NCBI GenBank assembly: GCA_937934135.1
Contig: CALHAW010000022.1
Span: 1-47,919 of the forward strand
Direction of reading: 5' to 3'
Length of the DNA: 47,919 nt
Source: an uncultured Alphaproteobacteria bacterium
GTDB taxonomy: Bacteria; Pseudomonadota; Alphaproteobacteria; Micavibrionales; Micavibrionaceae
The notes beneath the pieces are model-generated. The model saw only the letters and a program-made list of their open reading frames with translations, had not been told where the DNA came from and did not search any database. Of the stretch, positions 1 to 47,919 are shown in pieces (position 1 is the stretch's first letter; every line of letters starts with the position of its first letter). Position numbers and translations under genes: made by a program.

Positions 1-69
1 ATGGATTTGAATTTAAACCTTGTTGTGATCAGCCTTGTGGTGCTTCTGAGCGGAGCGCTAATGATCTGA
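1..69 (+). CDS. Probable ilv leader peptide (22 aa)
   Basis: A 22-codon reading frame, ATG at 1 to TGA at 67-69. Thirteen of 22 residues are Leu, Val or Ile, with the core LVVISLVVLL; the E. coli ilvL leader peptide has a similar VISLVV core. It sits directly before a terminator hairpin and the ilvB gene, as a control peptide for ribosome-mediated attenuation would. The window starts at its first base, so the ribosome binding site and promoter cannot be seen, and it could instead be the tail of a longer upstream gene. Composition and position make the leader peptide the better reading. Confidence 0.6.
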   Translation: MDLNLNLVVISLVVLLSGALMI

Positions 70-127
70 TATTGTCCATAAATTCAGAAAGTTAAGCGCC
101 CCGACATTAAAATCGGGGCTTTTTTTT
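51..127 (+). promoter_or_regulatory. Transcription attenuator of ilvB
   Basis: Bases 51-59, at the end of the leader peptide, can pair with 95-103 (8 of 9 positions, one A-C mismatch). That pairing uses the left arm of the terminator hairpin (98-104), so the two structures exclude each other. A ribosome stalled on the Leu/Val/Ile codons at about 19-48 would leave 51-59 free and allow the antiterminator; a ribosome reaching the stop codon at 67-69 would cover it and allow termination. This is the layout of classical amino acid attenuation. The pairing is seen in the sequence; the regulation is inferred. Confidence 0.6.
98..127 (+). terminator. Rho-independent terminator of the ilvB attenuator
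   Basis: A seven-base-pair GC-rich stem (98-104 with 113-119) and an eight-base loop, followed by a run of eight T (120-127). It ends 60 bases before ilvB. Confidence 0.85.
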
Positions 128-149
128 AACCAAAATCAAACCGAAAACA

Positions 150-178
150 TTGAAAATTACAGAAATACCCATTATAGG
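150..178 (+). promoter_or_regulatory. Possible secondary promoter before ilvB
   Basis: TTGAAA at 150-155 and TATAGG at 173-178 with a 17-base spacer, between the attenuator and ilvB. If active it would bypass attenuation. It is a weak match and AT-rich sequence makes chance hits likely. Confidence 0.25.
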
Positions 179-187
179 AATATATCC

Positions 188-1981
188 ATGACAAGAGTTG
201 AAACAAAAACAGACAAACCCACCCCTTCTACCCATAGTCCTGAAGCCATGGCCGGTGCAGAAATGCTTATTCAAGCCATGATTGAGCATGGGGTCGATAC
301 AATTTTTGGCTATCCGGGGGGCGCGGTCCTTCCAATTTATGATGCGCTATTTCAGCAAAAGACAATTAAGCATGTTCTTTGCCGTCATGAACAAGGCGCG
401 GCGCATGCCGCCGAAGGTTATGCACGATCCACGGGTAAAACAGGTGTGATATTGGTGACCTCTGGCCCGGGGGCGACCAACGCGGTTACGGGATTAACGG
501 ATGCACTTTTAGATTCCATTCCGCTAGTTTGTATTACAGGCCAAGTGCCAACATTTCTGATTGGTAATGATGCCTTCCAAGAAGCCGATACAACGGGAAT
601 TACGCGCCCCTGTACGAAACATAATTATTTGGTGAAAGATGTTAAAGACCTTCCCAATATTGTGCATGAAGCCTTTCATGTTGCAGGGACGGGACGCCCC
701 GGTCCTGTTGTGATTGACCTGCCCAAAGATATTCAATTTGCACAAGGCACCTACGTTACCAAGTCACAAGCGGTCACGCATATGTACCAACCACAAACAG
801 ACCCAAGCATGGAAGCGATAGAGGCCGCCGTTGAACTAATTGCCAATGCAAAAAAACCGATTTTTTATACAGGCGGCGGCGTTATTAATGCCGGCCCGCA
901 GGCCAGTAAAGATTTAACCGCCTTCGTCAAAGAGACGGGATACCCCATCACCAGTACATTAATGGGATTAGGCGCCTTCCCGGCGAGTGATGAACAATGG
1001 CTTGGGATGTTGGGCATGCATGGCACATACGAAGCCAACTGGGCGATGCATGATTGTGATGTGATGATTAATATTGGTGCGCGTTTCGATGACCGCGTCA
1101 CGGGAGACACGGCGAAATTTTCCCCCAATTCTAAAAAAATTCATGTTGATATTGACCCGAGTTCCATTAACAAAATTATCCATGTAGATCTTCCCATTAT
1201 TGGAGATGCAGGCAAAACCATCAAGGCGATGCATGATTTGTGGAAGGAAAAGGGGCATAAAACGGATTATGACTCTTTGAATAAATGGTGGTCACAGATT
1301 GATGAATGGCGCGCAAAAGAATGTTTAAAATATAAGCAAAGCGGCAATATTATTAAACCGCAATATGCGTTAGAGCGTTTAAATCATTTTATTCAAAAAT
1401 CTGGGCGGGATACCTTCATTACGACCGAGGTGGGACAGCACCAAATGTGGGCCGCGCAATTTCTTCCCTTTGACAAGCCCAACCGTTGGATGACATCTGG
1501 TGGCCTTGGCACGATGGGATATGGCCTTCCCGCCGCGATTGGAACGCAATTAGGCAATCCGGATGGTTTGGTCATTGATGTAGCGGGGGAAGCCTCCATT
1601 TTAATGAATATCCAAGAAATGAGTACAGCGGTACAATACCGTTTACCCGTTAAAATCTTTATTTTGAACAATCAATGGATGGGCATGGTACGCCAATGGC
1701 AAGAGCTTTTGCATGGAGAGCGTTATTCAGAAAGCTATACTGATAGCTTGCCTGATTTTGTGAAGCTGGCCGAAGCCTATGGTGGTATTGGTTTACGCGC
1801 AGAAACGCCTGATCAATTAGATGATGTAATCCAAGAAATGATGACCACGGATAAAGTGACGATTGTTGATGTGTGTGTCGCCCAGAATGAGAATTGTTTC
1901 CCGATGATTCCTTCTGGAAAAGCACATAATGAGATGATCTTAGCCGCCGATGCAGAGCAATTCGATAAGAAGCTGGTTTAA
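188..1981 (+). CDS. ilvB: Acetolactate synthase, large catalytic subunit
   Basis: A 597-aa thiamine-diphosphate enzyme that condenses pyruvate with pyruvate or 2-oxobutyrate, the first common step of valine, leucine and isoleucine synthesis. The N-terminal domain has GYPGGAVLPIYDAL and the catalytic Glu in HEQGAAHAAEGYAR (about residue 68). The C-terminal ThDP site is GEASILMNIQE followed by NNQWMGMVRQWQELLHGERYS; GEAS replaces the common GDGS, a type of variation I recall from alphaproteobacterial homologs. AGGA about ten bases upstream supports the ATG. The small subunit gene ilvN is not adjacent but about 30 kb away (32334). Expression is probably set by the attenuator at 51-127. Confidence 0.97.
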   Translation: MTRVETKTDKPTPSTHSPEAMAGAEMLIQAMIEHGVDTIFGYPGGAVLPIYDALFQQKTIKHVLCRHEQGAAHAAEGYARSTGKTGVILVTSGPGATNAVTGLTDALLDSIPLVCITGQVPTFLIGNDAFQEADTTGITRPCTKHNYLVKDVKDLPNIVHEAFHVAGTGRPGPVVIDLPKDIQFAQGTYVTKSQAVTHMYQPQTDPSMEAIEAAVELIANAKKPIFYTGGGVINAGPQASKDLTAFVKETGYPITSTLMGLGAFPASDEQWLGMLGMHGTYEANWAMHDCDVMINIGARFDDRVTGDTAKFSPNSKKIHVDIDPSSINKIIHVDLPIIGDAGKTIKAMHDLWKEKGHKTDYDSLNKWWSQIDEWRAKECLKYKQSGNIIKPQYALERLNHFIQKSGRDTFITTEVGQHQMWAAQFLPFDKPNRWMTSGGLGTMGYGLPAAIGTQLGNPDGLVIDVAGEASILMNIQEMSTAVQYRLPVKIFILNNQWMGMVRQWQELLHGERYSESYTDSLPDFVKLAEAYGGIGLRAETPDQLDDVIQEMMTTDKVTIVDVCVAQNENCFPMIPSGKAHNEMILAADAEQFDKKLV

Positions 1982-2009
1982 CACATTAATTTCTTAAAAG
2001 TTTATTGAG

Positions 2010-2051
2010 AAGTTATTTTCAACCGACACCGTTTTTATGATAAAATAACTT
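2010..2051. repeat. Inverted repeat before dotM
   Basis: Perfect ten-base arms, AAGTTATTTT at 2010-2019 and AAAATAACTT at 2042-2051, separated by 22 bases. The right arm overlaps a possible -10 box (TAAAAT, 2041-2046), so it could be an operator; it could also form a hairpin after ilvB, but there is no long T run after it. Confidence 0.45.
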
Positions 2052-2071
2052 AGTTTATTTTATAGGAAATT

Positions 2072-3280
2072 ATGGCTGAAAAAGACGGATCATCGGAAAT
2101 GATAGTGGGGTGGATTATTATCCTCGTCATTATTGCTGTTATCTTATATTTCATATATCGCGCCAACACGATCGAAATTCTTAATTTCTTCAGATGGGTG
2201 CGTTATGGTGAAATATGGCTTATTACCGTTTTAACCCCCAGTGATTTTACCGTTACCCTTCCAACGGGTCAGATTGTTAATGTTCAGCAATGGTTTGACA
2301 GTATTGGAAACATGCCTGCGGAGCAGCTGAATTTTAAATTACTTACAATGATTACTGGCGCGGCATTGGTGGCGTATAAATGGCCTGTTATTTTATGTAT
2401 TGCCGCCATTGGTTTATGGACCTACACCAAAGGGCCAGGAACACATTATACTAGGGTTCATAACCTTGATAGTTTTATTAAATTTCAAGCGAATGCTTTT
2501 CCTATTATTGCGCCTTTTGTCAATTTTAATCCTGGGGATATGCCACCGCGCCCTCCTGGAACACCAGTACCGGCAAAGCTTCCGGTTTTTGCCGAAGCAT
2601 TAGGGCCAGAAGAATGGATTGCGTATAATCAAATACCTGTTCCTGATGGCACGCTTGATGAAAAAACAACATTAAGCGCATTAGCACGGCAGCTTGGGAA
2701 AAGATGGCGCGGCGTTAAAAATTTAAAGCCTTACCAGCAAGTATTACTGGCAGGGTTTTGTTTAAAGGCGGCCCGTAAAAGGGAAGAAGCCGATGATTTA
2801 ATGGGACGGTTTGCGCTATGCTGGTCACATGACAAAGGATTGCAGTTAGGTAAAGATCCTGCGTTAGTAAAGCGAGCGCGTAAAATCCTTGCCACTAAAG
2901 AGATGGCGCATGCGCTGCTTAAGAAATGCAATCAACATGCGTGGGAAACAACGGCGATTATGCGCGCGCTGCTTTATGCCCGTGAAGAAGGGGGCGTGAT
3001 GGCGCCGGCGCAATTTGTCTGGCTTCGGGGGTATGACCGTAATTTATGGTATGCACTGAATGGTTTAGGCCGTAATTCCAGTTTTGCCGAAGCTTTTGGT
3101 TCAAGCTCGCATTTCCGTGCAGAAAAGAGAGCGCAACGCCCGATCCCTAAACCCAAGGTGAAAGATGCGTTTGATGGTCTTGTCACTTATATGGACTCGC
3201 TTGATGCGCGCCCAATCCCTACTCTAGATTATAGTTACTCTGATAATAAACGAGGCATTAAAAAGTTAAAAACAACATGA
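2072..3280 (+). CDS. dotM: DotM/IcmP-like type IVB secretion coupling protein
   Basis: A 402-aa protein close to the family's usual 370-400. One N-terminal membrane segment (about 12-29) and a second hydrophobic region (about 90-117) precede a cytosolic domain. The stretch RVHNLDSFIKFQANAFPIIAPFV (first residues quoted only as RVHNLDSF) is the conserved region after the second segment in IcmP/DotM. In Legionella DotM partners the DotL ATPase in the coupling complex that collects effectors. It overlaps the next gene by 4 bases (ATGA), and dotL follows one gene later, which supports the call. The start has an AGGA motif 6-9 bases upstream. No other channel genes are in the window, so the role in a working secretion system is inferred. 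Confidence 0.8.
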   Translation: MAEKDGSSEMIVGWIIILVIIAVILYFIYRANTIEILNFFRWVRYGEIWLITVLTPSDFTVTLPTGQIVNVQQWFDSIGNMPAEQLNFKLLTMITGAALVAYKWPVILCIAAIGLWTYTKGPGTHYTRVHNLDSFIKFQANAFPIIAPFVNFNPGDMPPRPPGTPVPAKLPVFAEALGPEEWIAYNQIPVPDGTLDEKTTLSALARQLGKRWRGVKNLKPYQQVLLAGFCLKAARKREEADDLMGRFALCWSHDKGLQLGKDPALVKRARKILATKEMAHALLKKCNQHAWETTAIMRALLYAREEGGVMAPAQFVWLRGYDRNLWYALNGLGRNSSFAEAFGSSSHFRAEKRAQRPIPKPKVKDAFDGLVTYMDSLDARPIPTLDYSYSDNKRGIKKLKTT

Positions 3281-3792
3281 TGAAATTTTTACAAAAACAA
3301 ACAGGCCATAAAAATGTGTCGATGATTGATGGTCATCTTGTCCTTTCTTTAACAGAATTGGATGATCCAATTATTTGGCGTATGTCTTTAGAAGAAATTG
3401 GCAGCGCCATTTTTTCAATTAAAAACACAAAGACAAAAACGTCTCTTATTTTAAAAAAATCAGATAAAACAACAGAAGAAATTGCCGTCTTTAAAGATAG
3501 AGATATGGCCGCAGAAATTTTATCTTCTATCTCTGACCTGCTGACGCAAAAAAAAACCTCGCAAAATAGCGGAGGTAACCAAACGATAACGACACCTAAA
3601 AAAGAAGCTTCGAAATGGTTTATTGCGCTGTTCTTGGTGATTATTATTATCGCGCTTTATTATTACTTAATCACGTTAATGCCCCAGCGCAATAATGACA
3701 GTAACCCAACACCCAGCACAACAAGCAGCGCACCATCTGGTGGTGGCACAGGGCAGCCTATCGATGCCGATGAGTTTTTGAGAGGTCTGTAA
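3277..3792 (+). CDS. Membrane-anchored protein of unknown function between dotM and dotL
   Basis: A 171-aa protein that I do not recognise. Residues 1-95 look cytosolic, with mixed alpha/beta composition; one strong membrane segment lies at about 113-132 (WFIALFLVIIIIALYYYLI); the C-terminal tail is low-complexity (Asn, Pro, Ser, Thr, Gly) and ends in PIDADEFLRGL. It overlaps dotM by 4 bases and is followed by dotL after 4 bases, so the three are translated from one message and it is probably part of the same complex. In Legionella icmP and icmO are direct neighbours, so this gene is an insertion relative to that order. Confidence 0.75.
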   Translation: MMKFLQKQTGHKNVSMIDGHLVLSLTELDDPIIWRMSLEEIGSAIFSIKNTKTKTSLILKKSDKTTEEIAVFKDRDMAAEILSSISDLLTQKKTSQNSGGNQTITTPKKEASKWFIALFLVIIIIALYYYLITLMPQRNNDSNPTPSTTSSAPSGGGTGQPIDADEFLRGL

Positions 3793-3796
3793 ATAG

Positions 3797-6013
3797 ATGG
3801 CACTTAATCTCAAGCATGGTTTCGGCAAAAAGGCTATCGTCCGCGATATCCGGCCGCTTTATGTGCGCTTTGGAGAATGGTGGCAAAAACCCGTATCGGC
3901 CTTAACGACATGTATGTTGTTGATTGGCTTATTCTTTATTTTTCCAACAGCTGTTTATTACACAGACTTTATTTTAATATTGGCGTTGCTTTTTTTATGG
4001 TGGTTAAAAACACGTGATCGCGCCCTTCCAGGGAAAATGCCCGTCGGCGCGCCTTATCATGACACGAACAATACCAGCGCAGGTAATGACGGCACGCCGT
4101 CTGGTATTTTATTCATGGGTAATGAGCAAATTAATTTTAAACAGCAAATTTGGTATAATAATTCCGACGCGCGGACACATATTCTTTACCTTGGAACAAC
4201 AGGATCTGGTAAAACAGAAGGATTAAAATCTTTTGTCACCAGCGCCATGAGCTGGGGATCCGGTTTTGTTTATATTGATGGTAAGGCCGATACAGATTTA
4301 TGGTCTTCCTTATCAGCGCTTGTTAGGCGTTTTGGGCGGGATGATGATTTACTGGTTCTGAATTATATGACCGGTAATTCTGACGCGCGGTCACCGTCCA
4401 ATACAATGAACCCATTCTCCAGTGGCTCTGCATCTTATTTAACGCAAATGCTCGTCTCCTTAATGCCTGAGGCAGAAGGTGACAACGCCATGTGGAAAGA
4501 GCGTGCGGTCTCTCTTATGAGTTCTCTCATGCCTGCCTTAACATGGAAACGGGACAATCAAGATTTCCCCGTATCTGTTAACTCTATTCGGAATTATTTA
4601 AATTTAAATTATATTATTCAGCTTTCCCGTGACGAAGCACTTCCTGAAAAAATTAGAGAAGGCCTTGTTGGGTATCTTGATACATTACCAGGTTATGTTG
4701 ATGATGCCTTCGATGATGAAGGAAAAGAAAAACCGATGGGTCCCGATCAACCGATGATTGATACGACAACGGTGCGTCAACAACATGGTTATCTAACAAT
4801 GCAATTTACACGGGCGTTACAATCGCTTGGGGATGATTACGGTTATATTTTTGATACAAGCGCCGCGGATGTGGACATGGTTGATATTGTTTTGAATCGC
4901 CGTGTTCTTATTACACTTATTCCTGCGTTAGAAAAATCAGGCGATGAAACCGCTAACCTTGGTAAAATTGTTGCGGCCTCTATTAAAGGGATGATGGGAT
5001 CAACGTTGGGATCAACATTGGAAGGGGATGCAAAGTCTATCATTGAAAATAAACCCACCCATTCTGCCACGCCGTTTATGGTTGTGTTTGACGAGGTTGG
5101 TTATTATACCGCACAAGGTATGGCCGTGATGGCCGCGCAAGCGCGTTCTCTTGGTTTTTGCCTGTGTTTTTCTGCACAGGATTTACAAGCCATGGAAAAA
5201 CGGGTGAAAGAAGAAGCGCGATCAATCACCGCCAACTGTAACATTAAAGTTTTTGGTAAATTGCAAGACCCAACCCAAACGCGTGAGTATTTTGAAAACC
5301 ATATTGGTAAAGAATATTTTGCCCAAGTATCTTCCTTTGAAAACCCACAAGGGGGTTTGGGTTCTTATGGCGATACAAAAGCAGCATCGATTACCACAGG
5401 GTCACGGGCAGATTATGATGATTTGAAAGATATGACAGAAGGGGAAGCAATTATCTCATTCGGGTCATCTGTTATTCAATGTAATATTTTCTATTCTAAC
5501 CCTGGTATGGCAAAGGCAATGCGGGTATCGCGCTATTTGGCGTTGCCTGAGCCAGATGAAGCCTTTGTCAAACATGCAGACAGCATCATGAAATTACGCG
5601 ATGTGTTATTTGACAAGCAATGGACAGCAACAAAAGCCAATGTGGCGATGGAAACCGCAGAGGAATTAGAGTCCATAAAAGTAGGTTATGATTTAGGTGT
5701 CTCTACCCATGAAGACCCGATTGATCACGGCATTATTGCCTTATGTGAGCTTCATGCCAAGATGCACCCCGTTGAGGCACAAGAAGCGATCCGCGCCTTA
5801 AACGCGCCAGTAGAACCGCAACCGACACCAGAAGATATAAAAGCCCCTGTTAAGTTTGGTGATTTAGAAAAAGAAGAAGCGCCAAAGCCAATACAGGCCA
5901 TGAAGAAAAAATTAAGCGCTGATGTGCAAAAAATATTAAATAAAGCGGGTAATAATCTGCGTAATAAGCTCCTGCGTTCTGGTAAGGGAGACGATATTGA
6001 CGCGGCAGAATAA
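3797..6013 (+). CDS. dotL: DotL/IcmO-like type IV coupling ATPase
   Basis: A 738-aa VirD4/TraG-superfamily ATPase. Two membrane segments (about 35-70) are followed by a Walker A box GTTGSGKT at 133-140 and then FVYIDGKADTDLW, which is characteristic of IcmO/DotL; a Walker B-like segment FMVVFDEVG lies near residue 428. The C-terminal 150 residues are charged and proline-rich, as in DotL, where this tail binds adaptors. The expected role is to recruit and energise substrate transfer into a type IVB secretion channel at the inner membrane. It is co-transcribed with dotM and overlaps the next gene by 17 bases. Confidence 0.88.
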   Translation: MALNLKHGFGKKAIVRDIRPLYVRFGEWWQKPVSALTTCMLLIGLFFIFPTAVYYTDFILILALLFLWWLKTRDRALPGKMPVGAPYHDTNNTSAGNDGTPSGILFMGNEQINFKQQIWYNNSDARTHILYLGTTGSGKTEGLKSFVTSAMSWGSGFVYIDGKADTDLWSSLSALVRRFGRDDDLLVLNYMTGNSDARSPSNTMNPFSSGSASYLTQMLVSLMPEAEGDNAMWKERAVSLMSSLMPALTWKRDNQDFPVSVNSIRNYLNLNYIIQLSRDEALPEKIREGLVGYLDTLPGYVDDAFDDEGKEKPMGPDQPMIDTTTVRQQHGYLTMQFTRALQSLGDDYGYIFDTSAADVDMVDIVLNRRVLITLIPALEKSGDETANLGKIVAASIKGMMGSTLGSTLEGDAKSIIENKPTHSATPFMVVFDEVGYYTAQGMAVMAAQARSLGFCLCFSAQDLQAMEKRVKEEARSITANCNIKVFGKLQDPTQTREYFENHIGKEYFAQVSSFENPQGGLGSYGDTKAASITTGSRADYDDLKDMTEGEAIISFGSSVIQCNIFYSNPGMAKAMRVSRYLALPEPDEAFVKHADSIMKLRDVLFDKQWTATKANVAMETAEELESIKVGYDLGVSTHEDPIDHGIIALCELHAKMHPVEAQEAIRALNAPVEPQPTPEDIKAPVKFGDLEKEEAPKPIQAMKKKLSADVQKILNKAGNNLRNKLLRSGKGDDIDAAE

Positions 6014-6701
6014 CAACCTTAAAGAATCTGGGAATGTTTTTATCATTATTCTAGCGGGAGTGGCTTTATTTGCGGCGCTGGCCTTTACCTTTACCAGCAG
6101 CAGTAAAAAAGGAACCGGGAACCTTTCAAAACAACAAGCCAAAATTGCCGCGCAAGAAATTTTAAGCTACGCCCGCCTTGTGGAGCAAGCCGTGGATCGC
6201 GTCCGCCGCAATGGATGTAGCGAAAATGAGATTAGTTTTGAAAATGATGTAATCACAGGGTACGAAAACACAAATGCACCACCCGATAATTCCTGTCATA
6301 TTTTTGAGGCAGAGGGAGGGCGTATTACGTTTGAAGAAAATCAAAATATTTATTCCCAACTTCTTACCAATAGAGTTTTTTTTGGACAAGGGCATTGCAT
6401 TAAGGGATTAAGCCGTAATGATAGCACCTGTACTGCGTCAAACAGCGCATTAACATATCTCATTGGTCCGTTAAAAAATGAAATATGTCTTTTAATTAAT
6501 GACAGTAATGATATTCAGAATATTGCATCAGTGCCGCCCAATCAGGATTTAACTGGTGCGCGATTTCAAGGCGATTTTGCAAATACTGGTTTTCTTACGA
6601 TTGAAAATCAATTTGAAAATAAGCTATATGGCTGCGCAAGAGATATTGCAGGTGGTGGAGCAGGATTAAATTATTTTTATTATACCCTTCTTATCCGATA
6701 A
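5997..6701 (+). CDS. Pseudopilin-like, cysteine-rich exported protein
   Basis: A 234-aa protein starting with TTG at 5997, supported by an AAGGGAG ribosome binding site seven bases upstream, inside the end of dotL. The N-terminus (KESGNVFIIILAGVALFAAL) resembles a prepilin/pseudopilin helix, but it lacks the usual Glu at +5 after a cleavage Gly, so processing by a prepilin peptidase is uncertain. The remainder has six Cys and no other membrane segment, which fits a disulfide-bonded periplasmic domain. Coupling to dotL suggests a role beside the secretion apparatus; the actual function is unknown. Confidence 0.7.
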   Translation: MTRQNNNLKESGNVFIIILAGVALFAALAFTFTSSSKKGTGNLSKQQAKIAAQEILSYARLVEQAVDRVRRNGCSENEISFENDVITGYENTNAPPDNSCHIFEAEGGRITFEENQNIYSQLLTNRVFFGQGHCIKGLSRNDSTCTASNSALTYLIGPLKNEICLLINDSNDIQNIASVPPNQDLTGARFQGDFANTGFLTIENQFENKLYGCARDIAGGGAGLNYFYYTLLIR

Positions 6702-6719
6702 AGAACTTTTTATTAAAAA

Positions 6720-6736
6720 GGGACAGGGTACTTGAC
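6720..6736 (+). repeat. REP-like fragment before the RAYT gene
   Basis: GGGACAGGGTACTTGAC, about 30 bases before the transposase-like gene. From memory, very similar GGGACAGG-type sequences precede RAYT genes in several proteobacteria, and this may be the remains of the cognate REP element. I see no second copy in the window. Confidence 0.35.
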
Positions 6737-6766
6737 GATTGAGGCAAATCACCTCTTAATGGCTAT

Positions 6767-7438
6767 ATGGCTAGACAAGCGCGCATCGTAATTCCCAATA
6801 CTCCGCACCATATTATGCAACGCGGCATTAATGGCGCTCCTGTCTTTTTTAAAAAAGAGCATTTTCAACATTATCTTGCTTTGATCGAAAGTCATTTCAA
6901 AGATTCCAATATTGATCTTTTGGGATATTGTCTTTTACCAAATCAAATTCACCTGATTGTCATCCCGCAACAAGCAGAGAGCCTATCGCGTGTTATTGGT
7001 GAAATTCATCGCCTTTATACAAAAACAATTAATGAAGAACAAAGCCGCACGGGTCCTTTATTTCAAAACCGCTTTTTTTCTTATGCCTGTGATGAACAAA
7101 ATAGCTTACGCGCCGCGCGCCATGTTGAAACACTCCCCATCACGGCCAAAATCACAGACAGCCCCGAAAAATATTTATGGAGCAGTGCCAAATATAGAAT
7201 AAGGATGATGGAACATCCAATTTTAAAGCCGTTCCGGTCTTTTCACTCGCTTCATAATTGGAAAGATTATCTTGATCGTCCAATGGAAATGGAAGAGCTT
7301 AGAAATATTCAAATTCACCTACAAACAGGCCGCCCACGCGGCAGTGATATTTTCCTTGATAATATTGAACAAAAAATAGGACGCACCGTCCGCCCGCAAA
7401 AACGAGGCCGTAAGCCGAAAGACCAACAGGTCGCTTAA
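6767..7438 (+). CDS. REP-associated tyrosine transposase (RAYT) relative, catalytic residues altered
   Basis: A 223-aa Y1/HUH-family protein of full length. Typical RAYT features are the N-terminal IVIPNTPHHIMQRGINGAPVFF, the YLWSSAKYR block (usual form YPWSS) and the C-terminal TGRPRGSD...KRGRKPK tail. The HUH motif, normally PNHxH, reads PNQIH (Q60, I61, H62), and the segment that normally carries the catalytic Tyr (usual form ARYxxxNPVRA) reads ARHVETLPI with His at 119. Active RAYTs use that Tyr and both His to cut REP hairpins, so this copy is probably catalytically dead but may still bind DNA. The open frame without stops or frameshifts suggests recent decay or a retained non-catalytic role. 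Confidence 0.85.
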   Translation: MARQARIVIPNTPHHIMQRGINGAPVFFKKEHFQHYLALIESHFKDSNIDLLGYCLLPNQIHLIVIPQQAESLSRVIGEIHRLYTKTINEEQSRTGPLFQNRFFSYACDEQNSLRAARHVETLPITAKITDSPEKYLWSSAKYRIRMMEHPILKPFRSFHSLHNWKDYLDRPMEMEELRNIQIHLQTGRPRGSDIFLDNIEQKIGRTVRPQKRGRKPKDQQVA

Positions 7439-7439
7439 A

Positions 7440-9203
7440 TTACATTTTCTCTGGAATATGAATACCGAGGATGTTTAAGATTTTTTCTAAAATATCATGC
7501 GTCATCGCACAAAGCTTCAGGCGGCTTGCTTGTAAGCTCTCATCTTGTTCTGACATGATATGGCAGGCCGCGTAAAAGGAGCTAAAAGCTTGTGCCAGAT
7601 TAAAAGCATATTCACACAGAAAATGAGGAGAATATTGACGGACCGCCAATTTCACCGTATCTGAAAATTCGGATAAAAGGAGCGCCAATGCGCGGTCTTT
7701 TGCTTCAATTTTAAAATCATCTGCAATAGTCAAATTATTTTCTTCGGCTTTTTTGAGCAAGGATTTAATACGGACGGCTTGGTATAATAAATAAGGCCCT
7801 GTTTTCCCCTCAAACGCAGTCATACGATCAATATCAAAAATATAATCCATGTGCGGTTGGTTAGAGAGTTCCGTATATTTAAGCGCGGCGACGCCAACTT
7901 TACGGGCAATTTCTTGACGGGCTTCATCGCTCATATCTGTTGCCAAGTCGGCCTCATCAAGGCGCGCCATCGCTTTGGCAATCACGGTGTTCACAAGGTC
8001 ACGGAAGGTCATTGCCTTGCCTTCACGGGTTTTAAAGGGCTTGCCGTCTGGTCCATTCACCGTACCATTACCAATATGAAGCATATCAATATCTGTGGTA
8101 TAACCTGCCTTTGTTGCGGCGCGAAAGACTTGTTCAAAATGTAAATTTTGGCGGTAATCCACCACGTAAATCATTTTCTTTAAATCAAGATAGAGCTTAA
8201 TGCGATCATAAATCGTCGCTATATCAGTCGTGCCATAGGTCACGGCGCCATCCGATTTAAAAAACATAAGCGGCGGCATTTCTTTTTTATCGCCTTGTTC
8301 AGAAACAGGAATAATCGTCGCCCCATTACTAATTTCAGAAATATTTCGTGCGTGCATATCCTCTGCAATCTTTGCGATAAAATGATGGACGCATGCTTCC
8401 CCTTTCCAGATATCATAATCAATATTAAGCGGTGCAAGGTTGTCTTTGATATCTTCTAGCGATAAATCAATGAAATGCTGCCATAGCGCCGTATAGCCAG
8501 CATGCCCGTCTTGCAACTTTACGGTTGCTTGGCGCGCTTGCTCTAAACGGTCTTTATTGTCTTTGCACGCCTGTGAAGCTTCGGGGTAAATCTTCTCTAA
8601 CTCTTGGTATGTAAAAAGCGGTTCTGGTGGGTAATTGCCCTTATAGCTCTTATCAAAATATGGCCAATCAGGGTGGCGTATTTCAAATTCGCTAATGATT
8701 TGCCCCATTTGCAAACCCCAATCCCCCAAATGCACATCACCAAGCGCATCATATCCTGCAAAACGCAGGAGCGAACGCAAACAATCACCAATTACATTTG
8801 GACGAAAATGCCCGACATGCATGGCTTTGGCGACGTTCATCCCGCCATAATCAAGAATAATTTGACCCTCCCCCAATATAGGAACGCCATAACGGTCATC
8901 CGTATTCATAGATTTTAAATGAGACTGTAAAAATTCATCCGTTAGATTCAAATTAATAAACCCTGGTCCTGCAATTTCTATTTTAGAAAAAATATCATTT
9001 TGTAATAACGCATCACAAATAGTTTGTGCAATTTCACGCGGATTTTTCTTGGCGATTTTGGCCGCGGCCATTGCGCCATTACATTGAAATTGCGCCAGGT
9101 CTGGGCGGTCAGAAACTTTTACAGTCCCAAGGTCTTTTGGTAGTTCTAACTTATCAAAAACATCGCCTACGATGCCGGATAATATATGTGTTAAGGATGT
9201 CAT
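7440..9203 (-). CDS. argS: Arginyl-tRNA synthetase
   Basis: A 587-aa class I aminoacyl-tRNA synthetase that charges tRNA-Arg. It has the HIGH-type motif HVGH within MNVAKAMHVGHFRPN (about 122-136), a KTREGK segment in the KMSKS position, and the C-terminal anticodon-binding DALR domain. Length is normal. Its ATG overlaps the stop of the upstream exported-protein gene by one base (TAATG), so the two are probably translationally coupled. Confidence 0.97.
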   Translation of the reverse strand: MTSLTHILSGIVGDVFDKLELPKDLGTVKVSDRPDLAQFQCNGAMAAAKIAKKNPREIAQTICDALLQNDIFSKIEIAGPGFINLNLTDEFLQSHLKSMNTDDRYGVPILGEGQIILDYGGMNVAKAMHVGHFRPNVIGDCLRSLLRFAGYDALGDVHLGDWGLQMGQIISEFEIRHPDWPYFDKSYKGNYPPEPLFTYQELEKIYPEASQACKDNKDRLEQARQATVKLQDGHAGYTALWQHFIDLSLEDIKDNLAPLNIDYDIWKGEACVHHFIAKIAEDMHARNISEISNGATIIPVSEQGDKKEMPPLMFFKSDGAVTYGTTDIATIYDRIKLYLDLKKMIYVVDYRQNLHFEQVFRAATKAGYTTDIDMLHIGNGTVNGPDGKPFKTREGKAMTFRDLVNTVIAKAMARLDEADLATDMSDEARQEIARKVGVAALKYTELSNQPHMDYIFDIDRMTAFEGKTGPYLLYQAVRIKSLLKKAEENNLTIADDFKIEAKDRALALLLSEFSDTVKLAVRQYSPHFLCEYAFNLAQAFSSFYAACHIMSEQDESLQASRLKLCAMTHDILEKILNILGIHIPEKM

Positions 9204-9601
9204 TATTTTTTCGCTATTAGTTTTTTTATATCGAAAGCCTGACGATAGACAGACCCATTTTTATGCGTTTCACGCACTGTTAAAACATTATCTTTTGTTT
9301 CATAATCAATAACGGAATCAATATCAGTATTACGGTAGGAGCCTGTTTCCGTTGCCCATACGATTTCTTTACCATTCAAATAACATTTAAACCGTGTCGT
9401 TTTATCACCTTCTTCCGGCGCAAAAGAGATATAGAAAATATTTTTCTGATGTCTACCGATTGAAACCGTTTCAACTTTTTTGTTAAAGATTGTTGCAATA
9501 GCGGCGCGGCAGATTTGGTCATCCGTTAGGCTGTTCTTCTTCTGCGCAAAAGCAGGAAGAGAAAAAAAGAACATTAAGAAAAAAAGAAAAACATATTTCA
9601 T
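9203..9601 (-). CDS. Exported protein of unknown function
   Basis: A 132-aa protein with a clear signal peptide (MKYVFLFFLMFFFSLPAFAQ, cleavage after AFA). The mature part is about 110 residues, beta-rich by eye, with two Cys and no recognisable domain. It lies 7 bases after gyrB and is coupled to argS. No function can be assigned. Confidence 0.75.
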   Translation of the reverse strand: MKYVFLFFLMFFFSLPAFAQKKNSLTDDQICRAAIATIFNKKVETVSIGRHQKNIFYISFAPEEGDKTTRFKCYLNGKEIVWATETGSYRNTDIDSVIDYETKDNVLTVRETHKNGSVYRQAFDIKKLIAKK

Positions 9602-9608
9602 TTTTTAA

Positions 9609-12217
<2,609 letters not shown>

Positions 12218-13366
12218 TCACCCTGCTTTTTGAAGCCGATTTTTTGGTGTAATTTGCGCCGATTCAACGTCAAAAAACTGCGCTTGATTCTGCGCGCCTT
12301 CGAATAAAACAGGATCTGTTCCCGTCATCCATACTTGCCCACCCAGCGCATGAAGGCGTTCAAACAAAGCATAGCGACGCGCCGCATCCAAATGGGCGGC
12401 AACTTCATCCATTAATAAAATGGGTGGTGCGCCGCGATCTGCCGCCATCATCCTGCCATGCGCCAAAACCAGGCTGATTAATAACGCCTTTTGCTCCCCC
12501 GTTGAGCATTGGGATGCAGGCATGTTTTTGGATTGATAGACAACATCCATATCACTTTTATGGGAGCCTGTTGCCGCGCCGCCAACAATCGCATCTTGTG
12601 TGCGGGATTGTTTTAATTGGTAGGTAAAGGCTCGCTCCACTTCAACAGCAGGCATATTTTTGAGTAAATTTTCAATCGTGCCTTTTGCGGTTAAGCGTAA
12701 TTTTGGGAAGTAATTTTCTTCCTCTTGATCTGCGCAAGAGCAAGAGTCTTGCAAACGCACAACAAATTCAAGCCGCGCGGCAGAAATGGCAATGCCCGTT
12801 TCCGCCATTTGCGATTCAAGGGAAGTTAGCCACACTGGATCTGCCTGACCTTCTTGTAGCATTTTAGAGCGTTGCCGCATGGCATTTTCATAGCGGCGTA
12901 CCCGCCCAGAATGGCTGGGGTCAAATGCAAAAATCATACGGTCCAAAAATTGGCGCCGCGCCGACGCCCCTTCAAGAAATAAACGATCCATTTGCGGTGT
13001 CAGCCAAAGGCAGGTTAAATAGTCAGAGAGTGCCATCTGGCTTTTTGCATCGGCGCCATTAATCCGCACAATGCGTTGCCCCTTTTGAGGGTTTAAGCCT
13101 GTCGCAATTTTATTTTCAATACCCGTTTGATCGCTGATTTTCGCAGAAACACCCCAAGGTTGAGGGCTTTTATTGCGCTGCATATCGAGAGCCTTGGCAC
13201 TACGAAGCCCGCGCCCTGGCGTTAATAACGAAATAGCTTCGAGAATATTGGTTTTCCCTGCGCCATTAGGGCCACAAAGGACAACCAGTCCCGTCCGCAG
13301 ACCGATCATCCGCCCTGCTTCATAACAGCGAAAATTTTGTAAAGAAAGTTGCGTTAAATAAGACAC
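12218..13366 (-). CDS. recF: DNA replication and repair protein RecF
   Basis: A 382-aa SMC-like ATPase that helps RecO and RecR load RecA at gaps. Walker A GPNGAGKT at 32-39, ABC-type signature STGEQKALLISLVLAHGR and Walker B ILLMDEVAAHLD near the C-terminus. The start codon is GTG. The gene begins 9 bases after dnaN, so the two form an operon. Confidence 0.95.
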   Translation of the reverse strand: MSYLTQLSLQNFRCYEAGRMIGLRTGLVVLCGPNGAGKTNILEAISLLTPGRGLRSAKALDMQRNKSPQPWGVSAKISDQTGIENKIATGLNPQKGQRIVRINGADAKSQMALSDYLTCLWLTPQMDRLFLEGASARRQFLDRMIFAFDPSHSGRVRRYENAMRQRSKMLQEGQADPVWLTSLESQMAETGIAISAARLEFVVRLQDSCSCADQEEENYFPKLRLTAKGTIENLLKNMPAVEVERAFTYQLKQSRTQDAIVGGAATGSHKSDMDVVYQSKNMPASQCSTGEQKALLISLVLAHGRMMAADRGAPPILLMDEVAAHLDAARRYALFERLHALGGQVWMTGTDPVLFEGAQNQAQFFDVESAQITPKNRLQKAG

Positions 13367-13375
13367 ACAATCAAA

Positions 13376-14491
13376 TCAAACACGCAATGGCATCAAGACA
13401 TAAAGAGATGACATATCACTTGCATCTTGGATGATTGTTGGGCTGGCTGAGTCTGCCAATGTCAGACGGCAATTATCGCCTTCAATCTGGGATGTAATAT
13501 CCATGAGGTAACGGGCGTTAAAGCCAATTTCCATGTTATCGTTACCATGCACTTCCAAATCTTCTGTCGCGCTACCCGCTTCGGGAGAGTTTGCAGATAA
13601 GGTCATAGTATTGCCTTCAAATGTGATTTTGACAGCGCGGGATTTCCCATCAGAAATGGTTGAAACACGGTCAATCGCGGAAGAAAAGGTTTTTGGGTTC
13701 ACTTCAACAATTTTATCATTGCCCTGCGGAATAACACGTTGATAATCCGGGAATGTTCCATCAATCAATTTAGATGTCAGTGCAATATGATCAAAGCTTA
13801 AGCGGACCTTGCTTTCAGAAAGGCCAATTTGGATTGAATCCCCGGCTTCTTCAACCAGCTTACGCAGTTCGGCCACAGCCTTACGGGGGAAAATCACACC
13901 GGGCATATTTTCTGCCCCTTCGGGAAGCGGCATTTCAAAACGTGCCAAACGATGACCATCAGTTGCCACAGCGCGCAATACCTTCACGCCATCTGTTTCC
14001 GCCGCGTGAATATAAATACCGTTTAGGTAATATCTTGTTTCTTCAGTACTCATCGCAAAACGGGTACGGTCAATCAAGGCACGTAAATCATTCGCAGGTA
14101 AGGCAAAGTTTGTCGGCATGTCGCCCTTGCTCAATTCTGGGAAATCCGCCACAGGCAGGCAAGAAAGCTTGAAGTTTGAACGCCCAGACTTAACCGTCAT
14201 TTGATTGCCGGATTCATTCAGTTCTAATTCAATTTGCGCATCATCGCCCAGTTTTTTGACAATATCAAACAACGTGGCCGCAGGCGCGGTTGTTGCACCT
14301 GCTTCATTGACTTGCGCGGTAACGGATTCATTAATCTCCATATCCATATCAGTGGTTGAGAGGCTTAAAATTCCATCTGCGGCCTTCATCAAAACATTGG
14401 ATAAAATTGGGATTGTATTTCGTTTTTCAACAGCGCTTTGCACGTGATTAAGTGAGCGAAGAAGAGCGGAGCGATCAATACTGAGTTTCAT
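13376..14491 (-). CDS. dnaN: DNA polymerase III beta subunit (sliding clamp)
   Basis: A 371-aa ring-forming clamp subunit that holds polymerase III on DNA. The protein starts MKLSIDRSALLRSLNHVQSAVEKRNTIPILSNV, the standard clamp N-terminus, and ends with the characteristic YVLMPLRV. An in-frame ATG six codons further upstream (14509) exists, but family alignment favours 14491. It lies between dnaA and recF; a terminator after dnaA suggests that dnaN has its own promoter. Confidence 0.96.
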   Translation of the reverse strand: MKLSIDRSALLRSLNHVQSAVEKRNTIPILSNVLMKAADGILSLSTTDMDMEINESVTAQVNEAGATTAPAATLFDIVKKLGDDAQIELELNESGNQMTVKSGRSNFKLSCLPVADFPELSKGDMPTNFALPANDLRALIDRTRFAMSTEETRYYLNGIYIHAAETDGVKVLRAVATDGHRLARFEMPLPEGAENMPGVIFPRKAVAELRKLVEEAGDSIQIGLSESKVRLSFDHIALTSKLIDGTFPDYQRVIPQGNDKIVEVNPKTFSSAIDRVSTISDGKSRAVKITFEGNTMTLSANSPEAGSATEDLEVHGNDNMEIGFNARYLMDITSQIEGDNCRLTLADSASPTIIQDASDMSSLYVLMPLRV

Positions 14492-14591
14492 GGTTTTTTC
14501 CAATTTCATCTGAGACGTTAAAGAGAATCAAAATATAACAACCGAAGCCACGCAAACCAAGCGTTTTTAAAGGGTTTTACCGCTTTTCCCA

Positions 14592-14623
14592 TATAAAAAA
14601 GCAGGACATATGCCCTGCTTTTT
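14592..14623 (-). terminator. Terminator after dnaA
   Basis: Stem AAAAGCAGG/CCTGCTTTT (14597-14605 with 14614-14622) with an eight-base loop. In the minus direction the stem runs into six T. It lies about 37 bases after the dnaA stop. It is nearly symmetrical and could work in both directions. Confidence 0.75.
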
Positions 14624-14659
14624 AGAGACTTAAATTTTAACGCCTGCGCGCATAATGGA

Positions 14660-16087
14660 TCAACCCGTCAAAGAACGACGTAGAATTTCAACATCTTGGG
14701 CAAAAGAGGCGTCATCATTCGATAATTCTTCAATTTTACGCACCGCATGCATGACTGTTGTATGATCACGTCCACCGAATTTGCGGCCAATTTCAGGCAA
14801 AGAGCGTGCCGTTAACTGTTTTGCAAGATACATCGCCACCTGGCGGGGACGTGCGACCTGACGCGCTCTACGAGCGGAATGCATATCAGAAAGGCGGATA
14901 TTATAATGTTCTGCCACTTTACGTTGGATTTCATCAATCGTGATACGGCGATCATTAGAGCGAAGAAGGTCTTGCAGAACTTCCTGTGTGCTTTCCAATG
15001 TAATTTCATTACGTGACACATCAGCATGCGCCACAATACGGTTCAACGCGCCTTCAAGCTCACGAATGTTGGATGTAACCTTCAACGCCAAAAATTCAAG
15101 CACTGAATCTGGGATTTTAGCCTGAATCTGATCACGTTTTGCCTGAACAATACCCAAACGAAGTTCATACGTTGATGGCTGTATATCCGCAACCAAGCCC
15201 CATGCGAGGCGAGAACGAAGACGCTCTTCAATACCTGTTAAGTCACTTGGCGCTTTATCAGCAGAAATGATGATTTGTTTATTTTGGTCAACCAGCGCAT
15301 TAAATGTATGGAAAAATTCTTCCTGTGTAGATTCCTTACCTGCAATGAATTGAATATCATCAATCATAAGAACATCAACCGAGCGGAAAAAATCTTTGAA
15401 TGCCATTGTTTCGTTTGAACGAAGGGCTTTGACAAATTGATACATAAATTTTTCAGCGCTTAAGTACATTACTTTTTTCTCAGGCGCCTGTTCACCAATC
15501 ATCCACGCGATTGCGTGCATAAGATGGGTTTTACCAAGACCGACACCGCCATATATAAAGAGCGGATTAAATGGAACAGAACCGCTTTCAACAACGCGCC
15601 GCGCCGCGGCATGTGCAAGGGCGTTTGGCTTACCCACAACGAAGCTATCAAATGTAAAGCGTTCATCAAGGGGTGATGCGATTTCAAATTGATCTGGTGA
15701 CGATTTTTTATTTTCATTCGCCTTCTTTGTTTCTTGCGCTTCATCTTCTTGGAGCGGCGCACTTTGTACAACAACAATTTCAAGACGTTTGATTTCGCTG
15801 GCTTTATCAACGCACATTTCAAGAATACGTTTTGAATAATGCGTTTGAATCCAATCTTTCATAAAACGGGTAGGAACAGAAACTTCCAATGTACCGTGAT
15901 AATATGCCTGAAGTGTTAATGGTTTAAGCCAGCTTCTAAAGACTGCCTCACCAAATTCTCCGCGTAATGCCTTATGAACCGCTTTCCATGTTGCAATAAT
16001 TTCTTTACTCGGTTTTAGTGACTCTGCCGCATAATCAACATTGGTTGACCCTGTTTCAATCACTTGTTCCACTTCACTTTTAGGCAT
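14660..16087 (-). CDS. dnaA: Chromosomal replication initiator DnaA
   Basis: A 475-aa AAA+ initiator that binds DnaA boxes and opens the origin. Domain I (about 30-105), a charged linker (112-135), domain III with Walker A GGVGLGKT at 180-187 and Walker B VLMIDDIQF, and domain IV with the DNA-binding signature GGRDHTTVMHAVRKIE near the end. A GGAG ribosome binding site precedes the ATG. The gene is flanked by a putative origin upstream and dnaN downstream. Confidence 0.98.
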   Translation of the reverse strand: MPKSEVEQVIETGSTNVDYAAESLKPSKEIIATWKAVHKALRGEFGEAVFRSWLKPLTLQAYYHGTLEVSVPTRFMKDWIQTHYSKRILEMCVDKASEIKRLEIVVVQSAPLQEDEAQETKKANENKKSSPDQFEIASPLDERFTFDSFVVGKPNALAHAAARRVVESGSVPFNPLFIYGGVGLGKTHLMHAIAWMIGEQAPEKKVMYLSAEKFMYQFVKALRSNETMAFKDFFRSVDVLMIDDIQFIAGKESTQEEFFHTFNALVDQNKQIIISADKAPSDLTGIEERLRSRLAWGLVADIQPSTYELRLGIVQAKRDQIQAKIPDSVLEFLALKVTSNIRELEGALNRIVAHADVSRNEITLESTQEVLQDLLRSNDRRITIDEIQRKVAEHYNIRLSDMHSARRARQVARPRQVAMYLAKQLTARSLPEIGRKFGGRDHTTVMHAVRKIEELSNDDASFAQDVEILRRSLTG

Positions 16088-16293
16088 TTAACTGTCTCTC
16101 CACATTAAAAAATAAAAATTAAAAAACATGGCTAAAAGACAGAAAAATCCTATCGTAAAAATTACTTTTTACGGTTTTTGAGTCTTATAGCCTTACAAAT
16201 ATTTAAAAAAGACAACAACTTAAATTATAAGAACGAACGCCTTGATTATTTAAGTTTTGTTCCCTTATTCGATTTCAAAAAAAATCAAAATCT

Positions 16294-16316
16294 AAGATCA
16301 GTTCAACTCTGATCTT
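16294..16316. repeat. Hairpin-forming inverted repeat in the dnaA upstream region
   Basis: AAGATCAG at 16294-16301 and CTGATCTT at 16309-16316 with a seven-base loop, followed on the plus strand by more T. It looks like a terminator for plus-strand transcription, but no plus-strand gene precedes it; an origin-related or regulatory role is possible. Confidence 0.45.
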
Positions 16317-16336
16317 TTTGGGATTTCTCCCCCCTG

Positions 16337-16391
16337 TTATACACAATACAGATGAAAAATAATGAATATTTTGTGCATTTGTTGTGAACAA
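16337..16391. promoter_or_regulatory. DnaA box cluster
   Basis: TTATACACA at 16337-16345 matches TTATNCACA exactly. On the minus strand TTGTTCACA (16383-16391) matches 8 of 9 and AAATGCACA (16372-16380) 7 of 9. The three lie within 55 bases. Confidence 0.6.
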
Positions 16392-16520
16392 CTTCCAAGG
16401 ACACTAACAGGTTTTTTTAATCGCGCAATGAGAAAAGTGATTTTTTTTTTAAAAAAATAAATCTTTTTTTCTTGACTCTGATTCCACTGAATTTTTTCTG
16501 AAATTGGCTTTAAACATAAA

Positions 16521-16545
16521 AAAAGCCCGATCAAAACCGGGCTTT
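16521..16545 (-). terminator. Terminator after rpsT
   Basis: Stem AAAGCCCG/CGGGCTTT (16522-16529 with 16538-16545), loop of eight bases; in the minus direction the stem leads into seven T. It lies about 25 bases after the rpsT stop. Confidence 0.9.
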
Positions 16546-16570
16546 AAATTCAAAAAATTTTGTAATAAAA

Positions 16571-16837
16571 TTACGCAGAAATTCCTTTAATGCGTGTCGA
16601 CAAACGGGACAATTTTCTTGCCGCTGTGTTTTTGTGCATGATGCCTTTCGCAACACCGCGTTGAATTTCAGGTTGGGCATTTTTAAATGCTTCATCCGCT
16701 GATTTTTTATCGCCAGAAGCAATCGCCATTTCGATCTTTTTAATAAAAGTACGGATACGGCTGCGACGGGCGCCATTAATAACGGCGCGGCGGGCGTTTC
16801 TTCTAATTCTTGTCTTTGCAGAAGCATGATTTGCCAT
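16571..16837 (-). CDS. rpsT: 30S ribosomal protein S20
   Basis: An 88-aa, very basic protein of the small ribosomal subunit that binds 16S rRNA. The N-terminus [21 protein letters not shown] and the C-terminal [17 protein letters not shown] are typical of S20. The position upstream of dnaA is conserved in alphaproteobacteria. A strong terminator follows. Confidence 0.98.
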
Positions 16838-16944
16838 GTTTCAACTCTTTCTCTGTTTAATAAATTAAAGTAATTTGCAGTGTTTTACGCATCTGGCCTG
16901 ATTTTGTCAAGACAAACCATCGCAAAATAAGGGAATTAGCGGAT

Positions 16945-17289
16945 CTATCGTGGTTTTAGTAAGAATTTCACGGTTTTGGCGCGCTCAAAGGAAATCACGA
17001 GGCTCTCCCCTTCGCGGGTATAATGCCCCTCACCGACCTTACGCCATCCTAATTGAGGAAGTATTTGGGCATAAAAGCCCTGAATTTCGGCATTTGAGTG
17101 CTTTCCAGTTTGCGCCCCTGCTTGGGCAATGCGGCCATTGGGTTTATCAAAGGTCAATGCCATATCAGGAATTTCGACAATCCCGTCCATCACAGGCACA
17201 TCATAGAGCGTTTCGAAAAAGGCGGACTGCTGCGCTTTGCCTGAAAAGGGGAGTAAAATAAGCGTTATAAGAATAAAATATTTCATCAT
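16945..17289 (-). CDS. Small exported protein downstream of mutM
   Basis: A 114-aa protein with a signal peptide (MMKYFILITLILLPFSGKAQ). The frame is open 12 codons further upstream, overlapping mutM, but the signal peptide sets the start at 17289, 15 bases after the mutM stop. The mature part includes DGIVEIPDMALTFDKPNGRIAQA and FYAQILPQLGWRKVGEGHYTREGESLVISFE, which suggests a small beta-rich domain. No function known to me. Confidence 0.7.
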   Translation of the reverse strand: MMKYFILITLILLPFSGKAQQSAFFETLYDVPVMDGIVEIPDMALTFDKPNGRIAQAGAQTGKHSNAEIQGFYAQILPQLGWRKVGEGHYTREGESLVISFERAKTVKFLLKPR

Positions 17290-17303
17290 GTCATTTCTGC
17301 GCA

Positions 17304-18149
17304 TTAGTTTTGTTTTCGTGGGCAATAAAATGTTGAGCGCCCTGATTGTACGACTCTCTTTATACCACCTGTTTTATTAATATCACAATCGCAACGCTGA
17401 CAGGCTTCTTTCTCACGCCCATAAACGGTGAATTGGTGTTGAAAATACCCTAATGATCCATCGGCATGCTTATAATCTTTCAAAGTGCTGCCCCCCGCTT
17501 TGATGGCTCTTTTAAGGACATCACGAATAGCCTGAACCAATAGCTCTGCCTTCTCACCTTTAATAGATCCGGCCTTTTTCATCGGGGAAATGCCCGCCCT
17601 ATAAAGCGCTTCACAGGCATAAATATTACCCACCCCTACAACAACGCGTTGATCAAGAAGGGCTTGCTTAATACTCGCTTGCTTTCCTTTAAGTCGTGCG
17701 CACAAGATAGGCGCAGAGAAATCATTGCCCAATGGTTCTGGCCCCAAATGTACAAAATATTTATGAGAGGCATAATCCTGTTCTGCCATCATAAAAATCA
17801 TACCAAAGCGGCGCGGATCATTATACACAACCCGCACACCGCTTTTTAAATGCAAAACGAAATGATCATGCGTTTGACTGTTATAGCGTTGCCCCTTCTC
17901 AATAATGCTGACACTGCCTGACATCCCCAAATGGATAACCAGAATATCGCCCCCCTTTAAATGAATAAGTATATATTTTGCACGGCGACGGAGATGGGTG
18001 ATGGTGCGCCCTTTTAAATCATGTTCAATGGTCGCGGGAAACGGAATGCGTAAGTTTGGACGATTTTTTTGCGCTTTTGTAATGATTGCACCTGTTAAAA
18101 AAGGCTCTAATCCGCGCATCACGGTTTCAACTTCGGGGAGTTCAGGCAT
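17304..18149 (-). CDS. mutM: Formamidopyrimidine-DNA glycosylase
   Basis: A 281-aa base-excision repair enzyme that removes 8-oxoguanine and formamidopyrimidines. The catalytic N-terminus PELPEVETVMRGL is intact, as are the helix-two-turn-helix (VVGVGNIYACEALYRAGISP) and GRSTFYCP. The zinc finger is unusual: C250 and C253 are followed by an insert of about six residues with an extra Cys (C255), and after C276 the usual fourth Cys is Lys (CPRKQ, K279). Four Cys therefore remain, in a different spacing. The gene begins 9 bases after the membrane-protein gene at 18159. Confidence 0.95.
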   Translation of the reverse strand: MPELPEVETVMRGLEPFLTGAIITKAQKNRPNLRIPFPATIEHDLKGRTITHLRRRAKYILIHLKGGDILVIHLGMSGSVSIIEKGQRYNSQTHDHFVLHLKSGVRVVYNDPRRFGMIFMMAEQDYASHKYFVHLGPEPLGNDFSAPILCARLKGKQASIKQALLDQRVVVGVGNIYACEALYRAGISPMKKAGSIKGEKAELLVQAIRDVLKRAIKAGGSTLKDYKHADGSLGYFQHQFTVYGREKEACQRCDCDINKTGGIKRVVQSGRSTFYCPRKQN

Positions 18150-18158
18150 AAGAGCTAT

Positions 18159-18779
18159 TTACTTTAAAGCACTCCACACCGCAATCTTATTAGGAACACG
18201 GTTTAAAATTGCGTGATAATTAGGAACATAAATATCGGCTTCTTCCGGTGGAATTTGCCAGACCATTTTGCCTTTATATTTTCCTACCATCATGGGCATT
18301 TTTGCCCGTGTTAAAATGCGATATTCAAATTTATCACTGGGCGCTTTTGATCGTGCATTGGGTTGAAACACTAAGATATCATCTTCAAGTGTATAGGTGC
18401 CGTTAATATAAAACCGTGTACCTTGCGCATCACGTTCCACCAAGATTAAGCGGAATGTTCCATTTTTTAATTGCAACAATGCCCGTGCATTATCCAGTTG
18501 CGCATCCCATGCGCCGGTAATTTCACTTTCGCTGATATTCTTTTGGCGCTTGGCTTTTCGCTTTTTGGCCTGTTTATTTTGTGCGTCGGAAACGTCACTA
18601 TTCTTAAAATCATTGATTTCTTGTTGTGATATTTCAATATTGCGGCCTGAATCCGCACCATTAAACAACGTTTTCACACCCAAAATAAGAAGATAGATAA
18701 AAATCAGAACCACAAGCGTCACGATTACCAAAGCAATCGGGTTTTGTTTTATTTTTTCGGGCAGAGATTTTAAGTCCAT
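18159..18779 (-). CDS. Membrane-anchored protein of unknown function
   Basis: A 206-aa protein with one N-terminal membrane segment (about 15-38, IALVIVTLVVLIFIYLLILG), a basic linker (about 70-82, KQAKKRKAKRQK) and a C-terminal domain of about 120 residues beginning ITGAWDAQLDNARALLQLKNGTFRLILVE, which by eye resembles small lipocalin-like barrel domains. A -10 box TATAAT ends five bases before the ATG, so its message may be leaderless. mutM follows in the same direction after 9 bases. Confidence 0.75.
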   Translation of the reverse strand: MDLKSLPEKIKQNPIALVIVTLVVLIFIYLLILGVKTLFNGADSGRNIEISQQEINDFKNSDVSDAQNKQAKKRKAKRQKNISESEITGAWDAQLDNARALLQLKNGTFRLILVERDAQGTRFYINGTYTLEDDILVFQPNARSKAPSDKFEYRILTRAKMPMMVGKYKGKMVWQIPPEEADIYVPNYHAILNRVPNKIAVWSALK

Positions 18780-18784
18780 GTTTT

Positions 18785-18814
18785 ATTATATCGATAAGTA
18801 CACCACCTGAGCAA
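18785..18814 (-). promoter_or_regulatory. Promoter, probably giving a leaderless mRNA
   Basis: -35 TTGCTC at 18814-18809, 18-base spacer, -10 TATAAT at 18790-18785, then five bases to the ATG at 18779. Confidence 0.55.
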
Positions 18815-18822
18815 GAAAGAGC

Positions 18823-19497
18823 TTAGAACAACCCCTGATATTCTTCAAAATTGGTGCTTTTATGGGGATCGGGCCAATATCGGCATCGTAAATGTTCCTC
18901 CGACACCTCAAATTGCGTAATAGATTTGGTACAGGCATCATTGCGGGACATTAAAATGCAATGCGCCGCGCTCTCACTCTCTTGTTCAATATGTATGTCT
19001 GGCAAGTTTTCTTTTATAGGAGCGCCGTGCTTTATCCATTCTTCAAATTGATTCTGCCGCGCGGTCTTCACTTCCCCTTGCTTCCAACTGGAGGATGTTA
19101 AAAAATGCCATTTTTGGTTTGGCAAGATGGTCTGTTCAAAATTTTGACCGTCCCAATGAGAATGTTTGATCTGTTCTGTCATGATTTCAACCAGATGGAA
19201 CGAAGCATAGTGCGTCGGGTCTATTTTTTGCCCAGATAACACCAGCGGCACAAGATTACCGCGTGTTTGTGTCGCCTGATTATTATCTGAGGATTGATAA
19301 CCATTAAGCAACGCCGCAACATGACCTTGTCGATTAACGCCAATCCATGTGCCATTGGCTTTGGTATCTTGGGGCGCAAAAATTTGAGGGCTTTCCCACA
19401 AGAATGGTTTTTTTTCTGGAGCGCGGGCGCGTTGTTCGTCCCTGTTCATCGTCACAAGGAGAGCATTATTTTGACGGCGAATAGTCAGAGTACACAT
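18823..19497 (-). CDS. NRDE (TANGO2-like) family protein
   Basis: A 224-aa protein of the NRDE family: starts MCTLT, has the NRDE motif in VTMNRDEQRARAP (about 16-28) and GTWIGVNRQGHVAALLNGY. The Cys at position 2 suggests an N-terminal-nucleophile-type fold, as in related amidohydrolases. The biochemical role in bacteria is not established; eukaryotic TANGO2 is linked to heme and lipid handling. It follows the DinB-like gene by about 12 bases in the same direction. Confidence 0.85.
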   Translation of the reverse strand: MCTLTIRRQNNALLVTMNRDEQRARAPEKKPFLWESPQIFAPQDTKANGTWIGVNRQGHVAALLNGYQSSDNNQATQTRGNLVPLVLSGQKIDPTHYASFHLVEIMTEQIKHSHWDGQNFEQTILPNQKWHFLTSSSWKQGEVKTARQNQFEEWIKHGAPIKENLPDIHIEQESESAAHCILMSRNDACTKSITQFEVSEEHLRCRYWPDPHKSTNFEEYQGLF

Positions 19498-19508
19498 TGA
19501 TGGTTCTT

Positions 19509-20069
19509 TTACTGCTTAAGGCTTAATTCATGGCGTAGGGTTGAAATAGCTTTGCCAAAATTATCAGGCAACACAACCCCCAACGCATCACATTGCCCGC
19601 CAATCAATGCAAAATGATGTTCAGTGTGGGCAATCACAAACAGTATTTCACGGCCAAGGCTGCTCGCCTGCGCTTCAATGTTATATTGCACATGGACGGC
19701 TTCCATAGATTTTATTGGCTTGTTTAAATCTTGATCGGTTAGTGTATTAAGGCTTTCTTGAAGCATATTAATCACGTCGACCGCATAGGCTCTATCTGTT
19801 TCAATTTTTGTATCGCGTTGGCGCGCATCATAATTAACAACTTCTTCATCCTGCGCGTTTAAAAGCGTTTGCACAAATTCAATTACATGGCGTATATGCT
19901 GCCCGATGGCGCTATGGGTTTTATGCGGCGCGGCTTGGTAGGGCATTGTGATGACATATTGATCATCATTCAGGCAACTTATTACCGTTTTGCAATCCTC
20001 TAATTTACCAAGCAGTGCATCAATTAAGACAGGGGTTTTTGTGTTTTCATTTATCATAGAATTATTCAT
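19509..20069 (-). CDS. DinB-like helical bundle protein
   Basis: About 186 residues. The His in IGQHIRHVIEF and the cluster HTEHHFALIG near the C-terminus match the metal-binding triad of the DinB/YfiT four-helix bundle family, some members of which are metal-dependent thiol transferases. The frame is open to a TTG at 20087, but the ATG at 20069 is preferred; no clear ribosome binding site precedes either. It is transcribed with the NRDE gene. Confidence 0.75.
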   Translation of the reverse strand: MNNSMINENTKTPVLIDALLGKLEDCKTVISCLNDDQYVITMPYQAAPHKTHSAIGQHIRHVIEFVQTLLNAQDEEVVNYDARQRDTKIETDRAYAVDVINMLQESLNTLTDQDLNKPIKSMEAVHVQYNIEAQASSLGREILFVIAHTEHHFALIGGQCDALGVVLPDNFGKAISTLRHELSLKQ

Positions 20070-20103
20070 GTACACATATTCGTACAAAAATTAAAAAAAG
20101 CCA

Positions 20104-20139
20104 CAAAAAAAGGCCGAGATTAATTTCTCGGCCTTTTTT
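20104..20139 (-). terminator. groESL terminator
   Basis: Perfect nine-base stem AGGCCGAGA/TCTCGGCCT (20111-20119 with 20126-20134), six-base loop, flanked by A on the left and T on the right, so it can act on both strands. It lies about 145 bases after the groEL stop. Confidence 0.85.
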
Positions 20140-20222
20140 AAAATTCTTATGGGTTCATAATATATTGATCAAAATATATTTATCGAAGTATTTTTGTGAT
20201 CTGACTAGGCGGATAAGGGGAA

Positions 20223-20239
20223 GTGTAGGAAACCTACAC
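20223..20239. repeat. Short perfect hairpin in the groEL 3' region
   Basis: GTGTAGG and CCTACAC around an AAA loop, in the 145-base stretch between the groEL stop and its terminator. There is no T run after it, so it is not a terminator by itself; it may stabilise the message end. Confidence 0.45.
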
Positions 20240-20283
20240 GGGCCGAAATCCAACGACGTCAGGCGCAAAAAGACGAAGATAAA

Positions 20284-22005
<1,722 letters not shown>

Positions 22006-22027
22006 TTAATATTAGATTATTTTTGGA

Positions 22028-22318
22028 TTAGGCTGCGACGATTCCGATGACATCGGATTCTTTCATGACCATCAGCTCTTCACCATCGATCATTACTTCT
22101 GTACCAGCCCATTTTGAGAAGATGACCTTGTCACCTGCTTTAACGTCAAGCGGGCGAACATCACCATTGTCGTTTACGTGTCCTGTACCAACGGCGACAA
22201 CTTCGCCTTCCATTGGTTTTTCTTGCGCTGTATCAGGAATAATAATTCCACCAGCTGTTTTTGCTTCTTGCTCAATACGGCGCAAAAGCACTCTGTCATG
22301 TAATGGACGAAATTTCAT
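22028..22318 (-). CDS. groES: Co-chaperonin GroES (10 kDa)
   Basis: A 96-aa lid of the GroEL chamber. It starts [35 protein letters not shown], with the mobile loop at about 17-33. The frame is open 22 codons further upstream, but a GGAG ribosome binding site and the family alignment set the start at 22318. It is the first gene of the groESL operon. Confidence 0.98.
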
Positions 22319-22411
22319 TTTACTTTCTCCTTTTTTAGATTTGACCCTCAAGGTCACAAGCGACCTATGGGTATTCAAAACCAAGTTAAACCAACACCTT
22401 AATCAAGCGTG

Positions 22412-22438
22412 TTAGCACTCCCCTCATGGGAGTGCTAG
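22412..22438 (-). promoter_or_regulatory. CIRCE element (HrcA operator)
   Basis: TTAGCACTC, nine bases, GAGTGCTAG: the CIRCE inverted repeat with one mismatch from consensus (last base G instead of A). It overlaps the predicted groES transcription start, so binding of the repressor HrcA would block initiation. hrcA itself is not in the window. Confidence 0.95.
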
Positions 22439-22439
22439 G

Positions 22440-22469
22440 GTTATATCACACTAATTTCAAAAACTTCAA
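22440..22469 (-). promoter_or_regulatory. groESL promoter
   Basis: -35 TTGAAG at 22469-22464, 18-base spacer, -10 TATAAC at 22445-22440, immediately upstream of CIRCE. The start point would fall near 22433. Confidence 0.6.
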
Positions 22470-22522
22470 GACTCTTTTTAAAAATAAAGAATGGCTTCTG
22501 ATAATGATTAGAAAGGATTTTA

Positions 22523-22531
22523 TGCTATAAT
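22523..22531 (+). promoter_or_regulatory. Extended -10 promoter of usg, probably leaderless
   Basis: TGCTATAAT is a perfect extended -10 element. The ATG of usg begins six bases after it, so the transcript would start at or next to the ATG. No ribosome binding site is present. Confidence 0.55.
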
Positions 22532-22537
22532 AAGAAC

Positions 22538-22813
22538 ATGAGCGAACTGCAAAGCGATTTACAGGTTCAATTAGAAGGCTTTCGCCTTACCACGGCGCAA
22601 ATTTACTATCATCTGCCTGATTACCCTGACTTATTACAAGAATTTATCTGGCAACGTTATGATATTGCGCCCGCATTCCCAAAACTCTATGGCTTTATTG
22701 ATTTTTGGCAAAAAGAGATCGAGGGTAGCCTGCATTCAGTCTATGTTGCAAAAAAAGAACTAATCAGTCCGGCACAAACCCGTATGTTAGATGCAGAATT
22801 TACATTACAATAA
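22538..22813 (+). CDS. usg: Usg family protein
   Basis: A 91-aa member of a small family found in alphaproteobacteria. The core GFRLTTAQIYYHLPDYPDLLQEFIW (quoted in part) followed by YDIAPAFPKLYGFIDFWQKEIEGSLHSVYVA is diagnostic. In other genomes it often lies next to trpF; here it does not. The biochemical role is unknown. It is divergent from groES and lacks a 5' leader by promoter position. Confidence 0.88.
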   Translation: MSELQSDLQVQLEGFRLTTAQIYYHLPDYPDLLQEFIWQRYDIAPAFPKLYGFIDFWQKEIEGSLHSVYVAKKELISPAQTRMLDAEFTLQ

Positions 22814-22829
22814 TTTTCCATAAAAAATA

Positions 22830-22857
22830 TTGACATAATAAAAAATTTCTGTATAGT
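22830..22857 (+). promoter_or_regulatory. Strong promoter giving a leaderless mRNA
   Basis: -35 TTGACA (perfect) at 22830-22835, 16-base spacer, -10 TATAGT at 22852-22857, then six bases to the ATG at 22864. The usual start point (seven bases after the -10) is the A of the ATG. Confidence 0.7.
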
Positions 22858-22863
22858 GCCATC

Positions 22864-23178
22864 ATGGTTAAAGAAGTTCTAAGCACATATTTTGGTCGCA
22901 TTGCCCGTCCTGTTGATTACATGAGAGAATCAAAAGCCCTGAAAGCAAATGCGGCTGAAGAGCAATCAATTCCAATGTTACAAGAAGGTGTAAAAAACTT
23001 TCCGAATGACCATGTATTATGGTTTACCCTTGGGAAATCTCTCTTCTTTTTAAATCGATTGCAGGAATCTGAAAAAGCCATAAAAAGATCTTTAGACCTT
23101 AATCCCTATGATCAGAGAACGCGAACATTTTATAATCGTATTCTGACAAAAACAGGACAACAGCACCATAGAAGGTAA
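22864..23178 (+). CDS. TPR repeat protein
   Basis: A 104-aa protein with one to two tetratricopeptide repeats, clearest in DHVLWFTLGKSLFFLNRLQESEKAIKRSLDLNPYD (about residues 52-86; quoted in part as SLFFLNRLQESEKAI). Such repeats mediate protein binding; partners are unknown. It has its own strong promoter and no room for a ribosome binding site. It ends two bases before the ferredoxin gene on the opposite strand. Confidence 0.75.
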   Translation: MVKEVLSTYFGRIARPVDYMRESKALKANAAEEQSIPMLQEGVKNFPNDHVLWFTLGKSLFFLNRLQESEKAIKRSLDLNPYDQRTRTFYNRILTKTGQQHHRR

Positions 23179-23180
23179 TT

Positions 23181-23498
23181 TTAAGGCTCTGTCCCCGGCG
23201 CGATAGTCACCTTTAAACCATCCAATTCTTCACTCATCAAAATCTGGCAAGATAGGCGGGAATTGTCTTTGACGTCCATCGCTTCATCGAGCATATCTTC
23301 TTCTTCGTCCTGTATATCATAAAGTTTATCAACCCAATCTTCATGCACATAAACATGACAGGTCGCGCAACAACAGGCGCCGCCACATTCGGCCTTTAAG
23401 GGAAGTTCATAATCTTTAATAATTTCCATGACGCGCCAGCCTTCCAGTGCGTCCAGCGCATGTTCTTTTCCATCAGGATCTGTGACGTAAATTTTCAT
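23181..23498 (-). CDS. Adrenodoxin-type [2Fe-2S] ferredoxin
   Basis: A 105-aa ferredoxin with the cluster motif C38-x5-C44-x2-C47-x36-C84, typical of the adrenodoxin/Isc ferredoxin group. It has two extra Cys (42, 43). It carries single electrons to iron-sulfur assembly, P450 or heme-modifying enzymes. It is the last gene downstream of a ferredoxin reductase and a membrane protein in the same direction, and the heme A synthase gene lies at the other end of this group. AAGGA precedes the start by about 12 bases. Confidence 0.93.
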   Translation of the reverse strand: MKIYVTDPDGKEHALDALEGWRVMEIIKDYELPLKAECGGACCCATCHVYVHEDWVDKLYDIQDEEEDMLDEAMDVKDNSRLSCQILMSEELDGLKVTIAPGTEP

Positions 23499-23552
23499 GT
23501 AATAAAAAATTCCTTCGTAATTTTTAACGTCATACGTGCAAACGCAAGGACG

Positions 23553-24332
23553 CTATTTCTTAATCTTCATATCCAGAATTTGGATAAAGGCATAAGCCAT
23601 ACCCGCCGTCACCAAAATATTTTTTACCGTATCCAGCGCCACACGCACAAACATAATAAGTGCCTGCATCACAGGCAGTGGATCTTCACCGGCAACGCTT
23701 TGTAAAATACCGCCTAATAAATAAAGTGCCAAAATAGGCGGCATAAAGCAAACCAGCCACACCCCTATAAGATTAAACGTAAGCCCCTTTGGCATTAATT
23801 TATGCAAGACAACGCGTAAATTTATATTCACCGCAAGTGGAATATACAGCCACACAAACCGAAATAAAAAGAATGTCAGCACCATCATCATGATACCTGA
23901 TAGCGCCACCGCAGGATCTGCTTCTGAAGGGTCCATATCCAATGGAATTTGCGCCATAAAGAAAGAGAAAAACCCAGCAATCAAAAGATTAATTAGGGCA
24001 TAAGCCACCGCGCCGCCCATGATACCACGGGCGCGTGTTTTTATTTCTTTTAAATCCTTTCCTTCATTACCACTGGGTTGAAACGGCCAACGATGATGCG
24101 GCACAATTAACGTGCGCACCCAATGGGACAACAGCCATCCTTCGACAAAATAAGCAGGCAACATCATAAGAGATAAACGCAGGACATTATGAGGCTCAAC
24201 ATAATGAACAGAGATCGCATAAAAAATATATTTAATAATAAGCGGTACGAGCGCCAGCTTCATGAGATATTCACGTTCTGCCCATGTGATCCGATAGGCT
24301 TGCCGCGCTGTATTTACGATATCAAACGCCAT
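23553..24332 (-). CDS. Multi-spanning membrane protein of unknown function
   Basis: A 259-aa protein with about five or six membrane segments (roughly 25-42, 52-72, 105-130, 145-172, 188-212, 225-250). The N-terminus DIVNTARQAYRITWAEREYLMKLALVPL is seen, by my recollection, in uncharacterised alphaproteobacterial membrane proteins. It begins two bases after the ferredoxin reductase stop and is followed by the ferredoxin, so it may serve the same electron-transfer pathway. No function can be assigned. Confidence 0.75.
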   Translation of the reverse strand: MAFDIVNTARQAYRITWAEREYLMKLALVPLIIKYIFYAISVHYVEPHNVLRLSLMMLPAYFVEGWLLSHWVRTLIVPHHRWPFQPSGNEGKDLKEIKTRARGIMGGAVAYALINLLIAGFFSFFMAQIPLDMDPSEADPAVALSGIMMMVLTFFLFRFVWLYIPLAVNINLRVVLHKLMPKGLTFNLIGVWLVCFMPPILALYLLGGILQSVAGEDPLPVMQALIMFVRVALDTVKNILVTAGMAYAFIQILDMKIKK

Positions 24333-24334
24333 GC

Positions 24335-26386
<2,052 letters not shown>

Positions 26387-26398
26387 AACAAAAAAGGA

Positions 26399-27022
26399 TT
26401 ATTTCTTATCTACGGACGAGCGTTCAACACGATTTTGAATAACTTCTTTAGGCAGTAAAATATCTTGTAATAAGCTGATTAATTTATCTTCAGTATCATC
26501 CATGCTTTTTAACAAAGATCGACAGGATTTTTCAGTTGTAATAGGCGTTTTTTCAATCTTACTTTCTGAAAATGCATAAGCTTTATCATTTAATGCAACC
26601 GCATATTCGTAATCTTTAACATGGAATGCATTTTGTTCTTTTAATTCATTTTTCAAAAAGCTTTCTGCATTGTTTAAAATAGGAAAGACGGCTTTTTCCC
26701 ATTCTTTCAAACGTGTATTCATTTGCATTTTAATCGATGGGTTTTCTTTACCGCATGCTTTTACCGCATTTTTAATATCACGGTGAACAATGTTAATGGC
26801 GCGTATTGTGCTGTGCTTATTTCTTAGGATAAAGAAAATTTTCTGATTTTCTTCTGGTAAGCTTTCCAACAATTTATTTTCTGCATCAATCCATTTTGTG
26901 ATGGGTGTTTCTTCTGCCTTAAAATCTTTTGCATCTTGCGCTTTTTTATCCTGCGCAAAGGCAACAGTGACAAATAAAAGAAATATACAAAATAGAGGGA
27001 TTAAAAATCGAATAATCATCAT
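26399..27022 (-). CDS. Exported alpha-helical protein of unknown function
   Basis: A 207-aa protein with a signal peptide (FLIPLFCIFLLFVTVAFAQ, cleavage about residue 23). The mature part is charged, almost entirely helical by composition, and has two Cys (C93, C167 approximately). No domain is recognised. The region before it (27075-27245, same strand) can fold into a candidate switching leader RNA ending in a terminator 67 bases before the ATG, so expression may be controlled by premature termination. It is convergent with ctaA, 12 bases apart. Confidence 0.7.
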   Translation of the reverse strand: MMIIRFLIPLFCIFLLFVTVAFAQDKKAQDAKDFKAEETPITKWIDAENKLLESLPEENQKIFFILRNKHSTIRAINIVHRDIKNAVKACGKENPSIKMQMNTRLKEWEKAVFPILNNAESFLKNELKEQNAFHVKDYEYAVALNDKAYAFSESKIEKTPITTEKSCRSLLKSMDDTEDKLISLLQDILLPKEVIQNRVERSSVDKK

Positions 27023-27074
27023 TATCTTTCTTATGAATTAAACTGACCCTATTCATATCACGTATAAAAGACCA

Positions 27075-27117
27075 AAACAAAGAAAAGACCGCCGAAAGCA
27101 GGGATGCTTCACGGCGG
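27075..27117 (-). terminator. Terminator-like hairpin in the leader of the 26399-27022 gene
   Basis: On the minus strand an outer CCGCCG/CGGCGG stem (27117-27112 with 27094-27089) and an inner AAGCA/TGCTT type stem around a four-base loop, followed by a T-rich tail interrupted by a few C and G (27088-27074). It is a moderate terminator. Confidence 0.55.
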
Positions 27118-27245
27118 CCAAAGGGACGAAAATTACACATAACACCCAGGGCCGACCGGCGAGTGAGATTTGCGGGGCATTGCAAACCGGTCGAGGTAAT
27201 ATGCGTATTACAAAGGGAGAAGCTACAGAAAATACAGCCCTGATT
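27089..27245 (-). promoter_or_regulatory. Candidate structured RNA: riboswitch-like leader or small RNA
   Basis: GC-rich island in AT-rich sequence between rne and the 26399-27022 gene. On the minus strand a closing stem (27242-27237 with 27152-27147, six pairs) encloses two hairpins: 27211-27206/27201-27196 with a four-base loop, and 27192-27187/27159-27154 extended by 27186-27182/27173-27169. The terminator-like hairpin follows. Segment 27158-27150 can instead pair with 27119-27112, the 5' arm of that hairpin, with one bulge, which would be an antiterminator. A possible promoter lies just upstream. I do not recognise a known RNA family. Confidence 0.45.
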
Positions 27246-27250
27246 TAAGG

Positions 27251-27277
27251 ACTATATTATTTAAATATTAAAATCAA
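27251..27277 (-). promoter_or_regulatory. Possible promoter of the structured RNA
   Basis: -35 TTGATT at 27277-27272, 15-base spacer, -10 TATAGT at 27256-27251 on the minus strand. The start would be near 27244, directly at the closing stem of the RNA. The spacer is short and the region is AT-rich. Confidence 0.4.
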
Positions 27278-27330
27278 AAACATCCCCTATGCATATTATT
27301 ATGTTAAGTCATGAGAGGTTAACAGCGTGT

Positions 27331-27357
27331 AAAAAATAGATAAAATTTTATCTATTT
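27331..27357 (-). terminator. Possible rne terminator: 24-base AT palindrome
   Basis: A perfect palindrome with 12-base arms (27334-27345 and 27346-27357), centred on AAAATTTT, begins 12 bases after the rne stop. On the minus strand it runs into six T. The stem is almost all A-T, so it is weaker than a usual terminator; it could also be a protein-binding site. Confidence 0.5.
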
Positions 27358-27368
27358 CCTTATATGAC

Positions 27369-29849
27369 TTAATCAATCAAACGATTCCACCAGCCTTTTT
27401 TCTTATCTGTTGGCGCTTCATTTACGACCTCATACTCTTTCGCATGTGTCTCTTGGGCGGGTGCCGCGCGCTTTTTGTCATCATTTGAAGCAGAAGGTTT
27501 GGCTTCGGCGGTTTTCTTTTTCGTTTTTGAAGAAGATTTTTTCGCCGATTTAGAAGACTTCTTTTTCTCTTCTTTTTTCTGGGGCGCGGCGCTTTTTTCT
27601 TCGGCGCGTGCCGCTATAACACCATCCTTATCAGGTGCGCTCTTTACTGCATCATCGCTATTTACAGGATTTTGATCCGCTCCGTCTTCGGACTTATTTT
27701 TGTTATGACGGCGTCCACCACGACGGCCACGACGACGTGATTTTTTAGGCTTGTCTTCATCATTTTTCTGATGATGTGAAGATTGTTCGTCTGAACCCTC
27801 TTCAATAACCGCTCCATCACGTTTTTTGAGAACCTTCACATTAAATTCAGATGGCTTTAAACCATCATCCGTACGCACATGAACGCGCACATCATAAAGA
27901 ATTTCGATATCGGCCAACATTTGGCGCTTATGATTTAAAATATAAACCGCAACACTATTTGGTAGATTCAAATTCATCTCAGCTGTCTTACCTTTAATGC
28001 TTTCTTCTACAATCGCACGAAGTGCGGTAATCGCGGCAAAGTCTAATGTCTTAGTTGATCCCGTTCCATCACAATGCGAACAAGTTTCAAATTGCGCTTC
28101 TGTTAAACTGGGGTTTAATCGTTGACGGGATAATTCAAGCAAGCCGAATGATGAGATACGACCTACTTGGATACGCGCCCGATCATCTGACAGCGCATCA
28201 CGTAAGCGATTTTCAACCTTGCGGTTATTACGGCGTTCTTCCATATCAATAAAATCAATAACAACTAAACCACCCAGATCACGCAAACGGAGTTGACGCG
28301 CCACTTCCGAAGCAGCTTCGAGATTCGTTTTTAATGCTGTTGCTTCAATATGGCGTTCTTTTGTTGCACGGCCAGAGTTCACATCAACGGCAACCAATGC
28401 TTCCGTGGGGTTAATAACAAGCGAACCACCAGATTTTAATGTGACGCTAATGTTACCAATTTCACTAATTTGTTGTTCCACTTTATATTTGTGGAATAAT
28501 GGCAGGCGCTCTTCTTTATATTCTTGCACTTTTTTGGCATGGGACGGCACCAGCATCTTCATAAATTCTTTTGCCGTTTTAAACCCTTTACCACCCGCAA
28601 CCAAAACTTCTTCAATATCACGTGTATAAAGGTCACGGATAGAACGCTTAATCAGGTTTCCTTCTTCATTAATCAAAGAAGGAGCGGTTGATTTTAATGT
28701 ATCTTCACGAATTGTATTCCAAAGACGTACTAAATAATCAAGATCACGTTTAATTTCTGCTTTTGTACGCGATACACCCGCCGTTCTTAAAATCACAGAC
28801 ATGCCCTCTGGGATCGTCAATTCTTTTAGAATTTCACGCATCCGTTTGCGGTCTTTGAAATTACCAATTTTACGACTGACGCCGCCGCCGCGGGGGCTGT
28901 TTGGCATTAACACACAATATCTTCCCGGTAAGGAAAGATAGCTTGTGACCGCCGCGCCTTTATTGCCACGCTCTTCTTTAGAGACTTGGATCAACATGAC
29001 TTGACCGCGTTTAATCACTTCTTGGATTTTATATTTATGACGCAGGCTTTTTTTGAAAGATTGTTCACCATCTTCATCAACCAATTCATCATTTTTATTG
29101 CGCAATGCAGAACGTTTTTTTCCATGACGTCCACGGCGATTATTATTGCGTCCGCGCCCACGGCGATTATTTTTCTTCTCGCCTTCATTATCACCGTCAG
29201 ATTCAGTATCGCTCTCGCTTGAAGTGTCCTCTTGCGCCGCAATGTCATCTTGGTCAGTTGATACAGCTTCGGCTTCGGTTTCATCCGCTTCGGCGTTTTT
29301 CTGTTCTTCTTTTTTAGACGGTTTCTTTTTAGATTTTCTTGATTTCTTTTTATCTTTGGCCAGTAAATCAGCATCATCTTCATCCGCCGGTTTATCTGCG
29401 CCACCAACTTCGACAACCGCCTCAACGCCGTCTTCATCTTCTTCGGTGATATCTTCTATTTCTTCGATATCTGCATCAACACTATCATCTGCATCATCTT
29501 CTAAATCATCTTCAGACTCTTCTGCTATTTCATCTTCATCATCCTGGTTATTACGGTCAAAGGCCGCTTTATGTTCGGCCAATAAGGCTTCACGGTCACT
29601 CACAGGAATGCGGAAATAATCAGGGTGAATTTCAGAAAAAGGCAAAAACCCATGACGGTTACCGCCATAATTCACAAAAGCGGCCTGTAAGGATGGTTCA
29701 ACCCGCGTTACTTTGGCAAGGTACACCCCACCTTTAATTTGTTTTCTAACCATACTTTCATAATCAAATTCTTCCAGTCGGCCATTTTCAACGATAGCAA
29801 CACGTGTTTCTTCTTTGTGCGTTGCATCAATCAACATTTTTTTTGTCAT
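27369..29849 (-). CDS. rne: Ribonuclease E/G
   Basis: An 826-aa endoribonuclease for mRNA decay and rRNA/tRNA processing. The start MTKKMLIDATHKEETRVAIVENGRLEEFDYES is typical; a GGAG motif fixes it at 29849, although the frame is open 43 codons further. The S1 domain is interrupted (about residues 85-255) by an acidic stretch followed by Lys/Arg-rich and RRGRGRNNNRRGRHGKK segments, as in other alphaproteobacteria. The catalytic site has AVDVNSGR and VVIDFIDM, and the zinc link is CSHCDGTG. The C-terminal 170 residues are a disordered, charged scaffold with RRGRRGGRR. Confidence 0.96.
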   Translation of the reverse strand: MTKKMLIDATHKEETRVAIVENGRLEEFDYESMVRKQIKGGVYLAKVTRVEPSLQAAFVNYGGNRHGFLPFSEIHPDYFRIPVSDREALLAEHKAAFDRNNQDDEDEIAEESEDDLEDDADDSVDADIEEIEDITEEDEDGVEAVVEVGGADKPADEDDADLLAKDKKKSRKSKKKPSKKEEQKNAEADETEAEAVSTDQDDIAAQEDTSSESDTESDGDNEGEKKNNRRGRGRNNNRRGRHGKKRSALRNKNDELVDEDGEQSFKKSLRHKYKIQEVIKRGQVMLIQVSKEERGNKGAAVTSYLSLPGRYCVLMPNSPRGGGVSRKIGNFKDRKRMREILKELTIPEGMSVILRTAGVSRTKAEIKRDLDYLVRLWNTIREDTLKSTAPSLINEEGNLIKRSIRDLYTRDIEEVLVAGGKGFKTAKEFMKMLVPSHAKKVQEYKEERLPLFHKYKVEQQISEIGNISVTLKSGGSLVINPTEALVAVDVNSGRATKERHIEATALKTNLEAASEVARQLRLRDLGGLVVIDFIDMEERRNNRKVENRLRDALSDDRARIQVGRISSFGLLELSRQRLNPSLTEAQFETCSHCDGTGSTKTLDFAAITALRAIVEESIKGKTAEMNLNLPNSVAVYILNHKRQMLADIEILYDVRVHVRTDDGLKPSEFNVKVLKKRDGAVIEEGSDEQSSHHQKNDEDKPKKSRRRGRRGGRRHNKNKSEDGADQNPVNSDDAVKSAPDKDGVIAARAEEKSAAPQKKEEKKKSSKSAKKSSSKTKKKTAEAKPSASNDDKKRAAPAQETHAKEYEVVNEAPTDKKKGWWNRLID

Positions 29850-30219
29850 ATTATTTCTCCATATGCGGCGAAAGCAGATCCATTTCGCGCGACAGGGGAA
29901 ATGGTTTGCGCCTTCACGCATGATTTTAAGTCTTCTTCTTCGGATGTCGTGGGGAGAGCCATTCGCTAGCCTCGCCAAAATCTAATGAGGGATTCTATTC
30001 ATCCTCTCTTTAGCGCCGAAAAAGAGAAAATTATTCTCAATTCTTACCGTCATAGCTAGCGAAACTTATAAAAAACGTAATTAAATCAAATAATTATGCT
30101 AAAGCCACAACGGGTCGCAAGATGACAATACACCCGCCCCCCTTTTCACGCAAGCTGTAAAATAAGGCTTTAAAATCAGGTCATGACTTTTCCTTTTTTT
30201 GTCTGTATTTTAATCGTTC
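29850..30219. other. rne-amiC divergent intergenic region
   Basis: 370 bases between the divergent rne and amiC starts. It should hold both promoters and a long rne leader; a small imperfect hairpin (GAGGGAT/ATCCTC) lies near 29983-30003. A TTTAAT at 30209-30214, five bases before the amiC ATG, may be a -10 box, but no good -35 accompanies it. I see no gene in it. In E. coli rne is autoregulated through its leader; whether that holds here cannot be judged. Confidence 0.4.
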
Positions 30220-31512
30220 ATGCGTTGTTTTTTTAACTTATTGCTTCTCTTTTTCTTCATATCTTCTGGCGCGCAGGCGTTGGAAATACGTGACGTCAGA
30301 TTTGGAAAACATCCAGATAAAACACGCTTGGTCGTCGAATTAGATCAAAAAACAGATTTTAAGAGCTTCGTTCTGCCAAAAGAGGCCGATAAACCCTATC
30401 GCCTTGTCATCGATTTTCCAGATTTTGAGTGGAAGGCTGGGACGATTAAAAACCCAGCCAATGCCAATATTTTGGATGTTCGCACGGGCAATGTAAATAA
30501 CGGCACACGGCGCGTGGTAATTGACCTGCAAAAACCACCTCTTTTGCAATCAGCTTTTACTTTAGAGAAAAAAGGCAACATTCCAGACCGTCTTGTTGTT
30601 GATTTTAAAGAAGTGAGTACCAAGACATTCCAAAATTCAAAACGCAAATCATTTGGAACTTTAAAGCCGCAAGAAATAAAGAAAAAATCTAATTCTGTCC
30701 AAAAACTCATCAAGACATCTGAACAAGAAGGCGAAAAAATAAACATTGTAGATTCAGGAACGCCCCTTCCTACACGAAAACCAAAACAAGCCGTACAACC
30801 GCGCACACCATTACGCAAAAAAATTATTGTTGTCGATGCAGGGCATGGCGGGAATGACCCTGGCGCCGTGGGTGCAGGACGTTTAAAGGAAAAAAATATT
30901 ACACTGGCCGCCGCAAAAGAATTTAAACGCCAGCTTGAAAAAACAGGAAGGTTTCAAGTTTATTTAACGCGCGATAATGACCGTTACATTAAACTTTATA
31001 AGCGGGTTGCGATTGCGCGCTCCCGCAAAGCAGATTTATTTATTTCTCTTCATGCGGATTCCATTGATAAACCAAATGTTCGGGGCGCTTCAATTTATAC
31101 TTTATCGAACAAAGCATCAGACGCACAAACCGCGAAACTTGCCGCGCGTGAGAATCAATCTGATTTAATTGCAGGCGTAGATCTTAGCCATGAAGATAAA
31201 CAAGTTGCAGATATTTTATTAGACCTTGCGATGCGTGACACAATGAATCAGTCCAAATTTTTTGCAAACTCCATTGTAAAAGAAATGCGCCGGCAAGGCG
31301 TTCGTATTTTAGAGCGCCCGCATCGCTATGCCGGTTTTGCCGTTTTAAAAGCGCCAGATGTGCCATCCGTTCTTGTTGAGATGGGGTTTATGTCCAATCG
31401 TAATGAGGCACGTTTATTGAACACAAAAGAATATAGACAGAAAATTGGCCACGCATTAGTGATGGCCACACAAAGTTATTTTACGAAAGTAGAGAAAAAT
31501 AACCTAAATTAG
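30220..31512 (+). CDS. amiC: N-acetylmuramoyl-L-alanine amidase (AmiC type)
   Basis: A 430-aa periplasmic amidase that cleaves peptide side chains from peptidoglycan during cell separation. Signal peptide (1-20, ending SSGAQA), AMIN targeting domain (about 21-130), a linker, and an amidase_3 domain (about 200-420) with VDAGHGGNDPGA, the zinc-ligand SLHADSI and the catalytic Glu in LVEMGFMSN. The location next to rne is common in alphaproteobacteria. Confidence 0.95.
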   Translation: MRCFFNLLLLFFFISSGAQALEIRDVRFGKHPDKTRLVVELDQKTDFKSFVLPKEADKPYRLVIDFPDFEWKAGTIKNPANANILDVRTGNVNNGTRRVVIDLQKPPLLQSAFTLEKKGNIPDRLVVDFKEVSTKTFQNSKRKSFGTLKPQEIKKKSNSVQKLIKTSEQEGEKINIVDSGTPLPTRKPKQAVQPRTPLRKKIIVVDAGHGGNDPGAVGAGRLKEKNITLAAAKEFKRQLEKTGRFQVYLTRDNDRYIKLYKRVAIARSRKADLFISLHADSIDKPNVRGASIYTLSNKASDAQTAKLAARENQSDLIAGVDLSHEDKQVADILLDLAMRDTMNQSKFFANSIVKEMRRQGVRILERPHRYAGFAVLKAPDVPSVLVEMGFMSNRNEARLLNTKEYRQKIGHALVMATQSYFTKVEKNNLN

Positions 31513-31563
31513 CGCTTAAATGACTATTTTTATTGAAAAAACACAAAAAAGTGGAAAAAACAC

Positions 31564-31592
31564 TTATCAAGTTGCGTACACTATATTATACA
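31564..31592 (+). promoter_or_regulatory. Promoter of the small lipoprotein gene
   Basis: TTATCA at 31564-31569, 17-base spacer, TATACA at 31587-31592, each 4 of 6. The resulting leader of about 90 bases holds two hairpins: TTTCCC/GGGAAA at 31603-31618 and ACAG/CTGT near 31638-31650. Confidence 0.4.
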
Positions 31593-31687
31593 GATTATTA
31601 GTTTTCCCGATGGGGAAAGCTAAGTGTTTAGAAATAGACAGCTTCCCTGTCACTTAAAATGAAACCGAAAGGTAGAAGGAATATACT

Positions 31688-31903
31688 ATGAAAAAACTTT
31701 TAATGACTACAATGATCCTTGGTTCAACTGCTCTTTTAGCAGCGTGTACTGCGAATGGAACATCTGATGCAGATCTAGATGGTGCGCTAACAGGCGCTCC
31801 TTACGCTGAAGAGCGTACAGTAGGTTCTACGCAGGCTCCAGTACGTCGTGCGCCAGTTGTGCGTAGTGCGTCACCTGTTTTCCAAAGCAGCCAAGTTAAG
31901 TAA
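31688..31903 (+). CDS. Small lipoprotein
   Basis: A 71-aa protein with a lipoprotein signal peptide and lipobox LLAAC (Cys at about 20). The mature 52 residues are Ala/Pro/Ser-rich with two close VRR/VVR repeats and look disordered. A ribosome binding site (GAAGGA) is present. A structured leader and a near-perfect terminator mark it as a single-gene, probably abundant transcript, as for other small envelope lipoproteins. No specific function is recognised. Confidence 0.75.
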   Translation: MKKLLMTTMILGSTALLAACTANGTSDADLDGALTGAPYAEERTVGSTQAPVRRAPVVRSASPVFQSSQVK

Positions 31904-31920
31904 TTAACACCTAATATTTT

Positions 31921-31959
31921 AAAAAGACTGTTTAGGGATTCCTAAACAGTCTTTTTTTT
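31921..31959 (+). terminator. Strong terminator after the small lipoprotein
   Basis: Perfect 16-base stem (31921-31936 with 31941-31956), four-base loop, and a run of eight T ending at 31959. Confidence 0.95.
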
Positions 31960-31986
31960 GTCCGCAATTCAAGGCAGAATAAAATT

Positions 31987-32277
31987 ATGAAGATAGTTTT
32001 TCGCCTTCTTATTCTCTTTATCCTCTCTCTTTTGGGGGGGCTGCTCTATTCCTTTACTGTGAATCTGTTAATCATGGCCGATATGATTCCGTCAGAAGAA
32101 TTATCTGGTGCGTTTGGATATGAAATGACAAACCGCGCGGTGCTTGTTTGGATTGCCAGCACCGTGCTTGCTCTCGGCTCTCTCTTCACCGATGCAAAAT
32201 GGCGTTATGCGCTTGTCGTCCTCCCCTTATTTGCTCCCTCTTTTTATGCGGCGCTTTATACAATCAGCCTAGGATAA
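31987..32277 (+). CDS. Small membrane protein, three segments
   Basis: A 96-aa hydrophobic protein with membrane segments at about 5-28, 50-66 and 72-94. No family recognised. It lies between a terminator and ilvN, with a weak AGGCAG ribosome binding site. Confidence 0.6.
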   Translation: MKIVFRLLILFILSLLGGLLYSFTVNLLIMADMIPSEELSGAFGYEMTNRAVLVWIASTVLALGSLFTDAKWRYALVVLPLFAPSFYAALYTISLG

Positions 32278-32298
32278 GCAACGTTACGCATTCAAATC

Positions 32299-32327
32299 TG
32301 GACAAATACAGTAAAACTGCTTTTAAT
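32299..32327 (+). promoter_or_regulatory. ilvN promoter, probably leaderless
   Basis: -35 TGGACA (5/6) at 32299-32304, 17-base spacer, -10 TTTAAT (5/6) at 32322-32327, six bases to the ATG at 32334. There is no ribosome binding site. Confidence 0.6.
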
Positions 32328-32333
32328 ACGCAA

Positions 32334-32888
32334 ATGGTAGAAAAAACAAAAAATAGCAAAAGCGTCTATGCAAATGATCCAAGCGATATACGTATCGCAA
32401 GACACACCTTATCTGTCCTTGTCGATAATGAACCTGGGGTTTTGGCGCGGGTTATTGGTCTGTTTTCTGGTCGTGGGTATAATATTGAAAGCCTCACTGT
32501 TGCCGAGGTGAGCAAAGATATGAATCATTCCCGGATGACCATCGTTGCCGTTGGTACCCCATCTGTGATTATACAAATAAAACATCAATTAGAGCGCCTG
32601 GTTCCCGTTCATAAAGTCACTGACCTAACAGAATTAGGCGATCATATTGTGTCTGACCTTGTGTTGATTAAAATTGCTGGAAGCACCGAAAATCTTTTAA
32701 AAGCGTACGAAATTGCGACAGAATTTGGCGCTATAGTAACCAATAAAACAGATGAATCTTATGTATTTCAATATGTTGAAACACCTGAAAAGGTTGATGA
32801 ATTTTTGGGTAGAATAACGCCGCTCGGCATGAAAAATATAAGCCGCACTGGCTCTGTTGCTATGTCATGCGGAAAAGAAAAAATGTAA
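32334..32888 (+). CDS. ilvN: Acetolactate synthase, small regulatory subunit
   Basis: A 184-aa protein that activates the catalytic subunit IlvB and confers feedback inhibition by branched-chain amino acids. The ACT domain is clear: [33 protein letters not shown] (about residues 24-56; quoted in part). The C-terminal domain has DLVLIKIAG and [10 protein letters not shown]. The frame is open further upstream, but the ATG at 32334 begins at the conserved region and has a promoter just before it. It is separated from ilvB by about 30 kb and from ilvC by one gene. Confidence 0.95.
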
Positions 32889-32931
32889 TTATTTTTTATT
32901 GAATATTAAATTTTCTGCCAAAGGAAAAACT

Positions 32932-33684
32932 ATGAAAAAATTTGAATTTGAAGGGTCTCAAGGCCATATGCTTGCCGCCCGCTTGGACGAACCTGAAGGT
33001 GAAATAAAAGCCTATGCTCTATTCGCCCATTGCTTTACCTGCACCAAAGATATCTATGCCGCGGGGCGTATTGCGCGAACCCTTACAGATAATGGTATTG
33101 CAGTTGTCCGTTTTGATTTTACAGGTCTGGGCAATAGTGAGGGGGATTTTGCCAATACAAACTTCTCCTCTAATGTTGCAGACCTTATTACAACTGCGGA
33201 TTACATGCGCACTCATATGCAGGCACCCCAAATTTTAATTGGTCATTCACTGGGCGGCGCCGCTGTTCTGGTTGCGAGCCGTGATATTAAAGAAATAAAA
33301 GCTGTGGCGACTTTGGGCGCGCCAGCAGATTCCGCCCATGTTGCACATAATTTTTCTGTAAAACGCGAAGAAATAATTGAAAAAGGGGAAGCCGAAATCT
33401 GTTTAGCGGGACGTCCCTTCACAATTAAAAAACAATTTCTTGATGATATTGAAAATCAAAATATGCAATCCGCCATTAACACGATGAACAAAGCGCTTAT
33501 GGTTATGCACGGGCCATTAGACCAAACTGTGGGTATCGAAAATGCAGAAATGATTTTTAAAGCGGCCAAGCACCCGAAAAGCTTTATCTCCCTTGATGAT
33601 GCAGATCATTTAATCAGCCGCAAGGAAGATGCGCAATATGCCGGCAATGTCATTGCACAATGGGCAAGCCGTTATATTGATTAA
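32932..33684 (+). CDS. Alpha/beta hydrolase
   Basis: A 250-aa serine hydrolase-like protein. Nucleophile elbow GHSLGGAA (Ser about 104), oxyanion region [10 protein letters not shown] and a C-terminal DADH; an acid residue lies in [14 protein letters not shown]. The sequence [37 protein letters not shown] is like the hydrolase half of hydrolase-OsmC fusion proteins, but the OsmC half is absent. AAGGA before 32932 sets the start. It lies between ilvN and ilvC; a metabolic link is not evident. Confidence 0.85.
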
Positions 33685-33783
33685 AATTAGCTAATTTTAT
33701 TACATTTATTTGAATATCCTTAAATATTCTTGCTTTTGGCGGGGTTTGGTGTTTTTTTACATCTGAATTTAAACGAAAAATAA

Positions 33784-34872
<1,089 letters not shown>

Positions 34873-34923
34873 AATTAAATATAAGCCTGCCATGGCTCAT
34901 ATCTCTGGTAACAGAAAACAAGA

Positions 34924-34953
34924 CGGCGCATTAAATAATGCGCCGTTTTTTTT
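34924..34953 (+). terminator. ilvC terminator
   Basis: Stem CGGCGCAT/ATGCGCCG (34924-34932 region with 34938-34945), short AT loop, then eight T (34946-34953). Confidence 0.93.
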
Positions 34954-34995
34954 CGTCTCTATCTTTGGAGGATATAGATGTGGATACAAAATCCA

Positions 34996-35211
34996 TTAAA
35001 GTTGATTGGTTAATCTTTGGTCTGCTTCGAACCGCTGTAATGCTTCTGAGCTAATAGAAACCTGATCAATAATCGGTTGCCTTATATCACGAAGAGGGTT
35101 GAATGCGGGTTCAAGATCAACAGCAGATAATGTTTGATCACGCACATTAAATTTTTGTTCTGAAAACTGCACCGCAACATGACCAAGATTGAGTGAAATA
35201 TCTGATACCAT
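34996..35211 (-). CDS. Small protein of unknown function
   Basis: A 71-aa soluble acidic protein with no signal peptide or membrane segment. A good GGAG ribosome binding site eight bases before the ATG supports it as a real gene. The segment DQVSISSEALQRFEA recalls a motif seen in small flagellar or motility-related proteins, but the match is too short to assign a role. It is isolated between ilvC and a transporter. Confidence 0.6.
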   Translation of the reverse strand: MVSDISLNLGHVAVQFSEQKFNVRDQTLSAVDLEPAFNPLRDIRQPIIDQVSISSEALQRFEADQRLTNQL

Positions 35212-35428
35212 TTTATTCTCCTGTCAGGGGTTTTTCGTCTTATTCACTTACTGTGATGCGATGTCATCCTGTGTGTTTATATTCGAGCGATAAGCAAAGA
35301 CGTTACATGCTTATGTCGAAGTTAAGATTTTTCTTTCAAATCCTGTTAAGGTTGCAAGCGTTATAAGCATTTCCTTGTTTATAATTTCCGTATAACATGA
35401 TTTTAATTCATTCTTCACGAGGCTTTTT
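35212..35428. other. Intergenic region before the EamA pair
   Basis: About 215 bases. It holds a TATAAT at 35380-35385, a plausible -10 for the transporter genes, and a GAGG motif at 35419-35422, six bases before the ATT at 35429. I see no other gene or hairpin of note. Confidence 0.4.
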
Positions 35429-36313
35429 ATTTCTATATCCCCGACACATACAGACCACATCATTAAAGGAGTCGCTTTAACCTTAATAAGTGTTTTAGCG
35501 ATTGCAGGGATGGGAGTTATCGCAAAATTCCTTAGTAATGTTATGAATCCTATTGAAATTGCGTTTTATCGCAATGTGATGGTCTTTATTGGTTTTATTG
35601 TCTTTATGAGCCTTACAAATAAATGGCATTACATTAAAACACAAAGGCGTAACGCCCATATTATAAGAGCCACCGTTGGGACATTCGGCCTAATTTGTGG
35701 GTTCTATTCCATATCTTTGCTCCCCCTAGCTACAGCAGCGACACTATACTATGCCTCGCCATTATTGGTGGTGGTTCTTTCTGGTCCGATGTTACGCGAA
35801 CATATTGGCCTATTTAGATATATTGCGGTTATTGTAGGGTTTGCAGGTATTATGCTTGTGATAAAACCAAATGGACAAGATTTAGTTGTAATCGGTCTAA
35901 TTTTTGCATTTTTTGATGCCTTTTTTAGTGCGTTGACACAGATTTTTTTACGCGACCTTGGAAAAACTGAAAATTCATTAACCACCGTATTTTATTATAT
36001 GGGCATTGGCGCTTTAATAACTTTCTTTATGCTGCCTTTTGTTTGGACAGGGATTCCTCAGGCAGAAAGTCTGCTTCTTTTACTGGGATTAGGGTTAACG
36101 GGGGGATTACAACAAATCGCAAAAACTACCGGCTCTTCGCTTGCACCAGTCGCCTTAACAAGTCCGTTAAACTATATAGGTATTATTTGGGCCACTTTAT
36201 TTGGGTGGTTTTTTTGGCATCATATTCCAACAGGATCATTCTTTGCAGGAGCCGCCATCATCATCTTTAGTAATCTTTTCATTATATATCGTGAGCATAA
36301 AAAGAATGTCTAA
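35429..36313 (+). CDS. EamA/DMT family transporter, no canonical start codon
   Basis: About 294 residues, ten membrane segments, two EamA repeats; a probable inner-membrane exporter of metabolites. The first ATG in frame is at 35510, but that would remove most of the first membrane helix (KGVALTLISVLAIAGMGVIAKFL), which is in frame upstream and aligns with the next gene's first helix. No ATG, GTG or TTG lies in frame between the stop at 35393 and 35510. Either ATT at 35429 is used (GAGG six bases upstream), or one T has been lost from the T run near 35424-35428, which would otherwise join the frame to the ATG at 35397. It may thus be a normal gene, a pseudogene or a sequencing error. Confidence 0.7.
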   Translation: MSISPTHTDHIIKGVALTLISVLAIAGMGVIAKFLSNVMNPIEIAFYRNVMVFIGFIVFMSLTNKWHYIKTQRRNAHIIRATVGTFGLICGFYSISLLPLATAATLYYASPLLVVVLSGPMLREHIGLFRYIAVIVGFAGIMLVIKPNGQDLVVIGLIFAFFDAFFSALTQIFLRDLGKTENSLTTVFYYMGIGALITFFMLPFVWTGIPQAESLLLLLGLGLTGGLQQIAKTTGSSLAPVALTSPLNYIGIIWATLFGWFFWHHIPTGSFFAGAAIIIFSNLFIIYREHKKNV

Positions 36314-37214
36314 CATGCCCCATAAAGATAACCCCCTGATGGGTATGTTTTACGCCTTACTTGCTTTTTTCTTACTGGCGGTCATGAATACCTTTGCGAA
36401 GATATTAAGTGACACACATCATGTCATTGAAATTGCTTTTTATCGGAATTTAATCGCCGCCCTTCCTTTTCTTTTCATGATTTTTGTTCTGAAGAAAAAA
36501 GAAATTATCAAAATTAAAAAACGCCCTATCGGCGTATATGCCCGCGCAATTCTTGGGTCTATTAGTTTGACGGTTACTTTTGCGGCGTTTGCTGCAATGC
36601 CGATGGCTGATACAACTGCGTTTCTTTTTACGGCGTCTCTCTTTGTCCCTATTTTGGGTATTATATTCCTTGCTGAAAAAGTAGGGATTTATAGATGGAG
36701 CGCCATTATTATTGGTTTTATTGGTGTCCTGATCATGCTGAACCCGAATGGTGTGATCAACATGTATGGCGTTGCCCTTGCCATGACTGCCGCCATTATG
36801 CATGCGTCCTTACAAACTGTTTTACGCCATATCAGTAAAACAGAAAGCCCAGAAACAATCGTCTTTTACTTTGTCACGATTGGAACTGTTATATGCGCCT
36901 TTGGCATGCCATGGGTGGCACAAATACCGACATGGGCGGATGTTCCATTATTTATAGGCGTAGGATTGACAGGATTATTAGCACAATATTTCCTCTCCCT
37001 CGCGTTTTCAAAAGCGCCAGTTTCTATTGTAACCGTATTTAATTATTCAGGAATTATTTGGGCGACATTATTTGGTTGGTTTATTTGGCAAGACTGGCCT
37101 GCCTTAACCCTATGGATTGGCGCGGCAATCGTGATCGCATCCAATATATTTATGATCATACGGGAAAGTAAAACAGGTAAAGCAATAAGCACGCCGGTTG
37201 AAACAAAGCTTTAA
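36306..37214 (+). CDS. EamA/DMT family transporter
   Basis: About 302 residues with ten membrane segments, two EamA domains and the same topology as the preceding gene (shared VIEIAFYRN-like segment after helix 1 and SGIIWATLFGWF/YIGIIWATLFGWF near helix 9), so the two are tandem paralogs. Its start overlaps the end of the first gene by eight bases. The substrate is unknown; the family exports amino acids and other metabolites. It converges with the exported-protein gene at 37211, with overlapping stop codons. Confidence 0.88.
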   Translation: MSNMPHKDNPLMGMFYALLAFFLLAVMNTFAKILSDTHHVIEIAFYRNLIAALPFLFMIFVLKKKEIIKIKKRPIGVYARAILGSISLTVTFAAFAAMPMADTTAFLFTASLFVPILGIIFLAEKVGIYRWSAIIIGFIGVLIMLNPNGVINMYGVALAMTAAIMHASLQTVLRHISKTESPETIVFYFVTIGTVICAFGMPWVAQIPTWADVPLFIGVGLTGLLAQYFLSLAFSKAPVSIVTVFNYSGIIWATLFGWFIWQDWPALTLWIGAAIVIASNIFMIIRESKTGKAISTPVETKL

Positions 37215-37792
37215 TTCAGACGTAAACCGTCTTTCGTATAATATCCGATGGGGCGATGTGTGTGCCAATCTTCCAGCACAAACACTGCCTCTTTATTTTT
37301 CTGTGTCACGCCATAAGTGACATCTAAGACCTTCACCACACGGCGTTTATCAAACCCTGACAATCGATAAAAGGCGGGTCCAACGACAAGTGTTTTTGGC
37401 GCTATGGGTTCTTTTTTACGGTTTTGATGTTGAAATTGATCACGAAAAATATCGGCCTCATAAAACCCTTTAACCATGTCCATTCCTTTTTCTTGGGTAA
37501 ACCAATCTTCTAAATACCAATCTTGGTGTTCCCATTGGGGGACTTGTTCATGGCGCGAATCTTCTAAATAAGGCTGAAAGCCTTTCATTTGCGTGTAATA
37601 CTCACGATCTTCTGACCAATGACCATGTTTTTTGCCATTGGCACTTTGGGGGGGCTTTTCAAACCTTTTCTCCAAAGAAGATAAAGGCGCCCAATCAGAC
37701 CAAAAATACCGTTTTCCTGCGTCCGCCACCGCAATAGTGGGGGGAAAACTAGAAATAAGGGCTAAAAATAGGATTTTTTTCATAAGCTTCAT
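37211..37792 (-). CDS. Exported protein of unknown function
   Basis: About 193 residues with a signal peptide (MKKILFLALISSFPPTIAVADA). The mature protein is rich in Trp, Tyr and His (YFWSDWAPL, HWSEDREYYTQM, WEHQDWYLEDWFTQEKG), with a C-terminal region VVGPAFYRLSGFDKRRVVKVLDVTYG that may form a small beta domain. No family recognised. A TTG three codons upstream could also serve as the start. Its promoter region overlaps that of the divergent small gene at 37837. Confidence 0.7.
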   Translation of the reverse strand: MKLMKKILFLALISSFPPTIAVADAGKRYFWSDWAPLSSLEKRFEKPPQSANGKKHGHWSEDREYYTQMKGFQPYLEDSRHEQVPQWEHQDWYLEDWFTQEKGMDMVKGFYEADIFRDQFQHQNRKKEPIAPKTLVVGPAFYRLSGFDKRRVVKVLDVTYGVTQKNKEAVFVLEDWHTHRPIGYYTKDGLRLN

Positions 37793-37824
37793 ATGAATCA
37801 AGAATAAGTTAACTATATTTATGG

Positions 37825-37830
37825 TATACT
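37825..37830 (+). promoter_or_regulatory. -10 box of the mini rod-like gene, probably leaderless
   Basis: TATACT with the ATG six bases after it. No clear -35 is seen at the right distance, and there is no ribosome binding site. Confidence 0.4.
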
Positions 37831-37836
37831 ATTCTT

Positions 37837-38064
37837 ATGATTAACACCATTAATTCGGCATTATCGGGTCTACAAACGGCTTCACGGCAGGTTGAACAAA
37901 GCGCGCAAAACATTGCAGAAGGCCCTTCCTCAACAAGTAATTTGATCGAAGATGTTGTGGATATTCGTGTTGCGGAGACCGCGTTTAAAGCCAATGTTCA
38001 AACAATTAAAATTGCACAGGAGCTTTCAGAAGAGCTTTTGAATATTTTTGATAAACGTGTCTAA
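37837..38064 (+). CDS. Orphan mini flagellar-rod-like protein
   Basis: A 75-aa protein. Residues 1-27 (INSALSGLQTASRQVEQSAQNIA) resemble the N-terminal helix of flagellar rod/hook proteins, and 35-71 (LIEDVVDIRVAETAFKANVQ...) the C-terminal helix of FlgC-like rod proteins; the central domain present in those proteins is missing. Such proteins would pair their two terminal helices into a coiled coil. No flagellar gene is nearby. It may be a reduced relic or a small axial-protein relative with its own role. Confidence 0.7.
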   Translation: MINTINSALSGLQTASRQVEQSAQNIAEGPSSTSNLIEDVVDIRVAETAFKANVQTIKIAQELSEELLNIFDKRV

Positions 38065-38087
38065 CACAACGCGCCCCCTACACAATC

Positions 38088-38801
38088 ATGCCTAAATCCC
38101 AAAAACCGTATGAGCGCTATTTTAATGGATGGGCCAAATTATATGACCGTGATTTAGAAAAATATGAATATTGCGTTCCCCATAAAATTTTTGAAATAAC
38201 GCCTTCTTTTTTAAAAGAGCAATCCTCTCTCACACTTTTAGATATTGGAATAGGAACAGGCCTTACCAGCGCGCCATTTAAACAACATAATCAATCTATT
38301 CTTGTCACAGGCGTTGATGTATCGCAAAAAATGCTTACGCTTTGTTATCATCAAAAACGCGCAGATAATCTCTGCCGTACAGATGTGGCAAATACCGCTC
38401 TTCCTTTTATATCCAACCATTTTGATCTTATCATTTTGGGCGGTGTTTTAGAATATATCGCAGACCCAGCGGTGTTATTTTCTGAAATAAAGCGTGTCCT
38501 TAAACCCAATGGATACGCCGTTATCACATATGAAGCCTTAAAGAAAAATCATTTTTATAAATCAGGAATATTGACTGGCGCACTTGAAGAAACACCAGAA
38601 AAGCTAACGCTTCGCCGCGGTGTGCGTAATGGTTTTTTATATCATTTTTATAAAAAATATTTACACGCAACAAATCATATTAGAATAGTTTGCGATAAAA
38701 ATAACATGCGTTTAGAAAAAGAAGAAAATTTTAACGCTTATAAATGGAGTGATAACAAAGTTATTTCTTATGATCTTTTATTACTGCAAAAACAAGCCTA
38801 A
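38088..38801 (+). CDS. SAM-dependent methyltransferase (class I)
   Basis: A 237-aa protein. Motif I LLDIGIGTGLTS (about 49-60), GVDVSQKML (acidic residue binding the ribose), then LIILGGVLEYIADPAVLFSEIKRVLKPNGYAVITYE (about 111-146; quoted for its typical post-motif pattern only in part). The substrate is unknown. It starts 23 bases after the mini rod-like gene and ends overlapping sirB1-like gene on the other strand by four bases. Confidence 0.85.
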   Translation: MPKSQKPYERYFNGWAKLYDRDLEKYEYCVPHKIFEITPSFLKEQSSLTLLDIGIGTGLTSAPFKQHNQSILVTGVDVSQKMLTLCYHQKRADNLCRTDVANTALPFISNHFDLIILGGVLEYIADPAVLFSEIKRVLKPNGYAVITYEALKKNHFYKSGILTGALEETPEKLTLRRGVRNGFLYHFYKKYLHATNHIRIVCDKNNMRLEKEENFNAYKWSDNKVISYDLLLLQKQA

Positions 38802-39637
38802 TTAAGGTCTTCTTTTATTTGATTCAAAATCAAAAGCGCTTCATGCCGGTCTGCATGCGGGGCAAGGTCAACATATTGTTCTAACGATGTAATCGCGGCA
38901 AGGGCTTTGTTAATGCGTGCATAAAGCACACCTGCATCAAATAATAAACGATATTCATTTGGGTCAATCAAACGCATTTGTTCAATAATTTTAACCGCAT
39001 CGCCATATTCTTCATTCTCAATCAACCGTAATTTAATATTATTTTGTAAACGGATTAAAATTTCACGCTTTGTGCTGGCTTCATAATATACCGTCGATAG
39101 CTCCGCATCGGAACGCAGTAAGGTTTTTAAAAGCTGGCGTAAATCTGCCGCCTGTAGGATTTTACAGCTATGAAAGGGATCAAATAAAAGCCGTTGCCCG
39201 TTTTTTTCTATACGGCAGACAACATGGGCGGGGAAATTTAACGCATCCACCTGCCAGCCTTGTGTCTGCCCCACATGAATATAAAGCAAGGCAATGGAAA
39301 CAGGCATGCCCTTACGACGGTCAATGACGCGTAGTAAATTTACATTTTGTAAATCATCATATGTTTCTAAATCACCGCGATAATCATGTGTATCTATCAT
39401 AACATGCTTAAGCGCTGCTAGTTGCGTGCCGGCATCATCATTTGCGCCTTCTGCAATTAAAAAAGCGTGACGTTGTGTGACTTCGTCACAAAGGCGAATA
39501 ATATGATTCTCATAACGTTCTAAGGAAATAGCTGGAGCGTTAAAACGTCCTAAAAGCAGAGCTGTTTTGGCTAAATTAATATCACCGTCTTTTAAAAGAC
39601 CCACTTCCTTTAACGCGGCATGATTTTCATCCGTCAT
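38798..39637 (-). CDS. SirB1 family transglutaminase-like/TPR protein
   Basis: A 279-aa protein. The N-terminal half has the SirB1 pattern RKGMPVSIALLYIHVGQTQGW and FPAHVVCRIE, an inactive-looking transglutaminase-like fold; the C-terminal half has TPR-like helices (ALAAITSLEQYVDLAPHADR). It overlaps the upstream BON lipoprotein gene by one base (TAATG), in an operon with rsmI and yraN. The molecular role is not established. Confidence 0.85.
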   Translation of the reverse strand: MTDENHAALKEVGLLKDGDINLAKTALLLGRFNAPAISLERYENHIIRLCDEVTQRHAFLIAEGANDDAGTQLAALKHVMIDTHDYRGDLETYDDLQNVNLLRVIDRRKGMPVSIALLYIHVGQTQGWQVDALNFPAHVVCRIEKNGQRLLFDPFHSCKILQAADLRQLLKTLLRSDAELSTVYYEASTKREILIRLQNNIKLRLIENEEYGDAVKIIEQMRLIDPNEYRLLFDAGVLYARINKALAAITSLEQYVDLAPHADRHEALLILNQIKEDLN

Positions 39638-40356
39638 TAGGAATTATAATATTGATCTTTAATCGTGGATTTTTGTGGCGCGGAAGGCGCGTCTTGTTGC
39701 TGTGGGACGTAATCGACAGGGTATTCTTGTACAGGATCTTCCTGTGACGGTGGTTGCGGCGCCTCAACACCTTGAATATCTTCCCCCGCTAACTTCACAT
39801 AGCTCACGACTTTTTTTACACCTGATGTGGTGCGAACTTTTTCAATCACATGGTTTAATTCTTTTTGATTTTGCGCAACGCCCATCAAATAAACAATGCC
39901 TTGAACCGTATCAATGGAATAGTTAATAGATTGTACATCACGATCAATGGTAAAGCCTGTGCGTAGTTTGGATGTAATCCATGTATCACGCACATATCCT
40001 TTAAAACCTTCACTTTCTTCAACACGGATTTCATTGATAACCTGTTTCACACCGCGCACCTGCCATGCCAAACGTACGGCTTCAACACGATGATTAGGGT
40101 CTTGTACAACACCTGTCAATAAAACCCGCCCTTGGTCAACGGTGCTGTCCAATTTACGAAAGGCATCAATATCATATTGAAACCATGCCTCATTCAGTAA
40201 TAATTTTATTTTTGCATCGCTCATCGCACCGCGGATACCCCCTTCTTGGGCCGCAGATATACCCGTTACCGCCGCCGCACCAGAGGCGATACCAAGGGGA
40301 GAGCAGGCAGAGAGTAAAAAGGATGTAGAAACCAAAAGAGCAATTATTCGAATCAT
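39637..40356 (-). CDS. BON-domain lipoprotein (DolP/YraP-like)
   Basis: A 239-aa protein with lipobox LLSAC (Cys about 18) and two BON domains (about 45-113 and 118-188), followed by a Pro/Gln-rich tail. E. coli DolP has the same layout, lies in the same gene neighbourhood (rsmI-yraN side) and supports outer-membrane integrity at the division site. The tail is longer than usual. Outer-membrane placement is inferred. Confidence 0.88.
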   Translation of the reverse strand: MIRIIALLVSTSFLLSACSPLGIASGAAAVTGISAAQEGGIRGAMSDAKIKLLLNEAWFQYDIDAFRKLDSTVDQGRVLLTGVVQDPNHRVEAVRLAWQVRGVKQVINEIRVEESEGFKGYVRDTWITSKLRTGFTIDRDVQSINYSIDTVQGIVYLMGVAQNQKELNHVIEKVRTTSGVKKVVSYVKLAGEDIQGVEAPQPPSQEDPVQEYPVDYVPQQQDAPSAPQKSTIKDQYYNS

Positions 40357-40380
40357 TTATATAGTATGCCTCTTGGTTGG

Positions 40381-40749
40381 CTATGTGTCTAGAATCCACG
40401 CATGTTCTAGATGGTCGATAGAAAAAGGCGGTGTTACCGTCATTACATCAAAACGATAATCATTATCCTCCGCCTCATTTTGGCTGATATAATAAAAGGC
40501 GGAATCTGAAATACGTTTTTGCATACGCGGGGTAATAGATTCTAACGCTTGTTGTTTCGTTTGGCGGGCTTTAACTTCAATAAAGGCAATAATATTTTTT
40601 TTGCGCGCAATAATATCTATTTCACCATAAGCGGTTTTATAACGCTCTTCTAAAATTTGATATCCTTTGGTTTTTAAATAAAGCGCCGCCATTTTTTCGG
40701 CTTTCAGTCCCCAATCATAAGTTTTTTCTTTATGATTACGGGATTTCAT
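40381..40749 (-). CDS. yraN: YraN/UPF0102 family endonuclease-like protein
   Basis: A 122-aa protein with a restriction-endonuclease-like core: GEIDIIARKKNIIAFIEVKAR holds the catalytic-type Asp and ExK residues, here D and EVK. It starts directly at the rsmI stop (TAAATG). The family is widespread beside rsmI; its cellular role is unclear. Confidence 0.92.
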   Translation of the reverse strand: MKSRNHKEKTYDWGLKAEKMAALYLKTKGYQILEERYKTAYGEIDIIARKKNIIAFIEVKARQTKQQALESITPRMQKRISDSAFYYISQNEAEDNDYRFDVMTVTPPFSIDHLEHAWILDT

Positions 40750-41691
40750 TTAACCAGCGCTTCCCAATTTAAGCGCCAAAGTATAAATTGTCTTTTTCGG
40801 CTTTCCTGTGGCTTTCGCCACAAGTTCTGCCGCGTCCCTGACGGACATGGTTGTCAGGGCTTGCTTTAATTGATTTTCAATGGAGTCTGTGGAAATAATT
40901 TCTTCTACAGGCTGACCAACAATCAAGACAATCTCACCTTTTGGTGCGCCTTCATTCTCATAATGCAAAATCATTTCTTTTAAAGTGCCGCGGCGTGTTT
41001 CTTCGTAAATCTTTGTTAATTCCCGTGCCACGGCCACTTGGCGATTGCCTAAAACTTTTTTGATATCCTTTAAGCTATCAACAAGGCGTGGACCTGTTTC
41101 ATACATCACAAGCGTCCCTGGTGTATTATCCCATTCATTAAGGGCTTTTTGCCGCGCCATTGTTTTGTTAGGAAGAAATCCGAGAAAGGAAAATTTATCT
41201 GTTGGCATCCCCGAAAGCTGTAACGCAGGAAGCACTGCATTTGGCCCTGGAATAGTCGTCACATATAGATCATTTTCAATCGCAAGGCGAATAAGTTTAT
41301 ACCCCGGGTCAGATACCATTGGCGTTCCCGCATCACTCATCACCGCAACAGATAAGTTATTTTGTACCGCTTCAATCAATTTATCGCGTTGCCCCTCAGT
41401 GGCGTGATCATTATAAACTTGCATCTTCTTTTTAAAACCATAGGCGCGCATTAATTTGCCCGTAACGCGCGTATCTTCACAAATAATTAAATCAACAGAC
41501 GATAAGACATCCAGCGCCCTAAAGGTAATGTCCCGCAAATTGCCAATCGGGGTCGAAACCAAATAAAAACCAGGTTTAATAGCGATTTTCTTTGGTTCAA
41601 GGCCATTATTTTCACTTTGCGACGATGCAGGGGTCTTATTTGAAATGTTCTGTGGCGTATCTGTCATTTTTTTTGTAGAGTTTTGGATCAT
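40750..41691 (-). CDS. rsmI: 16S rRNA 2'-O-methyltransferase RsmI
   Basis: A 313-aa SPOUT-unrelated, tetrapyrrole-methylase-fold enzyme that methylates C1402 of 16S rRNA. Motifs FYLVSTPIGNLRDITFRALDVL (about 43-64; conserved start of the domain) and SDAGTPMVSDPGYKLI. About 40 extra N-terminal residues are polar and probably disordered; a second Met at position 9 could be the start. It is the first gene of the rsmI-yraN-BON-sirB1 operon and divergent from lpoA. Confidence 0.95.
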   Translation of the reverse strand: MIQNSTKKMTDTPQNISNKTPASSQSENNGLEPKKIAIKPGFYLVSTPIGNLRDITFRALDVLSSVDLIICEDTRVTGKLMRAYGFKKKMQVYNDHATEGQRDKLIEAVQNNLSVAVMSDAGTPMVSDPGYKLIRLAIENDLYVTTIPGPNAVLPALQLSGMPTDKFSFLGFLPNKTMARQKALNEWDNTPGTLVMYETGPRLVDSLKDIKKVLGNRQVAVARELTKIYEETRRGTLKEMILHYENEGAPKGEIVLIVGQPVEEIISTDSIENQLKQALTTMSVRDAAELVAKATGKPKKTIYTLALKLGSAG

Positions 41692-41727
41692 AAATAGAAA
41701 TTTATCAGCTTTTATAAGAGAATAGCC

Positions 41728-42870
41728 ATGCCAATTCGCTTTTTACCCGTTTTTATCACCTGTATTTTATTTTTAAACGCCTGCGCGACGCCACAAGCAC
41801 CCGCACCCGTTGAACAATATGGTGTAAATCTTAAACCCAAGCAATCACAACCTGCCCCAAGTGCGGACAATATGCCTGCCTCTAAATTTGGGATATTGCT
41901 TCCTTTAAGTGGCGCAAACGCGGCGCTTGGTCAATCCATGTTACAGGCCGCGCAGCTTACATTATTTGATCAGAGCAGCGCTAATTTAGCGTTGATTCCC
42001 TTCGATACAAAAGGAACATTAAGCGGCGGCCGCCAAGCCGCTGAACAGGCCCTTGAGCAAGATGTTGATCTTATGATCGGCCCTGTATTTTCAGAGGCTG
42101 TGAAGGGAGTGAAAGAAGTGACTGTTCCAAACAACATGAGAATAATTGCTTTTTCAAACAATGCCGCTTTGGCAGATAGAGTGACTTTTCTGATGGGTTT
42201 TATGCCTTCAAGCCAAGCCAACCAAATTGCTGATTATGCACTTAAGAAGAATTTCAAACGTTTTGCAATCATTGCACCACAAAATATATATGGTGATCTT
42301 GCCGCAAATAATTTTGAAAACCGCATAAAAGAAGGCGGCGGTATCCTTGTCAATAAAATCACTTACCTTCCCAGCGACCCTGCTATTCAAAGCAAAATTG
42401 CGACGCTATCACCAGAAGGCATTGACGCCGTTTTCATTCCCGCCAACGGCGCAGATTTGGATAGAATTTCACAGAGCTTAACAACAGCAGGTTTAACATC
42501 CTCAAAAGTAAAACGCCTTGGGACGGCATTATGGGATAATCCCCAAACGGTGCAAAATAAAACCCTTGAAAATGGGTGGTTTGCGAATGCGTCCACAGCA
42601 GAGCGCGGCGCTTTTGAAAGGCAATATGAATCAACGTACGGATCAAAACCAATGGCATTAGACAGCCTTGCCTATGATGCTACCGCACTTGCTATTGTTA
42701 TGGCGTCCAGAAATTACAGCTATGCTGGATTTATTGATCCAAACGGATTTAGCGGTCTAGACGGTGTTTTCCGCTTTAGCGACCAAGGCGTGATTGAACG
42801 CCAGCTCGCCATTCATGAAATTCAAAACGGTCAAATCATTGAGGTCGAAAGCGCCAGAAAAAGTTTTTAA
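41728..42870 (+). CDS. LpoA-like penicillin-binding protein activator
   Basis: A 380-aa lipoprotein: signal peptide with Cys at about 18 (LNACATP), a short Pro-rich linker, then a periplasmic-binding-protein fold (FGILLPLSGANAALGQSMLQ...). It corresponds to the C-terminal domain of E. coli LpoA, which activates PBP1A; the N-terminal TPR domain is absent, as in other alphaproteobacterial forms. Divergence from rsmI is conserved across proteobacteria and supports the call. Confidence 0.88.
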   Translation: MPIRFLPVFITCILFLNACATPQAPAPVEQYGVNLKPKQSQPAPSADNMPASKFGILLPLSGANAALGQSMLQAAQLTLFDQSSANLALIPFDTKGTLSGGRQAAEQALEQDVDLMIGPVFSEAVKGVKEVTVPNNMRIIAFSNNAALADRVTFLMGFMPSSQANQIADYALKKNFKRFAIIAPQNIYGDLAANNFENRIKEGGGILVNKITYLPSDPAIQSKIATLSPEGIDAVFIPANGADLDRISQSLTTAGLTSSKVKRLGTALWDNPQTVQNKTLENGWFANASTAERGAFERQYESTYGSKPMALDSLAYDATALAIVMASRNYSYAGFIDPNGFSGLDGVFRFSDQGVIERQLAIHEIQNGQIIEVESARKSF

Positions 42871-42891
42871 TACCTCAAAGGTATATTTTAA

Positions 42892-43866
42892 TTAATGCCG
42901 CGTTGTGACGCCTTCATGGGTTGCGGATTCTTTCATGTCTTTACGACTTATGCCGCCATTTTTTTCAAGGCGTGATTGCATGACCTCAAAAATACGGCGC
43001 GCAACATTCACACCAGATGCTTTTTCAAGACCTTTAAAGCCTGGGAATGTGTTTGCTTCACAAATCGTAAACCCGCCATTTTCTTTAAAGAGTAAATCAA
43101 TACCGCCAATATCGATGTTCAACACTTCGGCTGTTTTGACCGCAATATCAACGGCTTCGGGATCAGGTTCAAAAAAGTGAACAGACCCGCCTGTGCTATA
43201 ATTTGCTTTAAATCCACCATCTTTGGCACGGCGTTCCATCGCGGCGATCACTTCACCATTCACAACAAATAAACGAAGATCGCGGCCTTTACTGACCGAT
43301 ACAAATTTTTGAAAAATAAGCTGTAAGTTAGGATTGGTTTCCCCAACCAGTTCCATCAAATCACCAAATGCATCTGGCGTTTCGACAAGGAACACACCAA
43401 TACCCAGCGCGCCGTTCAATGTTTTCACAACAACAGGAAAACCAATACGTTCTTCGACCAATTTCATATCAACGGGAAATTTCGCCAGCATCGTATCAGG
43501 CGTATCAATTTTACTTTCAGCTAAAATTTGATGGGTATGTAATTTATCCCGCACTGTTTCAATCACATCGGCGCCATTAAAAACATTCACACCAAGGCGT
43601 TCTAATTGCCGCACAATCGCCAGCGCAAAATAACCTTGATCTGTATGATTAAAATAAGGAAACACAAAATCAGGAAGCGGCATCGCTTTTCCATCAATCA
43701 AAACGGTATCGCGGACTTCTTGTGTGACAACAAGATCGAATTGTGACGGCTTAATCACTTTAACCTCAATCTCCATCTTCTTGCCTTCAACAAGAAAACG
43801 CCGAGCTTCATGGGCTAAGTCTGCATTTGACTCAATATCATCGCCGTACAAAATCCAAACTTCCAT
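42892..43866 (-). CDS. RimK-like ATP-grasp ligase
   Basis: A 324-aa ATP-grasp enzyme. RDKLHTHQILAESKIDTPDT, VVVKTLNGALGIGVFLVET and AMERRAKDGGFKANYSTGGS match the RimK/LysX group, which adds glutamate or similar residues to a carboxyl group. The metal-binding end CEANTFPGFKGLEKASG is intact. The position beside lpoA and rsmI-yraN is often held by glutathione synthetase gshB in alphaproteobacteria, but the typical GshB N-terminal motifs are missing. Its substrate is unknown; a GAAGG motif precedes the start. Confidence 0.85.
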   Translation of the reverse strand: MEVWILYGDDIESNADLAHEARRFLVEGKKMEIEVKVIKPSQFDLVVTQEVRDTVLIDGKAMPLPDFVFPYFNHTDQGYFALAIVRQLERLGVNVFNGADVIETVRDKLHTHQILAESKIDTPDTMLAKFPVDMKLVEERIGFPVVVKTLNGALGIGVFLVETPDAFGDLMELVGETNPNLQLIFQKFVSVSKGRDLRLFVVNGEVIAAMERRAKDGGFKANYSTGGSVHFFEPDPEAVDIAVKTAEVLNIDIGGIDLLFKENGGFTICEANTFPGFKGLEKASGVNVARRIFEVMQSRLEKNGGISRKDMKESATHEGVTTRH

Positions 43867-44042
43867 CTCAACACCTTCATTTATCCTGCGCTTATATCGC
43901 GCTTTTTTCTATGTAATCAGCTAGTCTTACACGAAATGATAGAGAATATCAAAACCCTAAGATTAAAATATCAATAAAAATAGGGTTGCCTTTGGTTAAA
44001 TGATGAATATAATACGCCTCGTTTAGTAAAGGAAATTGAAGA

Positions 44043-44639
44043 ATGAACAGAGCAGCTCCCCAAGAAAGAGAGTTCAAGCCTGGACGCCCGCGTTCGGAGA
44101 ACTCAAAACGTGCTATTTTAGACGCGACAAGACGCTTATTAACACAAGTTTCGGTGCAAAAAATCTCTATCGAAGCCATCGCCAAGAAAGCGGGCGTTGG
44201 TAAAACAACCATCTATCGTTGGTGGCCAAACAAAGCCGCCGTTGTCATGGAAGCGATTTTTTCACAACCTGCCTTTCACAATATTATTCCAACACCACGC
44301 AATGCCGTAGAAGGCGTAACCGTCCAAATTGAAAAGCTATGCCGCCAGTTAAGTGGGAAGAATGGTCGCCTTGTCGCAGAAATTATCGGCGAAGCGCAAC
44401 CAGATCCCGAAGCGCTCAAAATTTTTATCACAAGCTTCCTGCAAGACCGCTACAACACGCTTAATTCTTATATTGAGGGCGGTAAGCAAACGGGGGAATT
44501 TGACGCAGGGCTTGATACAGACAGCGCCATTGATGTTGTCCTTGGTCCTATCTTTTTCCGCCTGATTAGTGGGCAGGAACTCGATAACGGCTTCGTTGAT
44601 GATATGACAGCCATGCTAATTAAGGCGCTTCGCGCGTAA
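44043..44639 (+). CDS. TetR family transcriptional regulator
   Basis: A 198-aa repressor-type protein. The helix-turn-helix ISIEAIAKKAGVGKTTIYRWWPNKAAVV lies at about 44-71, preceded by GRPRSENSKRAILDATRRLL. The C-terminal ligand-binding domain is of the TetR_C type found with RWWPNK-containing members. AAGGA and GAAG lie before the ATG. No target gene is adjacent and co-directed, so its regulon is unknown. Confidence 0.92.
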   Translation: MNRAAPQEREFKPGRPRSENSKRAILDATRRLLTQVSVQKISIEAIAKKAGVGKTTIYRWWPNKAAVVMEAIFSQPAFHNIIPTPRNAVEGVTVQIEKLCRQLSGKNGRLVAEIIGEAQPDPEALKIFITSFLQDRYNTLNSYIEGGKQTGEFDAGLDTDSAIDVVLGPIFFRLISGQELDNGFVDDMTAMLIKALRA

Positions 44640-44659
44640 AAGCGAATAAGCTCTAAACC

Positions 44660-45112
44660 TTACCAGCTTCCTATATTTTCCATGCTTGACCACGGTTCTT
44701 GCGGGGCTAAGGCGTCGCCTTTTTGCAGTAACTCAATCGATATCCCATCAGGGGATTTAATAAACGCCATATAACCATCACGGGGCGGACGGTTAATCGT
44801 TACACCCTTATCCATTAAATCCTGACAGGCCGCATATATATCATCCACCCGATAAGCCAAATGTCCAAAATTACGCCCAGCGCTATATTTTTCGGCTTTT
44901 CCATCTTGATCCGGCCAATTATAGGTCAGCTCAATCATTGGCGTTTTTGAGGCTTGAGCGCTATTTTCATCGCCTTTGGCCGCTAAAAAGATAAGAGTAA
45001 AGCGGCCTTTTTCATTCTCTATACGGGATATTTCAAGCAATCCCAACTTCTTACAATAAAAATCAAGCGACTCGTCTATGTCGTGAATACGAACCATCGT
45101 GTGTAGATATTC
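44660..45112 (-). CDS. gloA: Lactoylglutathione lyase (glyoxalase I)
   Basis: A 150-aa metalloenzyme that converts the methylglyoxal-glutathione adduct to lactoylglutathione. Metal ligands are visible: His in MEYLHTMVRI, Glu in PMIELTYNW, His in FGHLAYRVDD and Glu in ISIELLQ. The frame is open 11 codons upstream, but the conserved MEYLHTMVRIHDIDES sets the start at 45112, with AAGG about ten bases before it. Use of glutathione would need a glutathione synthetase elsewhere. Confidence 0.93.
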   Translation of the reverse strand, partial: EYLHTMVRIHDIDESLDFYCKKLGLLEISRIENEKGRFTLIFLAAKGDENSAQASKTPMIELTYNWPDQDGKAEKYSAGRNFGHLAYRVDDIYAACQDLMDKGVTINRPPRDGYMAFIKSPDGISIELLQKGDALAPQEPWSSMENIGSW

Positions 45113-45168
45113 CATTTTTCTTACCTTCTCATCTTTTAAAACCATCCACCTTCCGCTACAGTATCTAA

Positions 45169-46452
45169 ATGCTAGATGATATCAATCTATTAGAAATACA
45201 AAATAAATTCGCAAAATGGTTTGTTGATTTTATTTGGACGGTGGATTGCGGTGCGCAAGCCGTTATCATGCTTGTTTCTTTTGGCCTTGCCTTCTTAATT
45301 GCGCGCATTACAAAACCCCGCCTGAATGACCTGATTAACAAGCTTAGCATTCCGTTTCGCCTGACAGAAATATTATATAGCGGCCTGAAGCTTATATTCC
45401 CTCTTATTGCGATGATTTTCATTTTTATTGGCTCTAAGATTGCGGGTCCTGCAGGGCTGGATTTAAATGTCACATTCACCCTCGCTTTAGTTAAAGTATT
45501 GCTGGCGTGGATTGTTATTAAAGCCATTTCACAATTCATTGAACAGCGTTTCGCCCGTAATGTTATTGCTTTAACCGTCTTGGCGCTCGTTGCTCTCAGT
45601 ATTTTTGGGGTGATGGATCAAACCATGACATTGCTGGATTCTATTGGTTTTAGTATCGGGGAATTTAGATTATCTGCCCTCACAGTTGCCAAAGGAATTT
45701 TAGGGATCTTTATCCTGCTTTATGGGGCGCTTTTCCTTGCTAATCTGCTGGATAAACGTATTTCATCTTCGCGCAGTTTAACGCCTTCTTCCCGTGTTTT
45801 AATTTCAAAAATTGCACGTGTTACATTAATTGTCTCCGCCCTTTTAATTGGTATTACATCTGCAGGCATTGATCTTTCCCTTTTCGCCGTGTTTTCTGGT
45901 GCGGTTGGTTTGGGTGTTGGTTTTGGTCTTCAAAAGGTCATCTCTAACTTATTTTCGGGTGTTCTTCTCCTGCTTGATCAATCGATTAAACCAGGTGATA
46001 TTATTGAGATTGACCAAACTTTTGGCTGGGTCAACCATATGGGCGCCCGCTATACTGAATTGGTTACCCGTGATAATAAATCCTACCTTGTTCCCAATGA
46101 AGAATTTATCACCCAACAAGTGATTAATTGGTCACACGGCAATACATTGGTGCGAGTTGAAACTCAATTTGGCGTACATCACGATTCTAATCCACATGAA
46201 GTAAAGCGCCTCGCTGTCGAAGCTGCAAGCAAACCAGACCGTGTTGTTGATAGTCCGATTCCTATGTGCCACCTTGTTGAATTTGGCGATAGCTCGCTTA
46301 ATTTCGTCCTACGCTATTGGATTAAAGATGCAGAAAAAGGGATCACAAACACCAAAGGGGATGTGATGCTTTCTATATGGGATGCCTTTAAAGAAAACGA
46401 TATCAAAATTCCCTATCCGCACCGCGAAGTCTTTATGCATAAATCTAATTAA
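45169..46452 (+). CDS. Mechanosensitive ion channel, MscS family
   Basis: A 427-aa channel protein with about six to seven membrane segments; the pore-lining helix and following beta domain FSGAVGLGVGFGLQKVISNLFSGV (quoted in part) and LDQSIKPGDIIEI are MscS hallmarks, then TLVRVETQFGVHHDSN. It is longer than E. coli MscS, with extra N-terminal helices. It protects cells from osmotic down-shock. There is no ribosome binding site; a TACAGT at 45157-45162 six bases before the ATG may be a -10 box for a leaderless message. It is divergent from gloA. Confidence 0.93.
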   Translation: MLDDINLLEIQNKFAKWFVDFIWTVDCGAQAVIMLVSFGLAFLIARITKPRLNDLINKLSIPFRLTEILYSGLKLIFPLIAMIFIFIGSKIAGPAGLDLNVTFTLALVKVLLAWIVIKAISQFIEQRFARNVIALTVLALVALSIFGVMDQTMTLLDSIGFSIGEFRLSALTVAKGILGIFILLYGALFLANLLDKRISSSRSLTPSSRVLISKIARVTLIVSALLIGITSAGIDLSLFAVFSGAVGLGVGFGLQKVISNLFSGVLLLLDQSIKPGDIIEIDQTFGWVNHMGARYTELVTRDNKSYLVPNEEFITQQVINWSHGNTLVRVETQFGVHHDSNPHEVKRLAVEAASKPDRVVDSPIPMCHLVEFGDSSLNFVLRYWIKDAEKGITNTKGDVMLSIWDAFKENDIKIPYPHREVFMHKSN

Positions 46453-46497
46453 TATGTTCTTTTCATTCATATTTTACGTGCCTTCATCACAGAATAG

Positions 46498-46526
46498 TTG
46501 AAAAAAATACTCAAAAACCCTATATA
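46498..46526 (+). promoter_or_regulatory. trhO promoter, probably leaderless
   Basis: -35 TTGAAA (5/6) at 46498-46503, 17-base spacer, -10 TATATA at 46521-46526, six bases to the ATG at 46533; no ribosome binding site. Confidence 0.55.
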
Positions 46527-46532
46527 CACCCT

Positions 46533-47459
46533 ATGAAACAAGAAAAATGGGACATTGCGGCGCTATACCGCTTCGTAAGCTTAGAAGATTTACCAACGCT
46601 TCAGGCTGAAATTAAAGCGGTGTGCGATGAAAATGATATATGCGGCACGCTTCTCATTGCGCCAGAAGGTATTAATGGCACTATCGCAGGGCAAGGGGAA
46701 AAGCTCACCACTATTATTAACTTCCTTGATCAAAAAGCTGGCATTTCTAAAGGTGAATTAAAATATTCCGCCGCAGAAGAAAAGCCATTTCGCCGTATCA
46801 AAGTGCGTCTTAAAAAAGAAATCATCACCATGAAAGCGCCAGAGGCAAACCCGAATGAGCAAGTAGGTGATTATGTGACGCCAGAAAACTGGAATGATTT
46901 AATCAGTGATCCTGATGTGACATTAATTGATACACGCAACACGTATGAAACAGCCGTTGGTATTTTCAAAGGAGCGATTGATCCGCAAATTGAAACTTTT
47001 ACTGAATTTAAAGATTATGTTTCTAAAAATATGGACCCAGCAAAGCAGAAAAAAGTCGCTATGTTTTGTACAGGTGGCATTCGTTGTGAAAAAGCCTCTA
47101 GCTATATGCTCGCCCATGGATTTGAAGAAGTGTATCACCTTCAGGGTGGCATTTTAAAATACCTAGAAGAAGTCCCCGCAGAAGAAAGCCAATGGGAAGG
47201 GGATTGTTTTGTGTTTGATCGCCGCGTGGCCGTGGGGCAAAATTTAAAGGAATCCCCTTATCAAATTTGTTATGGCTGCCGTTTCCCACTTACGCCTGAT
47301 GATTTAGAGGCTAAATCATATGAAAAAGGCGTCTCTTGCCCGCATTGTATTGATAAATTAACGCCTGAGCGCGCGCGCTCATTCAGAATGCGCCATGAAC
47401 AAATGAAAAAAATGGGAGAAGAAATTCCCGGTGACACGCTCAACGCTAAAAAAGCATAA
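46533..47459 (+). CDS. trhO: tRNA U34 hydroxylase, rhodanese-related (TrhO/YceA)
   Basis: A 308-aa enzyme for oxygen-dependent hydroxylation of tRNA uridine 34 (5-hydroxyuridine). N-terminal acylphosphatase-like domain with APEGINGTIAG, central rhodanese domain with IDTRNTYETAVG and the active-site loop CTGGIRCEKAS (Cys about 178), and a C-terminal part with two CxxC pairs (CYGC, CPHC). Full length. It has its own promoter. Confidence 0.95.
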   Translation: MKQEKWDIAALYRFVSLEDLPTLQAEIKAVCDENDICGTLLIAPEGINGTIAGQGEKLTTIINFLDQKAGISKGELKYSAAEEKPFRRIKVRLKKEIITMKAPEANPNEQVGDYVTPENWNDLISDPDVTLIDTRNTYETAVGIFKGAIDPQIETFTEFKDYVSKNMDPAKQKKVAMFCTGGIRCEKASSYMLAHGFEEVYHLQGGILKYLEEVPAEESQWEGDCFVFDRRVAVGQNLKESPYQICYGCRFPLTPDDLEAKSYEKGVSCPHCIDKLTPERARSFRMRHEQMKKMGEEIPGDTLNAKKA

Positions 47460-47468
47460 ATTCAACTT

Positions 47469-47852
47469 TTAAAATCTCGTGCGGCTTTTACTGCCTTTCA
47501 TGTTGCTGTTGCTGCCAAAATCCTTAAATCCACTCTCTGCTTTGCGTGAATAAATTTCAGGCTTTTTATCTGTTGAATATGTTTTAAAGCCAGATGCCTT
47601 TGGACGGCCGCTATAATTATGTTCGTCTTTTTCTTTCACCTGAATGGTATAATTTTCTTTACGTTTAATGCCTGCAGCATGTTTTGCCTCTATATCAACA
47701 CCAACGGCTTTTCGCATACCTGTTTTGCTTTTCACAATCAGGCGTTTTTTTCCTTTCTCTGGTGACGCTTTCACTTGTGTCACGCGACCATGAATTTCTT
47801 GTGTTCTTTCATCATGCTCGGAACTATATCGTCCACCTCTACCAAAACTCAT
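47469..47852 (-). CDS. Small basic protein of unknown function
   Basis: A 127-aa highly basic, Gly/Ser/Lys-rich protein (SFGRGGRYSSEHDERTQEIHGRV, VKSKTGMRKAVGVDI, GSKSRTRF) with no signal peptide. A GGAG ribosome binding site supports the start. The composition suggests nucleic-acid binding, but no domain is recognised. It converges with trhO, ending nine bases after it. Confidence 0.6.
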   Translation of the reverse strand: MSFGRGGRYSSEHDERTQEIHGRVTQVKASPEKGKKRLIVKSKTGMRKAVGVDIEAKHAAGIKRKENYTIQVKEKDEHNYSGRPKASGFKTYSTDKKPEIYSRKAESGFKDFGSNSNMKGSKSRTRF

Positions 47853-47919
47853 GCGTTACTCCTATAAGGGGTTTCCTCTATACTCAGTATACGTCTTTTC
47901 TTATTTTCAATGCAAAAAA
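47853..47919 (-). promoter_or_regulatory. Upstream region of the small basic protein gene
   Basis: It holds a 13-base palindrome TATACTCAGTATA (47879-47891), one arm of which reads as a -10 box (TATACT) on the minus strand, and a TTGAAA further upstream at too short a distance (13 bases). It may be an operator/promoter, but the pairing is imperfect. Confidence 0.3.

Follow-up and report, generated by a model that had tools for sequence, protein, structure and literature searches.

A candidate small RNA gene with a conserved C-rich loop in the Micavibrionaceae

The window analysed here is a stretch of 47,919 nucleotides from an uncultured alphaproteobacterium of the family Micavibrionaceae. 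On its minus strand, the gene rne (RNase E/G; 27369-29978), identified by Pfam (RNase_E_G) and NCBIfam matches, is followed by a gene for a putative exported protein (26399-27022), which has no Pfam match above the cut-off and no NCBIfam match. Between them lies a GC-rich island, and the question is what this island encodes. A preliminary description, made from the letters of this one sequence, took it for a riboswitch-like leader of the exported-protein gene, with a choice between a terminator and an antiterminator. As a separate observation, the protein encoded by rne finishes in a K-rich stretch that contains GWW (KKGWWNRL-like; 27369-27420, minus strand); many relatives have this too, and it looks like a conserved C-terminal motif.

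Fold of the minus strand

The segment 27075-27277 does have a higher GC content than its flanks, and its minus strand does have the character of a structured RNA, as had been described. These 203 nt fold at -64.3 kcal/mol with a z score of -5.55, and none of 200 shuffled sequences was as stable; in the same shuffle test, the plus strand gave a z score of -2.28.

The minimum-energy fold of the window consists of a 5' hairpin (27258-27231), a long hairpin, and a terminator (27119/27087). The long hairpin (27134-27207, minus strand) has pairs running from 27207/27134 up to 27182/27173, and is supported by the fold and by covariation on 19 and 50 sequences, as detailed below. At its apex is the motif UGCCCCGCA (27171-27179, minus strand), which we propose as a pairing seed on the basis of its conservation and its unpaired probability. 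After the hairpin comes a C-rich linker, GUCCCUUU (27120-27127, minus strand), directly 5' of the intrinsic terminator (27079-27119, minus strand), which is made up of the hairpin 27119-27087 and a U tract and is supported by fold and covariation. The terminator pairs have probabilities of 0.97-1.0 in the window fold, and the terminator-like hairpin described ahead of the exported-protein gene is confirmed as a strong hairpin with a U tract. The predicted small RNA (sRNA) transcript is about 210 nt long (27079-27290, minus strand), its end being set by the U tract and its start by the promoter block described below.

The 5' hairpin (27231-27258, minus strand) is a feature of the fold of the window's predicted transcript; no conserved counterpart was seen in relatives, whose 5' domains differ in length and stability. 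A search of 15 loci for a stable 5' domain shared by the relatives found none (z scores from -2.74 to 1.58). A family-wide closing helix between the 5' end of the transcript and the linker was also rejected, with a mean z score of -0.31 over 15 loci and p < 0.05 only in locus L075 and in the window. In the window's full predicted transcript the linker pairs with the 5' end.

The arrangement first proposed was a closing stem around two hairpins, whereas the minimum-energy and comparative structures both have one long hairpin, 27207-27134, in its place. The closing stem, as far as it can be identified from the preliminary description (27242-27237 with 27152-27147), has a probability of 0.0 and would cost 10.8-11.5 kcal/mol. 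The two segments said to form the antiterminator, 27158-27150 and 27119-27112, are indeed complementary, but their pairing likewise has a probability of 0.0, at a cost of 14-17 kcal/mol. Nor is it conserved: full pairing was seen in one of 19 sequences, namely the window itself, and 43.8% of cells were paired, compared to 44.7% after shuffling. Because the antiterminator is improbable in the fold and is not conserved, the switch is not supported. When the proposed terminator/antiterminator pair was tested, two mutually exclusive conserved folds were not found, and a riboswitch with such a choice was rejected on both conservation and energy.

Covariation and distribution of the family

A DNA search of 38 genomes gave matches in only two, of which one is the genome of the window itself. 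This suggested that the letters of the RNA are not conserved, although its shape may be, and a covariance model was therefore built. The flanking genes are more widespread, rne being found in all 38 genomes and a homologue of the downstream protein in 24 (the window's genome is counted in both); the exported protein proved too variable for an alignment-based query. Inspection by eye of the sequence 3' of rne or 5' of the downstream gene revealed a common pattern in many relatives, namely a hairpin with a UGCCCC loop, then UCCCUU, then a GC-rich terminator. Plain MAFFT alignments left the long stem unaligned, and this was solved by a seed model made from two sequences. This model, R1, combined the sequences of G001 and G008, two relatives that resemble each other, with a manually assigned structure.

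At E <= 1e-4, R1 found 11 further loci, including the window, in a set of 20 sources. The window scored 34.5 bits (E about 2.5e-6 to 2.6e-6) over 27206-27079, and the 6S RNA locus in the same set (L061) gave no match. Across 104 Micavibrionaceae genomes, R1 matched in 12. The R1 matches were added and 19 sequences aligned to the model (alignment A7). In this alignment 94.6% of cells pair, and both partners have changed in 28 of the 32 pairs. Such counts are biased toward the model, since the alignments are fitted to its structure, but R1 drew on two sequences only. The covariation score is 0.708; shuffles give 0.230 (sd 0.018), and sliding the partners gives no more than 0.147. The terminator has changes on both sides in 8 of its 10 pairs.

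A second covariance model, R2, was built on these 19 rows, and its 50 matches form alignment A9, which is subject to the same bias and which gave 89.5% of cells paired, 31 of 32 pairs with changes on both sides, and a covariation score of 0.691, compared to 0.215 in shuffles and at most 0.142 with partners slid. This alignment and the counts of gene context at 49 loci given below retain three weak and probably false loci that have no CCCC loop (L108, L109 and L111), leave out the R2 matches in G046, G083, G088, G096 and G103 and the second match in G090, and use the first copy in G023. All five helices, including the terminator, contain pairs with double changes. Double changes throughout the five helices are strong evidence, from sequence comparison, that the RNA is folded and under selection. 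The compensatory changes that had been named as a check on the preliminary description are abundant in the long hairpin and the terminator.

At E <= 0.05, R2 found the RNA in 52 of 104 Micavibrionaceae genomes, including all 10 of the window's genus; the window's own genome has a single match. In a search of the order at E <= 0.01, matches occurred in 46 of 142 genomes, 45 of them Micavibrionaceae, and the only one outside the family (G032) is weak and lacks the CCCC loop. A draw of 385 genomes from the class gave matches in 10, three in Micavibrionaceae and seven outside, compared to about four that chance would give at the cut-off of E <= 0.01. The best of the class matches outside the family (L114) has no CCCC loop and stands after an unrelated open reading frame (ORF), and was not accepted as a homologue. 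Large searches apply stricter filters, so that absence of a match in them is not proof of absence of the RNA. The Micavibrionaceae include a predator of bacteria, Micavibrio aeruginosavorus, and the genome matching its cultured strain ARL-13 (G057) carries the RNA at E 3.5e-5 (G057:C1:383740-383868), which makes the RNA experimentally testable; RNA-Seq data for ARL-13 are described in PMC3189940.

Three loci, L017, L018 and L021 (in G010, G020 and G016), have a shorter variant 5' of the exported-protein gene, with conserved 5' letters of its own. By eye, the hairpin with a UUGCCCC loop in these variants runs directly into a T run, and the C-rich hairpin seems to be the terminator itself. Against R2, L018 scored 30.7 bits, and L017 and L021 gave no match.

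The preliminary description knew of no named RNA family that fits, and the database searches agree. Rfam 15 gave no match at gathering level anywhere in the window, chance-level matches only around the segment at E <= 10, and a single match, to a tRNA, in 20 related loci. Phage records produced one match of 26 bases (E 0.6). None of the three papers in the library searched that mention both Micavibrio and small RNA seems, by its title, to describe such an RNA, no report of it appeared among the matches listed for M. aeruginosavorus and transcriptome or for Micavibrionaceae, and the words 'sRNA' and 'riboswitch' are absent from the main text of PMC3189940. In kind the RNA is ordinary, a trans-type sRNA; as a family it is new and absent from Rfam.

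Two well-known RNAs were considered and rejected. The 6S RNA model RF00013 did not match in the segment, and 6S RNA sits elsewhere in the genome (G000:C3:74141-74304). The bacterial small SRP RNA model RF00169 did not match there either, and a separate SRP RNA locus was found in 8 of 11 genomes searched. Since both have loci of their own, the RNA is neither. RF00169 was not found in the window's genome (G000), perhaps because of an assembly gap, the genome being 97% complete.

Putative promoter, gene context and proposed function

Sixteen of 49 loci have a TTAA-N-TTTAACATAA-like block 5' of the hairpin, compared to 1.0 expected, in a post hoc count whose pattern was drawn after viewing sequences of the genus and which skips L109 with its short upstream flank. 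One of the 16, L105, has its match far upstream, where it looked unrelated, and was excluded from the analysis of the promoter. Upstream of the block is a TAGATAAAATT box; in 10 of the remaining 15 loci its best match begins 55 nt ahead of the end of the block, two of these having 8 of the 11 letters. The best box match in L064 and L077 is at 43 nt and is a second tandem copy, L064 also having a copy at 55; L071 and L072 have weaker matches at other places (6 and 9 of 11 letters). The distance from block to hairpin, by comparison, ranges from 45 to 158 nt. A fixed inner spacing with a free outer spacing is what a promoter would show, and the block found in the nearer relatives is probably a promoter.

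In the window, the box is at 27344-27354 (minus strand), recognised by its conserved spacing, and the putative promoter block, TTAA-N11-CTTAACATAA, is at 27299-27322 (minus strand), recognised by its conservation; the distance from box to block end is 56 nt. A scan with a promoter consensus reads the block as TTAACC-16-AATAAT. From these positions, transcription probably starts near 27290 rather than near 27244. The earlier suggestion that the RNA has its own promoter is therefore probably correct, but its position directly before the closing stem is not, since no conservation was seen there by eye and the conserved elements lie at 27354-27299.

A TTAA-N11-TTTAACATAA block is also present about 330-360 nt 5' of an ORF that we take to be mraZ-like, in L154 (G005) and L160 (G008). 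The gene mraZ is the head of the division gene cluster. A block common to the RNA and to mraZ-like genes could possibly mean that they share cell-cycle or growth control.

The RNA is intergenic, its structure is conserved, it ends in an intrinsic terminator, and a putative promoter of its own is present in 16 of 49 loci, all of which are expected of an sRNA gene. An alternative is a cis-acting 5' leader, whose terminator would attenuate transcription of the exported-protein gene, read-through being altered by a ligand, a protein or another RNA that binds the hairpin. The genome context goes some way to meet this: 43 of 49 loci have the exported-protein gene 3' of the RNA in the same orientation, and the first in-frame ATG usually lies no more than about 150 nt from the model match. 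Riboswitches and attenuators would be expected to keep a constant gene association, and six loci depart from it. Three of these are weak matches without a CCCC loop (L108, L109 and L111; 28.8-31.4 bits), but three are strong, namely L078 (G003, 71 bits), L072 (G116, 66.5 bits) and L085 (G052, 55.2 bits). In G003 and G116 the exported protein is encoded on a different contig from the RNA, and in G052 a search for its gene gave no match; in G116 the next ORF after the RNA is on the opposite strand and is presumably mnmA. The RNA thus outlives its link to the exported-protein gene, and because that gene is elsewhere or not found in these genomes, control of the gene at 26399-27022, as originally supposed, is unlikely to be its main role. 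The lack of conservation and zero probability of the proposed antiterminator also count against a leader. In addition, 12 of 50 loci have a -10-like TANNNT 16-18 nt after a hexamer whose first two letters are the final T's of the U tract, compared to 4.07 in shuffled sequences (p 0.001, with offsets picked after viewing the loci), which hints at a separate promoter for the exported-protein gene, although a plain promoter consensus scores hardly above shuffles in this position (6.72 compared to 6.29, 36 loci). Overall, a cis-acting leader is improbable.

Still less probable is that the RNA is no more than the 3' end of the rne transcript, with the terminator serving rne and the hairpin being a processed 3'-UTR fragment. 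Of 49 loci, 28 have an rne-like C-terminus 5' of the RNA (in two of them at least 0.7 kb away), and a scan of the window showed no further terminator on the minus strand in the interval from rne to the RNA. No rne C-terminus was found upstream in the other 21 loci, though some of their flanks are short, and in G001, G017, G018 and G023 rne appears by eye to have its own terminator 5' of the RNA. The promoter-like block that separates the RNA from rne, with its fixed inner spacing, also speaks against this reading, and termination does not need a long hairpin with a constant loop. It could also be argued that the loop binds a protein, making the RNA a sponge or a structural RNA that does not pair with mRNA, and a loop so strongly conserved, on a stem that covaries, would fit a protein site equally. 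We know of no candidate protein, the separate 6S and SRP RNA loci speak against the familiar examples, and we regard this explanation as unlikely.

We conclude that the RNA is very probably a gene of its own, a view which is well supported. The fuller proposal, that it is a free-standing sRNA gene of Micavibrionaceae whose C-rich loop pairs with other mRNAs, is the one we favour, and is rather probable. It would be transcribed from about 27290 to 27079, ending at the intrinsic terminator. The C-rich loop, and perhaps also the linker, would then pair with G-rich sites of other mRNAs, for example in ribosome-binding regions, and the pairing would alter the translation or stability of those mRNAs.

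The loop has properties consistent with this. CCCC is present in the apical region of 47 of 50 matches, and CCCCGC in 34 of 50, compared to 1.1 expected. Over 47 loci the median probability that the apical CCCC is unpaired is 0.81, and GCCCCGCA is proposed as the candidate seed of the RNA. The C-rich linker pattern is found 5' of the terminator in 33 of 50 matches. In the core fold this linker is largely single-stranded (median unpaired probability 0.99, 36 loci), but longer predicted transcripts often have it paired; the value for the window is 0.03. In the window's genome, the seed complement followed by a start codon, TGCGGGGC-N-ATG, has 25 matches, compared to 7 in the reversed control, an excess that is not specific to genomes with the RNA, since two genomes outside the family gave 11 compared to 2 and 52 compared to 14.

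If the proposal is true, the Micavibrionaceae have a regulatory RNA that is conserved and of defined structure, and whose seed can be tested. A much bolder version, which we consider improbable, would have the RNA as a family-wide global regulator, timed by the growth cycle through the promoter element common with mraZ in two relatives, and helping to set the switch between free-swimming attack and prey-attached growth in predators. For the locus itself, the switch read from a single sequence dissolves when relatives are compared, and a real RNA gene emerges instead.

Comparison with known regulatory RNAs

In its layout, a structured RNA and then an intrinsic terminator ahead of a gene, the RNA resembles terminator-type riboswitches and attenuators. 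It differs from them in that the alternative pairing proposed for it is not conserved, and in that the usual downstream gene is missing next to three strong copies. The sRNAs SisA-D (alpha-R8) of Caulobacter repress mRNAs, probably via a motif of anti-Shine-Dalgarno type (PMC12559287). The likeness is to the action proposed for the RNA here, and SisA-D are four siblings, whereas the window's genome has one match.

GsrN, a general stress sRNA of Caulobacter that is restricted to one family, has a C-rich loop that is its most conserved part and that pairs with G-rich mRNA sites, as shown for katG (PMC5869019). Like GsrN, the RNA described here is alphaproteobacterial, limited to one family, and most conserved in its C-rich loop. 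The GsrN loop is in the 5' part of the molecule, and GsrN is under the control of the stress sigma factor EcfG, whereas the present loop tops the long middle hairpin. The EcfG-type promoter motif is GGAAC-N-CGTT; this motif has four matches in the window, none of them near the RNA.

The CCUCCUCCC-loop sRNAs of Rhizobiales, SmelA075 and SmelA099, have constant C-rich loops on stems of variable sequence (PMC3927594). The RNA here has the same combination, but those sRNAs have three or four hairpins carrying CCUCCUCCC, compared to the one hairpin that carries UGCCCCGCA here. Given a constant C-rich loop on variable stems, as in GsrN and the CCUCCUCCC sRNAs, we infer pairing with G-rich mRNA sites, and by this analogy base pairing through the C-rich loop is likely.
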